The notes under the pieces were generated by a model that worked only from the letters and a program-made list of their open reading frames with translations, had not been told where the DNA came from and made no database searches. From Chlorobaculum parvum NCIB 8327 (GTDB taxonomy: Bacteria; Bacteroidota; Chlorobiia; Chlorobiales; Chlorobiaceae), in contig NC_011027.1 in NCBI RefSeq assembly GCF_000020505.1, forward strand, positions 2,216,001 through 2,280,000: a stretch of 64,000 nucleotides of DNA, given 5' to 3'. Below, in pieces: positions 1 to 64,000 of this stretch (the first letter of the stretch is position 1; each line of letters begins with the position of its first letter). The position numbers were made by a program, and so were the translations under genes.

Positions 1-675
1 CTGCATGGTTTCGCCGGTGCCGATAATACCGCCGCAGCAAACCGCGATGCCATGCGCACGGAGTCGCCGGATGGTGTCGATCCGCTCGTCAACCGAGTGC
101 GTGTCAGCGATCAGCTCGCCGTAGCGACCCGGATCGACCTGGATGTTGATGTTGTAGTGCGCAATGCCGTGGCGAGCCAGTTCGGCGGCAGGCTCGTCAC
201 CAAGCATACCGAGCGAGGCGCACACCTTGAGGTCAGGCAATTCGCGATGCAAGAGGTCGATCATCCCCAGAATCCGCTCGAATTCGGGCGTTACCTTCCG
301 GTAGCCGTACCCGCTGGTGACGATACCGAAATGGCCGACGCCCTGTTCATGCAACGCACGAGCCTGATCGAGCACTTTCGCTTCATCGACCAGTCCGTAC
401 ACATCGACCTCGGCGCTGTTGTGCTTCGACTGCGCGCAGAAACGGCAGTTCTCGCCGCAGACGCCCGACTTGGCGTTCATGATCGAACAGGCGTGCACAC
501 CGCCGCCCTCCCCCGGTGCGTACAGGTTTTTGACCTTGTTGGCCAGCGACACCAGATCGAGCACCTCGCTTTCGGGAAGCCGCCCCAGCGCCGAGGCGAG
601 TTCAAGCGAAACGGGCTCGCCGGTTTCGAGTACGCGGTAGGCTCGCTCTATATCTGGATGCAATCGGGAACTCAT
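1..675 (-). CDS. bioB: Biotin synthase BioB (3' part lies outside the window)
   Basis: Radical SAM enzyme that inserts sulfur into dethiobiotin to form biotin, the last step of the pathway. The N-terminal 225 residues are present. The cluster-binding motif C-x3-C-x2-C is visible as [10 protein letters not shown] at about residues 62-71, followed by the BioB-typical [11 protein letters not shown] stretch and an [11 protein letters not shown] segment. The ATG at 675 opens [14 protein letters not shown]. The gene starts 14 bp after the birA stop on the same strand, so the two probably share the BirA-controlled promoter at 1804-1832. The C-terminal third is cut by the window edge. Confidence 0.95.
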
Positions 676-689
676 GTCGCTCCGGTTTT

Positions 690-1679
690 TTATTGATGAT
701 TGACTGGGCGCAGATGGGCCTCGCCGGAGGCTACCGGAACCACCGTGCCATCCTCCTGGCGCAAGAGCAGGTGCCCCTGCGGCGACAGCCCGGCCTCGGT
801 ACCGGTCAGCACGCGGTTGAACTGCTCGATCTGCAATGCTCGACCTTTCAGCCATGCGTGCTCTTCCAGCGCAGGCAGCAGAGAGCCGAGATCCTCTTCG
901 TCGAGCCACTCGCGGTAGAGGCGCTCGAAGCGGTTGAGGATGGCAGCCAGCAGTCGGGCGCGCGATACCTGCCGTCCGGTTTCAATGGCCAGCGAAGTGG
1001 CGATGCCCTGCAACTCATCCGGTACGGGATCGAGATTGACGTTCAGGCCGAAACCGACCACCACAAAGTGCGTGAAATCAGGTTCGGACTCCATTTCGCA
1101 GAGGATGCCGCACACTTTGCGCCCGGCGACAATGAGGTCGTTCGGCCACTTGATGAATGCTTGCAGCTCCGGGCACTCCTGCGTCACCGCGCCATGAATC
1201 GCCGCGGCGGCCACCAGCGGAATCTCCGGTACGCGAACCGACGGCAGAGGCGGACGCAGCACAATCGAGCAGTAGAGGTTCACCCCCGGCGGCGAAACCC
1301 ACGCGCGGCGCATCCGCCCCCGGCCACCGGTCTGACTGTCGGCCACCACCACCGTACCCTCCGCCGCCCCTTCGCGGGCAAGAGCCAGCGCCTTGACGTT
1401 GGTCGAATCGACCTGCTCCAAGCCGATAAAGGTGCGCCCGAACGACACGGTATCGAGCAGCGGCGAAACTTCTCCCGCCACCGGCGCACCGGTCAGCCGT
1501 TCCAGCCGGTAACCCCGGCCACTGACCGCTTCAATTGCGTATCCGGCATTTCGAAGCGCGCCGATGTGCTTCCACACGGCGCTGCGGCTCATCCGGAGTT
1601 CGGCGCAGAGCGCCTCGCCGGAAACAAACCCGCCCTCGTCGATCAGCCGCTGAAGGATGTTTGACGCCACCGGATTCAC
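690..1679 (-). CDS. birA: Bifunctional biotin operon repressor / biotin-protein ligase BirA
   Basis: Attaches biotin to carboxylase carrier lysines by way of biotinyl-AMP and represses biotin genes when charged. An N-terminal winged helix-turn-helix (about residues 1-60, with SRSAVWKHI) precedes the ligase domain, which shows [10 protein letters not shown] (biotinyl-AMP loop) and IKWPNDL. I chose the GTG at 1679 (329 aa) because GGGAGGTGAT sits five bases upstream; the frame stays open to 1748 but without a comparable ribosome site. The HTH domain and the operator at 1793-1824 support class II (regulatory) BirA. bioB follows after 14 bp, consistent with an autoregulated birA-bioB operon. Confidence 0.95.
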
Positions 1680-1792
1680 GACATCACCTCCCGGGCTGCG
1701 CGAAGCAATAGACCACGATGGCTCTTGAACGGGAGCTTCATGCTTCAAAAAGTCGGTGATTCAGGCAAAACGCCAGCAAGCAGACGGCACAA

Positions 1793-1824
1793 TTGTCAAC
1801 CGGAATGTAGTTAGCGGTTGACAA
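1793..1824. promoter_or_regulatory. BirA operator upstream of birA-bioB
   Basis: A perfect inverted repeat, TTGTCAACC, 14 bases, GGTTGACAA. It closely matches the known bacterial BirA site (TTGTAAACC-N14/15-GGTTTACAA). It lies about 115 bases upstream of the birA GTG and covers the -10 element of the promoter candidate at 1804-1832, which suits repression by biotinyl-AMP-loaded BirA. Confidence 0.9.
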
Positions 1825-1832
1825 CTTTACAA
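1804..1832 (-). promoter_or_regulatory. Candidate birA promoter
   Basis: On the minus strand, TTGTAA (1832-1827) and TACATT (1809-1804) are separated by 17 bases. The -10 element sits inside the spacer of the BirA operator, so bound repressor would occlude it. Assigned from sequence alone. Confidence 0.55.
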
Positions 1833-1901
1833 ACGCAGCAACAGCCCGCCAATCGGTAACGATTGAATACTGTCGCTCGTCGGATTTGCTGAGAGCGCTC
1901 C

Positions 1902-3662
1902 TTACTTGGTGTAGCCGGAAGCCATCATGCGGCTTTCGTAGCTGGAGCGGTACTGCTGGAGACCCTGAAAAATGGCCCAGGCGATGGAGGTCTGGGACTT
2001 GCGGTCACGAAGCATTTTTTCCTCGGACGGATTGGAGAGGTAGCCGGTCTCGACCAGAATGCTCGGCATCGAAGGCGTCCAGAGCACCATGAAACCGGCC
2101 TGCCGTACGCCGTTGCTGATCGTGCTTCCCCTGCGGTCAAAACGCCCGAGCACCGCCTGTGCCAGCTCGGTCGACTGCATCGCGAAAGCGCTCTGCGCCA
2201 TGCTGCTCATGATGAGGTACTCGTCGGAAAAGCCTTTGTAGCTCTCCTTGTAGTTCTCCTCCTCAGTGATGACCGAGTTTTCAAGCATAGCCACCTTGAG
2301 CGCCGAATCGGTCTTGTGGGGGCCGAGAATGTAGACCTCCGGACCGCGGACTTTCTCTTTCCGATCGCCGGCAATCGCGTTGCAATGGATGCTGATGAAC
2401 AGCTTCCCGCCGTAACGGTTGGCGATTTTTCCCCGCTCTTTCAGCGGAATGAAACGGTCGTCCTTGCGGGTATAGATCACTTTGACATCGGGCCACTTTT
2501 GCTTGATAAACCGGCCGAGATCGAGGGCAACGTTCAGCACCACATCCTTTTCCCGAGTGCCCCGCGTGCCGATCGCTCCGGGGTCTTTGCCGCCATGACC
2601 GGCATCGATCACCACAGCATCGAGCTTCCACTTGTCGATGTCATGGCTCAGGCGCGCCTGAATCAGCCGCTCCTTTTCAGTGCGATGGATCGCATCGACG
2701 TCGACATCGCTCATGATGGAGACCACGTAGTCATTATTGGACGCATCGTAGCGGAACGATGATGACTTGACAACGAAGGCCGCGGTATCAAGCGCGATGT
2801 TGAACTGCATGGCGCCATTGCCGAGCGAAACCGGATTCACCGACTTGACCACACCGCCCTGGAAGGTACGCGCAAGGCCTTTCGGATCGCCCTGAACATC
2901 TTCGATGGTCAAATAGGCTGTGCCTTGTTTATCAGGCCTGAGAAACGACGCCGGGCGCTTCGAGCCGGATGCCGAAAAGCGGATGACCACACCGTTCGCC
3001 AGCGTTTCAACTCGAATATCGTTCACCGTAGTTTTACCGGCGACCGAGCTGCCCGCACCCGGCTGTATCGGTATGTATGAGGACGACGGTGGCTTGTTGT
3101 CAGTCGAGCTCGCGGATTCGCGGGCGGGCAAAACGCCGATACGGCCACCGCCCGGCATGGAGCGCCCGGCCAGAGATGCGTCGATCTTGTTGGCACCGGA
3201 ATCGTAGCGCACCGAACGTCCGAGCCACAAAGAGAACATCCGGCAAGCCTGAGTGACCGGCAGATACATCCGGCCATCGCGCACTGACGGCGCAGCGGCA
3301 AGCTGAATGACCCGTTTCGGGGTAGAACCGGCCGCCGAGTCGATCACCACAAACTCGCTGCCACTCCGGAGAATGCTGCTTGTCACCGACTTGCCGAACG
3401 CTTCGTCGATCTGCATCTTCGAGCCGTCGAACACGCTGCCGAGTCGCAAGGCGCGGGCAAATGAGGCCATATCGGCCATGAACTCACCCTCTGACGGGTA
3501 GCCCTGCACCTTGATGGTATAGCTCTGCCCCGGAGCATTGGAAACATGCATGAATAGGTCGTCCTGACCTGAAGACTCCGCCGAAGCCTTTGAAGCGAAA
3601 AGAAGTGTCAGAACCAGCACGCCGAGAAGGCGCAATTGCGGAAAGGATATGCGTTCAGGCAT
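1902..3662 (-). CDS. Periplasmic N-acetylmuramoyl-L-alanine amidase (AmiC type, Amidase_3)
   Basis: Zinc enzyme that cleaves the amide bond between N-acetylmuramic acid and the stem peptide, typically during daughter-cell separation. A Sec signal peptide (LRLLGVLVLTLLFASKASA) opens the protein. About 320 residues follow that resemble an AMIN-like peptidoglycan-targeting region. The catalytic domain, from about residue 350, has VVIDAGHGGKDPGA and the downstream EKDV zinc residues, FISIHCNA, and ILVETGYLSNPSEE carrying the catalytic Glu. I use the ATG at 3662 (586 aa); an upstream GTG at 3674 is in frame but adds only four residues. No LytM activator is adjacent. Confidence 0.88.
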   Translation of the reverse strand: MPERISFPQLRLLGVLVLTLLFASKASAESSGQDDLFMHVSNAPGQSYTIKVQGYPSEGEFMADMASFARALRLGSVFDGSKMQIDEAFGKSVTSSILRSGSEFVVIDSAAGSTPKRVIQLAAAPSVRDGRMYLPVTQACRMFSLWLGRSVRYDSGANKIDASLAGRSMPGGGRIGVLPARESASSTDNKPPSSSYIPIQPGAGSSVAGKTTVNDIRVETLANGVVIRFSASGSKRPASFLRPDKQGTAYLTIEDVQGDPKGLARTFQGGVVKSVNPVSLGNGAMQFNIALDTAAFVVKSSSFRYDASNNDYVVSIMSDVDVDAIHRTEKERLIQARLSHDIDKWKLDAVVIDAGHGGKDPGAIGTRGTREKDVVLNVALDLGRFIKQKWPDVKVIYTRKDDRFIPLKERGKIANRYGGKLFISIHCNAIAGDRKEKVRGPEVYILGPHKTDSALKVAMLENSVITEEENYKESYKGFSDEYLIMSSMAQSAFAMQSTELAQAVLGRFDRRGSTISNGVRQAGFMVLWTPSMPSILVETGYLSNPSEEKMLRDRKSQTSIAWAIFQGLQQYRSSYESRMMASGYTK

Positions 3663-4056
3663 TGATAGTATCACAATGGATCATTGGAGCTGCGGTGCAC
3701 GAAACCGGCTGCCCCCGTTATTCTTCGATTCGATGATAAGCACTCTTCTTTGTTGCCGGAAATCCGGAACAAAGAAAGAGAATTGCCCTGAATAATAAGC
3801 AATAAATAGGTCACCATCCAGTGCCGTTTGCGCCCAAGTTACGTAAATCAAGCGTCACTGTTGCAAAAGCACCGCAACAAGGCCAAATTTGTTTTTTGGC
3901 AAGCAAGCCCTATCTTTTCGTTCATTCACGGGCGGCGCTGAAACGCGGTTCCGCTCCAACAGTTTTCGCGACGGGGCCAATACGGCGCCCGAAACGAGCG
4001 GCAGGTTGCAGCGATGCCCTCTGTCCAAATCCCAACGCAAAAGGGATCAAAACCCC
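3663..4056. other. Divergent intergenic region between amidase and topA
   Basis: About 390 bases without a convincing gene, separating divergent genes. It holds a promoter candidate for topA (3889-3916) and a small inverted repeat, TGTTGC at 3859-3864 with GCAACA at 3874-3879, just upstream of it. The topA frame is open back to 3889, but no start there looks better than 4057. I see no RNA gene here. Confidence 0.5.
3889..3916 (+). promoter_or_regulatory. Candidate topA promoter
   Basis: TTGTTT, 16 bases, then TATCTT, about 140 bases upstream of the topA ATG. It is a sigma-70-like match only, with no experimental support. Confidence 0.35.
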
Positions 4057-6456
4057 ATGGCTTCAAAAAGCGCTACTCCATCGGCCAAAAACAGGACGCT
4101 CATCGTTGTCGAGTCACCATCCAAGGCCAGAACCATCAACAAGTACCTGGGCGACAACTACACGGTTTACGCCTCGGTCGGCCACATCAAGGATTTGCCG
4201 AAAAAAGAGATCGGCATCGATTTCGACAACCACTACGAGCCCCGTTACGAGGTGATCGCCGGAAAGGAGAAGGTGGTGCGGCAGCTCAAGAAACTTGCCG
4301 GAGAAGCCAACGAAGTGCTGATCGCCACTGACCCCGACCGCGAAGGCGAGGCGATTGCCTGGCACATCTCCAACGAGATCGAGTTCGCCAAAAAACCGGT
4401 CTATCGCGTGCTCTTCAACGAAATCACCAAAAACGCCATCATCGAGTCGGTCAACAATCCGAAGCAGATCGACTACCGGCTCGTGCGTTCGCAGCAGACC
4501 CGGCAGGGGCTCGACAAGATCGTAGGCTACAAGATCAGCCCGTTCCTGTGGAATGTGGTCTATCGCGGACTTTCGGCTGGCCGTGTACAGTCGGTAGCAC
4601 TTCGGCTGATCTGCGAGCGGGAGAACGAGATCGAGGCGTTCGAGCCGCAGGAGTACTGGACGATTTATGCCGACTTCACCACGGAATCTGGCGAAACCTT
4701 CCGCACGAAGCTCGTCAAGGTCAAAGGCAAGAAACCGGAGATCGGCTCCGGCGAACAGGCCGAAGCCATCGTATCAGCGATCAGGGACCGCCTGTTCGCG
4801 GTGAGCGAGATCGTGCCAAAGGTGCTTCAGCGCAAGCAGCCACTGCCGTTCACCACCTCACTCTTGCAGCAGGCGGCATCCAACCAGCTCGGCTTCGGTT
4901 CGAAAAAGACGATGCGCGCCGCGCAGCAGCTTTACGAAGGCATCGACCTCGGTTCGGAGGGCGCGACCGGCCTCATCACCTACATGCGTACCGACTCGAC
5001 CCGCGTCAGCGGAGAAGCGATCGCGCAGGCGCATGACTACATTTCGCAGCAGTTCGGCGAAGAGTACAAAGGGTTCGGCGGGCAGGGCAAGGCTGGCAAG
5101 AACGCGCAGGACGCGCACGAAGCGATCCGCCCGACCTCGGTCTATCGCACGCCTGAATCGCTGCGCAAGCATCTATCCGCAGACCAGTTCAAGCTCTACG
5201 AGCTGATCTGGAAGCGCTTCGTGGCCTCGATGATGGCTCCGGCCAAAATCGAGCAGACGCGCGTTGACGTGGAAGATCACCAGAAGGAGTTCGTGTTCCG
5301 CGCCACCGGCAACAAGGTGCTCTTCCCCGGCTTTTTCAAGGTCTATAACGATCAGCAGGAGCTCGAATACGAGGCGCAGAAATCGACCCGCGACGAGGTT
5401 GAAAAAGAGCAGATGGTCAAGCTGCCCGAAAAGCTCTCGGTCGAAGAGCAACTCAGGATGTCGGAGCTCGACCGCAAGCAGAGCTTCACCCGTCCGCCCG
5501 CCCGCTTCACCGAAGCAAGCCTGGTCAAAGAGCTGGACAACTACGGCATCGGCCGCCCGTCAACCTATGCGGCAATCTTCTCGACCCTGCAGGAGCGCCG
5601 CTACGTCGAGCTTCAGAAGAAGAAGATCGTGCCGACCGAGCTGGGTCGGGACGTTTCGACCATCCTCGTGGCCAACTTCCCCGACCTGTTCAACGTGAAG
5701 TTCACCGCCGAAATGGAGGACGAGCTGGACAAGGTCGCATCGGGAGATGATGAGTACGAAAAGGTGCTCGACAGCTTCTACCGTCCGCTCGAAACGGTGC
5801 TGAGCCACCGCAAAAGCGATCCGCTCATTCCGCAGAACCGCGAAGCGGAACGGTGCGACAAGTGCGGCGAGGGACACATGATCGTCAAATGGACCAGCAG
5901 CGGCAAGTTCCTCGGCTGCTCGAACTACCCGAAGTGCAAAAACATCAAGGCGCTCGCCACCAACAAGGCCAAACCGAAAGAAACCGGCGTCAAATGCCCG
6001 GTGTGCGGCGAAGGACACATGCTATTGCGCAACGGCCGATTCGGCCCGTTCCTGGCCTGTTCGAACTATCCGAAGTGCAACACCCTGCTCAACCTCAGCA
6101 AGCAGCGCCACATCGAACCGATCAAAACGCCACCGTTCACCACCGACCTCGAATGCCCGAAGTGCGGCGCGCCGATGTACCTCAGAACCGGCAAGCGCGG
6201 CCTGTGGCTTGGCTGCTCGAAATTCCCCAAATGCCGCGGACGGCTCTCGTGGAACTCGCTTGACGAAGCGACCCAAACGCGCCTTGAGAAGACCATGGAC
6301 GAACATCTGGCCGCCCACCCCTCCGTGGCGATCACCATGCTCGACGGTACGCCCGCGCCGATGAATCTGCCCATCGACGACATCATCATCCGCGCAGAAG
6401 ACGCCGGGCTCATCAACGCCCCGAGCGAAGAGGTGGAGAGCGAAGCCTCAGCGTAG
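4057..6456 (+). CDS. topA: DNA topoisomerase I
   Basis: Type IA topoisomerase that relaxes negative supercoils through a 5'-phosphotyrosine intermediate. The Toprim domain starts at about residue 13 (TLIVVESPSKARTINKYLG) with the acidic metal site ATDPDREGEAIAW. The active-site tyrosine lies in GLITYMRTDSTRVS. The C-terminus carries three four-cysteine zinc ribbons (CDKCGEG, CPVCGEG and CPKCGAP, each closing with a YPKC or FPKC pair) that bind single-stranded DNA. The ATG at 4057 gives 799 aa, starting MASKSATPSAKN; the frame is open upstream, but that sequence does not resemble TopA. It is transcribed alone and ends at the strong inverted repeat at 6510-6544. Confidence 0.96.
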   Translation: MASKSATPSAKNRTLIVVESPSKARTINKYLGDNYTVYASVGHIKDLPKKEIGIDFDNHYEPRYEVIAGKEKVVRQLKKLAGEANEVLIATDPDREGEAIAWHISNEIEFAKKPVYRVLFNEITKNAIIESVNNPKQIDYRLVRSQQTRQGLDKIVGYKISPFLWNVVYRGLSAGRVQSVALRLICERENEIEAFEPQEYWTIYADFTTESGETFRTKLVKVKGKKPEIGSGEQAEAIVSAIRDRLFAVSEIVPKVLQRKQPLPFTTSLLQQAASNQLGFGSKKTMRAAQQLYEGIDLGSEGATGLITYMRTDSTRVSGEAIAQAHDYISQQFGEEYKGFGGQGKAGKNAQDAHEAIRPTSVYRTPESLRKHLSADQFKLYELIWKRFVASMMAPAKIEQTRVDVEDHQKEFVFRATGNKVLFPGFFKVYNDQQELEYEAQKSTRDEVEKEQMVKLPEKLSVEEQLRMSELDRKQSFTRPPARFTEASLVKELDNYGIGRPSTYAAIFSTLQERRYVELQKKKIVPTELGRDVSTILVANFPDLFNVKFTAEMEDELDKVASGDDEYEKVLDSFYRPLETVLSHRKSDPLIPQNREAERCDKCGEGHMIVKWTSSGKFLGCSNYPKCKNIKALATNKAKPKETGVKCPVCGEGHMLLRNGRFGPFLACSNYPKCNTLLNLSKQRHIEPIKTPPFTTDLECPKCGAPMYLRTGKRGLWLGCSKFPKCRGRLSWNSLDEATQTRLEKTMDEHLAAHPSVAITMLDGTPAPMNLPIDDIIIRAEDAGLINAPSEEVESEASA

Positions 6457-6509
6457 GAGTTGGGACTGACACCGATAACGCAACTGAAGCAAAAGCCCGT
6501 CAAAAAAGT

Positions 6510-6544
6510 ATCGCCATCGAATCCGATCATGATTCGATGGCGAT
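6510..6544. terminator. Bidirectional intrinsic terminator between topA and feoB
   Basis: A perfect 14-bp stem, ATCGCCATCGAATC and its complement, with a 7-base loop, between two converging genes. On the minus strand it is followed at once by a T tract (complement of 6502-6507), so it suits termination of feoAB and probably of topA as well. Confidence 0.85.
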
Positions 6545-6568
6545 GTTGCTTTCAGGCACGGGGATGCT

Positions 6569-8707
6569 TTACGTAAACAGCAGGGCGAGATGATAGGTGA
6601 TGAACGAAGCCACCCACGCCACCGCCAGCACGTAGGCTGAGTAGAGTAACACAGGCTTCCACGCGCCAATCTCTTTTTTCATCACACCGACCGCCGCCAC
6701 GCAGGGAATGTAGAGCAGCACGAACACCATCAGGCTCAGCGCCGTTGCCCGGCTGAAGCCCGGCTCGCTGCGCAGAATCTCCGACAAGCTCGTCTCTCCG
6801 GCAGCGTGACCGATCGAGAAAATGGTGCCGAGTGTCGAAACCACCACCTCCTTGGCGGCAAGTCCTGTCACCAGCGAGATGCCGATCCGCCAGTCGAAAC
6901 CGAGAGGACGAATGAGCGGTTCGAGCAGCTTGCCACTTCGTCCCGCAAACGAGTATTCGAGTTGACCGGCCTCGATCTTCGCTTCGAGCTTCTGCAACTG
7001 CTCAGCTTTGATTTCCGACGCAACCGCCGAAGCCTCGATCTTCGCTGATTCGCGCGCAAGCTGCGCATCGAGCTCGGCGCTGCGCGGATAGTTGCTTGCC
7101 ACCCAGATCAGGATCACCGCGCCGAGAATCAAGGTGCCCGCCTTTTTGAGGTACATTACCGCCTTCATCTTCGACTGGAAAATGACCGACGAAAAGGTTG
7201 GCCAGCGGTACGGCGGCAGCTCCATCACAAACGGCTCCGAGTCGCTCTTCAGCACAGTGGACTTGAGCAGCCACGCCGTCCAGAGCCCCATGATGATGCC
7301 AAGAAAATAGATCGCGAACATGACGTTGGCTGCCATCGTCGGAGGGAAAAATGCCCCCGCCAGCAGTACATAGACCGGCAGCTTCGCACCGCAGCTCATG
7401 AAGGGAATCGTCATGATGGTGGCCAGCCGGTCAGAGCGGCTCTTCAGCGTACGCGTGGCCATGATGGCCGGAATCGAGCAGCCGAAGCCGGTAATCATCG
7501 GAATAAACGACTTGCCGTGCAGCCCGAAACGGTGCATCACTTTGTCGATGACAAACGCCGCTCGCGCCATGTAGCCCGACGCCTCGAGGAACGAAAGACC
7601 CATGAAGAGCAGCACGATGTTCGGCAGGAACACCACCACGCTGCCCACGCCGGAAATCACCCCCTCGACAAAGATCGAGCGAATAATGCCCGCGGGCAGA
7701 TGCGGCGCAACTGTGTCGGAGAGCAAGCCGAACGAGTAATCGAGCGCCTCCATAAGGGGAGCACCGAGCGTGAAAGTGAGCTGAAAAATCGCCCAGACGA
7801 CAAGGAAAAAGACCGGCAGGCCGAGCGCCCGGTTCAGCACCACCGAGTCGATGTAGTCGCTCACCGTGGCACGCGCGGCTTTCGGCTTGCGCACACACTC
7901 CTGCATCGCGCCGCGCACGAAGGCGTGACGATCCTCGGTAATCAGCGCCTCCGGATCGGTACCGTGCAGAAACTCGCACTCCGTAATCGCCTCCTGCAAG
8001 GCCAACTCGATCTTGACCCACACCGGATACTTCTGCACCTGGCTGTAGATCTCGCGGTCGTTTTCGAGCAGCTTGATCGCCATCCAGCGGTGATTCGCGG
8101 CCTCATCCAGCTCCGGCTCATGGCAGAGCAGATCGGCAATTTTGTCGATGGCCTTCTCGACCTCAAGGCTGAAGGAGATCTTGTTCTTTTTGATCTCGAT
8201 GCGCCCGTCAACCACGCGGATGATATGGTCGAGCAAGTCGTCGAGCCCCTTGCGCTGACGCGCCGAGGTGGGAACGATGTGACTGCCGAGCAGGAGCTCA
8301 AGCTGGTCGATATCGATTTTGAATCCCTTCTCCTCGACCTCGTCCATCATGTTCAGCGCCACAAGCAGATCAACCTCCATCTCCATGAGCTGCACGGTCA
8401 GCATCATGTTGCGTTCGAGGTTGGTGCCCTCGACCACATTGACCACCACATCGGGCTGCTCGTCGATGATGAAACGGCGGGTAACGATCTCTTCGGGGGA
8501 GTAGGGAGTCAGCGAATAGGTGCCGGGCAGATCCACCACATTGATGCGGTAGTCGCGATAATCGAGATAGCCTTCGTGCTTCTCGATCGTCACGCCGGGG
8601 AAGTTGCCCACCCGCTGGTGAGCACCGGTCAACGCATTGAAAAGTGAGGATTTGCCGGCATTCGGGTTGCCGGCAAGAGCAACGGTAATCTTCTTTTTCG
8701 TACTCAT
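6569..8707 (-). CDS. feoB: Ferrous iron transporter FeoB
   Basis: GTP-gated Fe2+ importer of the inner membrane. The N-terminal G domain has GNPNAGKS (G1, residues 13-20), DLPG (G3) and NMMD (G4). A helical linker follows to about residue 280, then a polytopic membrane domain with the two Gate segments and a C-terminal run of hydrophobic helices. At 712 aa it is a normal full-length FeoB. A predicted cytosolic insert rich in Ala/Glu/Lys (about residues 545-590) sits between membrane segments. Its ATG overlaps the feoA stop (ATGA), so translation is probably coupled. Iron supply suits an organism whose photosystem and carbon metabolism are rich in Fe-S proteins. Confidence 0.96.
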   Translation of the reverse strand: MSTKKKITVALAGNPNAGKSSLFNALTGAHQRVGNFPGVTIEKHEGYLDYRDYRINVVDLPGTYSLTPYSPEEIVTRRFIIDEQPDVVVNVVEGTNLERNMMLTVQLMEMEVDLLVALNMMDEVEEKGFKIDIDQLELLLGSHIVPTSARQRKGLDDLLDHIIRVVDGRIEIKKNKISFSLEVEKAIDKIADLLCHEPELDEAANHRWMAIKLLENDREIYSQVQKYPVWVKIELALQEAITECEFLHGTDPEALITEDRHAFVRGAMQECVRKPKAARATVSDYIDSVVLNRALGLPVFFLVVWAIFQLTFTLGAPLMEALDYSFGLLSDTVAPHLPAGIIRSIFVEGVISGVGSVVVFLPNIVLLFMGLSFLEASGYMARAAFVIDKVMHRFGLHGKSFIPMITGFGCSIPAIMATRTLKSRSDRLATIMTIPFMSCGAKLPVYVLLAGAFFPPTMAANVMFAIYFLGIIMGLWTAWLLKSTVLKSDSEPFVMELPPYRWPTFSSVIFQSKMKAVMYLKKAGTLILGAVILIWVASNYPRSAELDAQLARESAKIEASAVASEIKAEQLQKLEAKIEAGQLEYSFAGRSGKLLEPLIRPLGFDWRIGISLVTGLAAKEVVVSTLGTIFSIGHAAGETSLSEILRSEPGFSRATALSLMVFVLLYIPCVAAVGVMKKEIGAWKPVLLYSAYVLAVAWVASFITYHLALLFT

Positions 8708-8997
8708 GCGCGCCGTCCGAAACGATGGCGTTTACGGAGTCCCGGCCCGACACCCTGCGGTACGTTACACAATTCAATCTTGTTGACCGTGATGCCCTCG
8801 GCCTCGTTCCGCCGCATCGTCAACAGCAAGCCATTGCAACTGACCTCGATCGGGTCGCCGAGCGGCGCAAACCGCAGTACCTCAAGCTCCGTACCCCTCA
8901 CAAGGCCCATATCCATGAGCCTGCGCCTGACAGCCGGTTCAGCCTGAACCGCAGTCACTAATGCACGATCGCCGACTTTCAATTCCGATAACTTCAT
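8704..8997 (-). CDS. feoA: Ferrous iron transport protein FeoA
   Basis: Small SH3-like cytosolic partner of FeoB. The 97 residues show the family pattern: LSELKVGDRALV at the start, then RRRLMDMGLVRGTELEVLR and GDPIEVSCNG. It is the first gene of feoAB and overlaps feoB by four bases. The upstream region (8998-9137) is AT-rich and would hold the promoter; I cannot recognise a Fur box in it with confidence. Confidence 0.92.
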   Translation of the reverse strand: MKLSELKVGDRALVTAVQAEPAVRRRLMDMGLVRGTELEVLRFAPLGDPIEVSCNGLLLTMRRNEAEGITVNKIELCNVPQGVGPGLRKRHRFGRRA

Positions 8998-9137
8998 ATC
9001 TCTTCAACCCCTGATAACAGATCGGCAAAAAATTTTCTTAAATAGACTAATTACAAATAACAAACAATCCAAGCAAAAAGATTTCTTTCTGAAGAAGAGC
9101 GGCTGTTTTTTGTAAAAAAGGGCCTCAGCGCACCGGC

Positions 9138-9524
9138 TCAACCATCTCCGTGCGCCACCTCACGACCGGCAAACGGCGGCCACCCCATCGTTTTGCCACC
9201 GATCAGATGCGCGTGAATATGCCCGACGCTCTGCAGAGCATCGGCTCCGTTGTTGAACACCAGTCGATAGCCTGATCCCAGTACCCCCATCTTCTCGGCC
9301 ACAACGCGCGCGGTGAGCAAGATCTGCCCGGCAATCTCCGAATCGCTATCGGTCAGCTCACTCAGCGACGAGATGTGCTCCAGCGGAATGATGAGAATAT
9401 GAACCGGCGCAACCGGATTGAGATCGTGGAACGCAGCCACGTGGTCATTTTTGTAGATCAGGTTGGCCGGAATATGACCGGCAGCGATCTTGCAGAAAAT
9501 GCAGTCGGGGTCGTAACGTGACAT
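9138..9524 (-). CDS. HIT family nucleotide hydrolase/transferase (HINT type)
   Basis: Histidine-triad protein of the HINT branch, which acts on purine nucleoside phosphoramidates in other organisms. The N-terminal CIFCKIAAGHIPA resembles the zinc/Cys region of HINT proteins, and the catalytic triad is HIHAHLIGG near the C-terminus. I chose the ATG at 9524 (128 aa) because AAAGGACGAGCTT gives a good ribosome site; the open frame runs further to 9569. It lies 47 bp after the lipoprotein gene on the same strand. The physiological substrate is unknown. Confidence 0.9.
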   Translation of the reverse strand: MSRYDPDCIFCKIAAGHIPANLIYKNDHVAAFHDLNPVAPVHILIIPLEHISSLSELTDSDSEIAGQILLTARVVAEKMGVLGSGYRLVFNNGADALQSVGHIHAHLIGGKTMGWPPFAGREVAHGDG

Positions 9525-9571
9525 AAGCTCGTCCTTTTTTAGTTCTTGGTTAACCGGGCACAGTGCCACCG

Positions 9572-10075
9572 CTACTCTTTGAGGATGACCGACAGCGTGG
9601 CATTGCCTCCGGAAGCGATAAGCACCACGGTAAGCTCACCTTTCAACCCGGTCACGCTGCCCCGGTCGCCCTCCTTTTCAGGAACGATGAGCGAAGAGGT
9701 CTCGAATCCGGCCTCTTTCAGCGCATCAACGAACGCTTTGACCGAATTTGAAGGGATGCCGTCGATGGCCATATCCCAGCTTCTACCCTCTGGCGTCTCG
9801 GTTCTGATGATCTTCCGGATCGTGCCGGCTGCAAAATGGGGCACCTCGGCAGGCATCTCCGACGGCCAGGGCTGAACTTTATCGGTGATTTCGAAAGAAC
9901 GATCACCGGAATCGATGGTCACATCGGACTCGGTCGAATCGGCAGGAGCCGGTGCAGCCGCAGGCGCAACAGGCGGCGTCTCGGACTCCGTCTTGTGACC
10001 GCAGGCTCCGAGAAGGCCCGCAAGAGTGATGAGCGCGATGCGCCCTGTGAATCTGAAAAAACCCTGCCGGCTCAT
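9572..10075 (-). CDS. Hypothetical lipoprotein
   Basis: Unknown function. The N-terminus MSRQGFFRFTGRIALITLAG ends in a lipobox (LLGAC), so the mature protein should be a lipid-anchored envelope protein of about 145 residues. An Ala/Pro-rich linker (PPVAPAAAPAPADS) leads to a small globular domain with alternating strand-like segments (VTGLKGELTVVLIASGG). I prefer the ATG at 10075 (167 aa); a TTG at 10126 would put a poor leader in front of the signal. It may be cotranscribed with the HIT gene. Confidence 0.7.
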   Translation of the reverse strand: MSRQGFFRFTGRIALITLAGLLGACGHKTESETPPVAPAAAPAPADSTESDVTIDSGDRSFEITDKVQPWPSEMPAEVPHFAAGTIRKIIRTETPEGRSWDMAIDGIPSNSVKAFVDALKEAGFETSSLIVPEKEGDRGSVTGLKGELTVVLIASGGNATLSVILKE

Positions 10076-10264
10076 GATCGGTGGTGATTGGTGGCTGATA
10101 ACCGTTTCTCTTCTGCAAATGTACAAAAAAAGAGGGCTGGCCGTAGCAACTCAGGAGTAGCATAACGGCGTTACGATCACTACATTACCATCGTAAGCCC
10201 GTTAACCTACTTTTCGAGAGATGCGTTCCGGAAAGCGCCCCTTAAACAATCAAGCAAACGAACG

Positions 10265-10936
10265 ATGAACAGACACACTTTAGTTTCGATGCTGTCGCTC
10301 TTTTTTGTCACCCTGCTCATGGTCGGCTGCAACGCCAACACAAGCGGCCCGGTCACCGACATCGACGGCAACACCTACGACACCGTCAAAATCGGCAACA
10401 AGGTCTGGATGACCGAAAACCTGAAGGTCACCCGCTACCGGAACGGCGACCCCATCCCGGAGGTAGCCGATGCTGCCAAGTGGCCGAAGCTCGAAAGCGG
10501 CGCGCGATGCAGCTATGAAAACAACCCCGAAAACGGCAAAACCTTCGGCTTTCTCTACAACTGGTTCGCGGTCAACGACCCGCGAGGCCTCGCACCCGAA
10601 GGCTGGCACGTCGCCACCGACGAGGAGTGGCAGGCTTTAGCCGATGCGGTCGGCGGAGCTGAACAGGCAGGCAAAGTCCTGAAATCTTCGGAAAAATGGG
10701 AAGGCTCGACCGACGACGAAACTGAAAGCAACGGCTTCGACGCTTTGCCCTCCGGCGCTCGCCGCGACGCCGACGGAGGTTTTCTGATGCTCGGCAAATT
10801 CGCCCGTTTCTGGACAAGCTCTCAAGCCCCCAACGGCAAACCCTACGGCCGAGCCCTCGGTTTTTACGACAATACCCTGCGCGGCGGCGAAGTAGGCCCG
10901 AACAACGGCTTTGCCGTCCGGTGTGTGAAGGATTGA
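10265..10936 (+). CDS. Lipoprotein with FISUMP (Fibrobacter major paralogous) domain
   Basis: Predicted secreted lipoprotein: a hydrophobic N-terminus ends in LLMVGC. The rest matches the pattern of the Fibrobacter succinogenes major paralogous domain: DIDGNTYDTVKIGNKVWMTE near residue 35, FGFLYNWFAV, GWHVATDEEW, then the C-terminal FWTSS and GFAVRCVKD. Proteins with this domain are secreted or surface-exposed and mostly of unknown role; the fold relates to sulfatase-modifying/C-type-lectin-like modules. The gene is monocistronic, divergent from the lipoprotein at 9572-10075, and convergent with the sdh operon. Confidence 0.8.
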   Translation: MNRHTLVSMLSLFFVTLLMVGCNANTSGPVTDIDGNTYDTVKIGNKVWMTENLKVTRYRNGDPIPEVADAAKWPKLESGARCSYENNPENGKTFGFLYNWFAVNDPRGLAPEGWHVATDEEWQALADAVGGAEQAGKVLKSSEKWEGSTDDETESNGFDALPSGARRDADGGFLMLGKFARFWTSSQAPNGKPYGRALGFYDNTLRGGEVGPNNGFAVRCVKD

Positions 10937-10953
10937 ATACGGGAGCTTTTCGT

Positions 10954-10980
10954 GAGGCGACTGCTTACGGTTGTCGCCTC
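10954..10980. terminator. Hairpin between converging FISUMP and sdhB genes
   Basis: An 8-bp perfect stem (GAGGCGAC with GTCGCCTC) around an 11-base loop, 17 bases after the lipoprotein stop. It lacks a clear T tract on either strand, so terminator function is uncertain. Confidence 0.45.
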
Positions 10981-11017
10981 CTGAAGGGGATTGATCTGCC
11001 ACAATCAAAAATCCCCT

Positions 11018-11791
11018 CTAAATCGTAAATCCTCCGTTCTTCTCCTTCTCGGCGGCGAGTTTGGCGGCGAGGAATTCGCGGTTGAGGCGGGTGATGTTGG
11101 CGATTTTGATCTCTTTGGGACATTCCGCTTCGCAGGCGTAGGTGTTGCTGCAGAAACCGAAACCGAGGCTGTCCATGGCGGCAACCATCTGCTGGACGCG
11201 GCGCTCTGCTTCGATGCGGCCTTGCGGAAGGAGGGCGAGGTGGGAGACTTTGGCGCCGACGAAGAGCATCGGCGAGGCGTTGGGGCAGGCGGCCACGCAG
11301 GCTCCGCAGCCGATGCAGGCGGCGGCGTCGAAGGCCGAGTCGGCATTGGGTTTGGGCACGGGGATGGCGTTGGCGTCGGGCACACCACCGGAGTTGATCG
11401 AGATGTAGCCTCCGGCCTGGATGATGGTGTCGAGCGCGCTGCGATCCACGATCAAATCTTTAACGACAGGAAACGCGCCGCAGCGCCACGGTTCGACGTA
11501 GATGGTCTCGCCGTCGCGGAAAGAGCGCATGTGGAGCTGACAGGTGGTCGCGCCCCTGATCGGGCCGTGCGGGCGCCCGTTGATATAGAGGCTGCACGTG
11601 CCGCAGATGCCTTCGCGGCAGTCGTGGTCGAAGGCGACCGGGTCTTCGCCCTTGCCGATAAGCTGCTGGTTGAGCTGGTCGAGCATCTCGAAGAACGAGC
11701 TGTCGGGTGAGACCGCATCGACCTTGTAGGTCACCATGCCGCCTTTATCCGTGGCGTTTTTCTGTCGCCAGATTTTGAGGGTGAACTTCAT
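11018..11791 (-). CDS. sdhB: Succinate dehydrogenase/fumarate reductase iron-sulfur subunit
   Basis: Carries electrons between the flavin subunit and the membrane quinone site. The N-terminal ferredoxin domain has the [2Fe-2S] cysteines in CREGICGTC plus a later Cys (ATTC). The C-terminal domain has [12 protein letters not shown] and CEAECPKEI for the [4Fe-4S] and [3Fe-4S] clusters. The ATG at 11791 gives 257 aa beginning MKFTLKIW; the longer open frame overlaps sdhA and is not protein-like. In green sulfur bacteria this complex can serve the reverse TCA cycle by reducing fumarate; the sequence alone does not fix the direction. Confidence 0.94.
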
Positions 11792-11799
11792 GGGCAGCG

Positions 11800-13740
<1,941 letters not shown>

Positions 13741-13768
13741 CGGCAATCGGTCTCCATGCGGCGCGGCG

Positions 13769-14437
13769 TTAGTTGAAAAGGGTGAAGCGCAACGGAATCG
13801 CCATGAAGCCGCCCGCAATAATCATCGCATACAAGGCGCTCGCCCCCTTGATGAGCGGCGTGTAGCGCGGATGGTTCAGGCCGAGCGTCTGGGCAGCAGC
13901 CTGAAGCGCATGGTTCAGGTGAAATCCAAGCACGAGAAACGAAACCAGGTAGATCGCAGAGTAGGTCGGATCGGAAAACAAAAGCACCGCGCGGTGATAA
14001 AAGTCGTGCCGCTCGATGCCAGGAGGCGGAGCGACGATGCCGAGCTTGATGAAGTAGAAATCGATCAGATGGAGCGCGAGGAAAAGCAGCACGATCATGC
14101 CGGTGTGCATCATGTACTTCGAGAAGGGCGAAGTTTCGGAAAGGCTCCGGTGCTGGTAGCGAATCGGGCGCGACTTGCGGTTGCGGATGCTGACAATCAC
14201 CCCGAAAGCGATGTGCAGCGCGAAGCCGCCGAAGAGAACCAGCTCCATCATCCGTATCACCGGATTGGTGCCCATGAAGCCCGCTGCTGCCGAAAAAGCC
14301 ACGCCTCCGTCATCGGCCAGCAACAGCAGGTTGATGCCAAGATGCAAGGAAAGAAACACGAGCAGAAACACTCCCGCAACTGCCATAATCACCTTGCTGG
14401 CAATGGACGACAATGCTCTCTGCCCGGTGGTATCCAT
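13769..14437 (-). CDS. sdhC: Succinate dehydrogenase/fumarate reductase cytochrome b subunit (b558 family)
   Basis: Membrane anchor that binds two hemes and quinone in the single-anchor class of the enzyme. Five hydrophobic segments are visible, with histidines placed as axial-ligand candidates ([54 protein letters not shown]). The ATG at 14437 opens [16 protein letters not shown] and gives 222 aa, the usual size. It is the first gene of the operon, which has no separate sdhD. Confidence 0.9.
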
Positions 14438-14532
14438 AAATCGTGAAGTTCGGTGACAGAAGACAGGCCACACAACCTGTGAAACGCTTCCAAAAGCTAA
14501 CGTCCTCCTCCCGAAATGACAAGCCGAATCGT

Positions 14533-15186
14533 CTATTTTATCTCGAAAGAAGGAATTACGGCAACAGCCCGCACGGGGCTCGCTTCCGCACCGGAGATGG
14601 GCAACGGCAGCACCGAAAGGAGGAAATCGCTGTCGCCAAGCTGGTCGAGCGCAGTGAGATTTTCGATGAGGAGGAGCCCAGAACCAAGTAGACAGCGATG
14701 GATGGGCAGCGCTTCCGAATCCGGATCGTCGAACGATGGCGCATCGATGCCGACGCCCTTCAGCCCAAGCCCGGCAAGCCACGTCGCCGCTTCCGACGAG
14801 AGTACCGGATAGTTCCGGTCGTACTCCGCCGTTCCCCAGAATCGGCTCCAGCCAACGTGCAGCAGGAGAAAGTCAGCCTTTTCGATGCTTGGTTGGATGA
14901 CACGCAGTTGATCGAGCGAAACGAGACCGGAGGACGCCCCCCGCAGATCGAGCAGCGCACCCTTGCCGATGAAGCGCTCCACCGACATCCGGTCGAGCGA
15001 AGCAGCGCCCTCGAAAAGGTGCGCCGGAGCATCAAGGTGCGTGCCGGTGTGCGACGAGAGTTGCATCCAGCGCTCGCCGAAGCCATCGCGCCCTACCGTG
15101 CAGAGATCGGAAAACTCCGGCGCAGGCGTTCCCGGCCACACCGGCATGGCGGGCGAAATCGGATGGCTCAGATCAACGATGCGCAT
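14533..15186 (-). CDS. Cyclase family protein (kynurenine formamidase-like metal hydrolase)
   Basis: 217 aa with the cyclase-family signature: MRIVDLSHPISPAMPVWPG at the start, the metal-binding SSHTGTHLDAPAHLF at about residue 44, and VGIDAPSFDD toward the C-terminus. Family members hydrolyse N-formylkynurenine, cyclic amides or isatin; the substrate here is not predictable. It is 22 bp from the PagL-like gene upstream and on the same strand as the sdh operon, about 95 bp before sdhC. No kynurenine pathway genes are nearby. Confidence 0.8.
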   Translation of the reverse strand: MRIVDLSHPISPAMPVWPGTPAPEFSDLCTVGRDGFGERWMQLSSHTGTHLDAPAHLFEGAASLDRMSVERFIGKGALLDLRGASSGLVSLDQLRVIQPSIEKADFLLLHVGWSRFWGTAEYDRNYPVLSSEAATWLAGLGLKGVGIDAPSFDDPDSEALPIHRCLLGSGLLLIENLTALDQLGDSDFLLSVLPLPISGAEASPVRAVAVIPSFEIK

Positions 15187-15208
15187 GACGTTTCGGCCCG
15201 CCTGTCCG

Positions 15209-15787
15209 TCAGTACAGCAGCGAATAGCTCAGCACCAAAGCGTTGGTGTTGATGCCGCGGTTCGGCTGGCTGGTGCCGGCATTCGAAATGTGGCGAAAAC
15301 GGTAGCCCAGCGTCAGGGCGTCGTGATCGGAGAGATCGAACCGCGCGCCGAGGCCGAACTGGTTCAAAAAGTTGAAGCCACCGTCACCCTGCTCGGCGCT
15401 GTCGATGCTCAGGTACATCGGCCCGGAACCCACCTCGGCCACAACTTTGACCGACGGAGCAATCGGGTGCAGATAGCGGAAAAAGACATTGAGGCCAGTC
15501 TCGACACCTGACTCCGGCTCGAAAACCGGATTGCAGAACGGTTCGAGCGCGAGCTGAAGCGTGCCTTTGCTCTCCTGCATGCCGAACACGGAGTTCATGT
15601 CGAAGCCGACTCGCACAAAAATAGGCATGACCTTGTTGGTGGCATCGGTAAACTTCATATGCCCCCAGGCGTAACCCGAACCGAAGCCGATTTCATCGAC
15701 GTGAACGCCCTCGGCCTTAACGTGAGAGGGAAACGACATGAGTACGAGCATCAGAACGCTTAAAACATGAAACAACTGCTTTTTCAT
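15209..15787 (-). CDS. PagL-like lipid A 3-O-deacylase / acyloxyacyl hydrolase family outer-membrane protein
   Basis: A 192-aa protein with a signal peptide (VLMLVLMSFPSHVKA) and alternating short amphipathic strands suggesting a small outer-membrane beta-barrel. Near the C-terminus GYRFRHISNAGTSQPNRGIN matches the PagL catalytic motif with its His and Ser two residues apart (H-x-S-N-A/G); the catalytic acid is less certain. PagL removes the 3-O-linked acyl chain of lipid A. The downstream cyclase-like gene lies 22 bp away and may be cotranscribed. Confidence 0.78.
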   Translation of the reverse strand: MKKQLFHVLSVLMLVLMSFPSHVKAEGVHVDEIGFGSGYAWGHMKFTDATNKVMPIFVRVGFDMNSVFGMQESKGTLQLALEPFCNPVFEPESGVETGLNVFFRYLHPIAPSVKVVAEVGSGPMYLSIDSAEQGDGGFNFLNQFGLGARFDLSDHDALTLGYRFRHISNAGTSQPNRGINTNALVLSYSLLY

Positions 15788-15841
15788 GATGAGATGGTTT
15801 ACGGTTGAAAGATAAAAGCTGCGGCGAAGCTATGGCGCTGA

Positions 15842-16627
15842 CTACCGATCGTCAACGACCTGACGGTCCGCCACGAAGCTGACCACCGACTCGATGGCCC
15901 GTTGGCGCTCGCAATCACAGAAAATCTGATGATCGGTTTTTTCGAACCAGATAATCGACTTCTGCTCCGGCGGCGTAGCGATGGCCCGATAGATGATCTC
16001 GGCGCTCTCGGGTCGAACGACGGTTTCATGCCTGGCATGAAGAATCAGCGCCGGCTTCAGGACACGGTTCATGACACGCTCGGTCTCTTGAATCAGCTCG
16101 AACATCGACAGAATCGTTCGCGTCGGCGCCCAGTCGTATTGCTCTGGCATCAGGGCGTTGGCAGGATCGGCAAAGGTCGGGAAGAAGCCCCAGCGATCAA
16201 CCACACGGCTGACCAAGGGAGCAAAAAAATGCAGCGGGCGACCCGGGGCGAGCAAAGAGACAAGCCTGATTGGCGGGGTGGCAAGCACGATCGAATCAAC
16301 CAGCTCAGGTTGGCGTTCGGCAAGCTGCAAGGCAAGCAGCGCCCCCATGCTGTGGCCGATCACCACAACTTTGCCTCCGTGTCCGGCAAGTTTTTTGAGC
16401 TCCGCCTCGGTATCGGCAACCCAATCCTGCCAGGTCACGCCGCGCAAATCATCAGGCGACGCGCCACCGTGCCCCCGAAGCAACGGCGCGGAAAGGCTGA
16501 GGCCGAGTCTTTCGAGCGGCTCGAACAGCGACCTGACGCTTTCGAGGTTTGCCGTAAAGCCGTGAATGATCAATACACCCGATAATCGCCTGTCCTCACA
16601 CTCATTCATACCTCTGGGATCTGTCAT
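15842..16627 (-). CDS. Alpha/beta hydrolase (carboxylesterase / monoacylglycerol-lipase-like)
   Basis: 261 aa with the fold's marks: an oxyanion loop in LIIHGFTANLESV, the nucleophile elbow GHSMGALLAL, and a probable catalytic His in FEKTDHQIFCDCER, preceded by an acid (HARHETVVRPESAE). The arrangement is like Est30-type carboxylesterases. The substrate is unknown. The ATG at 16627 is used; an ATG at 16609 (MNECEDRRL) is also possible. It precedes the PagL-like gene by 54 bp, so a lipid-related role is conceivable but unproven. Confidence 0.85.
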   Translation of the reverse strand: MTDPRGMNECEDRRLSGVLIIHGFTANLESVRSLFEPLERLGLSLSAPLLRGHGGASPDDLRGVTWQDWVADTEAELKKLAGHGGKVVVIGHSMGALLALQLAERQPELVDSIVLATPPIRLVSLLAPGRPLHFFAPLVSRVVDRWGFFPTFADPANALMPEQYDWAPTRTILSMFELIQETERVMNRVLKPALILHARHETVVRPESAEIIYRAIATPPEQKSIIWFEKTDHQIFCDCERQRAIESVVSFVADRQVVDDR

Positions 16628-16818
16628 GCAAAGGAACGTCTATTTGCCAAAAAATTCATGCCATAACCCGCTCTCAAGCCGCGCGAAGAGAAGATCATGA
16701 CCAGAAATATAAAAGCAGCTCATGAATATTTTTTTCAAATAGCTATTTTTTACCTACGCGACAGACCCCGTCGAGTGATCACACGCGGCTCATCCGGTCA
16801 ACAGAAAAACGCCAAGCC

Positions 16819-17334
16819 ATGATGATATTCAAGCGGTTTCCTCTTCTTCTGCTCGCTCTGTTTCTTGCCCTCGGAGCCTGCTCGACCTCGAAAGGGCCTT
16901 ACACTTCACGGCGATACGTCCCCGGAATCTCACCCGAGGAGGCGTACCGGCTGGGCAAGCTCAAGAACACCCCCTATCTTATCGACAACAAGCTCTACGT
17001 CCCCATGAGCTTTGAGCAGGTGTATGCCTACGAAGAGACCGGCATCGCGTCGTGGTACGGCCGGGAAACGCTTGAAAAAAACAACAGCCAGCCGACCGCT
17101 TACGGCGAAATCTTCGACCCCGGCCAGCCCAGCGCCGCGCACAAATACCTGCCACTCCCCATGCTCGTCAGGGTCACCAACCTCGACAACAACCGCTCGA
17201 TTATCGTTCGCGTCAACGACCGCGGCCCGTTCGTCGATGGCCGCGTGATCGACCTGAGCGCCCAAGCCGCCAAAGAGCTTGGCTTCTATGAAAAAGGGAC
17301 AGCCAGGGTAAAGATCGAATCCGTTTACCGATAG
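16819..17334 (+). CDS. rlpA: RlpA-like septal ring lipoprotein / lytic transglycosylase
   Basis: 171-aa lipoprotein with lipobox LALGAC and a double-psi beta-barrel domain: TGIASWYGRETLEKNNSQPT followed by VRVNDRGPFVDGRVIDLS, which contains the conserved Asp of RlpA proteins. RlpA cuts peptidoglycan strands lacking stem peptides at the septum in some bacteria. There is no C-terminal SPOR domain, so septal targeting may differ. The gene stands alone, divergent from the hydrolase gene and convergent with the GNAT gene (3 bp between stops). Confidence 0.88.
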   Translation: MMIFKRFPLLLLALFLALGACSTSKGPYTSRRYVPGISPEEAYRLGKLKNTPYLIDNKLYVPMSFEQVYAYEETGIASWYGRETLEKNNSQPTAYGEIFDPGQPSAAHKYLPLPMLVRVTNLDNNRSIIVRVNDRGPFVDGRVIDLSAQAAKELGFYEKGTARVKIESVYR

Positions 17335-17337
17335 CGA

Positions 17338-17859
17338 TTAGCCGCACGGCCCGGAGACCATGAAGGCTTCGTGAAATGAAACAGTGCCCGTTGGTTCCGG
17401 CCCATCGAACACAAGCGCAAAAAAGACCTCCGGCGGCACGCCCTCATGCCCCAGTCCCTCTGGGTTGACGAAACCGAACTGACGGTAGTATTCGGGATGC
17501 CCAACCAGGCAGCACCCCGTTGCCCCAATCGCTTGCAACCGTTCGAGACCTTCGCGGATCAGCGCCTTGCCGATACCCTGCCGCTGGAAATCCGGCAGCA
17601 CGGAGACCGGCCCGAGGCCATACCAGCCAGCCGTGCCATCCGACATGACAACCGGCGAAAAGGCGATGTGCCCGACCACGCGCCCATCAAGCTCTGCCAC
17701 CAGCGAAATGGTCAGCGCCCCGGCGTTGCGGAGCGCTTCGATGACAAACTGCGCGGTGTGATTGCTGACCTCCAGCGTTGCGAAAGCAGCGATGGTGAGG
17801 GCGGTGATAGCCTCAACATCGCCGGGCATTTCGGGTCTGATGACCAAAGATGAGTGCAT
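17338..17859 (-). CDS. GNAT family N-acetyltransferase
   Basis: 173 aa with the acetyl-CoA-binding motif A visible as VLPDFQRQGIGKALIREGLERL, preceded by VVGHIAFSPV (motif D/B region) and followed by GCCLVGHPEYYRQFGF, which is typical of YhbS-like GNAT proteins. The acceptor is unknown; proteins, antibiotics and small amines are all seen in the family. The neighbours give no hint. Confidence 0.87.
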   Translation of the reverse strand: MHSSLVIRPEMPGDVEAITALTIAAFATLEVSNHTAQFVIEALRNAGALTISLVAELDGRVVGHIAFSPVVMSDGTAGWYGLGPVSVLPDFQRQGIGKALIREGLERLQAIGATGCCLVGHPEYYRQFGFVNPEGLGHEGVPPEVFFALVFDGPEPTGTVSFHEAFMVSGPCG

Positions 17860-17910
17860 GGCAACTCAGAAATTCAGGCTTTCGCCCATTAAAAAGACAA
17901 ATCCATCAGG

Positions 17911-18819
17911 TCATCCCCTCCGGTGCGTGCCGCCCTGCATCAGCACCAGCTCGCCTTTGGCGATACCCGAGAGCCTCGACATCTGGTCGCACTTGATGCG
18001 AAGGATGAAAAAGAGTCGCTCGTCGGCGTCGTCGAGCAGGGTCTCGAAATTACCCTGCCCTTTCGAAACAATCAGATCCGCCTCGTCGAACAGGCGACGG
18101 AACTCGTCCGAAACCGCTTCGAGCAGCGTACCGGGATAGACGCTGCCGGAGGAGATCACCGTGGCCACCTTGTCGAGACCGGCGTAACGTGCGTCAGCCA
18201 TCACCGCGTCGTTGATGACCGGGCGCTCGCGCACCGCGCAGGTGACGTCGAGTTGCGGGAAGTGCCGCCTGATCTCTTCGATGAAGAGCCGGTCGAAGAC
18301 GATCTCACCGGCGTTGTCGCAAATGTAGAGCAAGCGCTTCGCCGATTGCAGATGCGACAAGAATGCCTCGAAATCGAAGCGCCCGAACGTCCGCTCACCG
18401 ATGGTTCGCACCTCATGTTCGACATCGAGCGAGCCGTGCCGTTTTGCGCCGAAATCGATGATATTGCCCGCCGCGGCAACCCGAACGGCCTCCTCCAGCG
18501 GTTTGGGGGAGTCGAGAATTCTGGCGCGAAACTCGTCGGCGAACGCCAGCGCGACATCGTTCGAGCGCTGCTTGATGTCACAGTACGGATCGAAATCCGC
18601 ATCGCGGCCCGACAGCGCAATCGCATCGTCCGTGGCGCTCCGGATCACATGCTGCACCACGATCCCCTCACCATTGCTCTCAAGCAACTGCTGCATCGAA
18701 TGCTCGAACAGCGCCTTGCCCTGCCCATCTTCCATGCCGGTAATCTTCGTCAGCGAAAGCAACTGCTCAAAAAGGCACGGATAACACTCTACGGGGATCG
18801 ATCTATTTTTGCTGTTCAT
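17911..18819 (-). CDS. DUF89 / ARMT1-like family protein (damage-control phosphatase candidate)
   Basis: 302 aa from the ATG at 18819 (MNSKNRSIPVECYPCLFEQ), with the N-terminal CxxC of the DUF89 ARMT1-like group and the metal-site pattern CDNAGEIVFDRLFIEEI in the middle, then VKG-like VSKGQGNFETL near the C-terminus. DUF89 proteins are metal-dependent phosphatases thought to remove damaged or harmful sugar- and cofactor-phosphates; no substrate can be assigned here. The open frame upstream of 18819 is AT-rich and not protein-like. Confidence 0.82.
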   Translation of the reverse strand: MNSKNRSIPVECYPCLFEQLLSLTKITGMEDGQGKALFEHSMQQLLESNGEGIVVQHVIRSATDDAIALSGRDADFDPYCDIKQRSNDVALAFADEFRARILDSPKPLEEAVRVAAAGNIIDFGAKRHGSLDVEHEVRTIGERTFGRFDFEAFLSHLQSAKRLLYICDNAGEIVFDRLFIEEIRRHFPQLDVTCAVRERPVINDAVMADARYAGLDKVATVISSGSVYPGTLLEAVSDEFRRLFDEADLIVSKGQGNFETLLDDADERLFFILRIKCDQMSRLSGIAKGELVLMQGGTHRRG

Positions 18820-18977
18820 GCAATGAAAAGTGTTGTTTTTTGTTAAAAATACTTTAAAAGATAAATAAAAGCACGAAAACAAGCTTTTTATACGCTACTT
18901 TAGAAAGGGTGATATCTCACCAAAACAGAGTCCATAAAGGTTCACGCGTTTTTCGGTCAAACTAAAACTTTACTACC

Positions 18978-19721
18978 ATGGCACTCATTCAAACAGGCGC
19001 TATCGACCGTTTTGCTGTTACAGCAAAGAAAAAGGCTATCGAGTCATTTGCCTCTCTGAAAGGAATTTCCACCTTCTCGGAATTAAGCGAACTTTCACGA
19101 ACCTCTACCCCAAAATCGTTTGAGTACACACAGTCGCCTGAGCCCAGAGGCCTTGCGTTAAAAAATATAAAGCTGACAGAAGGATTCAACGGATTTCTCG
19201 GGAATGTGTTCAGTTCCAAAAACAATGTGTACTTCGTGGCTTGGGCCTGGGATTTGAGCGGAGAGCCCATATGCCAGTACCCGGGAGCAGATGCAGACCC
19301 CAAAAGCGTCATCATCCCCATGAGAGTTGGCAAGGTTCGGGAGTTTATCGGCGAAGGTATCAATCTGTTTCCAAAACGCACCATTACCGGCGGCATGGCT
19401 ATCCGGATACAGTTATGGGAGTCCGATGAGGAGACGAGGAAGTTTGGAAAAGCTATGACGGAAACCGCTGAGGCTATCAATAACTCTTCTTTGTCATCAC
19501 TGATCTCGGCAATCGCGCTGGCGGGACCAAGTGCTGGAGCTTTGACCCTTATCAAAAACGCGGCAGTTGAATTAGGCAATGCTATAGGAACAATCCTGAA
19601 GTCAAATGGCGATGATTACGTTGATTTCTTTGAAGGCTACTACCCAAGTGACAAGGAATGGGCAGCTGAACACGAGGCGCACTCAGGCAACTCGTCAGTC
19701 ATCACGCTGGCCAAGTATTAA
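18978..19721 (+). CDS. Orphan protein of unknown function
   Basis: 247 aa that I do not recognise. The middle (about residues 55-140) alternates hydrophobic strands with turns (NNVYFVAWAWDLSGEP, GGMAIRIQLWESDEE) and looks like a beta-sandwich. After it comes a helical, Ala/Gly-rich amphipathic stretch (SSLISAIALAGPSAGALTL) that could associate with membrane. The C-terminus is acidic and aromatic (DYVDFFEGYYPSDKEW). There is no signal peptide. Base composition is clearly AT-richer than the flanking genes, and codon choice is less GC-biased, suggesting recent acquisition. It is monocistronic, with a terminator-like hairpin at 19738-19760. The ATG at 18978 follows an AT-rich leader. Confidence 0.7.
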   Translation: MALIQTGAIDRFAVTAKKKAIESFASLKGISTFSELSELSRTSTPKSFEYTQSPEPRGLALKNIKLTEGFNGFLGNVFSSKNNVYFVAWAWDLSGEPICQYPGADADPKSVIIPMRVGKVREFIGEGINLFPKRTITGGMAIRIQLWESDEETRKFGKAMTETAEAINNSSLSSLISAIALAGPSAGALTLIKNAAVELGNAIGTILKSNGDDYVDFFEGYYPSDKEWAAEHEAHSGNSSVITLAKY

Positions 19722-19737
19722 AGAAATACAAAATGAG

Positions 19738-19760
19738 GGGGAAGAACTGCTGTCTTCCCC
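19738..19760. terminator. Terminator after the orphan gene
   Basis: An 8-bp stem (GGGGAAGA with TCTTCCCC), 7-base loop, followed by a T-rich run on the plus strand and by T-rich sequence on the minus strand too. It separates two converging genes. Confidence 0.7.
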
Positions 19761-19774
19761 TTCGTCCTTTTCCC

Positions 19775-20749
19775 TCACCCGATTGCCGTCATCAGCAGAT
19801 AAGCTGTGTAGGTAACGTAGCAACCAAGCAGCACGGCGCCACCGAGTCTGGTGATGCGCCCGGTTCCCGCGCCGCGGAAACCGTAGCCGAGCACGAAAAG
19901 CGATACGGTCAACAGCGACATCACCAGCACATCGCGGTGAAATGAGGTCGCACCTATGGCTGCGGGATGGATCACTCCGGCAATGCCGGCAACGATCAGG
20001 GTGTTGAACAGGTTCGAGCCGAGCACGTTGCCAAGGGCCAGATCGTCCTCCCCCTTGCGCGCGGCCACCACTGAAGAGGCAAGCTCCGGCAGCGAGGTGC
20101 CGATGGCCACCACCGTCAGGCCGATCACCAGATTGCTCACACCCAGCCCCTCGGCAATCCCGACCGCGCCCCAGACCAGCATCCGTGAACTGACCAGCAA
20201 CAGCACGAAGCCTGCAACGATCAGGAAAAACGACTTGCCGATCGGCATTTCATGCAGCTCAAGCTCCTGCTCCATCTCCTCGCCAAACTCGTCGGTCGAT
20301 TTCGTGATGCCCTCCCAGATCGACCAGCCGGTAAACAGGGCGAACATGAGCAGCAAAATGATCCCGTCATGCCGATCAAGAACACCGTCGGAAAGGAAAT
20401 AAGCGGTGATGGCCGTTACGACGGTCAGGATCGGCAGCTCCTTTCGTAGAATTCTGGACTGCACGGCAATCGGGTTGATGAGCGCCGTCACGCCGAGGAT
20501 AAGCGCGATATTGGTGATGTTGGAGCCCAGTGCGTTACCCAGCGCGAGGTCCGAATTGCCTTGCATGGAGGAGAGCGTCGATACGGCAATTTCGGGAGCC
20601 GACGTGCCGAAACCGATGATGAGCATACCGATAAGCAGCGGAGGAAGCCTGAAATAGCGCGCGGCGGCGGCGGAGCCATCAACAAAAAGCCCCGCACTCC
20701 AGACCAGCACAACGAGCCCGATAACAACCGAAAGTGAAAACAGCAGCAT
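19775..20749 (-). CDS. Calcium/sodium antiporter (CaCA family, YrbG type)
   Basis: 324 aa in two homologous halves, each with the alpha-repeat ion site: GFGTSAPEIAVSTLSSMQGN with LGNALGSNITNIALILG, and AIGTSLPELASSVVAARKGE with LGNVLGSNLFNTLIVAG. About ten hydrophobic segments are visible, with an acidic cytosolic loop (FGEEMEQELELHE) between the halves. It exchanges Ca2+ for Na+ or H+ across the inner membrane. The ATG at 20749 is used; the frame extends upstream into the permease gene, where it is not protein-like. Confidence 0.92.
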   Translation of the reverse strand: MLLFSLSVVIGLVVLVWSAGLFVDGSAAAARYFRLPPLLIGMLIIGFGTSAPEIAVSTLSSMQGNSDLALGNALGSNITNIALILGVTALINPIAVQSRILRKELPILTVVTAITAYFLSDGVLDRHDGIILLLMFALFTGWSIWEGITKSTDEFGEEMEQELELHEMPIGKSFFLIVAGFVLLLVSSRMLVWGAVGIAEGLGVSNLVIGLTVVAIGTSLPELASSVVAARKGEDDLALGNVLGSNLFNTLIVAGIAGVIHPAAIGATSFHRDVLVMSLLTVSLFVLGYGFRGAGTGRITRLGGAVLLGCYVTYTAYLLMTAIG

Positions 20750-20829
20750 AAACAACAGATCAATGGATTGGCAATGGCGGAAGATACAACACTGAAGCGG
20801 AAAGACAGAAAGCAGAGGCGCTGGCAGTG

Positions 20830-22161
20830 TTATTTCGAAGTGTCTTGCTGATCCTGACCGAAGATGCGCCCGAGAAAACATTTTCTCACCCGGCAGCCGT
20901 AGAGCAGTTCGAACAGGACGGACACCGCAATAAAGGCAAGAAACACCGGAACCGCTCTGGGGGAGGCTGACGATGCCTGCACAAGCAGCGCAACCAACGC
21001 TGCCAAACAGAGGAGCAATCCGGCCACGAAAACAGCTCCGTTCCCGCCGATCTCCTTGCGGAGCCTGAACGCACTGGCGTTGATGAGCGCAAAAATGAGC
21101 AGGAAGCTCGCACTCGCGATCACGGCGATTTCGGTCAGCGAAATCGCATTGGCAATCACGAGGCTGATTGCGGCGGTCATCACCACGCCCATCACCGGCT
21201 CGTTCCACGCCTGCCGGTCGAAAATCTCCGGAAGCTCGCCGTCCCGCGCCAGAAAATAGCCGAGCCGCGCATTGCCGTAAATCGTGGCGTTGATCGCTGA
21301 AAAGGTTGCCAGCAGCGCCGCCACGGAAACGATCACGAACCCGGTCTGCCCCAGCGCCGGTTTGGCAGCCACGGCAAGCGCGTAATCCTTCGCACGCATG
21401 AGCTGCGCCTCCGGCACCGCCTGCACGGTCACGAATCCGATCAGCACGTAGAGCACAATCACCACAACCACCGAGATGTAAAACGCCAGCGGCAGGTTCC
21501 GTTCCGGATTGGTGATCTCCTCTGAAGCGTTCGCGATCAGCTCGAACCCCTCGTAGGCGACGAAAATGACCATGCCTGCCATGAAGATCGACGGCACGGC
21601 TCCGGGCGCGGGAAGGGTAACGGGCGCACTGGCAAGCGCTGGAAGACTGAAGCCGAGAATGACCAGCAACAGCAGCAGCTTGAGCGCCACAATCGCCGTC
21701 TCGGATTTGCTGACGAACGACGCGCTGACCAGATTGATGAGCGTCGGCAAAACGATGGCGATGCTGATGAGCGCGTGCCGGAAAAGGCTCGAATGAATTT
21801 GCGGGAAAAAGGTTCCGGCGTACGACGCAAACGCCGCGGCATAGAGCGCGATGGTCACGAGATAGCTCAACCACAGCATCAGGTTGACACTGCCCGACGC
21901 GATGTTGCTGCCAAACGCCTGATCGACAAAAAGCACTGTGCCACCCCGGCTCTGGAACCGCACGGAGAGCTTCGCGTAGGCATACGAAGTCAGCAGCGCG
22001 ATGATGCCCGAAAAGAGGAAGGCGATGGGCGTGGCCTTCCGCGCAAGCGACACCGCCTCCCCGAGCACGGCGAAGATTCCGCCGCCCACCATGCCGCCGA
22101 TGCCAATGGCAATTGCGCCGACAAGGCCGACGGCTTTTTTGTTTTTGCTCTCCCCGGCCAT
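20830..22161 (-). CDS. APC-family amino acid permease
   Basis: About 443 aa with roughly 12 hydrophobic helices. The N-terminal IGIGGMVGGGIFAVLGEAV is the substrate-binding unwound-helix motif of APC transporters, and VAYEGFELIANASEEITNPE in the middle is the family's second hallmark. Substrate unknown. The start is uncertain: ATG 22161 is the only ATG, but GTG or TTG codons up to 22242 are in frame, and the longer form would overlap the methyltransferase stop at 22229. It is codirectional with the exchanger (80 bp) and the methyltransferase. Confidence 0.85.
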   Translation of the reverse strand: MAGESKNKKAVGLVGAIAIGIGGMVGGGIFAVLGEAVSLARKATPIAFLFSGIIALLTSYAYAKLSVRFQSRGGTVLFVDQAFGSNIASGSVNLMLWLSYLVTIALYAAAFASYAGTFFPQIHSSLFRHALISIAIVLPTLINLVSASFVSKSETAIVALKLLLLLVILGFSLPALASAPVTLPAPGAVPSIFMAGMVIFVAYEGFELIANASEEITNPERNLPLAFYISVVVVIVLYVLIGFVTVQAVPEAQLMRAKDYALAVAAKPALGQTGFVIVSVAALLATFSAINATIYGNARLGYFLARDGELPEIFDRQAWNEPVMGVVMTAAISLVIANAISLTEIAVIASASFLLIFALINASAFRLRKEIGGNGAVFVAGLLLCLAALVALLVQASSASPRAVPVFLAFIAVSVLFELLYGCRVRKCFLGRIFGQDQQDTSK

Positions 22162-22228
22162 CACCTCATGCAACCGGACAAACCGCTGACCTTTAATCTT
22201 GTCATGAAATTCGTGTTTTACGTCCGGC

Positions 22229-23020
22229 TCATTTCTTCGCAATCAATCGTCCCCGGCCAACCTTGCCGGCTACCGAAGCGTCGCGCCAGAGGGTGATCCC
22301 CTGCTCGACCGCGTCGTACATCTCCTGGCCGTAGTTGTCGACAATCGCCTGACGGAAGTCATTCTGCACCATGTCGAGGTAGCCCTGAATCGACGGCGCA
22401 AAGCTGGCCGAGAGGTCTTCCTTTTCGATGACCGTCAGCCCGGCGGCTTCGGCGAGCGCGGCGTAGCCGTCGAGCGTCTCCATGTACGGGAACACCATGA
22501 AGGTGTTGAGCGCCTGCCACTCGTCGTCGGACATCGGGCCAGTCTCCAGCCAATCGGTGAAGGCGAGCGTGCCGCCCGGCTTCAGCACGCGGGCGCACTC
22601 CTCGATGAGCCGCTGCTTGTCGGTGATGTAGCACCAGGCGTCCTGCCCCCACACCATGTCGAAGGTTCCGGCCTGAAACGGCATATCGAGCGCGTTGCCC
22701 AAACGGTAATCGATCTTGTCCGACAACCCTGCCTCCTCGGTGCGACGCCGGGCCTCTTCATCCATCCGACGGGTTGCGTCGAGGCCGGTCACGCGGCAGC
22801 CGTACTTTTTGGCGAGATACCGAGCCGGGCCACCGAGTGCACTGCAGACGTCGAGAAGGTGCGAGTCCTCGCCGACCCCGGCTTTTTCAGCAAGCAGGTC
22901 GGTTTCCGCTTCTGAGCCGACGTGAATCTGCTCGCCCATCAGCATCTCCCAGAGAATACCGCCCGCGCCGTCATACACTTCGTTGACGCTTCCGATCGTG
23001 ACATCGAGTTTTCTGGTCAT
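22229..23020 (-). CDS. Class I SAM-dependent methyltransferase
   Basis: 263 aa. SAM-binding motif I is LLDVCSALGGPARYLAKKYG, followed by the acidic residue in VTGLDATRRM, then WGQDAWCYITDK and a post-I motif region VLKPGGTLAFTDWLE. The sequence resembles the sarcosine/dimethylglycine and small-molecule methyltransferase group; the substrate is not predictable. The start at 23020 is backed by GAGAGG six bases upstream; the frame is open to 23068. The radical SAM gene lies upstream, separated by a 195-bp gap that contains a repeat element. Confidence 0.85.
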   Translation of the reverse strand: MTRKLDVTIGSVNEVYDGAGGILWEMLMGEQIHVGSEAETDLLAEKAGVGEDSHLLDVCSALGGPARYLAKKYGCRVTGLDATRRMDEEARRRTEEAGLSDKIDYRLGNALDMPFQAGTFDMVWGQDAWCYITDKQRLIEECARVLKPGGTLAFTDWLETGPMSDDEWQALNTFMVFPYMETLDGYAALAEAAGLTVIEKEDLSASFAPSIQGYLDMVQNDFRQAIVDNYGQEMYDAVEQGITLWRDASVAGKVGRGRLIAKK

Positions 23021-23095
23021 CTGAACCTCTCTTTCCTGATTGTTGAAGTTATTCCAATTCCAGCTCATTCATGCATCAATAAAATGCTGTTTCCT

Positions 23096-23163
23096 CGTCA
23101 TTCCCGCGCAGGCGGGAAACCAGAAACTGGAGCACATGGATTCCCGCTTTCGCGGGGATGACG
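23096..23163. repeat. Interspersed palindromic repeat (CGTCATTCCCGCG type)
   Basis: A 68-base element whose ends, CGTCATTCCCGCG at 23096 and CGCGGGGATGACG ending at 23163, are near-perfect inverted copies; each half also forms its own small GC hairpin (CCCGC with GCGGG). Elements of this class are dispersed in many bacterial genomes. It sits between the radical SAM and methyltransferase genes and could trim or stabilise their mRNA. Confidence 0.8.
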
Positions 23164-23215
23164 GACCGAAATGCCAAGAGCCCCATGATGATGCATAGTT
23201 GTTTTAGAAATGAAA

Positions 23216-24295
23216 TCAGTCTGATGATTGCCCTGAGCGGATCAGCCAGCACTTCGGATCGAGGCCGTCCGCGTCGCCGTTGTAGTGGTAGGCACTGGCC
23301 CGGCAGCCCCAGCAATGGGCGTTATTGACGCACGAATCGCAGGGCGCGGGCAGGTTGTGGACATCGTGCAGAGCGGCGTGCACGAGCGTGTCGCGATGCC
23401 GGGCGACGATGTCGCGGAACGGCATCTCGCGAATGTTGGCCACGCCGTCGCGGATGACCGAGCATGGCGTGACGTCGCCGGTAAAGGTGACGGTAGCCAT
23501 CGTGCCGCAGTAGTATTTGTCGGTATCCATCGCCGCGATGGAGATTTTGTCGTCGCCGTAGTTGATGCGGTCGCGCTCGGTATAGACCCGCTGTACCTCG
23601 TCGAGGCCCGGCTCCAGCGAGCGCCACTCCGCGCCCATGCCGGCGGGATTGAACATGGTGAGGCAGGTGCGCAGCCCCTTCTCGCGGAACCACCAGCGCA
23701 TGGTCTTGATCGCGTCGTCCGGGCCTTGCAACGACGTGTAGGTGATGCAGTTAATCATCATGTCGGCAGGCTTGCCGAGCGAGAGCAGGTTGTCCACCCC
23801 TTCGACGATGGCATCGATGAAGTGCGGATTGCCGCCGCGATGCAGCTTCGCATAAACCTCGGGCGTGATGGAATCGACGTGCACCGACACGAAGCCCCCC
23901 TCGCTCACCTCGTGCACTTTGGCGGCAACATCTTTGCTTTTCAGCGGCAAACCGCTCGTCCAGACGTTGTTCACCAGCCCCAGCGACTGCGCGTACTGCA
24001 TCAGCTCATACCAGTCCGGACGCACGAGCGGATCGCCGCCGAGCCAGTCGATGGCGCGGATTTCCAGCGCGGCCGCATCACGGAGCAGGCCACGGATTTC
24101 ATCGGAGTTCAGCCCGTTGCGTTCGCGCGGCGTCGATCCGGCATAGCAGAAAATGCACCCCTGCTGGCAGGCGTCGGTCGTTTCGATTTGCAGTGCGTAG
24201 AGTCGCTTCTCGTCGAAATAGCGCTTCTGCTCCTCCTCGCGCCCGACAGCCAGGCCGCCGTACCGGTTCAGATGATCGTTGATACAGGATGCCAT
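23216..24295 (-). CDS. Radical SAM/SPASM domain protein
   Basis: 359 aa. The SAM [4Fe-4S] motif C-x3-C-x2-C reads CQQGCIFC at about residue 43, with WLGGDPLVRPDW as the GGE-like motif. A C-terminal SPASM-type cysteine cluster runs through CGTM, CSVI, CDSC, HCWGC and KCW, giving ligands for one or two extra clusters. SPASM enzymes usually modify peptides or proteins, or act as dehydrogenases. No precursor peptide gene is obvious within a few hundred bases. The ATG at 24295 lies just after a strong hairpin (24301-24352). The downstream methyltransferase makes a modification pathway plausible; the target is unknown. Confidence 0.86.
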   Translation of the reverse strand: MASCINDHLNRYGGLAVGREEEQKRYFDEKRLYALQIETTDACQQGCIFCYAGSTPRERNGLNSDEIRGLLRDAAALEIRAIDWLGGDPLVRPDWYELMQYAQSLGLVNNVWTSGLPLKSKDVAAKVHEVSEGGFVSVHVDSITPEVYAKLHRGGNPHFIDAIVEGVDNLLSLGKPADMMINCITYTSLQGPDDAIKTMRWWFREKGLRTCLTMFNPAGMGAEWRSLEPGLDEVQRVYTERDRINYGDDKISIAAMDTDKYYCGTMATVTFTGDVTPCSVIRDGVANIREMPFRDIVARHRDTLVHAALHDVHNLPAPCDSCVNNAHCWGCRASAYHYNGDADGLDPKCWLIRSGQSSD

Positions 24296-24300
24296 AACGC

Positions 24301-24352
24301 AAAGCTCCCGGTCTTGTGATTACAGTTCGTAACTACAAAACCGGGAGAGCTT
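24301..24352 (-). promoter_or_regulatory. Strong hairpin overlapping the ribosome-binding site of the radical SAM gene
   Basis: In the minus-strand transcript an arm of about 17 bases (AAGCTCTCCCGGTTTTGT) pairs with a near-complement (ACAAGACCGGGAGCTTT), and an inner TTAC/GTAA stem extends it. The best ribosome-binding sequence, GGGAG, nine bases before the ATG at 24295, lies inside the 3' arm. It could be a translational switch, or a terminator for the flavoprotein gene upstream with only a short T run. Confidence 0.55.
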
Positions 24353-24405
24353 GTTGCAGGTTCCCGACTTGATGGCGAGCGACCAAAATGCGAGTCACGC
24401 TACGT

Positions 24406-25758
24406 TTACGCCCGCAACTTCCGCGCCACGTTTTCGGCGGCTTTCAGCAGCGGATAGCCGGTCGGCGGGCCAGTCAGGAGCGGGTGGGTGCCGAATTGCA
24501 AGGTCAGCACTTCGTGGATGGTCATCTTGTTTTCGATAATCACCCCGATCACGTTAATCAGCTCGCCCGCGCTCGCGCCGCCCATCACCGAGCCACCGAG
24601 CACCAGGCCGGACTCACGGTTGACGATCAGCTTCACCCACTGGCTGTGCACGTTCGGCAGCGACTTCGGATGCTTGTCGATGCCCTGCGCAAAAGCGCTG
24701 ACGATGTCGAAGCCGCGCTCGATGGCCACCTGCTCGGTCACGCCAGCGGCGGCAAAGGTGGTTCCGCCGATCGCGGTCGAAAAGATCGACATCGTGCCGC
24801 CGAAGGTGCGCAGGCGGGAGAGCTTGTAGAGGTTCATTCCGGCGATACGCGCCTCCGAGCAGGCCGTCGAGGCGAGCATCAAACCCTTGACGATGCGGGT
24901 GAAGAAGCTGAACTTCTCGGCGCAATCACCGACGGCGAAAATATCCTTGTCCTCGGTGCGCATGTACTCGTCCACGCGGATCGCATCAAGTTCGTTGAGC
25001 TTGATTCCGGCATCGGCGGCCAGCGTCGTGTTGGGCAGGTAGCCGGTCGAAAGCACCACCAGATCGGCTTCCAGCACTTCGCCGCCTTCGAGCCGCACAG
25101 CGGACACCGCGCCATCGCCCTCGATCCGCTCGACCTTGCAGCCAAGCCGGAGCTTCACCCCTTCATCGGCGAGAATCTCCTCGGCGCGCACCGAAAGCTC
25201 CTCGTCAAAAGCCATCTGCAACAGATGCGGCAACAGCTCGACCAGCGTGATGTCGAACCCCTTCTTGCTCAGCTCGTCGGCGATCTCGACGCCGATAAAG
25301 CCACCGCCGATAATCACCACCTTCTTGCTCTTCTCCAGCGCGTGCTGCACCTGTTCGAGATAGTGAGAATCCTTGGGAATCGTGAACACATTCTCAAGCC
25401 CGGTGCCCGGCAGCCACTCCGGCACCTTCGGCACCGACCCGGTCGCAATCACCAGCTTGTCCCACGAAATGACCGTGCCCGACGAAGTCGTCGCAGTTTT
25501 CGACTCCTTGTCGATGCTCTTCACCTCGTCGATCATCAGCTCCACGCCAGCCTCGGTAATGTGACCGGTCGGAATAATATCCTGATCGACCCCTTTCAGC
25601 GTTCCGTAGATGTAGGGAATTCCGCAAGGCACGACGGCATCCTGCTCCTTTCGCACGATCATCACCTCTTTATCGGGATAAAACGCCCGAGCCGTCGTAG
25701 CAGCCACAATACCTGCAGCACTGCCGCCAATCACCAGAATATCAACCTGTTTCTGCAT
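24406..25758 (-). CDS. FAD-dependent pyridine nucleotide-disulfide oxidoreductase (CoA-disulfide reductase / NADH oxidase type)
   Basis: 450 aa. The FAD fold at the N-terminus reads ILVIGGSAAGIVAATTAR, the NAD(P)H fold near residue 150 reads VVIIGGGFIGVEIAD, and the second FAD motif is DIFAVGDCAE. A single catalytic cysteine, in VVPCGIPYIYG at about residue 45, is the hallmark of the CoADR/NADH oxidase/NADH peroxidase subgroup rather than the CxxxxC dithiol enzymes. It could reduce CoA-disulfide, polysulfide or oxygen; a polysulfide- or persulfide-related role is attractive in a sulfide oxidiser but is inference. It lies upstream of the radical SAM gene on the same strand, 110 bp apart. Confidence 0.85.
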   Translation of the reverse strand: MQKQVDILVIGGSAAGIVAATTARAFYPDKEVMIVRKEQDAVVPCGIPYIYGTLKGVDQDIIPTGHITEAGVELMIDEVKSIDKESKTATTSSGTVISWDKLVIATGSVPKVPEWLPGTGLENVFTIPKDSHYLEQVQHALEKSKKVVIIGGGFIGVEIADELSKKGFDITLVELLPHLLQMAFDEELSVRAEEILADEGVKLRLGCKVERIEGDGAVSAVRLEGGEVLEADLVVLSTGYLPNTTLAADAGIKLNELDAIRVDEYMRTEDKDIFAVGDCAEKFSFFTRIVKGLMLASTACSEARIAGMNLYKLSRLRTFGGTMSIFSTAIGGTTFAAAGVTEQVAIERGFDIVSAFAQGIDKHPKSLPNVHSQWVKLIVNRESGLVLGGSVMGGASAGELINVIGVIIENKMTIHEVLTLQFGTHPLLTGPPTGYPLLKAAENVARKLRA

Positions 25759-25948
25759 TATTTTTTATAGGGGTTTATTGGATGAACAATTCGTCAGCCA
25801 AGATATTCGATTAACCCCCTTAAACAAGAGCAAAGCGCAGATATTTCACACGGAGGTGACATGGAAGGAGAGCTGGTGTCCGAGTAAGGAATCGCAGAGT
25901 GCCATGGCTGTCGACGATTGCCGGAGGTCAACAGACCAGGCCAGCGAA

Positions 25949-26299
25949 TCACCAGATTCCGGGAATCAGGCGGTAGCGGGTTTGCCGGGCGTAGTCGGGA
26001 TAACCCTCCAGCTCGGCGTGTACCGTGCGGTCTTCGAGCCGGGTTCGCACGATCAGCAGGAGAGTCAGAAACAGGGAGAGAAGCAACGCAGAGCGTGAGC
26101 CGAGGGCTGCGGGCATGGCGAAGAGCAGCACGATGGTAATCACCTGCTGATGACGCGCTTCGTCGATCTTCACGACCTGCGCCAGCTTCAGACGCTCCGC
26201 CAGCAAAGCCGGATCATGGCGCAACAAATAACGGGTCGTCACCACCACAAAACGCAGCCAAACGATGACAGGATGGAGTGTTTGGCTTTGCTTGTTCAT
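25949..26299 (-). pseudogene. Decayed isoprenylcysteine methyltransferase-like membrane protein
   Basis: A 116-aa open frame that looks like two pieces of an ICMT/PEMT-like integral membrane methyltransferase joined together. The early piece has RYLLRHDPALLAERLK; the end, RTRLEDRTVHAELEGYPDYA followed by RQTRYRLIPGIW, matches the family C-terminus. The intervening helices (about 80 residues in full-length relatives) are missing, and the normally conserved RHPxY motif reads RHQQV. I read it as a remnant with an internal deletion. A small expressed membrane protein is possible. The 500 bp upstream hold no recognisable missing part. Confidence 0.6.
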
Positions 26300-26811
26300 C
26301 GTTGGAATGTGCTGACTAGGCAGCTCAAAGTGTCAACGTTTATTACTCTGACGCTGACCAATTTCAGCGGATCTATCAACGTGACCAAGAAGCATATTAT
26401 CAAAACAAACTGCGGATTTCTATCCGAAGTCCAGCCGCTTCTCTCCCGAGGCCTGCAACGCAACCAAACCGCTTTACCTGCTGGGATGATCGTTAATAAA
26501 AGATGGCGTATTGCTCTCTCTGAAATGGTGAGGCCGTAAAGGTGGATTTTAGTCAATACAAACCAACAACAACCGGAGCGGGTTCCAGAAGAACAATTGG
26601 GATGGGTTCCAGATCAGAACAGCACTGAAAACCAACAATCCTGTAAGCATCTGTAAAACGCCTAACAGTGAGGGATACCTGTAAACGTAAGAGCAACTAG
26701 TCTCTCCACTGATAAACATAAGACCTGCGGAATATGCAGGAACCCGGGAAGTTCATCTATCGTTCTATCAAGTACTTTACAGTTTTTGAATGTCTGTAAA
26801 AACTTTGAAGC
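26300..26811. other. Long intergenic region before the META-domain lipoprotein gene
   Basis: About 510 bases that I can assign to nothing. Short open frames are present but not protein-like. There is a small hairpin (CCTGC with GCAGG near 26732-26749) and a repeated GGGTTCCAGA at about 26580 and 26604. It is AT-richer than the surrounding genes, next to a decayed gene, and looks like eroded sequence; the promoter for the gene at 26812 should lie near its end. Confidence 0.5.
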
Positions 26812-27831
26812 ATGAAACGAAACTCTCACCTTTCATCCGCTTTCCTCTGGGCTTTTTTTCTGGCCTCGTTTTCGCTCTTCATGACCTCCTGCACCACCAA
26901 AACACAAGAGAGCAGCAAAGAAACAACCGAAGGGAAAGAAGCTGCGCCCGTCGAGGAAAAAACTGCTGAAAATGAGAATCCTCATCCTCTGGCAGGCTCA
27001 AAATGGCGTCTTGTTGAATTCACGTCGATGGATGACGCTCAAGGGGTTCAACGCCCGAGCGATCCGCTGCTCTATACCATGGAACTCAAGGCGGACAGCA
27101 CGGTTCACATGCGCCTGAACTGTAATGTCGCAAACGGCACCTGGAAGTTCGAGCCCTCTGCCGATCCGTCGAATGGCAGTTTTGAATTCGGGCCACTCGC
27201 AACGACAAAAGCGCTGTGCCCGCCGCCGAGCATGGACGAGCTGGTTGCATCACAGGCGCAATGGGTGCGCGGTTACCTGCTGAACGATGGCAAGCTCTAC
27301 CTGAGCCTCATGGCTGACGGCGGAATTTTCACCTGGGAGCCACAGGTTGAAGCCCCGTATCTGGCGAAAGCTGATGCGGCAATCGAACAGGCAGTTTTGC
27401 AGGCCTCTCCCGATTATAAAAAAGATGTTATCGGCAATGCCAAAGCCACCTATGTCTACAGCCTTGTTGATCTCAACGATGACGGCACAGATGAAGCGAT
27501 CGTCTACCTGATGGGCTCCATTTTCTGCGGTACAGGCGGCTGCAACATGATGGTGTTTACCAAAGGGGATGACGGATACCGGCTTGTCAACGACTTTTCA
27601 TTAGCTCGAACTCCCGTGGTTATCTCTCCGGCCATGAACAACGGCTGGAATGACATCTGGAAGATGGAATCGGGCGGCGGAGAACCGTCAAACTATGTCC
27701 GGTATGCCTTCAACGGCAAGAAGTACACCGAGAAAGAACGCAAAGGAACCGAAAGCATTCCCGAAGGCGTCGTCTGTCTGGCGGGAGATTTCGACTTTCA
27801 GAAAGGGATTCCGCTCGAACCAATTGACTGA
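26812..27831 (+). CDS. META-domain lipoprotein (HslJ-like) with C-terminal extension
   Basis: 339 aa. A signal peptide with lipobox-like FMTSC is followed by a Glu/Lys/Thr-rich linker. A META domain spans about residues 60-170: LAGSKWRLVEF, RLNCNVANGTWKF, then FGPLATTKALCPPPS. The C-terminal 150 residues contain YVYSLVDLNDDGTDEAIVYL, a Ca2+-loop-like DxNxDG segment, and two Cys in FCGTGGCNMMVF. META domains are linked to heat-shock, motility or drug-tolerance phenotypes in other bacteria, without a known biochemical role. The protein should be lipid-anchored in the envelope. It is monocistronic and ends at a strong terminator. Confidence 0.82.
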   Translation: MKRNSHLSSAFLWAFFLASFSLFMTSCTTKTQESSKETTEGKEAAPVEEKTAENENPHPLAGSKWRLVEFTSMDDAQGVQRPSDPLLYTMELKADSTVHMRLNCNVANGTWKFEPSADPSNGSFEFGPLATTKALCPPPSMDELVASQAQWVRGYLLNDGKLYLSLMADGGIFTWEPQVEAPYLAKADAAIEQAVLQASPDYKKDVIGNAKATYVYSLVDLNDDGTDEAIVYLMGSIFCGTGGCNMMVFTKGDDGYRLVNDFSLARTPVVISPAMNNGWNDIWKMESGGGEPSNYVRYAFNGKKYTEKERKGTESIPEGVVCLAGDFDFQKGIPLEPID

Positions 27832-27861
27832 GAGGCAAAAAGACCGGGGGGGTTGAAATGA

Positions 27862-27897
27862 AAAAAGCCGGACATGCAGCACACATCCGGCTTTTTA
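27862..27897. terminator. Bidirectional intrinsic terminator
   Basis: AAAAAGCCGGA on one side and TCCGGCTTTTT on the other, with an A tract before and a T tract after. It serves the META lipoprotein gene and the converging transaldolase operon. Confidence 0.9.
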
Positions 27898-27918
27898 AAC
27901 ATATGATGCCTCTGCGCC

Positions 27919-28587
27919 TTACGGCTTCATCACCCCGGCATCTTCCATGAATTTCTCCAGCCCCTTGTCGGTCAGCGGGTGGTTGGCGAGCTGTTTGATG
28001 ACGCTGTACGGGATGGTGGCGATGTCGGCGCCGACCATTGCCGATTCGACGACGTGCAGCGGGTTGCGGACGCTGGCAACGATCACTTCGGTGAGGTAGC
28101 CGTAGTTGTCGTAAATCGTGACGATCTGCTTGACCAGCTCCATGCCGTTAGTGCTGATGTCGTCGAGACGTCCGACGAACGGGCTGACGAAGTCCGCTCC
28201 GGCTTTGGCGGCGAGCAGTGCTTGCGTTGGCGAAAAGACCAGCGTGGCGTTGGTCTTGATGCCGTTGGACGAGAAGTGCTTGATCGCCTTGAGGCCTTCG
28301 ACCGTGAGCGGGCACTTGATGACCACATTCTCGTGAATAGCTGCAAGCTCCTCGCCCTGGGCGATCATCTCCTCTGCTTTGAGCGTGGTGACCTCGGCGC
28401 TGACCGGGCCATCGACGATGTCGCAGATTTTCTTGATGTGCGCCTTGAAGTCGGCGTAGGTGAAGTTGGCCGGATCCTTGACAATTTTGGCGATCAGCGA
28501 CGGATTGGTCGTGACGCCGTCGAGCACGCCAAGTTCATTGGCTGCTTTGATTTCGTCGAGACTGGCGGTGTCGATAAAGAATTTCAT
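27919..28587 (-). CDS. tal: Transaldolase (short, fructose-6-phosphate aldolase-like type)
   Basis: 222 aa, single-domain TIM barrel of the short transaldolase/FSA subfamily. [34 protein letters not shown] and the Schiff-base lysine in [17 protein letters not shown] are visible, as is [11 protein letters not shown]. It transfers dihydroxyacetone units between sugar phosphates in the pentose phosphate pathway. GAGGAGG sits just before the ATG. It follows the deoxyhypusine-synthase-like gene by 9 bp, as one operon. Confidence 0.93.
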
Positions 28588-28596
28588 AAAACCTCC

Positions 28597-29649
28597 TCAG
28601 GCGTTGACGGGTTTTGCGTCGAGCATGGCGTTGAAGTTGCGCTCCGGGCGGCCTTCCCAGTTGCGTTTGTGATAGGCGTATCCGGCGATGAGCGGCATGG
28701 CAACGGTGGCTTCGGCGAAGACCATCTGCTCGTAGACGGTATCGACCTTGCCCCACGAGCTGGCCTCCTTGAGCGTCGAGCCGGAGAGCGCGCCGTCACG
28801 TTCGTCGGCCACGGTGATCTGCACGGCGTAGGTGTGCATCGAAACATCTTCGTAGCCAAGTACCTCAGCCGCAACAACGATATCCTGCGTAAAGTTCTTC
28901 GGCACGCCGCCACCGATCATGAAGATGCCGGTCTTGTCGTTCTCGATCTTGATTTTGGTCAGCTCGCGGAAGTCCTTGACCGAGTCGATGGAGACGTGGT
29001 TGTCGGGGTTGTTCCACTGATGGTGCACCAGGCCGAAACCGGCGGAGCAGTCCGAGAAGGCCGGGCAGAAGATCGGCACGCCTTTCTCGTAAGCCTTGTA
29101 AACGATGGAGTTCTTGTCGAGCCCCTTCTCTTCGATGTATTTGCCCATCTCGACGATGAATTCGCGCGACGAGTAAGCGCCAGGCTGCATCGAGTTGGCG
29201 ATGATCGCCATGGTGTCGTCGCAGACTCGAAGTTCGTCCTCGTCGATGTAGGTATCGTAGATGCGGTCGATGGCCAGCTCGCGCAGCTCGGAGTCGTCTG
29301 CGAACTGCGAGCCTTTCCAGTGCTTGAAGCCGAGCGCCTCGAAGAAGTCCTGATCGACGATGTTCGCGCCGGTCGAGACGATGGCGTCAACCATGTTGTG
29401 TTCGAGCATGTCGATGATGACCTGCTTCAGACCGGCGCTGATGAGCGAACCTGCGAGGGTAAGGATGACGGCGCACTCCTTGTCTTTCTGCATCAGATCG
29501 ACGATGGAGGCTGCGCGGGCCAGGTTACGGGCCTGGAACGCCATGTCGGCCATCTCCTCGACCATCGGCACGACGTTGTGTTTGGTGATGCCGATGTGCT
29601 TGATTGGCTCTTTCAGAAATCCGGCTTTCTGCATCGAACGCTCTTCCAT
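28597..29649 (-). CDS. Deoxyhypusine synthase-like protein
   Basis: 350 aa from the ATG at 29649 (MEERSMQKAGFL), backed by AGGAGA six bases upstream. Family features include AVILTLAGSLISAGLKQVI, DAIVSTGANIVDQDFFEALG and, near the C-terminus, LKEASSWGKVD, whose lysine aligns with the catalytic Lys of deoxyhypusine synthase. That enzyme transfers aminobutyl from spermidine to eIF5A. Bacteria lack hypusinated eIF5A, so the acceptor here must be another protein or an amine (for example, homospermidine formation). Its link to transaldolase, 9 bp downstream, is unexplained. Confidence 0.85.
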   Translation of the reverse strand: MEERSMQKAGFLKEPIKHIGITKHNVVPMVEEMADMAFQARNLARAASIVDLMQKDKECAVILTLAGSLISAGLKQVIIDMLEHNMVDAIVSTGANIVDQDFFEALGFKHWKGSQFADDSELRELAIDRIYDTYIDEDELRVCDDTMAIIANSMQPGAYSSREFIVEMGKYIEEKGLDKNSIVYKAYEKGVPIFCPAFSDCSAGFGLVHHQWNNPDNHVSIDSVKDFRELTKIKIENDKTGIFMIGGGVPKNFTQDIVVAAEVLGYEDVSMHTYAVQITVADERDGALSGSTLKEASSWGKVDTVYEQMVFAEATVAMPLIAGYAYHKRNWEGRPERNFNAMLDAKPVNA

Positions 29650-29739
29650 AGGTGTCTCCTGTACTATTTTAAATGCTTCTGTTTGATTTTGATACTGGAC
29701 TGAAAAGTCGGGGAGGATTTGGTGTCTGACCATCACTCC

Positions 29740-29767
29740 CCCCGTCCCGAAAGCTTTCGGGACGGGG
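29740..29767. repeat. Perfect 28-bp palindrome
   Basis: Each arm is 14 bases (CCCCGTCCCGAAAG and its exact complement) with no loop. It is 90 bases upstream of the deoxyhypusine-synthase-like gene and could be a protein-binding site or a mobile-element scar. Confidence 0.8.
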
Positions 29768-29786
29768 CAACATGAATGTAAGAAGG

Positions 29787-29820
29787 CTGAATGTCCAGAG
29801 GGCTAAAGCCCTCCTGAATG
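29787..29820 (+). repeat. Left copy of an inverted repeat pair around the SRP RNA gene
   Basis: A 34-base element starting CTGAATGTCCAGAGG and ending CCCTCCTGAATG, itself with an AGGGCT/AGCCCT core palindrome. An inverted, slightly diverged copy lies at 30222-30254. Confidence 0.75.
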
Positions 29821-29928
29821 TAAAACAGGACTCTGCGTGCTTCATCACTCAACCCATCAGTTTATCTATTTCGATCCCGATTTCAATTTCGGTCGGAATC
29901 TGTTTGCCGATTTTTCACAATAAAAAAA

Positions 29929-30030
29929 GGAGAGCAAGCTGACTATATCACACACTCACATTACCGGATGCTGCTTCCTTCCGGACCTGACATGGTTGGG
30001 TAAGAGAATGCTGTATAGGACTTACTCTCC
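29929..30030 (-). ncRNA. ffs: Signal recognition particle RNA (4.5S type)
   Basis: The minus strand contains the universal SRP RNA core GUCAGGUCCGGAAGGAAGCA, including the GGAA tetraloop and conserved internal loops, that binds Ffh. The ends pair exactly over 10 bp (GGAGAGUAAG at 30030 with CUUGCUCUCC ending at 29929), giving a short hairpin RNA of about 102 nt, and a seven-T run (complement of 29922-29928) follows as terminator. It is the RNA of the cotranslational membrane-targeting particle. Ends are inferred from pairing. Confidence 0.93.
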
Positions 30031-30221
30031 TAAATCTGCTATGTTCTTGTTTTTAACAGCGCCGATCAGACGGCCCGAGTAAAAACAGGCCTCTAATATA
30101 GCGCTCTGAAGTTAAAATACAAAAACAAAGCTTTTTTCTTTGTGGCAACTGTTATAACTTCGTAACCGTCCCGGAGAATCGCCTCCGGGAGCTTTGGATG
30201 GGGCGCAAAAACAGGCTCTCA

Positions 30222-30254
30222 CATTCAGGAGGGTTTAACCTTGTGGACATTCAG
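30222..30254 (-). repeat. Right copy of the inverted repeat pair around the SRP RNA gene
   Basis: On the minus strand it reads CTGAATGTCCACAAGG, then a diverged middle, then CCCTCCTGAATG, matching the element at 29787-29820 in opposite orientation. The two copies lie 401 bases apart and enclose the SRP RNA gene. Confidence 0.75.
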
Positions 30255-30269
30255 AACTCTTACATTCAC

Positions 30270-30298
30270 AATGCCCCGACTTTCAAGCCGGGGGCATT
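30270..30298 (+). promoter_or_regulatory. Hairpin in the trpS leader
   Basis: An 8-bp perfect stem (AATGCCCC with GGGGCATT) and 13-base loop, about 57 bases upstream of the trpS ATG. No T tract follows. It could affect trpS mRNA; no riboswitch family is recognisable. Confidence 0.4.
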
Positions 30299-30354
30299 GA
30301 GCGCCACCATAACTATAGAGATTCCCTGCAAAACAGGAGCAACAAACCCGACCC

Positions 30355-31389
30355 ATGTCGACACAAAGGATTTTAAGCGGGATGCGGCCTACCGGCAAAC
30401 TGCACCTCGGCCACTACTCAGGAGCACTTGAAAACTGGATCGCGCAGCAAAACCTTCTCCAGCCCGACGGAAGCCGGGCTTACGAGACCTGCTTTCTGAT
30501 CGCCGACTACCACAGCCTGACCACTTCGCTCGACACCTCGATGATCTACGAGCACTCGCTCGACATGCTGGTTGACTGGCTGGCGGCGGGCGTCGATCCG
30601 GAGAAAAGCCCGGTGTTCCGTCAGTCCCAGGTCAAGGAGCACGCCGAGCTGTTCCTGCTCTTTTCGATGCTCATCACCACCGCGCGGCTCGAACGCAACC
30701 CGACGCTCAAGGAGCAGGTGCGCGACCTGAACATGGACTCGCTGGTCTACGGCCACCTCGGCTATCCGGTGCTGCAGGCGGCGGACATCCTGCTCTACAA
30801 GGGCAATGTGGTGCCGGTGGGCGAAGATCAGATTCCGCACGTCGAGATCACCCGCGAGATCGCCCGCAAGTTCAACAGCCACTACCAGCACCCGGAGCTT
30901 GGCGACGTGTTCCCCGAACCCGCGCCGAAGATCACGAAGTTCGCGCGTCTGGTTGGTCTGGACGGCAAGGCGAAGATGTCGAAATCGCTTGGCAACACGA
31001 TTTTGCTCTCGGACGGCCCTGACGAGGTGCTCGCGAAGATGCGCCCCGCCGTGACCGACACGCAGAAGGTACGCCGCAACGATCCGGGCCGCCCGGAAGT
31101 GTGCCTGGTTTACAGCTACCACCAGAAGTTCACTGGCGAGGCGCAGCTGGCCGAAATCGAGGCGGGGTGCCGCTCCGGAGCGCTCGGCTGCGTCGATTGC
31201 AAAAAGATGTGCGCGGCAAACATCTCGGCGGAGCTGGCTCCGATCCTCGAACGGCGCAAGCACTACGAAGAGCGCCCGGAGATGGTCAAGGAGATTCTGC
31301 ACGAAGGCGAAAGGAAAGCGCGAAAGATCGCCGGAGAAACCATGAAAGAGGTGAGAGAGGCGATGAGCCTCGGGGAGAGCAACGCATGA
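30355..31389 (+). CDS. trpS: Tryptophanyl-tRNA synthetase
   Basis: Class I synthetase, 344 aa. The HIGH motif is KLHLGHYSGAL at about residue 16 and the KMSKS motif is AKMSKSLGNTI at about residue 205; PVGEDQIPHVEITREIA is typical of TrpRS. A long C-terminus contains a cysteine pair (CVDCKKMC), also seen in some TrpRS. The first gene of a three-gene operon, it overlaps the HAD phosphatase gene by four bases (ATGA). Confidence 0.95.
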   Translation: MSTQRILSGMRPTGKLHLGHYSGALENWIAQQNLLQPDGSRAYETCFLIADYHSLTTSLDTSMIYEHSLDMLVDWLAAGVDPEKSPVFRQSQVKEHAELFLLFSMLITTARLERNPTLKEQVRDLNMDSLVYGHLGYPVLQAADILLYKGNVVPVGEDQIPHVEITREIARKFNSHYQHPELGDVFPEPAPKITKFARLVGLDGKAKMSKSLGNTILLSDGPDEVLAKMRPAVTDTQKVRRNDPGRPEVCLVYSYHQKFTGEAQLAEIEAGCRSGALGCVDCKKMCAANISAELAPILERRKHYEERPEMVKEILHEGERKARKIAGETMKEVREAMSLGESNA

Positions 31390-32093
31390 AGATGACACCT
31401 GCAAACAACAGTCCGAAAGCCTTCATTTTCGATATGGATGGCGTGCTGGTCGATAACATGAGAATGCACGCCCAGTCGTGGGTCGATCTGTTCGCGGACT
31501 ACGGCCTGTCGGGCCTCGATCCGGAGCGCTACCTCGTCGAAACCGCGGGCATGAAGGGCCTCGACGTTTTGCGCTACTTCCTTGATCCGTCGATTTCGCC
31601 CGAAGAGGCCGACAAGCTGACCGAGCTGAAGGATATTCTTTACCGCGTGATGAACCGCAATGACATCGTGGCGATGCCGGGCCTCGAACCGTTTCTGGAA
31701 CGCGCGGCAAACGCTGGCGTCCGACTCGGCATCGGCACCGGCGCGGGGCCGAAAAACATCGACTACGTGCTCGGCCTGACCGGCCTGACGCCACGCTTCG
31801 AGGCAGTGGTCGGCGCGCACATGGTCAAGCACGGCAAGCCCCATCCGGAGACCTTCCTGCAGGTCGCCGAGCGGCTCGGAGCCGATCCGGCCAACTGCAT
31901 CGTTTTCGAGGACGCCCTGCCCGGCGCGGAAGCCGCTGCCGCCGCAGGCATGAGCTGCGTGGCGGTCACGACGACCAACGCCCCCGAAGCGTTCGCCGCG
32001 TTCGACAACGTCATCACGACCATCGACCATTTCAACGGCCTCCTGCCCGAAACGCTGCTGGAGCTTAGCAGCACCGCTAAAACCATGTCTTAA
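31386..32093 (+). CDS. HAD-superfamily hydrolase (beta-phosphoglucomutase-like)
   Basis: 235 aa. Motif I is AFIFDMDGVLVDN with the nucleophile and acid/base Asp, motif II is a Gly-Thr-Gly segment (LGIGTGAGPKN), the motif III lysine lies in KHGKPHPETF, and motif IV is IVFEDALPGAEAA. The cap domain is of the beta-PGM/phosphoglycolate phosphatase type. The substrate is unknown. It is translationally coupled to trpS and lies 12 bp before argS. Confidence 0.88.
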   Translation: MKMTPANNSPKAFIFDMDGVLVDNMRMHAQSWVDLFADYGLSGLDPERYLVETAGMKGLDVLRYFLDPSISPEEADKLTELKDILYRVMNRNDIVAMPGLEPFLERAANAGVRLGIGTGAGPKNIDYVLGLTGLTPRFEAVVGAHMVKHGKPHPETFLQVAERLGADPANCIVFEDALPGAEAAAAAGMSCVAVTTTNAPEAFAAFDNVITTIDHFNGLLPETLLELSSTAKTMS

Positions 32094-32105
32094 CGATCCA
32101 TACCG

Positions 32106-33761
32106 ATGCGAGCCTTTTTCCTCCCCTTCATTCAGGACGCCCTGCACAAAGCGGGCATCGAGACCGACAAGGAGATTCAGATCGACAAGCCGAACGACAA
32201 GAAGTTCGGCGACTTCTCGACCAACATCGCCTTCCTGCTGGCCAAGGAGGCCCGGAAAAATCCGCGAGAGTTGGCGACGCAGTTGATCGGCCTGTTCGCC
32301 TTTCCGGAAGGCACGGTGACCAAAACCGAGGTGGCGGGGCCGGGCTTCATCAACTTCCATCTCGCCCCGGCCTTCTTCATGCGCTCGGCTCAGGAAGTCC
32401 TGACGCAGGGCGAGAAGTTCGGCTGCACGGAGTCAGGCAAGGGACAGAAAGCGATTGTCGAGTACGTCAGCGCCAACCCGACCGGGCCGCTCACCATCGG
32501 GCGCGGACGCGGTGGTGTGCTGGGCGACTGCATCGCCAACCTGCTCGAAACGCAGGGCTACGAGGTGACGCGCGAGTACTACTTCAACGACGCCGGACGC
32601 CAGATGCAGATTCTGGCCGAGTCGGTGCGCTACCGCTACCTCGAAAAGTGCGGGCAGACGGTCGAGTTCCCGGAGACGCACTACCAGGGCGACTACATCG
32701 GTGAGATCGCCGGGACGCTCTTCATCGAGCACAGCGACGAACTGGCCTCATCCGATGAACTTGGCATCTTCAAGGAGACGGCCGAAGCGGTCATCTTCAG
32801 CTCCATCCGCAGAACGCTTGAGCGCATCGGCATCACGCATGACTCGTTCTTCAACGAGCACACACTCTATCAGTGGAACGAGGGGGAAGCATCCGGCAAC
32901 CAGAAGGTGATCGATGCGCTCGAAGCAAAAGACTTCATCGGACGGTATGACGGCGCGACCTGGTTTATGACCACCAAGCTCGGCCAGGAGAAGGACAAGG
33001 TGCTCATCAAATCCTCCGGCGACCCAAGCTACCGCCTGCCCGACATCGCCTACCACGTCACCAAGTTCGAGCGCGGCTTCGACCTCATGGTGAACGTCTT
33101 CGGCGCGGATCACATCGACGAGTATCCCGACGTGCTCGAAGCGCTGAAAATTCTCGGCTACGACGCCTCCAAGGTCAAGATCGCCATCAACCAGTTCGTC
33201 ACCACCACCGTCGGTGGCCAGACGGTCAAGATGTCCACCCGCAAGGGCAACGCCGACCTGCTCGACGACCTCATCGAGGATGTCGGTGCGGACGCCACGC
33301 GCCTCTTCTTCATCATGCGCAGCAAGGATTCGCACCTGAACTTCGATGTCGAGCTGGCTAAAAAGCAGTCGAAAGACAACCCTGTCTTCTACCTCCAGTA
33401 CGCCCACGCAAGGATTTGCAGCCTCGTGCGTCTTGCCGAAAAAGAGGTCGGCTTCGACGAAGCTGCGGCCACTGGCGCTAGCCTGCCGCTGCTCGACAGC
33501 GAACCGGAGATCGACCTCGCCTCCGCGCTGCTCGACTTCCCGGATGTCATCCAATCCTGCCTGCGCCTGCTCGAACCGCAGAAGATGGTCGAGTACCTGC
33601 ACACGGTCGCCGAGCGCTACCACAAGTTCTATCAGGAGTGCCCGATCCTGAAAGCGGACGAAAACATCCGCACGGCGCGGCTTGAGCTGTCACTCACGGT
33701 GCGTCAGGTGCTGCGCAACGGCTTCAGAATTCTGGGAATTTCCGCGCCGGAATCGATGTAA
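32106..33761 (+). CDS. argS: Arginyl-tRNA synthetase
   Basis: Class I synthetase, 551 aa, charging tRNA-Arg. The N-terminal additional domain is followed by the catalytic core and a DALR anticodon-binding domain at the end (DALR-like tail with [14 protein letters not shown]). The class I HIGH motif is unusual: where relatives have PLHVGHGR, this has [10 protein letters not shown], losing both histidines. The second signature is near VKMSTRKGN, as usual in ArgRS without a classic KMSKS. The frame and rest of the protein are intact, so it is expected to be active. It is the third gene of the trpS operon, ending 23 bp before the converging nadD. Confidence 0.94.
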
Positions 33762-33784
33762 GGAGACGGGACGAAAAGGCGGGC

Positions 33785-34372
33785 TCAGGAACGATAGAGC
33801 CCGTGCTCCGCAATGTAGTGGTTGATCGATGGGGGGACAAGCTGGGAAACCGGCTGCCCGGCTGCGACAAGCCGCCGGATCTCTGTAGCGGAAACCGGCA
33901 TATCGAAATCGATACGGCGTACCGGCAAGTGAAGTGCTTCCGCATCATGCTGGCAATTTTCATAGCCTTCACGCCCGAAATAGACGATCTGGCAGAGCCT
34001 GGGAATTTCCGATGCAGCCTTCCACTGGCCCATCTGCCGGTAACTGTCCTCACCTACCAGCAGCAGCAATTCATCGTCGGGATAGAGATCGGCGATATGG
34101 CGAAGCAGATCGACCGTGTACGAAGGCCCATCCGTCTCCAGTTCCCACGAGCTTGATTCGGCAAACCGGCCTGCGGCGTTGACTTCATCCGTCAGAAGCC
34201 GGGCCATCGAGACCCGGTCGTCATCCGAAGCGTGAGCGCCGGTTTTGAAGGGATTTCGCGATACCGAAACAATGAGTCGGTCAAGCCGAAGCAGCTCCCT
34301 CGCAAACAGGCACATGGCCAGATGGCCGTTGTGTGGAGGGTCGAAACTTCCGCCGAAAATCCCAGTTCGCAC
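33785..34372 (-). CDS. nadD: Nicotinate-nucleotide adenylyltransferase
   Basis: 195 aa. It adenylates nicotinate mononucleotide in NAD synthesis. The N-terminal TGIFGGSFDPPHNGHLAMC holds the nucleotidyltransferase (H/T)xGH motif, and the C-terminal PVSATEIRRLVAAGQPVSQL the ISSTxIR-like motif. The GTG start at 34372 shares its G with the bamD stop codon (TAGTG), so translation is coupled. Confidence 0.94.
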   Translation of the reverse strand: MRTGIFGGSFDPPHNGHLAMCLFARELLRLDRLIVSVSRNPFKTGAHASDDDRVSMARLLTDEVNAAGRFAESSSWELETDGPSYTVDLLRHIADLYPDDELLLLVGEDSYRQMGQWKAASEIPRLCQIVYFGREGYENCQHDAEALHLPVRRIDFDMPVSATEIRRLVAAGQPVSQLVPPSINHYIAEHGLYRS

Positions 34373-35301
34373 TACTTCGATTCAGGATTGCGCGCCTCGG
34401 AGAAGTGCTCCATAACCTTCTTGTAGGAAGCCTCAACCTCTTTGCTGTTATCGGGATACAGCTGCTGAAAGCGCTCGATGGTCTGGCGGGCCTCAAACCA
34501 CTTGTTGCGCCTGATGTTTGTATCGACCTTGCCAAGCCATGCCGACTTGACCCACTTCGTATCGGGATACTGATTGATGACAACATCGAAGTAAATATCG
34601 GCTGCGCGGTACTTTTTCAGCCTGACATACTGAAGGGCAATCGAATAGCGGTTATGCGCAAGTTTGTCCCTCAGCTTCAGTATAGCCGATTTACTGTAGC
34701 TGGCTGGCGCTCCATTCGAAAGCTGAGCCATCGCCTCGTCGTATTTGGCTTTGTACGAAGCGTTTGTCGGATTGACCTTCAGCAGCTCTTTGTACAGTTC
34801 TGCATCGCTTTGCGCCTGGGCTGAATCATCGAGCGGATATTCATCCAGATAGGTGGAGAACTCGTTGATCGCCTTGACCGTGTACTCCTGATCGAGCTCA
34901 TAAAAAGGGGAGAGCTGCTCGTACGACTTGGCAAGCTCGAACTGAGCACTCTTTGCAAAAGGAGAGTCCGGGGTCTGCTGCAACAGGCGGCGATACATGT
35001 CCGCAGCAAGCAGGTACTGCTTCTTCTGGTAATAGGAATTGGCCAGCGAATGGAGGACGTCATCTTCCAGATTGGTCGCCCGGGTCGAAAAGAGCAGGGA
35101 TTCAAGCACGACAATGGCTTTGTCATACTTTTTTCTGTCAATCAGCTCCGTAGCCCGCTGGTATTGGCTTTCAGCCTGAGAAACTGTTGAAACCTGCTCG
35201 GCCGGCAACTTCGAGGAAGAACAGGCAGATAAACTTATGGCGATACAAAAGAGACCTGGCAGAATCTTGCGTAACGGCTTTCTCTTAACCGATTGAGACA
35301 T
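34372..35301 (-). CDS. bamD: BamD-like outer membrane assembly lipoprotein
   Basis: 309 aa, lipobox ISLSAC, then TPR-like repeats (EDDVLHSLANSYYQKKQYLL, FAKSAQFELAKSYEQLSP, DIYFDVVINQYPDTKWVKSA). BamD is the essential lipoprotein of the BAM complex that folds beta-barrel proteins into the outer membrane. The repeats and the YPDTKW-like element match the family. It is immediately upstream of nadD. A YbgF/CpoB-like TPR protein is an alternative but less likely. Confidence 0.83.
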   Translation of the reverse strand: MSQSVKRKPLRKILPGLFCIAISLSACSSSKLPAEQVSTVSQAESQYQRATELIDRKKYDKAIVVLESLLFSTRATNLEDDVLHSLANSYYQKKQYLLAADMYRRLLQQTPDSPFAKSAQFELAKSYEQLSPFYELDQEYTVKAINEFSTYLDEYPLDDSAQAQSDAELYKELLKVNPTNASYKAKYDEAMAQLSNGAPASYSKSAILKLRDKLAHNRYSIALQYVRLKKYRAADIYFDVVINQYPDTKWVKSAWLGKVDTNIRRNKWFEARQTIERFQQLYPDNSKEVEASYKKVMEHFSEARNPESK

Positions 35302-35561
35302 AACGACTCCCTTAGAGCAAATGAATGAATGACAAACAGGTTGGCTGTGCTTTCCAACCGACAGGCGACCGGCACCCGGGAAAATTCATACCGAAGCGAA
35401 GCTGGAAAACGTGAACAGGGGCGCAGCGGCGTTCTGTCAGGACTCGGCCATTGACGGCATACCGAAGCTGTCGAGACAGTTCCAGGCTCCGTCTGAAAGA
35501 AAATCCGGCAAATCTCCTTCGATGATCGAGAGCAAAAACAGGTACCATTCATGCCGGGTTG

Positions 35562-35634
35562 TGGAGCTTAGGGGAGTCGAACCCCTGACCTTCTCATTGC
35601 GAACGAGACGCTCTACCAACTGAGCTAAAGCCCC
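35562..35634 (-). tRNA. tRNA-Ala (CGC anticodon)
   Basis: On the minus strand a full cloverleaf folds: acceptor GGGGCTT with AAGCTCC, D-arm GCTCAGTTGGTAGAGC, anticodon stem TCTCG/TGAGA with loop TTCGCAA (anticodon CGC), and T-arm AGGGG/CCCCT around TTCGACT. The G3:U70 pair, the alanine identity element, is present. The 3' CCA is not encoded. Confidence 0.93.
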
Positions 35635-35694
35635 GGAATGCAATCACATGCTGTGACCATTGCATCAAGCTAACCAATATATTTTTTTAGCAGC

Positions 35695-35727
35695 ACAAAA
35701 AAAAGCCTGCTCGATGGCAGGCTTTTT
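35695..35727. terminator. Terminator after atpH
   Basis: AAAAGCCTGC pairs with GCAGGCTTTT across a 6-base loop, flanked by an A tract (T tract on the minus strand) and T residues. It ends the atp operon and insulates the tRNA gene. Confidence 0.88.
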
Positions 35728-35747
35728 CAAACTCTTTCTTTCAGATC

Positions 35748-36293
35748 TCAGGCCGGCTCGGCAATGAGCGAGGACTTGAGAAGCTGAAGCTGATGCTGGA
35801 TACTTCCATCGAGAATCGTATCACCGATCTTGACAGTCACGCCACCGATGAGTTTTTCATCAAGGGACATCTTGGCCCGAATTTTTTTGCCGGTACGGAT
35901 CGAAAGACCATTAACCAGTTCCTTGGCCTGTTCGTCACTGAGTTTGACGGCGCTTTTCACATCGGCGTTGATCACACCGTTACGCTCGTCAAGCAGTGAG
36001 CTAAATTCAGTAATCACGGTCGGCAGAAGATTTGCGCGCTTCTTGTGAGCGAGCAGCTTGATGAAAATCATCGTCTTTTCACCAACCTCTTTGCCGAAGA
36101 TTTCTTCGAGAATGCGTGATTTGAGATCGACATTGATCAGCGGGCTTCTCAGTGCCAGCAATAATTCACGGCTGCCGCTGAGAACCTCCTGGATTTTCAA
36201 CAGGTCTTCGGTGACCGTATCCAGAAAATTGGCCTCAATGGCCACCTCGAGCAAAGCCAATGCGTATCTGCGGCTTGCAATTGCACTTGACAT
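35748..36293 (-). CDS. atpH: ATP synthase F1 delta subunit
   Basis: 181 aa of the OSCP/delta family: SAIASRRYALALLEVAIEAN at the start and IGGVTVKIGDTILDGSIQHQL at the end, matching the usual terminal signatures. It links the F1 head to the b-subunit stalk. It is the last gene of this operon; the alpha and gamma genes, which commonly follow, are not here (a tRNA gene is), so F1 is encoded elsewhere. Confidence 0.94.
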   Translation of the reverse strand: MSSAIASRRYALALLEVAIEANFLDTVTEDLLKIQEVLSGSRELLLALRSPLINVDLKSRILEEIFGKEVGEKTMIFIKLLAHKKRANLLPTVITEFSSLLDERNGVINADVKSAVKLSDEQAKELVNGLSIRTGKKIRAKMSLDEKLIGGVTVKIGDTILDGSIQHQLQLLKSSLIAEPA

Positions 36294-36308
36294 AGTTCCG
36301 AATGTTTA

Positions 36309-36836
36309 TCAGTTACGCTTGGCTGCCATTTCATTGATCATGTCGTTGACCACGGCCTTCTGCTTGTCAGCATCGAGCGTGGTACGAATGATCTTCTCGG
36401 CACCCTTCACCGCCATATCGGCGACCTCGTTGCGGAGCACGTCGAGTGCACGACGCTTCTCCTGCTCGATCTCCTCTTTTGCGGCGGCGATCATCTTCTG
36501 GGACTCGACCTGCGCCTTCTCGGTCAGCTCGGAGCGAACCTTGTCGGCATACTCTTTGCCTTCCCGGATGATTTTGTCGGCCTCTGCATCTGCCTTGGCC
36601 AGCATTTCCTTGTTTTTCTTCAGAATGGATTCGGCTTCCTCTTTGGCCGTGTGTGCACGGTCAATGGCTGACTGAATTCCCTTTTCGCGCTCTTCGAGCA
36701 TCGAAACGATCGGTCCCCATGCAATTTTTTTCAGAATGACCAGCACGATCACAAAGGTGACGGCAGTCCAGAAGATAAGACCCGGATTCGGAGAGAGAAG
36801 CCCGCCACTGAGAAGAATAATCCCTGACGTTAACAT
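36309..36836 (-). CDS. atpF: ATP synthase F0 b subunit
   Basis: 175 aa: one membrane helix ([20 protein letters not shown]) followed by a long charged coiled coil ([20 protein letters not shown] and onward), the peripheral stalk. It lies 15 bp upstream of atpH and 88 bp after atpE. The ATG opens [11 protein letters not shown]. Confidence 0.94.
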
Positions 36837-36924
36837 GAACGCTGTTCTTTAACAGATTGATAAAATCCGTCTGCAGCCTTTCAAAAAAGCACCGCAGACG
36901 GCTTAAGCTTTTGGCAACGCTGTA

Positions 36925-37152
36925 TTACTTCAAGGCGAGAAGCACGCAGATAACCTCACCGAACAGTGCGACACCTTCGATAAGAGCAGCCGCGATGATC
37001 ATCGTGGTACGAATATCAGAGGTAGCCTCAGGCTGACGGGCGGTGCCTTCAGCTGCGGAAGCAGCGATATTGCCGATGCCAAGACCTGCACCGATAACTG
37101 CCAGACCGGCGCCGACACCGGCACCCAAGTAACCCAAACCCATTCCTTCCAT
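36925..37152 (-). CDS. atpE: ATP synthase F0 c subunit
   Basis: 75 aa hairpin of two membrane helices. The first is glycine-rich (LGAGVGAGLAVIGAGLGIG); the polar loop reads RQPEA; the second holds the ion-carrying glutamate in AALIEGVALFGEVICVLL. No Na+-type signature is obvious (no Gln in the first helix, Gly after the Glu), so it should be proton-driven. The c-ring forms the rotor. Confidence 0.96.
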   Translation of the reverse strand: MEGMGLGYLGAGVGAGLAVIGAGLGIGNIAASAAEGTARQPEATSDIRTTMIIAAALIEGVALFGEVICVLLALK

Positions 37153-37283
37153 CTTTAAATTGCCTCCGTGGATGTTTTGTTTTAAAAGTGAATGCTACTC
37201 TTTGTAGCGGTTCAAAAAGAAAAAATTCTGTGTTGACTGATAGCCGCTCGTGTCAGGAGTCAGGCGAACCTGCCAAGCCCGGC

Positions 37284-38336
37284 TCAGTGATGACCGGAAG
37301 CTTCAAGCTCGTGGCTGTCATGGCTCTCATGAGCCGTAGCCAGACCGATGAACAGCGCCGAGAGCATCGTGAAAACAAATGCCTGCAGGAATGCAACAAA
37401 TATTTCAAGCAGATAGATGAAGATCGCGAACGGAACCGATACGGCAGCCGCCACAATATAGCTTTCCAGAATGAAGCTGATAAAAATAAGACTGAGAATG
37501 ATGATGTGACCTGCGGTCATGTTCGCGAAAAGACGAATGGTCAGTGCGACCGGTTTCGTGAACTGTCCGATGATTTCGATCGGAATCATAATGATCCAGA
37601 GCGACCAGTGCGTGCCCGCCGTCAAATGTTTGACATATCCTCCGACGCCAAGCTCCTTGAAAGCAGCAATCTGGGTGATAAAGAAGGTGAAAATCGAAAG
37701 GGCAAGAGTAACGTTGATATTGCCGGTAGCAGTAGCACCGTAGGGAATCAGACCGAGAAGGTTACAAACGAGGATAAAGAAAAACACTGAGATGAGATAC
37801 GGAAGGTGCTTCTCGTAACCGTGCCCGATATTCGATTTGGCGACATCGAGGCGGATAAAATCAACGAGCGCCTCCATGACGTTGGCAATACCGCTGGGAG
37901 CCTGCTTGACCGATATTTTTTTGACTCCGGCACCGGCAGCCGCACCGACAAGGATCAGAATAACGGCTGCGACCCACATCATCACCACATGCTTGGTGAT
38001 CGAAATATCGAGTGAGCCGAGCTGAAGATGCGGAAGTTCGATTTCGCCGAAAGGCTCGAAGGCAAGCACATTGCTATCCTGAACGTGATGCATGATCACA
38101 TCACCGGCCTTCTCCTCATGCCCTTCGACAGCCGATTCATGAGCGGTTTCGACGTGAGTCCCTGCTGCATTATGTACTTCTACCGGAGCGTGAACCTCGG
38201 CAGGAGCGGCAGCTGCGGGCAGCGATTCATGAGCAGACATATCTTCCTGCACCGGATTGGCGCACACGAGACTGTTCAGACTCAGGAGAACAGGCACAAT
38301 CAGTGCCAGAATTTTCGAATTCGCTTTAACTCGCAT
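37284..38336 (-). CDS. atpB: ATP synthase F0 a subunit with long N-terminal extension
   Basis: 350 aa, longer than the usual 230-270. A signal-like hydrophobic N-terminus ([18 protein letters not shown]) is followed by about 75 residues rich in His, Ala and Glu ([33 protein letters not shown]), then the membrane domain. The essential arginine is in [19 protein letters not shown] His-rich end ([15 protein letters not shown]) closes the protein. The a subunit forms the proton half-channels against the c-ring. It precedes atpE by 131 bp. Confidence 0.93.
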
Positions 38337-38345
38337 ACCGGCTTG

Positions 38346-38738
38346 TCAGTTTCTTGCAGCGTTTTTTTTCTGTTGGTTTTTTTTCTGATAAGCGAGAACC
38401 TCGATTACCAGATACATGCAGTAGAAGGTGATGAAGGATACGACAAAATCGATGGGCTTGACGAGACCAAGCAGATTGATGACCAGCACCAGCGCCATGA
38501 CCACCAGAAGCCTGAGTGCAACTCCGCCGAACACGACCAGCGTGAAAACCTTGGATTCCTTCTCAAAAGCATATTCAAAGAGCAGATAGCCTACCAGGCT
38601 ATTGAGGATAACCATGAGCCAGGCAACGAAAACCGAGCCCATGTCGACCGGGTAACTTGCAGCTCCCCAGTACACAACCCCCCATAAAATGACGGACAAG
38701 ATAAATAACTTTATAAGAAAATCAAACAACGGCTTCAT
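38346..38738 (-). CDS. Small ATP synthase operon membrane protein (AtpI-like)
   Basis: 130 aa with about four hydrophobic helices (LFILSVILWGVVYWG, VFVAWLMVILNSLVGYLLFE, FGGVALRLLVVMALVLVINL, VSFITFYCMYLVIEVLA) and a basic tail. Position between atpZ-like and atpB genes, with 4-bp overlap to the former, indicates an ATP synthase assembly or Mg2+-related accessory role like subunit I; sequence similarity to AtpI is weak by eye. The conserved-looking RLL in helix 3 is a possible family element. Confidence 0.7.
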   Translation of the reverse strand: MKPLFDFLIKLFILSVILWGVVYWGAASYPVDMGSVFVAWLMVILNSLVGYLLFEYAFEKESKVFTLVVFGGVALRLLVVMALVLVINLLGLVKPIDFVVSFITFYCMYLVIEVLAYQKKNQQKKNAARN

Positions 38739-39031
38739 ATCCGTAGATCCTTTTCATGATTTCCGCGTTGCTGCTGGTTGAGGTCATGGTTGCGATTGGC
38801 TTTCCGGACGATCTTCATGAGCACAAGTCCCATGCCGACCATCCCGACAAGCACTCCGGCAAGCATCAGCAGCGGCGAGGTGCCGAGTTTCGAATCGCCC
38901 CAGTAACCGAGGAACACGAAAAAAGCGAAACTTGCCGCAATCTGCACGCCGACGCCAAGATAATCCGACATCGCCCTGACCGATCTGCCAAACTGGTCGG
39001 GGAATTTATCCTTTTTTCTGTCATAAACCAT
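38735..39031 (-). CDS. AtpZ/AtpI-like F0F1 ATPase accessory protein
   Basis: 98 aa from the ATG at 39031, chosen because GGGGAGG lies 6 bases upstream. Two hydrophobic segments (VGVQIAASFAFFVFLGYWGD and a Gly/Met-rich LAGVLVGMVGMGLVL) and a polar Asn/Gln-rich tail match the 'putative F0F1-ATPase subunit' AtpZ family. It is the first gene of the atp operon. The galE stop is 52 bp upstream, so galE readthrough is possible. Confidence 0.82.
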   Translation of the reverse strand: MVYDRKKDKFPDQFGRSVRAMSDYLGVGVQIAASFAFFVFLGYWGDSKLGTSPLLMLAGVLVGMVGMGLVLMKIVRKANRNHDLNQQQRGNHEKDLRI

Positions 39032-39083
39032 CACAATCCTCCCCTTTGCCATCAAAACGAAAACTGAAACCCGCCGATCGCCG

Positions 39084-40070
39084 TCAGGAACGGGAATCCG
39101 TCATCACGTCGCGATATACATTCCAGGTCGATTCGACGAGCGTATCGAGATCGCTGTACTGTGGCATCCAGCCCAGCAGTTCACGCGCCTTGGCCGAAGT
39201 GGCCACAAGTACCGGCGGATCCCCCGGCCTGCGCTCCACCACCCGGGCAGGAATCGGCTGGCCGGTGATGCAGCGGGAAGCGTCGAGCATCTCGAAAACA
39301 GTCACCCCGGTCTCGCTGCCAAGATTGACCGAAAGACTACTCCCGGTCTGGAGGACCTTTTCGAACGCCAACACATGAGCAACCGCCAGATCGTTGACGT
39401 GGATGTAATCACGAATACAGGTTCCATCCCGCGTATCGTAATCATCGCCGAACACCAGCAACTCCTTGCGCATTCCCACGGCAGTCTCCATAACGAGCGG
39501 CAGCAGATTGGCCGTGGTCAGCTCAAACCCCCTGACCCTTCCGCGGACGTCGTAGCCCGCGGCATTGAAATACCTGACCGAGGCGAATTTCAAGCCTTTC
39601 AGCTGGTCGTACCACTCCAGCATCCGCTCGATCTCGAGCTTGGTAAAGCCGTAGTAGTTGGTCGGATCTTTGGGATGATTTTCGTCTATCGGCAGATAAG
39701 CCGGATTACCGAAAATGGCTGCGGATGAAGAGAAGAGAAAGCAGCGAATTCCGCTTGCCGCTGCTGCGTTGATCACCGAAACGGCACCGCAGATATTGGT
39801 TGTCGAAAACTTCTCGGGCTTGACCATCGACTCGCCCGCCGCTTTCAGGCCCGCCAGGTGCACGCAACCGTCAAAGCCGCGCTCCATGACTGACGAAACC
39901 GCTTCGGTATCGAGAATATCACCGAAAACAAACTCCGCCTCCTCGAACAGGTTCATTTCACGACCCGTCGAAAGATTGTCGAACACCGTCACCTGGTAGC
40001 CACGATCGAGAAACTCACGAGCCACATGACTACCGATATAACCAGCACCGCCGATAACGAGAATCTTCAT
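39084..40070 (-). CDS. galE: UDP-glucose 4-epimerase
   Basis: 328 aa short-chain dehydrogenase/reductase. NAD-binding motif KILVIGGAGYIGSHVAREFL at the start, catalytic YxxxK in TNYYGFTKLEIERML, and GDPPVLVATSAKARELLGW near the end. It interconverts UDP-glucose and UDP-galactose for envelope polysaccharide and sugar catabolism. The gene is divergent from pgeF (207 bp apart) and upstream of the atp genes. Confidence 0.92.
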   Translation of the reverse strand: MKILVIGGAGYIGSHVAREFLDRGYQVTVFDNLSTGREMNLFEEAEFVFGDILDTEAVSSVMERGFDGCVHLAGLKAAGESMVKPEKFSTTNICGAVSVINAAAASGIRCFLFSSSAAIFGNPAYLPIDENHPKDPTNYYGFTKLEIERMLEWYDQLKGLKFASVRYFNAAGYDVRGRVRGFELTTANLLPLVMETAVGMRKELLVFGDDYDTRDGTCIRDYIHVNDLAVAHVLAFEKVLQTGSSLSVNLGSETGVTVFEMLDASRCITGQPIPARVVERRPGDPPVLVATSAKARELLGWMPQYSDLDTLVESTWNVYRDVMTDSRS

Positions 40071-40277
40071 AGCCGGAACGCAAGGTTGTGAGTTTCGGGA
40101 AAGCCAAAGATAACACTTCCTGACGGAAAAAGAGCGGAAAGATCATGCCGGGAAAAGCCCTGCACTGCATCCTCATGCTCGCTTGGAACTGCCTGATGAA
40201 ATGCACAACTTCAAATCAGAGGCTGATACTCATTACAGCGCCTGAACCAACTCCTGCAAACCATCGAGCAAAAAATC

Positions 40278-41054
40278 ATGCCTAAGAGCTCTGGAATAAC
40301 TCCGCTTCGACCATCAATTTTCAACGGCATTGCGGGGCTTGTGGCGCTTCAGACGACCCGCATGGGAGGCATGAGTGCTGCGCCGATGGAGTCGCTGAAT
40401 TTCGGGACGCATGTCGGAGACGATCCGGAGTGTGTGCGGGAGAATGAGCAGCGGCTTTGCGCTTTTCTGGGGATCAGCCCCGGGAGCATCGTGACGACCG
40501 GGCAGGTGCATGGCACGGAGATTGCCATCGTCACAAAACCGGGCAAGCTCGATGGATATGACGCGCTTATCACCAATACCCCTGGAATCTTCGTCGGTAT
40601 CCTGACCGCCGATTGCTATCCGATTTTGATCCACGACCGCCGGACGGGAGCCTGCGGCGCAGCACATGCAGGATGGCAGGGCACGGCAGGTCGCATCGCC
40701 GAAAAGACGGTCGAAGCCATGAGCGAAGCATTCGGAAGCCGTCCGGAGGATTGCCTCGCCTGGGTCGGCACCGGCATTTCAAGCGAACGCTACGAAATAG
40801 GCGCGGAAGTAGCGGCCCGTTTCGAGCACAGCTACTTCAAGCCATCGCCATCCGGCGAAGGGCGGAAACTGCTCGATCTCTCGGCGGCGAACCGCGACCA
40901 GCTTCTCGAAGCGGGCATCCCGCCGTCGCAGGTGCAGTGCTCGGAGTTCTGCTCATACCGGGACGCCGACCGATTCTTCTCCTACCGCCGAGACAACGGC
41001 AAAACCGGTCGGATGCTCGCGCTGATCGGGCTCAGGACCTCTTCAACCCCCTGA
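40278..41054 (+). CDS. pgeF: PgeF/YfiH (LACC1) family protein
   Basis: 258 aa. The metal ligands of the family are visible: TTGQVHGTEIAIV, LTADCYPILIHD and AAHAGWQGTAGRIAEK (His, Cys, His). Relatives were described as polyphenol oxidases and purine nucleoside phosphorylases, and in E. coli as acting on misincorporated peptidoglycan precursors; the natural role here is not known. Its 3' end overlaps the converging small gene at 41032 by 23 bases. Confidence 0.9.
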   Translation: MPKSSGITPLRPSIFNGIAGLVALQTTRMGGMSAAPMESLNFGTHVGDDPECVRENEQRLCAFLGISPGSIVTTGQVHGTEIAIVTKPGKLDGYDALITNTPGIFVGILTADCYPILIHDRRTGACGAAHAGWQGTAGRIAEKTVEAMSEAFGSRPEDCLAWVGTGISSERYEIGAEVAARFEHSYFKPSPSGEGRKLLDLSAANRDQLLEAGIPPSQVQCSEFCSYRDADRFFSYRRDNGKTGRMLALIGLRTSSTP

Positions 41055-41238
41055 CGGCCACCAGCATGGTGCCGAGTTTTTCTTCGAGGGCCTGAAGGGC
41101 GGCGATGTCGTCCGGGTTGAGGTCATCCGATACGACATCGTAGGTGGAGAACGAAAGCAGGGTTTTGCCGAGCTTCTGTTCGAGGGAACGAATCTCTTCG
41201 AGTTGCTCAGAGGTGAGTTTGGACAGGCTGGATAACAT
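41032..41238 (-). CDS. Small hypothetical protein
   Basis: 68 aa, acidic with Leu and Glu heptads: MLSSLSKLTSEQLEEIRSLE and later DDIAALQALEEKLGTMLVAV suggest two helices and possibly a coiled coil. A helix start LSKLTSEQLEEIRSLE resembles small Chlorobi proteins of unknown function, but I cannot name a family. GGAGATGC lies right before the ATG. It overlaps the end of pgeF antiparallel. Confidence 0.6.
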   Translation of the reverse strand: MLSSLSKLTSEQLEEIRSLEQKLGKTLLSFSTYDVVSDDLNPDDIAALQALEEKLGTMLVAVRGLKRS

Positions 41239-41444
41239 GATGCATCTCCTTATTATGCGCCGGGTGACGCCGTTAAACGATTCTGAGGGAATCCAGAGAA
41301 CATCCCGCCCTGAAGAGCGGTGAATTTATTGGCCTCGCTGTTGGTTAACAGCTCTTTTTGGTCTAAATTGGCAATTCTAAATAAAGTGCGCCGGCACTTC
41401 CGTTTTTTACCCGTCTCTTATTCTAATAAAGACAATTATCGACA

Positions 41445-42462
41445 ATGAGCAACAATGACCTCCTGAACTACTACCACAGGGCCAACGAGCTGGTCTTCAA
41501 GGGCCTCATCGAGTTCAGCTGCATGAAAGCCGCTATCGAACTTGACCTTTTCAGCCACATGGCCGAAGGGCCCAAGGACCTCGCAACGCTGGCTGCCGAT
41601 ACCGCTTCGGTGCCGCCCCGTCTCGAAATGCTCCTTGAGACACTCCGCCAGATGCGCGTCATTAAACTTGAGGATGGAAAGTGGTCATTGACCGAGTTCG
41701 CAGAAGTACATGTTCTCCCCGAACCCGAAAGAGCCGAACCTGCATCAGACCCCGGTTGCCAAGGCGATGGCGTTCCTTGCCGATGATTTCTACATGGGCC
41801 TTGCCGACGCCGTTAGGGGCCAGAAGAACTTCAAGGGCCAGGTGCCCTATCCGCCGGTTACCCGCGAAGATAACCTCTACTTCGAGGAAATTCACCGCAG
41901 TAATGCAAAGTTCGCTATCCAGCTCCTGCTCGAAGAGGCCAAGCTCGACGGCGTCAAGAAGATGATCGACGTCGGCGGCGGCATCGGCGACATCTCCGCT
42001 GCCATGCTCAAGCACTTCCCGGAACTCGATTCGACGATTCTGAACCTGCCCGGCGCCATCGATCTGGTCAATGAAAACGCCGCCGAGAAGGGCGTAGCCG
42101 ATCGTCTTCGCGGCATCGCCGTCGATATTTACAAAGAGGACTACCCGGAAACCGACGCGGTCATGTTCTGCCGTATCCTCTACTCGGCAAACGAGCAGCT
42201 CTCGACCATCATGTGCAAAAAGGCGTTTGACGCCATGCAGTCCGGCGGTCGTCTGCTGATTCTCGACATGGTGATCGACGATCCGGAAAACCCGAACTTC
42301 GACTACCTGAGCCACTACATCCTCGGCGCTGGAATGCCTTTCTCGGTGCTCGGCTTCAAGGAGCAGGCCCGCTACAAGGAGATTCTCGAAAGCCTCGGCT
42401 ACAAGGATGTCACCATGGTGCGCAAGTACGACCACCTGCTCGTTCAGGCTGTGAAGCCGTAA
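41445..42462 (+). pseudogene. bchU: Frameshifted bacteriochlorophyll C-20 methyltransferase bchU
   Basis: BchU methylates the C-20 meso position of the chlorin ring, the step that makes bacteriochlorophyll c rather than d. Here it is split into two frames: the first runs from the ATG at 41445 through the dimerisation and substrate-entry part (KWSLTEFAE) and then stops at 41786; the second holds the SAM domain (MIDVGGGIGDISAAMLKHF, motif I). Comparison with the C. tepidum protein, recalled as ...EFADYMFSP..., shows one extra base at 41703-41706 (GAAG for GAC), after which TACATGTTCTCC continues. Removing one base gives 338 codons, the length of intact BchU. Everything else is undamaged, so the loss is recent. 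The gene is monocistronic. Confidence 0.93.
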
Positions 42463-42503
42463 GAGCTCGGAGGGCAAGAGATTCCATTACTTGATCCTTC
42501 GCT

Positions 42504-42533
42504 GAAAAGGCTGCCTCATCGGGCAGCCTTTTC
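42504..42533. terminator. Terminator after bchU
   Basis: A 12-bp stem (GAAAAGGCTGCC with GGCAGCCTTTTC) around a 6-base loop; A-rich start and T-rich end give a usable structure on both strands. Confidence 0.85.
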
Positions 42534-42585
42534 TCGTTAGATGATGGGGACAAAGGAACCATTTCCTGGATGCCCAAGAGCAATA

Positions 42586-42610
42586 GGGCAGGCGCGAGAC
42601 CTGCCCCTAC
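42586..42610. repeat. Small interspersed hairpin repeat (GGGCAGG type)
   Basis: GGGCAGG pairs with CCTGCCC around CGCGAGA, then CTAC. Elements reading GTAGGGGCAGG... on the other strand are common between genes in several bacterial groups. It lies between bchU and the CoA-transferase gene. Confidence 0.65.
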
Positions 42611-42659
42611 AAAACCACCAATCAACGGCAGCGCGGCAAATTCCCCCAATTATCCATTA

Positions 42660-43958
42660 TCAATTGTCAACCGGACAGTTGCTCTTCCGTCCGTAAAGCT
42701 CGTGCGCCTGGCGGAGGATCTCTTCGCGGAAGTCGGGGTGGGCGATGGTGGCCATCGCTTCTGCTCGCTGGCGGAGGTTTTTGCCGTGCAGGTTGACGAT
42801 GCCGTATTCGGTCACGACGTACTGCACGTGCGCCCGCGTCGTCACCACGCCCGCGCCGGGCTTGAGCTGCGTCACGATGCGCGATTCGCCCTTGCGGGTG
42901 GTTGCGGGCAGCGCAATGATTGGCTTGCCGCCGGGGGAAAGCGCCGCGCCGCGGATGAAGTCCATCTGGCCACCGACGCCTGAAAAGTGGCGGTGGCCGA
43001 TGGAGTCAGCACACACCTGGCCGGTCATGTCGATCTCGATCGCACTGTTGATGGCTGTCACCTTTGGGTTTTTGCGAATCTCCTTCGTGTCGTTCACGTA
43101 GTCCGAGCCGAACATCTCGACCAGCGGGTTGTCGTCCACAAAATCGTAGAGTTTGCGGCTGCCGATAAGAAAGCTCGCCACGATGATCTCGTTGTGCGTC
43201 CTCTTGTGGCGGCCGGTGATGACCCCCTTTTCAACCAGATCGACCACGCCGTCGGAAAACATCTCCGAGTGGATGCCCAGATCCTTGTGGTTCGTCAGCG
43301 CGGCAAGCGTCGCGTCGGGAATCGCGCCGATGCCCATCTGCAGAGTCGCACCGTCCTCGACAATCGAGGCGATGTGCTGGCCGATCTGGCGCTCGACGTC
43401 GGTCAGTTCGTGCGGAGGAATCTCCGGCAGCGGATCCTCAACCTCGACCAGCGCGTGAATCTTGCTGACGTGCAGCAGCCCTTCGCCGTGCGTGCGCGGC
43501 ATGTGGGGGTTGATCTGCGCAATGACGTGTTTAGCGGTGTGCACGGCGGCCCTGGCCGCATCGACTGACACACCGAGCGAGCAGTAACCGTGCCGATCGG
43601 GCGGGGAGACGTGCACCAGCGCCACATCGAGCGGCATGACGTTGTCGTAGAACAGCGCAGGCACGTCGCTCAGGAAAATCGGAATCGCGTCGGCATAGCC
43701 ACACTGCACGGAAGAACGAACGTTCCGGCCAACGAAAAAGGCGTTGAGCCTGAAGCTTTGCTGGTACTCGGGCCTGACGTAGGCCGCGTCGCCCTCGGTG
43801 TGCAGACTGACGATCTCGACGTCACGCAACTCATCGGCCCGGCCAACCATCGCGGCGACCAGTCGCTGCGGCGTTGCGGCCGCGGTATGAATGAACACTC
43901 GGTCGCCCGATTTGATCGCCATGACGGCCTCTTCGGCAGATATTGTCCGGTAGGACAT
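42660..43958 (-). CDS. Acetyl-CoA hydrolase/transferase family (4-hydroxybutyrate CoA-transferase-like)
   Basis: 432 aa. Family I CoA-transferase with the catalytic glutamate in LGIHSEMFSDGVVDLVEKG, preceded by LQMGIGAIPDATLAALTNHK and followed by GVGGQMDFIRGAALSPGGKP and VVTEYGIVNL. It transfers CoA between acetate or other short acids and acyl-CoA, or hydrolyses acetyl-CoA. In a green sulfur bacterium it could serve acetate assimilation; the exact substrate cannot be read. It is monocistronic and the dcw cluster follows upstream. Confidence 0.9.
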   Translation of the reverse strand: MSYRTISAEEAVMAIKSGDRVFIHTAAATPQRLVAAMVGRADELRDVEIVSLHTEGDAAYVRPEYQQSFRLNAFFVGRNVRSSVQCGYADAIPIFLSDVPALFYDNVMPLDVALVHVSPPDRHGYCSLGVSVDAARAAVHTAKHVIAQINPHMPRTHGEGLLHVSKIHALVEVEDPLPEIPPHELTDVERQIGQHIASIVEDGATLQMGIGAIPDATLAALTNHKDLGIHSEMFSDGVVDLVEKGVITGRHKRTHNEIIVASFLIGSRKLYDFVDDNPLVEMFGSDYVNDTKEIRKNPKVTAINSAIEIDMTGQVCADSIGHRHFSGVGGQMDFIRGAALSPGGKPIIALPATTRKGESRIVTQLKPGAGVVTTRAHVQYVVTEYGIVNLHGKNLRQRAEAMATIAHPDFREEILRQAHELYGRKSNCPVDN

Positions 43959-44104
43959 AAACGCACTCTCCTTGTTGAACTGGTTGCGGGCATTCCGCTC
44001 CTCGGCCAGCCTGACGCGGCTACGAAAAGGCGGATGCCCCGGAAATGTTTTAATGAACGCCTTGCTTCTGAAACGAATGAGAAAACAATGGTTTCAGGGT
44101 AGGG

Positions 44105-44134
44105 CCGGGAAAAGCGGCCTCGCCCTTTTCCCGG
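44105..44134. terminator. Hairpin just after ftsZ
   Basis: A 10-bp perfect stem (CCGGGAAAAG with CTTTTCCCGG), 6 bases after the ftsZ stop. A poly-T tail is missing on the minus strand, so it may be a terminator of weak type or an mRNA-stabilising stem for the end of the dcw transcript. Confidence 0.5.
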
Positions 44135-44140
44135 TATGCC

Positions 44141-45433
44141 TTACGGCAGGGGAGAGTTGTTTTTCCGGCGCAGATAGGCCGGGGTATCGGTCGAACCTTT
44201 CTCAATCTGTTCGTTATCGCCGCTTTCGGGCGTAAACGGCGCCTTGCTTTCCGAAGATTCCCCGGTACGGCCGATGTCGAAAGGCTCCGTAATGGAGAGG
44301 TTTCTGCGGATATAGGCCGGAATTTTGCGATCTTCAACCGCCTGTTCGGGCATCCCGACGGCGGCCGGATGGGTCGGGCGGCCAAACCCCTGCGCCGACG
44401 GCGGCTTGGGCACCGAAGCCTCCTTTCGGCCAGGCGCCGATGGCTGCTGCTCATGTGACGGCTCCACTCTTTTGAAACCGGTGACGATCACCGTCACGCG
44501 AATCTCACCGCTAACCTGCGGTTCGTCGACGTAGCCGTTGATGATTTTTGCCTCGCTACCGACCTGCTCCTCGATGTAGTTCATGGCCTCGGCAATGTCG
44601 CGCATGGTCACGTCGCCGGTGATGTTCACCAGCACCCCCTTGGCGCCGCGCATCGCGACCCCCTCCATCAGCGGGCTGGTGACGGCATCCGATGCAGCCT
44701 TCAGGGCGCGACGCTCTCCGGCAGCAGCTGCCGAGCCCATGACCGCATCTCCCGCGCTCTGCATGATGCTGCGGACATCGGCAAAATCAACATTGACGTG
44801 TCCGTGGTGGGTGATGATATCGGCAATGCCCTTGACCGCACGGAACAGCACGTCGTTGGCCATGTTGTAGGCCTCGGTAGCGCTGACCCCTTCATCGGCG
44901 ATGCTCAGGATTTTCTCGTTTTCGACGATGATGAGCGTATCGATATACTTGCGCAGCTCGGTGATTCCCCCATCAGCGATGCGTGCCTTGATCTGCCCCT
45001 CGAAGCTGAACGGGCGGGTAACCACACCGATGGTGAGAATGCCCATGTTGCGGGCGATAGAGGCCACGATCGGGGCCGCGCCGGTGCCGGTGCCCTTGCC
45101 CATGCCCGCGGCGATAAAGACCAGATCCGCGCCGCGAAGTTGGGTCGCGATCAGTTCACGGTCGTCCTCGGCAGCCAGCCGACCTTTACCCGGGTCGGCT
45201 CCTGCGCCGAGCCCGTTGGTTGCCTTCTTGCCTATCTGCACCCGTACCGGGGCTTTCGAGTTCAGAAGCGCCTGCCGGTCGGTATTGAAGACAACGAATT
45301 CGGTGCCGCTGATCTTCCTGTCAATCATGTTGTTGACCGCGTTGCCGCCGCAACCGCCGACACCGACAATCTTGATGTTGACTCCGCTGCCCTGATCGGC
45401 GTCGAACAGGCCCGGATCGAGTTCAAATGCCAT
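44141..45433 (-). CDS. ftsZ: Cell division protein FtsZ
   Basis: Tubulin-like GTPase that forms the Z-ring. [12 protein letters not shown] at about residue 27 and the tubulin signature [12 protein letters not shown] at about residue 110 bind GTP. Then come the T7 loop and a variable Pro/Glu-rich C-terminal linker; near the end [11 protein letters not shown] and [11 protein letters not shown] resemble the conserved membrane-tether peptide twice. At 430 aa it has normal length. It is the last gene of the dcw cluster, 51 bp after ftsA. Confidence 0.97.
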
Positions 45434-45484
45434 ACTATTCTATCCCTTGTTTATCCTGCCACTGCAGGATGCATTCTATGCTGA

Positions 45485-46810
45485 CTATAACTGATCCCAG
45501 AACTTCTTGAGCCGATCGACAAACTTGTTGCCCGCAGGTTGTTGCGACTCCTGAGAAGGGTCGGCCCCTGCGGCCGCCGAATCTGACTGCGGTAAATCGC
45601 AAGCTGCCGCTTGCTGACCGGCAGACGAAGGCTCGGCCATACCGTGCTCCTGATACAGACTGTTTTCGAGCGAATGAGCCACCAGCCCCATGACGGTTGC
45701 ATACATCGGATTGTTGACCGCATCCTTGATGCCGCCAGACACCCCTTCGGGATAGCCGGTACGCACATCGAGGCCAAGAATATCCCTGGCCAGCTCCACG
45801 GTGCCCGGCAAAAGCGAGCCCCCGCCGGTGATGATCGCTCCCGCGTTCAGATACTCGTAGTAGCCCGAGCGCTTGATGATGTCGCGCACAAGCTCGAAAA
45901 TCTCCATCATGCGCGCTTCGATAATGACCGTGAGCGAACTTTTCGGCAAGGATTTGCGTGGCCGTCCCTCGATGCCATCGATCGTAATTTCCTCATCCTC
46001 TTCGAGCAGCTTCGTCCAGGCGCAGCCGTAGCGGATCTTGACATCTTCGGCCACGTCGTTGAGCGCCTTGACGCCGAAGGCCACATCGTGCGTCACGTCG
46101 TTGGCGGCCACCTTGATCACCTCGGAGTAGCGGATCGCGCCGTCGATGTAGATGGCAACCTCGGTCGTGCCACCGCCGATGTCGATCACCACCGTACCGC
46201 TCCGCTTCTCACTCTCCTTCATCACGGCCAGCCCTGAAGCGACCGGCTCGAAGGTCATGGCATTGACTTCGAGGCCCGCCTTCTCGATACACTGCTTGAT
46301 GTTGCGGATCTTGGTGCGAAGCCCGACAACGATATAGGCGCTGCCGCGCATGATCATACCGGCCATGCCGATCGGATCGAGCACCCCCTCCTGGTCATCG
46401 ACGATGAACTCCTGCGGAATAACGTGGATGATTTCGTGGTCGATGTCGAGATAGCGGATGTTGGTCTTGGCCTTTTCGAGGAAGCGCCGCACATCGGACT
46501 CGTTGACGATGCCCGACTGGTTGACGCTGACTTCGGAGTTACTGTAGATGCAGTGGACATGCGCGCCGGAAATACCGACATTCACGCCTTTGATTTTGAT
46601 TGAGGACTCGCGCTCGGCATCGGCTACCGCCTTGCTGATGGCATCGACGGTTTTGTTGATGTTAACGACTGTGGCCCGCTGCAACCCCTCGGAGTTGGCG
46701 CGCCCCTTGCCGAGAACGTTGAGCTTGCCGAGATCATCCTTTTCCGCGACAACGACGCAAACCTTGGTAGTACCTATATCGAGACCGATTACAATATTGC
46801 TCTTGAGCAT
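45485..46810 (-). CDS. ftsA: Cell division protein FtsA
   Basis: Actin-like protein that ties FtsZ to the membrane and recruits the divisome. IVIGLDIGTTKVCVVVAEK (phosphate 1) and VIDIGGGTTEVAIY (phosphate 2) are visible, with GAIITGGGSLLPG (adenosine site) later. The C-terminus ends with an amphipathic helix NKFVDRLKKFWDQL for membrane binding. The ATG at 46810 gives 441 aa. A TTG at 46828 is also in frame. It sits about 196 bp after the ftsQ stop, the largest gap in the cluster. Confidence 0.95.
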   Translation of the reverse strand: MLKSNIVIGLDIGTTKVCVVVAEKDDLGKLNVLGKGRANSEGLQRATVVNINKTVDAISKAVADAERESSIKIKGVNVGISGAHVHCIYSNSEVSVNQSGIVNESDVRRFLEKAKTNIRYLDIDHEIIHVIPQEFIVDDQEGVLDPIGMAGMIMRGSAYIVVGLRTKIRNIKQCIEKAGLEVNAMTFEPVASGLAVMKESEKRSGTVVIDIGGGTTEVAIYIDGAIRYSEVIKVAANDVTHDVAFGVKALNDVAEDVKIRYGCAWTKLLEEDEEITIDGIEGRPRKSLPKSSLTVIIEARMMEIFELVRDIIKRSGYYEYLNAGAIITGGGSLLPGTVELARDILGLDVRTGYPEGVSGGIKDAVNNPMYATVMGLVAHSLENSLYQEHGMAEPSSAGQQAAACDLPQSDSAAAGADPSQESQQPAGNKFVDRLKKFWDQL

Positions 46811-47006
46811 GAGGCGTTCTATGTTCAATGTTGGGCATCGCTATTGCTTTGTTCCAAAACACGATAACCGCGTTAGTCAGGACAAGTCGGGTACGCTCAG
46901 GGCTCTTCGTGCCATCCACCTTGGGCTCAGGCTTCTCACGAAAATGAAGAGAGAATCCCTGAAGTTCATCGGTATGTCGAGCGCCTTCCGATAATGCGGG
47001 CGGGGT

Positions 47007-47900
47007 CTATGGCGCTGCAGGCTCTGCCTCAGACTCCGGTTCGCTGGCGAACACCCTGTCCCGGAAACGAAGATCGACCGACTCGTAACAATCTATACCT
47101 TTTTTGGCTACAACCTGTTGCCAGAATATCTCGAATTTTTTCAATTTTTCCTTGAAATTCCCCGCATTGCCGACAACAAACCGAATGGGAGAACCAGCTA
47201 CGGAAAACCAGGTACGGTTGTCTGGCGCGAGATGAATTTCCGAAAGCAGCAGGCCCGCATGAGGTGCTGCAGCAAACGCATCAATCAAGACGAACAGCAG
47301 TTGGCGATCACCCTCATTCAGGCGATTCACACCTCTGCCGGGGGCTGAGCCAAGACGCCCGGCACCCGACACCTTCACCAGACGGTGAAAGCGGCTCGAA
47401 ACCCCTTCATCGGGAAGCACGAACCCTTCAGTATCGATAACGCGGTAATGCTCACCCTCGACAAGCAGTGCTGCCGGTCGGCGCTCTTCGATAACCACCC
47501 GCAGGATGCCGTTCAGCTCCTTGCTGACTGTCATGCTCCCGATCCAGGGCTCGGAAGAGAGCGCCCGGCGAACATCGTCGATTCTGACCTCTTCAAGCGG
47601 CCGGTTCCTGAAACGCGCAAGCCGCTTATCCAGATCGGATGCAGGGATGAGGCTTGCGCCGCTGACGACCACCCGTTCGACGGCGACGCCCTGCTTCCAC
47701 TGGGTCGCGTACCAGGCCAGTGCGGCGACGGCCATGAGCAACAGCACGACCATAATCATGATGACCGGCGTAGCGCCGAACAGGCGACGGAGCTTGCCTG
47801 AGCGGGGCGCCGAGTGGTCTGCTTCGGGCAGCTCGGGCTCGTTGCCGGGCAGCTCGTTCAGCGGCTCCTCATGCCAGCGTTCATGCTCCTGGTTTTCCAT
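47007..47900 (-). CDS. ftsQ: Cell division protein FtsQ
   Basis: 297 aa bitopic membrane protein: a cytosolic, acidic N-terminus (NQEHERWHEEPLNELPGNEP), one helix (VIMIMVVLLLMAVAALAWYA), then the POTRA domain (VERVVVSGASLIPASDLDKR) and the FtsQ beta domain with VVIEERRPAALLVEGEHYRV. It connects the cytosolic and periplasmic divisome. It lies 30 bp downstream of murC. The low-complexity C-terminus, SEPESEAEPAAP, is unremarkable. Confidence 0.88.
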   Translation of the reverse strand: MENQEHERWHEEPLNELPGNEPELPEADHSAPRSGKLRRLFGATPVIMIMVVLLLMAVAALAWYATQWKQGVAVERVVVSGASLIPASDLDKRLARFRNRPLEEVRIDDVRRALSSEPWIGSMTVSKELNGILRVVIEERRPAALLVEGEHYRVIDTEGFVLPDEGVSSRFHRLVKVSGAGRLGSAPGRGVNRLNEGDRQLLFVLIDAFAAAPHAGLLLSEIHLAPDNRTWFSVAGSPIRFVVGNAGNFKEKLKKFEIFWQQVVAKKGIDCYESVDLRFRDRVFASEPESEAEPAAP

Positions 47901-47930
47901 CGCTGCACTCTCCGTTATCGCCGGGCAGGC

Positions 47931-49346
47931 TCATCCGGCCGCTCCGGTTGCGGTTCCTTCATCGGCACACATTGATGCAAATCGCGTGGCCAGGTGGGTG
48001 ATGTCGCCTGCGCCCATGAAAAGGATCAGCGTATCGGGCCCGGCCTCCTGCCGGAGTGAGTCGAGCAGTTGCTCGCTGTCCGGCTCGAACGTCACCTCCT
48101 TCGCACCGGCCTTGCGCGCCGCCTCGGCGACAAGCTCGCCGGTCACGCCCGGGAAATCTTCGGTGCGCTCCCGCGACGGGTAGATGCCAGCCACGTAGAT
48201 CGCGTCGGCCCGCGAAAGCGCCCAGCCGAACTCGACGGCGAACTCCGAGGTACGGGAGTAGAGATGTGGCTGAAACACCGCCACGATGCGATGCTCTTTC
48301 CATCCATGCCGCGCAGCCTTGACGGTCGCCTTGACCTCGGAGGGGTGGTGCGCGTAATCGTCGACGACAAGCAACCCGTTCCCGCCTTTGAACTTCATCT
48401 GGAAACGGCGGCGCATTCCGGTGTAGGCGCCGAGTCCGGCGATGATCTTTTCCGGCGGCAGGCCGATTTCAAGACCGACCGAAAAGGCTGCCAGCGCGTT
48501 GAGCACGTTGTGGCGCCCCGGCACACCGAGCCGCACGCCGGGATAGCTCTCGCCGAACGCCTCGACTGTAAAAACGCTACCGCCCTCACAGGCTTCGAGG
48601 TCCGAAGCCATCACATCGGCAGGCTCTTCGATGCCGAAGGTGGTGTAACGGCGGTTCAGGCGCGAAATCAGGCTCCGGATTTCCGGCCAGTCCACGCAGC
48701 AGATCACGCGGCCGTAAAACGGCACCTTGTTGGCGAACGCCGCGAAGCTGTCGCGCAGGTTGTCCATCGTGCCGTAGGTGTCCATGTGCTCCGATTCGAG
48801 GCTGTTGACAACGGCGATGGTGGGGGTGAGCTTCAGAAATGCCCGGTCGTACTCGTCGGCCTCGATCACCATGTGCCGCCCCTCGCCGACCACCGTGCTG
48901 CCCTTCAGGTAGTCCGACACGCCACCGATCATTACGGTCGGGGACTGCCCGGATTCGAGCAGCATGGTCGCGATCATGGCCGTGGTGGTGGTCTTGCCGT
49001 GGGTGCCGGAGACGCAGATGCCGACTTTGTAGCGCATCAGCTCGCCAAGCATCTCGTCGCGCTTGATGACCGGAATGCCCTGCTTCTCAGCGGCCTGAAT
49101 CTCCACATTGCTCTCGGGGCGCACAGCCGAGGAGTAGACCACCACATCGCTCATGCCGACATGTTCGGCCTCATGGCCCTGCCACACGACAGCGCCAAGC
49201 TCGCGCAGCTTGTCGATCACCTCGCCCGAAGCCAGGTCGGAGCCGCTGACCGAAAAGCCCGATTTCAGCAACAGTTCGGCGATGGCACTCATGCCCGCCC
49301 CACCGATGCCGACGATATGCACATTCCTCGTTCTGCCCAGCTCCAT
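47931..49346 (-). CDS. murC: UDP-N-acetylmuramate--L-alanine ligase
   Basis: 471 aa from the ATG at 49346, with GGGAG five bases upstream; a GTG at 49358 is less likely. The N-terminal nucleotide site reads [19 protein letters not shown], and the Mur ligase ATP site [20 protein letters not shown]. It adds the first amino acid of the stem peptide to UDP-MurNAc. It lies between murG and ftsQ; murB and ddl, which often sit here, are absent. Confidence 0.95.
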
Positions 49347-49361
49347 AGTGACTCCCACTCC

Positions 49362-50456
49362 TTACGATTTTGATAGCGCAATGATTCTTCCCGCCAGCTC
49401 GGCTGCCGCTCCCGGATACCCCTCGCTTCTCGACGCATGGCCCATCCGGTCAAGCCGCTCGGAGTCACCGAGGAGATCGAGAATCGTTTCCAGCGACGCA
49501 TCGTCGGCAAGATTGGTATCCTCGATCATAATCGCCGCTCCGGCGTTGACGAGCGCGCGCGCATTGTGGCGCTGGTGATCGGCAGCCGCATACGGGTAGG
49601 GCGCAAGCACCGACGGCTTGCCGAGATTGGTCAATTCAGCGAGGCTCGACGCGCCTGCCCGGCAGAGTACCAGATCGGCTGCGCCGTACGCCTTGCCCAT
49701 CTCCTGAATGTACGGCCCGATCCAGCGCGTTGACGAAGACGAAACCTCCGCCGTTACCCGCTCTGCATCGAGCGAGCCGGTCTGCCAGATCAGATTGATT
49801 TTGCCCTCCAGCCTCCCACAGAAACGAAGCAGCGCGTTGTTGATCGCCCGTGCCCCGCGACTGCCGCCGAACACCAGTAGCGTGGGCAGATCGCCCCGGA
49901 GACCGAAAAAGTCGAGACATGCCTGACGCGGCTCGGCGGGGAACTCGCGCGCCGGATTGCCCGTCACGAACACATTCTTGCTGTCGCCGAAAAACTTGCG
50001 GCTCTCGGCGAACGACAGGTGCACCTCCGACGCCATCCGGGCAAGCATACGGGTGGTCACGCCCGGAAAAGCGTTCTGCTCCTGAATGAGCGTTTTGCAG
50101 CCCGAAAGCTGCGCGGCAAGCAGCAACGGAGCACTGACGTAACCGCCCGTGCCGACAACTACGTTGGGCGTCTCTTTACGGATGATCGAAAAAGCCTGCA
50201 TGAGCGATGAGCCGAAATCCTTCAGCACCCCAACGTTCGCCGCGAGGTCGCGCAGCGAGCGCCCGCGCTTCAGCCCCCGAACCGGCAGGAGGTGCAACGG
50301 ATAGCCGAGGCGCGGCACCTCGGTGGCTTCAATACCGGCCGGAGTACCCGCGAAGGAGATTTCGACGCCGGGCACGACCTTCTTCAGCTCGGAAGCCATC
50401 GCGACGCCGGGGTAGAGATGGCCGCCGGTTCCGCCTCCGGCAAACAGCACCTTCAT
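49362..50456 (-). CDS. murG: UDP-GlcNAc:lipid I transferase MurG
   Basis: 364 aa GT-B glycosyltransferase converting lipid I to lipid II at the inner membrane. Gly-rich motif LFAGGGTGGHLYPGVAMASE at the start, VVGTGGYVSAPLLLAA, and FGGSRGARAIN for the UDP-sugar site. Its ATG overlaps the ftsW stop by four bases. Confidence 0.95.
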   Translation of the reverse strand: MKVLFAGGGTGGHLYPGVAMASELKKVVPGVEISFAGTPAGIEATEVPRLGYPLHLLPVRGLKRGRSLRDLAANVGVLKDFGSSLMQAFSIIRKETPNVVVGTGGYVSAPLLLAAQLSGCKTLIQEQNAFPGVTTRMLARMASEVHLSFAESRKFFGDSKNVFVTGNPAREFPAEPRQACLDFFGLRGDLPTLLVFGGSRGARAINNALLRFCGRLEGKINLIWQTGSLDAERVTAEVSSSSTRWIGPYIQEMGKAYGAADLVLCRAGASSLAELTNLGKPSVLAPYPYAAADHQRHNARALVNAGAAIMIEDTNLADDASLETILDLLGDSERLDRMGHASRSEGYPGAAAELAGRIIALSKS

Positions 50457-51661
50457 GACCGCCCTCCCTTCGAATCGAGCAAGGCCTCGGCCCGCTGCAC
50501 CGTTTCGACCTTTTTCCGGTACCGCGAAATACTCACCAGCATCCCGATGCCGAGCGAATTGAACAGCAGCGCCGTGCCGCCGTAACTGATGAATGGCAGC
50601 GCAACGCCGGTCGTCGGCAACAGGTGACTGGCAACTGCGATGTTGATGAACGCATACAGAACGATGGCGATGGTGACGCCTGTGGCCACGTACCGACCAT
50701 ACAGGTCGGGAGCGTGCTTGGCGATGATGATGCCGCAGGCAAGCAGGCCTGCGAAAAGCAGGAGCACCACCAGCGCGCCAATAAAGCCGTACTCCTCGCC
50801 GATGACCACGAAAACGAAGTCGTTGTAGGAGAGAGGCAGGTACAGTTCGCGCTGCTTGCTGGCCCCGAGGCCGAGGCCGAGCAGGCCGCCATTGCCTAGG
50901 CCGAGCAACGCCTGCCTGACCTGATAGCTCAACTGATCCTCTCCGCCGCCAAATGCCACCAGACGGGCCACGCGATACGGCGCGGCAATCGCGAACGCCG
51001 CCGCGATCGGAATCAGCGCCGCGCCCGTAGCCAGGAGGTGCTTGATTCTGATGCCGCCGATAAACATCAGCGTGAAACCGATCAGCGCAATCAGCGAGGA
51101 GGTGCTGAAGTTCGGCTCAAGCGCAACCAGAACAACCACAGTCATCAGCAGAATCAGCATCGGATAGTAACCGGTGTGCAAATCCCTGATATAGTTTCGC
51201 TTTTCGGCAAGCAACCGCGAAAAGTGCAGGATGATCGCGTACTTGGCAAGATCGGAAGCCTGGAACTTCAGCGGCCCGAAGCCGAGCCATCGGGCCGCAC
51301 CATGAATAACACCGACAAGTTTGAGCACCAGCAGCATGGCCAGCGCCACGATGCTGAGGAACAACAAAGCTTTGCTGGCCTTCATGAACAGATGGTAGTC
51401 GATATGGCCGACCGCAAAGATCACGCCAAGCCCCAGCACGGCAAAGGTGAGCTGACGCCAGAGGAAGTATTGCGGATCGGCGAACTTCTTTTCAGCCCAG
51501 CCCGCGCCGCTGCTGTAAACCACCACAATGCCGATACACATCAGCACCACCACGATGAAGAGCAGCAGCTTACCCGCAAAAGCATCCCCGTTACCCGGCT
51601 GTGCCGGAAGCAGCTCCGGTGTTCCGCCGGACAAGTCCGGCATGGTCAGAAACTTCAGCAT
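50453..51661 (-). CDS. ftsW: Septal peptidoglycan polymerase FtsW
   Basis: 402 aa SEDS protein with about ten membrane helices. Hallmark segments include FKASDLAK-like LGFGPLKFQASDLAKYAIIL and a GGxS-like turn near the C-terminus (GVALPFISYGGTALLFNSLG). It polymerises lipid II glycan at the septum with FtsI. The ATG at 51661 overlaps the murD stop; an internal ATG (MPDLSGG) is also possible. Confidence 0.93.
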   Translation of the reverse strand: MLKFLTMPDLSGGTPELLPAQPGNGDAFAGKLLLFIVVVLMCIGIVVVYSSGAGWAEKKFADPQYFLWRQLTFAVLGLGVIFAVGHIDYHLFMKASKALLFLSIVALAMLLVLKLVGVIHGAARWLGFGPLKFQASDLAKYAIILHFSRLLAEKRNYIRDLHTGYYPMLILLMTVVVLVALEPNFSTSSLIALIGFTLMFIGGIRIKHLLATGAALIPIAAAFAIAAPYRVARLVAFGGGEDQLSYQVRQALLGLGNGGLLGLGLGASKQRELYLPLSYNDFVFVVIGEEYGFIGALVVLLLFAGLLACGIIIAKHAPDLYGRYVATGVTIAIVLYAFINIAVASHLLPTTGVALPFISYGGTALLFNSLGIGMLVSISRYRKKVETVQRAEALLDSKGGRS

Positions 51662-53058
51662 GATGCCATCTCCCGTACCGATTGCTTGAACTGCCTGCCC
51701 CGATCCTCGAAATCGCTGAACATGTCGAAGCTTGAACAGGCAGGCGAAAAGAGCACGCTCCCGCCGGGTCGGGCCGACTGGCGGGCCAGCTCGACAGCCT
51801 CGTGAAGCGATGCGGCCTCGAAGACCGGCACAACGCCACGAAACGCCTCCGCAATCTTGCCGCGCGACTCGCCGATAGCCACGATGCAGGAGACCTTCTC
51901 CTTCACCAGCTCGGCGATGGATGCGTAGTCGTTGCCCTTGTCGCGCCCGCCAGCAATGAGCACCATGCCAGCCGGAACGGTCTGGAGAGCCTGACGCATG
52001 GCATTGACATTGGTGGCTTTGGAGTCGTTGATCCAGTCCACGCCGCAGAACGAGCCGACAAACTCCTGCCTGTGCTCGACGCCACCGAACTCCGAGAGGC
52101 TCCGGCGCACCGCGTCGTCCCGAACACCTGCCGCGCGGGCGGCCGCCACTGACGAGAGCACGTTGTACAGGTTATGCTCGCCGCGAAACCCTGGCTTCAT
52201 GACCTCATCGACCGGCATGAATTGCTCCGTCAGGCCCGCCGTCCGGATAACAATCCAGCCGTCAGCCACCGAAACAAAGTCCTCCGAAACACCCTCAAAC
52301 GACTCGGCCTTCAGGCCGGTGCGCACCACCTTGAACGGCCACGGCCCGTCACCCTCGAAATGGGCGCGCAGCAGTGGATCGTCGTGGTTGTAAATCAGCG
52401 TATCTCCGGCCTGCTGCGATGCGTGAATGCGGAACTTCGCCCTGGCGTAGGCGTGAATGTCGCCGCCGTAGCGATCCATGTGGTCGGGCGTGATGTTGGT
52501 CAGCACGGCAATGTTTGGCCGGAACGAGCTGCACCCTTCGAGCTGGTAGCTGCTCAGCTCCAGCACGGCGATGTCGTCCGGCTCCATGCCGGAAACCTCC
52601 GACGAAAAGGGCGTGCCGATGTTGCCCACGCTGAACGCGCGGTAGCCTTGCTGCTCGCCATCAGCCTCGCAGATACGGTGAATGAGCGTAGCCGTGGTGG
52701 TCTTCCCGTCCGTACCGGTGATGCCGATAATGCGCGCCCGGCAGAACCACGAGGCCAGCTCGATCTCGCTGACCACGGAAATGCCGCGAGCCTCCATCTC
52801 CCGGATGACCGGAGCAGTACGCGGAATACCGGGGCTCACCACGCACAATTCCGCCTCGAACACCCGCTCCGAGTGCCCGCCCTCTTCGAACGGCACGCCA
52901 AGCGCCCGCATTTGCTCCGCAGCTTCGGCTTTGACGGTGCCAAACTCGCTGACCAGCGGACGCGCTCCGGCACTGGCAAGCAGGCCAGCTGCAGCCACTC
53001 CGCTTTTTCCGGCGCCGATAACCGACACCGCCACTCCTTTCAGCGCTTCCGGATTCAC
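51655..53058 (-). CDS. murD: UDP-MurNAc-L-alanine:D-glutamate ligase
   Basis: 467 aa. N-terminal VAVSVIGAGKSGVAAAGLLA, the ATP site GITGTDGKTTTATLIHRIC, and NDSKATNVNAMRQALQT (Mur ligase C domain) are visible. It adds D-Glu to UDP-MurNAc-Ala. The start is a GTG at 53058, one base after the mraY stop at 53060 (gap 1 base), indicating tight coupling. Confidence 0.95.
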   Translation of the reverse strand: MNPEALKGVAVSVIGAGKSGVAAAGLLASAGARPLVSEFGTVKAEAAEQMRALGVPFEEGGHSERVFEAELCVVSPGIPRTAPVIREMEARGISVVSEIELASWFCRARIIGITGTDGKTTTATLIHRICEADGEQQGYRAFSVGNIGTPFSSEVSGMEPDDIAVLELSSYQLEGCSSFRPNIAVLTNITPDHMDRYGGDIHAYARAKFRIHASQQAGDTLIYNHDDPLLRAHFEGDGPWPFKVVRTGLKAESFEGVSEDFVSVADGWIVIRTAGLTEQFMPVDEVMKPGFRGEHNLYNVLSSVAAARAAGVRDDAVRRSLSEFGGVEHRQEFVGSFCGVDWINDSKATNVNAMRQALQTVPAGMVLIAGGRDKGNDYASIAELVKEKVSCIVAIGESRGKIAEAFRGVVPVFEAASLHEAVELARQSARPGGSVLFSPACSSFDMFSDFEDRGRQFKQSVREMASC

Positions 53059-53059
53059 G

Positions 53060-54166
53060 TTATCGTAGTTTCAGGGTCATGAGGCTTGTCAAAAACAACA
53101 GGATCGAGATGATCCAGAAGCGGATAACAATCTTCTGCTCCGGCCATCCCTTCAGCTGGAAATGGTGGTGCAGGGGAGCCATCAGAAAGATGCGACGCCC
53201 CTCTTTGAACCGCCATTTGGTGAACTTGAACCAGGCCACCTGCATGGAGACCGACAAGGTCTCGATGAAAAAGATTCCGGCCAGCACCGGCAGGAGCAGC
53301 TCCTGCTTGATCATGAGCGCGATCACCGCAATGGCGCTGCCGAGGGCGAGCGACCCCGTGTCGCCCATGAAGACCTCCGCCGGATTCGAGTTGAACCACA
53401 GAAAGCCCACGCACGCCATGACAATCGCCATGCTGACCACGGCGATCTCACCGGCCCCGGAGATGAACGGAATGCTCAGATACCCCGCATAGACGGCATT
53501 GCCGCCAAGGTACGCAAAGAGACCGAGAGCCATCGTCACGATCGCTGCGTTACCCGCCGCCAGACCGTCGAGGCCATCGGTCAGGTTCACCGCGTTTGAG
53601 ACCGCCGTGATGATGAAGATCACCACCGGAATGTAGAAGATGCCGTAATCAACGGAGAAATTTTTCAGGAAGGGCACGCTCGTCTTGGAGAGCAGCACCG
53701 AAAAAGCGGGATCGTTCCAGGTGTAGAAGCCGACGACCAGCCCGAGTGCGACCTGCCCGACCAGCTTGTACTTTCCGGCAAGTCCACCCTTGATCTTCAG
53801 CACAACCTTGCGGTAGTCGTCGATAAAGCCGATCAGCCCCATCCAGAGCACCGCAAGCATGATCAGCCACACATGCGGGTCATCGACCTTGGCCCAGAGC
53901 AGCGCCGAAATTTCAACCGCCAGAATGATGAGCAGGCCGCCCATCGTCGGGACATCCTTTTTCTTGCGATGCTCCTCCGGAGCCTCCTCCTTGACCGGTT
54001 CGAGGAAGTGGGATTTAAGGAAACGGATGAACGACGGCCCGGCAAAAACGGTAATCAGAAGAGCGGTGATGGCAGCCGCACTTGCCCTGAAGGTCAGGTA
54101 TTCGATCACCCGCATTCCCGGCGGGTTGAACATTTCGTTGATGTATCGAAGAAAATAGTAGAGCAT
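53060..54166 (-). CDS. mraY: Phospho-MurNAc-pentapeptide transferase MraY
   Basis: 368 aa integral membrane enzyme with about ten helices. It moves phospho-MurNAc-pentapeptide to undecaprenyl phosphate, making lipid I. The conserved Asp motif reads [29 protein letters not shown] precedes it, and [14 protein letters not shown] follows. The HHHF loop ([18 protein letters not shown]) near the end is typical. Start [11 protein letters not shown]. Confidence 0.96.
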
Positions 54167-54169
54167 TGG

Positions 54170-55603
54170 TCAGTCAGATACTTCCTTGATTGGGGTCATT
54201 CGTTTCACAAGCGCTTCGGCAGCCAGTTCGAGCTTCATGCCACGTGAGCCTTTGAAGAGCACCGCGTCGCCCGGCCTGACGTAGTCGCCGAGGAAGGCAT
54301 CAAGATCATCCATGGTCTCAAAATGGCCAAGGCAGCGCTCTTGCGCATTCTGGCAACAGGAACCGGCAAGCGGCCCGATAGTGACGCAACCGTCGATTGG
54401 CAGCTGGCGAATATAGTTGCCGATCGATTCATGTTCAAGCGCCGCGTTGCCGCCCAGTTCGAGCATGTCGCCAATCACAGCGAGCTTCCGGCCCGAGCAG
54501 TCGAGACTGGCAAGCGTGTCGAGCGCCAGACGCACCGAGTCGGGATTGGCGTTGTAGGTGTCGTTGAGCACCACCACGCCGCCCGCCTCCAGCAATTCCA
54601 TGCGTTTCCAGCCGCTCGCGGGCATCAGTTCGCCGAGACCGCTGGCGATCTGTTCGGGCGCGAGGCCGAAGTGTGCGCCGACCGCCGCCGCGGCCACGGC
54701 ATTGGTGACGTTGTGGCGGCCAATGAAGTTCATCGCAACCGGCTGGCGGATTCCAGCTTCGGAACAGAGCGTGAACGCGATGCGGCCCACCCGGTCGCTG
54801 CCGACCTCTTCGGCCCACCACGCACACGGCTCGCCCGGCACAGCTCCATAACAGATTTTGCGCGACAGCGACGCACCTGCGGCAGCAAGACGATGGTCGT
54901 CGAGATTGACGAAAGCCGTGCCGCCGCTCACTTCGAGATAATCGAACAGCTCTGCCTCGGCTTTGGCCACGCCGTCGAGGGAGCCGAAAAATTCGAGATG
55001 CTCGTGACCGATGTTGGTCAACAGCCCGTGGGTCGGCCGCGCTATCGAGGCGAGAAAAGCCATTTCACCGGGGTGGTTGATGCCCATTTCGATGACCGCC
55101 ATCTCGGTATCGCGGCGCAATTGGAACAGGGTCAGCGGCACGCCGAGATGGTTGTTGTAGTTGCCCTGCGTCACCCGCACCTTGAAGGCGGTGGAGAGCA
55201 CCGCGGCCACCATCTCCTTGGTGGTGGTCTTGCCGTTGCTGCCGCCGATGCCGATCACCGGAATGTCGAAGCGCTCCCGATAGGCCGTAGCGAGCTGCTG
55301 AAAGGCTGCGACCGGATCGTCGGCAACCAGAAAGCGGCGGCCTTCGCCCCGATGCTCCGAGCCATGCTGGCTGAACCATTCGCTCGAGACCACCGCCCAC
55401 GACGCGCCGTTGGCGAACACCGCGCCGACAAAGCGGTGGCCGTCGGTGCGCTCGCCCGGAAGGGCTACAAACACCGCGCCCTCGACCACCTTGCGAGAAT
55501 CGATCACCACCACCGGATCGACGAGTTGATACCGCTCATCGACATCCGAGGCCTCGATCCGGCCTGCACGGTTGAAATCGCTGTAGATCAGCGCCCCTTT
55601 CAT
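54170..55603 (-). CDS. murF: UDP-MurNAc-tripeptide:D-Ala-D-Ala ligase
   Basis: 477 aa. The N-terminal domain (VVIDSRKVVEGAVFVALPGE) binds UDP-substrate, the ATP site reads IGIGGSNGKTTTKEMVAAVL, and FIGRHNVTNAVAAAA then NDTYNANPDSVRLALDTL belong to the Mur ligase core. It adds D-Ala-D-Ala, completing the pentapeptide. The ATG overlaps murE's stop by four bases (ATGA). Confidence 0.95.
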   Translation of the reverse strand: MKGALIYSDFNRAGRIEASDVDERYQLVDPVVVIDSRKVVEGAVFVALPGERTDGHRFVGAVFANGASWAVVSSEWFSQHGSEHRGEGRRFLVADDPVAAFQQLATAYRERFDIPVIGIGGSNGKTTTKEMVAAVLSTAFKVRVTQGNYNNHLGVPLTLFQLRRDTEMAVIEMGINHPGEMAFLASIARPTHGLLTNIGHEHLEFFGSLDGVAKAEAELFDYLEVSGGTAFVNLDDHRLAAAGASLSRKICYGAVPGEPCAWWAEEVGSDRVGRIAFTLCSEAGIRQPVAMNFIGRHNVTNAVAAAAVGAHFGLAPEQIASGLGELMPASGWKRMELLEAGGVVVLNDTYNANPDSVRLALDTLASLDCSGRKLAVIGDMLELGGNAALEHESIGNYIRQLPIDGCVTIGPLAGSCCQNAQERCLGHFETMDDLDAFLGDYVRPGDAVLFKGSRGMKLELAAEALVKRMTPIKEVSD

Positions 55604-57153
55604 GACTGCTCCTTTACTTCCCTTTCAAAATGCACTTCGGCAAAACAGGCCGCAAGCGTTTCACGGTCGGAAAAATGGTGTTTCCGGCCCGCCACCTCCT
55701 GATACTCTTCATGACCTTTGCCGGCCACCAGCAGAATGTCACCGGTGCCGAGACCTTCTACCGCCCGCCGGATGGCTTCAGCGCGATCGGAAATTCTGAG
55801 ATGCACCCGGCCCGCCATGCCCGCCTCGACCTCGTCGAGAATCAATTCGGGATTTTCATCCCTCGGGTTGTCGGAAGTCAGAATAACCCGGTCGGCAAGC
55901 TCGGCAGCGATGCGGCCCATCTCGGGGCGCTTCTTCCGATCGCGATTGCCTCCGCAGCCGAACACCACCGAGAGCTTCGAGCCGGAGGGCGTCACCGCAC
56001 GCAGGGTTTCGAGCGCCTTCTGCAGCGCATCGGGCGTATGGGCGTAATCGACCACGCCGCAGCGGGAACGGTCGGCGCTCCAGATCCGCTCCATCCGCCC
56101 CGGCACGGCCTCCGATTCGGCAAGCCCGGCAAGCGCCTTGGCGGGATCAAGACCGAGACTGATGCCCACCGCGAAGGCTTCGAGCATATTCATCACATTG
56201 TACTCGCCCGGAAGTGGCACTTGCATGGTGGCCGACTGGGCGCCAAAAGTGACTTCAGCCGTCGAACCTTCAACCGTCGAAGCAGAGATGAACGCCCGAA
56301 AACGGTGATCCGAATCGCAGAGCGATGAATTCCCGGAAAGCGAGCAACAGTAAAGGTAATCATTCGGAAGCCCGGCGGCCATGAAACCAGCCTGCGGGTC
56401 GTCCGCATTGAGAACGGCGAAGCCATCATCAGTCAGGCGGCTGAACAAGAGGCGCTTGGCTGCTGCATACTCCTCCATCGTTTCGTGGAAATCGAGATGC
56501 TCCGGTGTGAGGTTGGTAAACACGGCTGACCTGAAGCGCAGGCCGTGCACGCGGTCAAGCACAAGCGCGTGGGAGGAGACCTCCATCACAGCCGCGCAGC
56601 AACCGGCATCGACCATCTGCCGGAAAAGCGCATGCAGGCCGTTCGGCTCCGGAGTGGTGCGTTCGAGTTCGATGTCGCGATTGCCGATGCGGCAAAGCCC
56701 CGTACCGATGTACCCGGCGGGAATGCCCGCAGCGTTGAGCATCGAGCTGATGAGCCGCGCGGTGGTGGTTTTGCCGTTCGTGCCGGTCACGCCGATCAGC
56801 ATGAGCTGGTCAGAGGCGTTGCCGTAGCAGTTTTTCGACAGCTCGGCGAGCGCCTTGCGGCTCTCGGTGACGCGCAGGTAGCAGACGCCGTCACGCAGTT
56901 CGGCGGGGTACGCCTCGCAGACAATCGCAACCGCTCCGGCCTCGATGGCGCTGTCGATATGCAGATGCCCGTCGGTGATGAAGCCGCGTACGGCCACGAA
57001 GATGGAACCCGGCCCGATCTGCCGCGAGTCACTGCTCACGCCGGAAACCGGCCGGTCAGACGCGCACGCGCCCCGGCGATCGACCAGACCGCCAAGTCCG
57101 TCGATCAGCTCACCGAGCTTCGCGCAAGCGCTTCCGTTCCCCGTGTCACTCAT
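55600..57153 (-). CDS. murE: UDP-MurNAc-tripeptide ligase (meso-diaminopimelate adding)
   Basis: 517 aa. ATP site IGVTGTNGKTTTARLISSML, carbamylated-lysine region, and the amino-acid selectivity motif DNPRDE within ILTSDNPRDENPELILDEV, which predicts meso-diaminopimelate as the third residue. The ATG at 57153 overlaps the ftsI stop (TGATG). Confidence 0.95.
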   Translation of the reverse strand: MSDTGNGSACAKLGELIDGLGGLVDRRGACASDRPVSGVSSDSRQIGPGSIFVAVRGFITDGHLHIDSAIEAGAVAIVCEAYPAELRDGVCYLRVTESRKALAELSKNCYGNASDQLMLIGVTGTNGKTTTARLISSMLNAAGIPAGYIGTGLCRIGNRDIELERTTPEPNGLHALFRQMVDAGCCAAVMEVSSHALVLDRVHGLRFRSAVFTNLTPEHLDFHETMEEYAAAKRLLFSRLTDDGFAVLNADDPQAGFMAAGLPNDYLYCCSLSGNSSLCDSDHRFRAFISASTVEGSTAEVTFGAQSATMQVPLPGEYNVMNMLEAFAVGISLGLDPAKALAGLAESEAVPGRMERIWSADRSRCGVVDYAHTPDALQKALETLRAVTPSGSKLSVVFGCGGNRDRKKRPEMGRIAAELADRVILTSDNPRDENPELILDEVEAGMAGRVHLRISDRAEAIRRAVEGLGTGDILLVAGKGHEEYQEVAGRKHHFSDRETLAACFAEVHFEREVKEQS

Positions 57154-59111
57154 CACTTTTCTTTCTTTTTCCGCTCCAGATGCACCGTCACCCGTGACTC
57201 TTTGCGAACCTTCGTGCCAGGCGCCACGCTCTGGGAGGTCACGTACCCGTCATCATCTCCGGTTCTGCCCATCGAAAGTCCGTGCCATTCGAGCAGTTTC
57301 GAGGCTTCGTTCCCGCTGAGCCCTTGCAGCACGGGCACCGCCACGGTCGCAATGCCGTCCAGCCGGGACCGCTCCGGCGACTTCAGCTCCAGGCGGCGCT
57401 GCATTTCGGGTGAACAGGCCAGCGCCCGCCCACAGACTCTCGAAAAAACCGGTGCAGCAACAGCGGATGCATAATACGCCGTCTTCGGCTCATCGACAAC
57501 GATAATCGCCGCATATTGAGGGTTTTCAGCCGGAAAATACCCCACGAACGACGAGAGATAATGGCTCCAGCCATGATAGCTCCCGTTATAAAATTTCTGC
57601 GCCGTTCCGGTCTTGCCAGCCACCGCAACCCCTTCGATGGCTGCAGACTGGCCGGTGCCCTCTTCAACCACAGGACGGAAATACTCTCTGGTTATGTAAC
57701 GCGCGGATTCTGGCTCCAGCGCCTGCACCACTTTTTTCGGCTCGTTCTCCATAACGACCCGGCCGTCAGGATCGATAATACGCCTGACGATATAGGGGCG
57801 CATCCGGGCTCCGTCATTGGCCAGCGTCGCATAGGCCTGAAGCACCTGCAGCGGCGTGGCCATAACCTGATAGCCATAACCCATCCACGGCAGGGTCAGC
57901 TTGCCCCAGTCGGAAACCGGCTTGAGCAGCCCGCTCGATTCGCCAATAAGTCCGACGCCGGTTTTCTTGCCGAAACCAAGAGCCGTGGCATAGTGATAGA
58001 AATTCTCCGGCCCGAGCTGCAGGGCGGTGCTCGCAGCCACGACGTTACTCGACTCCGTGATCGCCTTCCGGAAGGGAATCAGCCCGAGAGGCTCATGATC
58101 TCTGACCGGTTTTCCATGAATCATCAGCAGCCCTTCGTGCCCGTCCACCACGTGCGAAGCCTTCCAGTGAAGCACCTCGGTCGCACCGGCCGCCATGACG
58201 AGCTTGAAGGTGGAGCCCGGTTCGAACATATCGGTAACCGCCCGGTTACGCATTCTGGCGAAGGTCACGCCTTTGCGAGAGTTCATGTCGAAGGTCGGGT
58301 AGTTGGCCATGGCCAGAATCTCGCCGCTGCGGACATCCATCACGATGCCCATGGCTGCGGTGGCCTGCTGCTCGTTGACCGCCCGCATGATCTCATCCTC
58401 GACAATGGCCTGAATATCCGCATCAATGGTCAGCTCCACACTGTTCCCGCCGAGCGGAGGCACCTGCTCAACATCGGGCGCCGGGTAAAGCTCACCGATT
58501 GCCGAACGGTAGAAAACCCTTGAGCCCTCGCCGCCCCGAAGCCGCTTTTCGAAGCTCTTTTCCAGACCGCTGACGCCAAGGTTGTCACGATCGGTCAGGC
58601 CGATGAGCTGGGCCGCGACGTTAAGGTAATGGCGCTGCTGCTCGCGTCTGAAATCGATCCCTTTCAGTCCTGCGGTCATCAGACCGGCAGCTTTCGTAAC
58701 CGGCACGTTGCGCTCCATCCAGACAAAGCGCCGTTTGCGCTTCAGCTTTTTAAGGTAGTAGTAGCTGCTCTTGCCGAAATTCTGAGAAAAAAGCCTCGCA
58801 ACCTGCGACCGGTCTTTGATGCGGGAGGGATCGGCAGCAAAGGATATGGTCTCGACACTTTCGGCAAGCGGTCGCCCGTGACGGTCAAGAATGCTCCCTC
58901 TGCGCCCATGCTCATCGATTTTTCTTACATACTGCCGGCTTGCCTTTTCTCGGTATTTGCCGACATCAAGCACCTGAATCCGGAGCAGCTGCATCACGAT
59001 TGCCGTAAAAAAGACAAGCATGAGCACCCCGATGATGCCAAGACGCAGGCCGAAATCCCGGTCACCGGAGCCCGCAGCATGCTGCTGCTGTATCCCTTGC
59101 TCTTCGTTCAT
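57153..59111 (-). CDS. ftsI: Septal transpeptidase FtsI (PBP3) with PASTA domain
   Basis: 652 aa from the ATG at 59111. A short cytosolic N-terminus, one membrane helix (LRLGIIGVLMLVFFTAIVMQ), PBP dimerisation domain, then the transpeptidase: SxxK in EPGSTFKLVMAAG, SxN in TESSNVVAAST, and KTG in VAGKTGTAQKFYN. The last 65 residues (VAVPVLQGLSGNEASKLLEW, SVAPGTKVRKESRVTVHL) form a PASTA domain, which is unusual in Gram-negative FtsI. It cross-links septal peptidoglycan. Confidence 0.94.
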   Translation of the reverse strand: MNEEQGIQQQHAAGSGDRDFGLRLGIIGVLMLVFFTAIVMQLLRIQVLDVGKYREKASRQYVRKIDEHGRRGSILDRHGRPLAESVETISFAADPSRIKDRSQVARLFSQNFGKSSYYYLKKLKRKRRFVWMERNVPVTKAAGLMTAGLKGIDFRREQQRHYLNVAAQLIGLTDRDNLGVSGLEKSFEKRLRGGEGSRVFYRSAIGELYPAPDVEQVPPLGGNSVELTIDADIQAIVEDEIMRAVNEQQATAAMGIVMDVRSGEILAMANYPTFDMNSRKGVTFARMRNRAVTDMFEPGSTFKLVMAAGATEVLHWKASHVVDGHEGLLMIHGKPVRDHEPLGLIPFRKAITESSNVVAASTALQLGPENFYHYATALGFGKKTGVGLIGESSGLLKPVSDWGKLTLPWMGYGYQVMATPLQVLQAYATLANDGARMRPYIVRRIIDPDGRVVMENEPKKVVQALEPESARYITREYFRPVVEEGTGQSAAIEGVAVAGKTGTAQKFYNGSYHGWSHYLSSFVGYFPAENPQYAAIIVVDEPKTAYYASAVAAPVFSRVCGRALACSPEMQRRLELKSPERSRLDGIATVAVPVLQGLSGNEASKLLEWHGLSMGRTGDDDGYVTSQSVAPGTKVRKESRVTVHLERKKKEK

Positions 59112-59131
59112 GCAATTATCACCGTCACGCG

Positions 59132-59599
59132 TCAAGGCTTGAGTTCCACCGGAGGCACGGGTGACGCGCTGAGGCCGAGCTGCTGTGCATAGCCGGTAAT
59201 GTTCCGGATGCTCTGCAACTGCCGGATCTCAAGCGCCTGTGCTGTGGTGATGCTGGTGCTGATCCGCAACTGCTCGCGGAGCCGCTCGTTACGCAGGGCC
59301 AGATCGTTGATGGCCAGCGTACTGCCGATCTGGAAGAGAAAAATCCCTGTTACCGCCAAAAGATACAGAAAGCTCCTCAGGCGCAGGATTGCACCGAGAT
59401 TGAACGCCGTCGAAGACAGCTTCGGCGAAGTCGACGGAACCGGTTCGGACTCGTAGCCACTGAACGGCTGCCGTTCACCGAGCACATCTACACCAGCGAA
59501 CTCGTACCCTCCAAAGCTATCACGCTTCTCATCTAAAAATGCTTTCGCTTTACCCGCAAGGGCGGTAAACGAGCTTCCGGCACGCCTCAAAACGCTCAT
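59132..59599 (-). CDS. ftsL: FtsL-like cell division protein
   Basis: 155 aa. A long cytosolic N-terminus (about 75 residues), a single membrane helix (FLYLLAVTGIFLFQIGSTLA), then a Leu/Arg heptad stretch (NDLALRNERLREQLRISTSI) typical of the FtsL coiled coil that pairs with FtsB. Position between rsmH and ftsI is the standard FtsL position. The N-terminus is longer than in E. coli FtsL. Confidence 0.8.
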   Translation of the reverse strand: MSVLRRAGSSFTALAGKAKAFLDEKRDSFGGYEFAGVDVLGERQPFSGYESEPVPSTSPKLSSTAFNLGAILRLRSFLYLLAVTGIFLFQIGSTLAINDLALRNERLREQLRISTSITTAQALEIRQLQSIRNITGYAQQLGLSASPVPPVELKP

Positions 59600-59619
59600 G
59601 GGACACCTCCTTGTCAGGG

Positions 59620-60576
59620 TTAAAGTTTTTGAATAACCCGGAGACGCGCACTTCGCGCTCTCGGATTCCGACTGACTTCGGCCTCACCGGCCTGCACCGA
59701 TTTTCTGGTCACCAGTTCAGCTTCGGCCGGCTTGAGCGGCTCTCGCAACGGGAGGCCTTTCGGACCCCAGTCCGCCGTGCAACGGGCGCTGAAAAAACGC
59801 TTGACGATCCGGTCTTCGAGAGAGTGGTAACTGATCACCGCAAAACGCCCACCGGGCGAAAGCACGGCAAAGCCGTCTTCAAGCGCCTGCTGAAGAACAC
59901 CGAGTTCATCGTTGACCTCGATCCGCAGCGCCTGGTAAATCCTCGAAAGGGTCTTGATTGGGGAGTCCTTTCGCGGGCAGGCCCGGCGAACCACCTCGGC
60001 AAGCCCTCCGGTGGTCGTGATAGGAGCAACGCTTCTGGCGCTCACCACGGCTCTGGCAATCCGGCCGCCATGCGCTTCCTCGCCATACCTGAAAAACAAC
60101 CGCGCCAATGCCTGCTCTTCATAATCGTTGACAATGTCGGCGGCCGTCAGCGGGCCGTCCGGATCCATCCTCATATCGAGCGGGCCGTCCCTGAGATAGC
60201 TGAAACCCCGGACAGGTGTATCGATCTGGAATGATGAAACCCCGAGGTCGAGCAGCAACCCCATGACTTCCAGACCCTCTCCGGGGCCACGCTTAACCGG
60301 AGCAAGCAGCTCCCGGACCATGCTGAAGTTGCCTCTGAGCAGTATCGCCTTGTCGCCGAAATCCTGAAGCTTCTGCCCGGCGGCTTCAAGCGCGTAGCTG
60401 TCCTGATCGATGCCCACCAAAAGCGACTCGCCATCGAGCGCGTCAAGCCGCCGGAGCAGCTCCAGCGAATGCCCGCCGCCGCCAAGCGTTCCGTCGATGT
60501 AGATCCCCGGCCGCGTGACAAGGAGCGAAGTGGTCGCATCGGCCAGAACCGGCTCATGATACTCCTGATTTCCCAT
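59620..60576 (-). CDS. rsmH: 16S rRNA m4C1402 methyltransferase RsmH (MraW)
   Basis: 318 aa from the ATG at 60576 ([11 protein letters not shown]). SAM motif [17 protein letters not shown], then [36 protein letters not shown] and [16 protein letters not shown] are family landmarks. It N4-methylates C1402 of 16S rRNA. The ATG overlaps the end of mraZ by 23 bases; an in-frame ATG at 60588 is the alternative. Confidence 0.94.
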
Positions 60577-61048
60577 CACCTTTGACATATCGGTTGGCAA
60601 GCCCGGAGAAACTTCCCGCGTTATCGGCCAGAAGCTGTGTGAGTCTGTCCGGATTCCAGACGATCATCTTCGCGTTGGCGCCAATCACGACCGCCTCACG
60701 CTCAATTCCTGCATGGTCAAGCATCTCGCGAGAAAGCGCGATTCTTCCGGAGCGATCGAGTTCAAGCTGGTCGAGGCGGGCATAGATCATGGTGGTCAGC
60801 AGGCGCTCTTCAGGATTGAAATCGGAAAGCTTGAGTAGCTGGTGCTCCTTTTCATTCCAGACCGCCGGTTCGTAGAGTTCGAGCGAGCCGTCATCAGCTT
60901 TAAAGACATAGAGCACCTCATGCCGCTTCGCTTTTTCCGCACTCTCCTCATCCTTCTGGCGAAGGAATTTTCGACGAAACCTGGCCGGAATCAGAAGCCG
61001 GCCCTTGTCGTCAACGGTGTGCTGCTCTCTACCGATGAATCCGGGCAT
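60554..61048 (-). CDS. mraZ: Transcriptional regulator MraZ
   Basis: 164 aa with two SpoVT/AbrB-like DNA-binding repeats: [17 protein letters not shown] near the start and [20 protein letters not shown] in the second half. MraZ binds TGGGN repeats upstream of its own gene and represses the dcw operon. The ATG at 61048 follows GTGGGGAGATT, so its ribosome site overlaps the third repeat. Confidence 0.93.
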
Positions 61049-61053
61049 AATCT

Positions 61054-61077
61054 CCCCACTTTTTCCCACTTTCCCCA
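61054..61077 (-). promoter_or_regulatory. MraZ operator (triple TGGGN box)
   Basis: On the minus strand TGGGG (61077-61073), TGGGA (61068-61064) and TGGGG (61058-61054) repeat in the same direction at 9-10 base spacing, one helical turn apart, directly before mraZ. This is the known MraZ recognition arrangement. Confidence 0.88.
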
Positions 61078-61165
61078 CTTTAAATGTAGGCAATCGAAAG
61101 TTTAAAAAAAATAGTACACTCAAGTCTGGAGAGGCAAAAAACAGTAATAAAGCAGAAACAGTGCG

Positions 61166-61681
61166 ATGCCATCCAAGTACCGCGAAACCGTCATCGACGG
61201 CTACAACCTGATTCACAAACTCCGCGACATCGCGCCCGGCGAACCGATGGCCTCCATGCGGGAACGGCTTGAAGCGATGCTCACGCGCTACCGGCAGAAA
61301 AGCCGCCGCCACGTTACCGTGGTCTATGACGGCGGTGGCGGGCCGAGGGCTCATTCGTCGCGCGGCAGCATCGAGGTCACCTACAGCGGTTCGCTCAAAT
61401 CCGCTGACCGCTGGATCATCGACCATGCCCGCTCGCTGGAGCCTCGCCCCGGCATGATGCTGGTGGTCAGCTCCGATCGTGAAATCCAGCGGCACGCCAC
61501 CGCATGGGGCGCCCGCTGCATCGATTCCGAAACCTTTATCGAGGAGCTGGCGGCGATGGGCATCACCACGAATGGTGATGGAGGTCCGTCCCGCAAGGCC
61601 GGAGAGCAAAGCACCAGTTCAGCCCCGCTGTCCGACAAAGAGGTGGACTACTGGCTCAGGATGTTCGACAGGAAAAAATGA
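61166..61681 (+). CDS. NYN-domain protein (YacP-like)
   Basis: 171 aa PIN-like nuclease-fold protein. TVIDGYNLIHKLRDIAPG carries the first conserved Asp, then VTVVYDGGGGPRAHSS and MMLVVSSDREIQRHATAWGA (second and third acidic sites), and SETFIEEL. YacP proteins (Rae1-type in Bacillus) cleave ribosome-associated mRNA; here the role is unknown. It is divergent from mraZ and alone before aroQ. Confidence 0.82.
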   Translation: MPSKYRETVIDGYNLIHKLRDIAPGEPMASMRERLEAMLTRYRQKSRRHVTVVYDGGGGPRAHSSRGSIEVTYSGSLKSADRWIIDHARSLEPRPGMMLVVSSDREIQRHATAWGARCIDSETFIEELAAMGITTNGDGGPSRKAGEQSTSSAPLSDKEVDYWLRMFDRKK

Positions 61682-61844
61682 GGCGCACAAACCGCCACCA
61701 TTTCTTTTGACAATTTATTATACTTAATGGCACCTTGACCGTTTGTGCATGGCCGCGCCTTTGGCGAAACTGCGAGGCAGCTACTGTGCTCAGGGCGACC
61801 CTTTGAACTTATTTTTACGCATCCCCTTAACCGACGACCGAATC

Positions 61845-62162
61845 ATGTCCGATAGCAGTGCAATGAACAACGATCACTGGCGGGAGCTTGAAGAATGGAG
61901 AGGAAAAATCGATGAAATCGACCGGCAGTTAGTCCCGCTGCTCTGCCAACGCCTGCAATTCGCAGGGAACATCAGCGCCGTCAAATCGAGGATCGGAGAA
62001 ACCGTGCTCCAGCCTGAACGCGAAAAAGAGGTGTTTGCCAACGTCCTGAAGCAGGCCGATTCACCCCTGATGAGCCAGGCACTCGAAAAGATCTACCACA
62101 GCATCCTCAATGAATCGCGCGTGTTCCAGCAGGAGAGCCAGCAGAATCCAGCCTCCCGATAA
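61845..62162 (+). CDS. aroQ: Chorismate mutase (AroQ type)
   Basis: 105 aa all-helical protein. EEWRGKIDEIDRQLVPLLCQ starts helix 1 with the substrate-binding Arg, then AVKSRIGETVLQPEREKEVF and the C-terminal IYHSILNESRVFQQ. It converts chorismate to prephenate for Phe/Tyr. No prephenate dehydratase or DAHP synthase is fused. The start is inferred; the frame is open to 61743 but earlier residues do not look like AroQ. Confidence 0.85.
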   Translation: MSDSSAMNNDHWRELEEWRGKIDEIDRQLVPLLCQRLQFAGNISAVKSRIGETVLQPEREKEVFANVLKQADSPLMSQALEKIYHSILNESRVFQQESQQNPASR

Positions 62163-62179
62163 GACTCCACGTCTTTGTT

Positions 62180-63232
62180 ATGCCTCGCCAATCCAAGCCC
62201 TTCCGTTCAGCCATTGTCCGTGCGATGCTTGCCGTTCCGCTCATCGTCGTTGCACTGTTTGTGCTGGTTCCCGGGCTGAACTCCGTTCGGCAACATGAAG
62301 CCGAGCCGCGGATCGCTGTGCATCGCGGCGACAGCTTCCGGCAAATTGTCGAATCGCTGCATGACGCCGGAGCCGTCCGGTTCCGCTGGCCGCTCCTGGC
62401 CGCCGGAGTGCTGAACCCAAAGCTGCGCAACATCAAGCCGGGCCGCTACACCGTGCCCCGGAACTTGTCCTCCGTCGCGCTCCTCGATTATCTTCATTCG
62501 CGTCCGCAGGATGAAGTGCGCCTCATGATCCCCAACGGCGTGGAACAGACGCAGATCGCTTCGATCATCGCCGGGGGGCTCGACATCGATTCGACCGCGT
62601 TCATGGCAGCAACACGCGACCCGAAGCTGCTCCAGTCGCTCGGCATTGAAGGGCGCAGCACCGAAGGGTACCTGTTCCCCGGCACCTACAACTTCCCTTG
62701 GGCAAGCACGCCCGACGAGGTAGTAACCTTCCTCACCAGACAGTTCAGATCGTTTTACTCCGACAGCCTGCAACAACGGGCCAAAAGCGCCGGACTTGAC
62801 GAAAACCGGCTGCTCACGCTGGCCTCCATCGTCGAAGCCGAAACGCCGCTCGATGAGGAAAAGCCGGTCGTGGCGAGCGTTTATCTGAACCGCCTGAAAC
62901 GAAACATGCGCCTGCAGGCCGACCCGACCGTGCAGTACGCCATTCCCGGCCCGGCCCGGCGCCTGCTGTTCAAGGACCTCGAAATCGACTCTCCGTACAA
63001 CACCTACCGTAATGCCGGACTGCCGCCCGGCCCGATCTGCAACCCCGGCCCGGCCTCGATCAACGCCGTGCTGAACCCGGCCAGAACGAACTACCTCTAC
63101 TTCGTGGCCACAGGGCGCGGAGGTCACGCCTTTGCATCCACGCTGGCAGGACACGCCCAGAACGTCCAGCACTACCGCAGCGTTCGGGCAAAACTCCTCA
63201 GGGAGCAAGCCCAGGAAGCCGATCAGCGCTGA
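62180..63232 (+). CDS. mltG: Endolytic murein transglycosylase MltG
   Basis: 350 aa with one N-terminal helix (AMLAVPLIVVALFVLVPGL), a LysM-like region (RIAVHRGDSFRQIVESLHDA) and the YceG catalytic domain: LASIVEAETPLDEEKPVVAS carries the catalytic Glu, and ADPTVQYAIPG and NTYRNAGLPPGPICNPG follow. It cuts nascent glycan strands in the membrane and sets their length. It follows aroQ by 17 bp, possibly in one transcript. Confidence 0.93.
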   Translation: MPRQSKPFRSAIVRAMLAVPLIVVALFVLVPGLNSVRQHEAEPRIAVHRGDSFRQIVESLHDAGAVRFRWPLLAAGVLNPKLRNIKPGRYTVPRNLSSVALLDYLHSRPQDEVRLMIPNGVEQTQIASIIAGGLDIDSTAFMAATRDPKLLQSLGIEGRSTEGYLFPGTYNFPWASTPDEVVTFLTRQFRSFYSDSLQQRAKSAGLDENRLLTLASIVEAETPLDEEKPVVASVYLNRLKRNMRLQADPTVQYAIPGPARRLLFKDLEIDSPYNTYRNAGLPPGPICNPGPASINAVLNPARTNYLYFVATGRGGHAFASTLAGHAQNVQHYRSVRAKLLREQAQEADQR

Positions 63233-63385
63233 CCAACGGCCGTTATGCCGCAGAACGCAGATATTTGAGCACTGCCCAACACTGCAATCGGGTCGTGTAA
63301 TAGGTTTTTAAAGGTGTCCTAATGTATATTCACGTTTACGAAAACTTCACCGTCCCACGAATCCACCAACCAACATCACAGGGAA

Positions 63386-64000
63386 ATGCAGAAAAAGACG
63401 TTGTCTGACATATCGTTACAGGGAAAACGGGTCTTGATGCGTGTTGATTTTAACGTTCCGCTCGATCAGGACAGGAACATCACCGACGACAAAAGAATTG
63501 TCGGGGCGCTGCCTTCGATCCGCAAGGTTATCGAAGAGGGCGGACGGCTGATCCTGATGTCGCACCTCGGCAGACCCAAAGGCAAAGTCAATCCCGCATT
63601 CTCCCTGGCACCGGCGGCAAAGCGTCTTTCGGAGCTGCTCGGTATGCCGGTGACGATGGCAAATGACTGCATCGGCACTGAAGTGATGCAGGAGGTGCTC
63701 GCCCTGCAGGATGGCGAAGTGATGATGCTTGAAAACCTCCGGTTCCATCCCGAAGAGGAGGCAAACGATCCGGATTTCGCCCGCGAGCTGGCATCGATGG
63801 GCGAAATCTACGTGAACGATGCGTTCGGAACGGCCCACCGCGCCCACGCTTCGACCGAAGGCATCACCCACTACGTGCCGACCGCCGTGGCCGGCTACCT
63901 TATCGAAAAGGAGCTGCGCTACCTCGGCACGGCACTCAACGATGCAAAACGACCGTTCGTGGCCATTCTCGGCGGCGCCAAGATTTCCGGCAAGATCGAC
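63386..64000 (+). CDS. pgk: Phosphoglycerate kinase (C-terminal part outside the window)
   Basis: The first 205 residues are present, starting at the ATG at 63386 ([20 protein letters not shown]). [20 protein letters not shown] and [20 protein letters not shown] bind 3-phosphoglycerate; [17 protein letters not shown] follows. It interconverts 1,3-bisphosphoglycerate and 3-phosphoglycerate in glycolysis/gluconeogenesis. A 153-bp gap separates it from mltG. Confidence 0.96.

Follow-up and report, generated by a model that had tools for sequence, protein, structure and literature searches.

Bacteriochlorophyll d and BchU in green sulfur bacteria

C-20 methylation by BchU red-shifts absorption by about 15 nm, and Chlorobaculum tepidum produces bacteriochlorophyll (BChl) d and grows more slowly after loss of bchU (PMC3415949). 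The chlorosomes of Chlorobaculum parvum contain BChl d (PMC6166724). A passage in a review attributes to Maresca et al. 2004 the discovery of a naturally occurring BChl d strain, left unnamed in that passage, whose bchU is frameshifted (PMC7242693), and the title of Saga et al. 2003 announces an exclusively BChl c-producing substrain in a BChl d-producing culture of Chlorobium vibrioforme NCIB 8327 (PMC10158934). Cba. parvum is the newer name of C. vibrioforme f. thiosulfatophilum (PMC11269200), and NCIB 8327 is its one listed strain. HemB of the genome analysed here matched PDB 1w1z, the C. vibrioforme ALAD (PMC6262466), at all 328 residues compared, a strong pointer to NCIB 8327 as the probable strain. 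In this study, the insertion in bchU, its single copy, the intact orthologues and the youth of the lesion were computed, while the role of the enzyme and the production of BChl d were taken from the literature. Broch-Due and Ormerod (1978) reportedly selected BChl c cells from a BChl d strain under low light, and a reverting frameshift would explain such cells.

The bchU gene of Cba. parvum NCIB 8327 is split between two frames

The window (the whole stretch of 64,000 nucleotides analysed here) carries bchU, the gene for the bacteriochlorophyllide d C-20 methyltransferase, on the + strand at 41445..42462. From ATG to TAA it measures 1018 nt (339 codons plus one base), which is not a multiple of 3. 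The two overlapping open reading frames (ORFs) of the initial annotation (41445-41786 and 41710-42462) are present as described, in two different frames of the + strand. The N-terminal ORF (113 aa) comprises BchU residues 1-86 and approximately 27 out-of-frame residues, ends in ...TEFAEVHVLPEPERAEPASDPGCQGDGVPCR, and matches the Pfam Dimerisation domain (PF08100) and positions 1-74 of the BchU equivalog model TIGR02716. The C-terminal ORF (250 aa, starting with MFSPNPKEPN; the sequence just 5' of 41710 is GCAGAAGTACATG) harbours a complete SAM-dependent O-methyltransferase domain (Methyltransf_2, PF00891). Alone, it scored 479.7 bits against TIGR02716, above the curated cut-off of 276.1, and it matched PDB chain 1x19 across all 250 residues (541 bits). 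This chain was deposited under the name CrtF-related protein, and we take it to be the BchU of C. tepidum. As both ORFs match TIGR02716 and the second matches 1x19 over its full length, a chance match is not an issue, and the assignment of the gene as bchU in the initial annotation holds. The dimerisation and methyltransferase domains are both encoded but in separate frames, and not in one chain; the window bchU is a pseudogene of the BchU (TIGR02716) family. Immediately upstream of bchU, the opposite strand carries a 68-aa ORF (41032-41238, -).

The frame is lost at 41703..41706 (+), where the window has GAAG and every Chlorobaculum relative having that stretch has a single codon (GAC, GAT or GAG), as the initial annotation had proposed. 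The window reads GCA GAAG TAC ATG into position 41710; the other Chlorobaculum genomes read GCC GAC/GAT/GAG TAC ATG, a few of them with ..TTC ATG, always with one codon, and the protein at this place is FADY, FAEY or FADF followed by MF. The extra base is not assignable to one letter (A or G), and the lesion is defined as a net +1 within these four positions. By reading of the sequence, there is no homopolymer run at the site.

An alignment with bchU from close strains had been suggested as a check. The orthologue set consisted of approximately 60 loci, many of them present twice as they came from two collections, so that the distinct organisms are fewer than the loci. All of the full-length orthologues fetched, including those of the sister genus, showed a single open frame of 1005-1017 nt, compared to 1018 nt in the window. 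The nearest genomes (97-98% protein identity) harbour an intact bchU, and the intact BchU of locus L005 has 338 aa, in agreement with the repaired length expected beforehand (approximately 338 aa).

We conclude that a +1 insertion close to codon 87, recent and spontaneous in origin, very probably inactivates the chromosomal bchU of Cba. parvum NCIB 8327 (formerly Chlorobium vibrioforme), with BChl d as the result. Translation would depart from the bchU frame after residue 86 and stop at 41786, and full-length BchU would not be produced. Bacteriochlorophyllide d would be left without C-20 methylation and would be esterified in this state by BchK, and the BChl d formed would fill the chlorosomes and shift their absorption to a shorter wavelength. 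The prediction of a BChl d strain from the loss of bchU is supported by the BChl d described in Cba. parvum (PMC6166724).

The bchU lesion is young

Four close genomes were compared and polarised by four outgroups, in order to identify lineage-specific changes in bchU. The sites unique to the window lineage comprised 17 silent changes and 1 replacement (A236T), indicating that selection on bchU acted until very recently. The lesion is young and decay has not begun. Some other Chlorobiaceae genomes lack bchU entirely, as might be expected if the frameshift were an old loss fixed in the Chlorobaculum lineage instead of a recent strain-level mutation. However, the 17:1 ratio of silent to replacement changes on the window branch rejects long-standing relaxed selection, and the intact bchU of the nearest genomes also argues against an old loss, making it very improbable.

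Residual BchU activity and sequence quality

The C-terminal ORF begins with ATG and encodes the catalytic domain in full, and BChl c and d have both been reported in NCIB 8327 cultures, as far as the title of Saga et al. 2003 tells (PMC10158934). Programmed frameshifting, or internal initiation at the ATG at 41710, might provide some active BchU and a BChl c fraction without reversion. However, the site showed neither a homopolymer nor an obvious slippery or +1 frameshift motif on reading, and the RNA structure around the insertion was not in excess of that in shuffled sequences (z 0.20). Programmed frameshifting was therefore rejected, and classical phase variation is likewise unsupported. 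Moreover, the same title describes a separate substrain that produces BChl c exclusively, in keeping with reversion or genetic heterogeneity. We hold residual activity to be highly unlikely, and infer that the C-terminal ORF contributes no useful enzyme activity.

The genome is closed (one contig of 2,289,249 bases, 99.94% complete) and no second bchU copy was found anywhere in it, rejecting rescue by another copy. As a quality control, the ORFs around the syntenic place in genome G019 (2,154,946 bases), presumably C. tepidum, were aligned to the window by tblastn. Only one of the 38 ORFs with orthologues in the window was split across two frames, namely bchU, and generally poor sequence was rejected. 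Sequencing and assembly errors usually take the form of single-base indels, and the remainder of the gene is free of decay, both of which would be compatible with an error in a bchU that is in fact intact. There is scarcely any chance of such an error, considering that none of the other compared genes is split, that the site lacks a homopolymer, that Cba. parvum is a BChl d producer (PMC6166724) and that the bchU of a natural BChl d strain was independently reported to be frameshifted, according to the review passage (PMC7242693).

bchU in other Chlorobiaceae

In a survey of 86 Chlorobiaceae genomes, many of them metagenome bins, bchU was intact in nearly all. At least four genomes of the sister genus (G030, G052, G066 and G070; 98-99% complete) showed no bchU above the family cut-off, and all of them encode chlorosome proteins of the CsmA family; the stated completeness is 99% in G030, G052 and G066. 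In G070 (98% complete), the arsA-like and bchQ-like genes are intact and ordered as in G079 within a 130-kb contig, and bchU is missing downstream of them (G070:C46; L122 7090-9807). G070 is expected to be a BChl d producer. The contigs of G032 and G072 break off within the bchQ-like gene, and the absence of bchU from these two genomes may be an assembly gap.

A 172-aa C-terminal BchU ORF was found in G082 (L119 4213-4825) and, as a second copy, in G073 (L131 4840-5355). G073 also harbours an intact bchU, while G082 (81% complete) has none. In L119, approximately 34 residues of BchQ are fused to the last 190 of BchU, and this BchQ-BchU fusion in G082 is a deletion scar. G079 harbours two full-length bchU genes (339 and 338 aa) separated by approximately 4.5 kb, and the arsA-like gene is also present twice (L120 2292-9124). 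This duplication could feed the deletions seen in other genomes.

bciD and bacteriochlorophyll f

The bciD gene was chosen by its position between cruB and bchF2, a cluster described previously (cruB-bciD-bchF2; PMC3613366). BciD orthologues (at least 86% identical; one gene partial) were present in nine genomes, every one of them with bchU. None of the 86 Chlorobiaceae genomes combined the presence of bciD with the absence of bchU, the genotype of a natural BChl f producer. As no bchU-less genome has bciD, no natural BChl f is predicted; to our knowledge, BChl f is reported to be absent from nature. In G001, a probable BciD (L129 7124-8329; 402 aa, motif CDNNNTGRSCRFC) belongs to a cruB-bciD-bchF2 cluster adjoining a second BchQ-like gene. 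A metagenome bin that bears the label Chlorobaculum parvum HyVt-633 encodes a BciD (L033; G002:C13:2632-3837) with 100% identity to the Cba. limnaeum protein; the bin has 9% stated contamination, and this gene may be the product of mis-binning. The radical SAM genes adjacent to bchF in Cba. limnaeum (L110 and L111) were rejected as bciD, since one or both are also present in green species (67-95% identity); we infer that they encode BchQ and a BchQ-like paralogue.

The young window frameshift, the four near-complete genomes devoid of bchU, the two deletion remnants and the lack of bciD in every bchU-less genome led us to consider, as a tentative and rather doubtful reading, that bchU loss might be recurrent and ongoing in green sulfur bacteria, as though green species could do without C-20 methylation and brown (BChl e) species could not. 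Were this true, comparative genomics would offer a test of the ecology of BChl d versus BChl c and of the lack of BChl f in nature.

Comparison with known systems

The natural BChl d strain of Maresca et al. 2004 (J Bacteriol 186:2558; 8327d / NCIB 8327) harbours the same kind of lesion in the same gene, as far as the review passage describes it (PMC7242693), and is very probably the same strain, given the HemB identity with the C. vibrioforme 1w1z chain. Within that description no difference was found, the likeness being at the level of the kind of lesion and not base for base. The sequenced strain is most likely the frameshifted BChl d strain that the initial annotation named 'Chlorobium vibrioforme 8327d'. 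The bchU frameshift and the BChl d phenotype are thus an already known genotype and phenotype, and not a prediction. Here a one-base change is linked to an antenna pigment that is visibly different, a classic example of how a photopigment can be predicted from the genotype.

The bchU knockout of Chlorobaculum limnaeum is similar in that lost C-20 methylation leads to a 20-desmethyl chlorosome pigment (PMC3415949). By contrast, it was made in the laboratory in a brown, bciD-bearing strain and yields BChl f instead of BChl d, while bciD is absent from the window genome. The BchU of C. tepidum (PDB 1x19; TIGR02716) is the orthologue of the window gene, with the same genomic surroundings and approximately 97% identity over the C-terminal 250 residues. 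It differs in being unbroken, with 338 aa, and C. tepidum makes BChl c.
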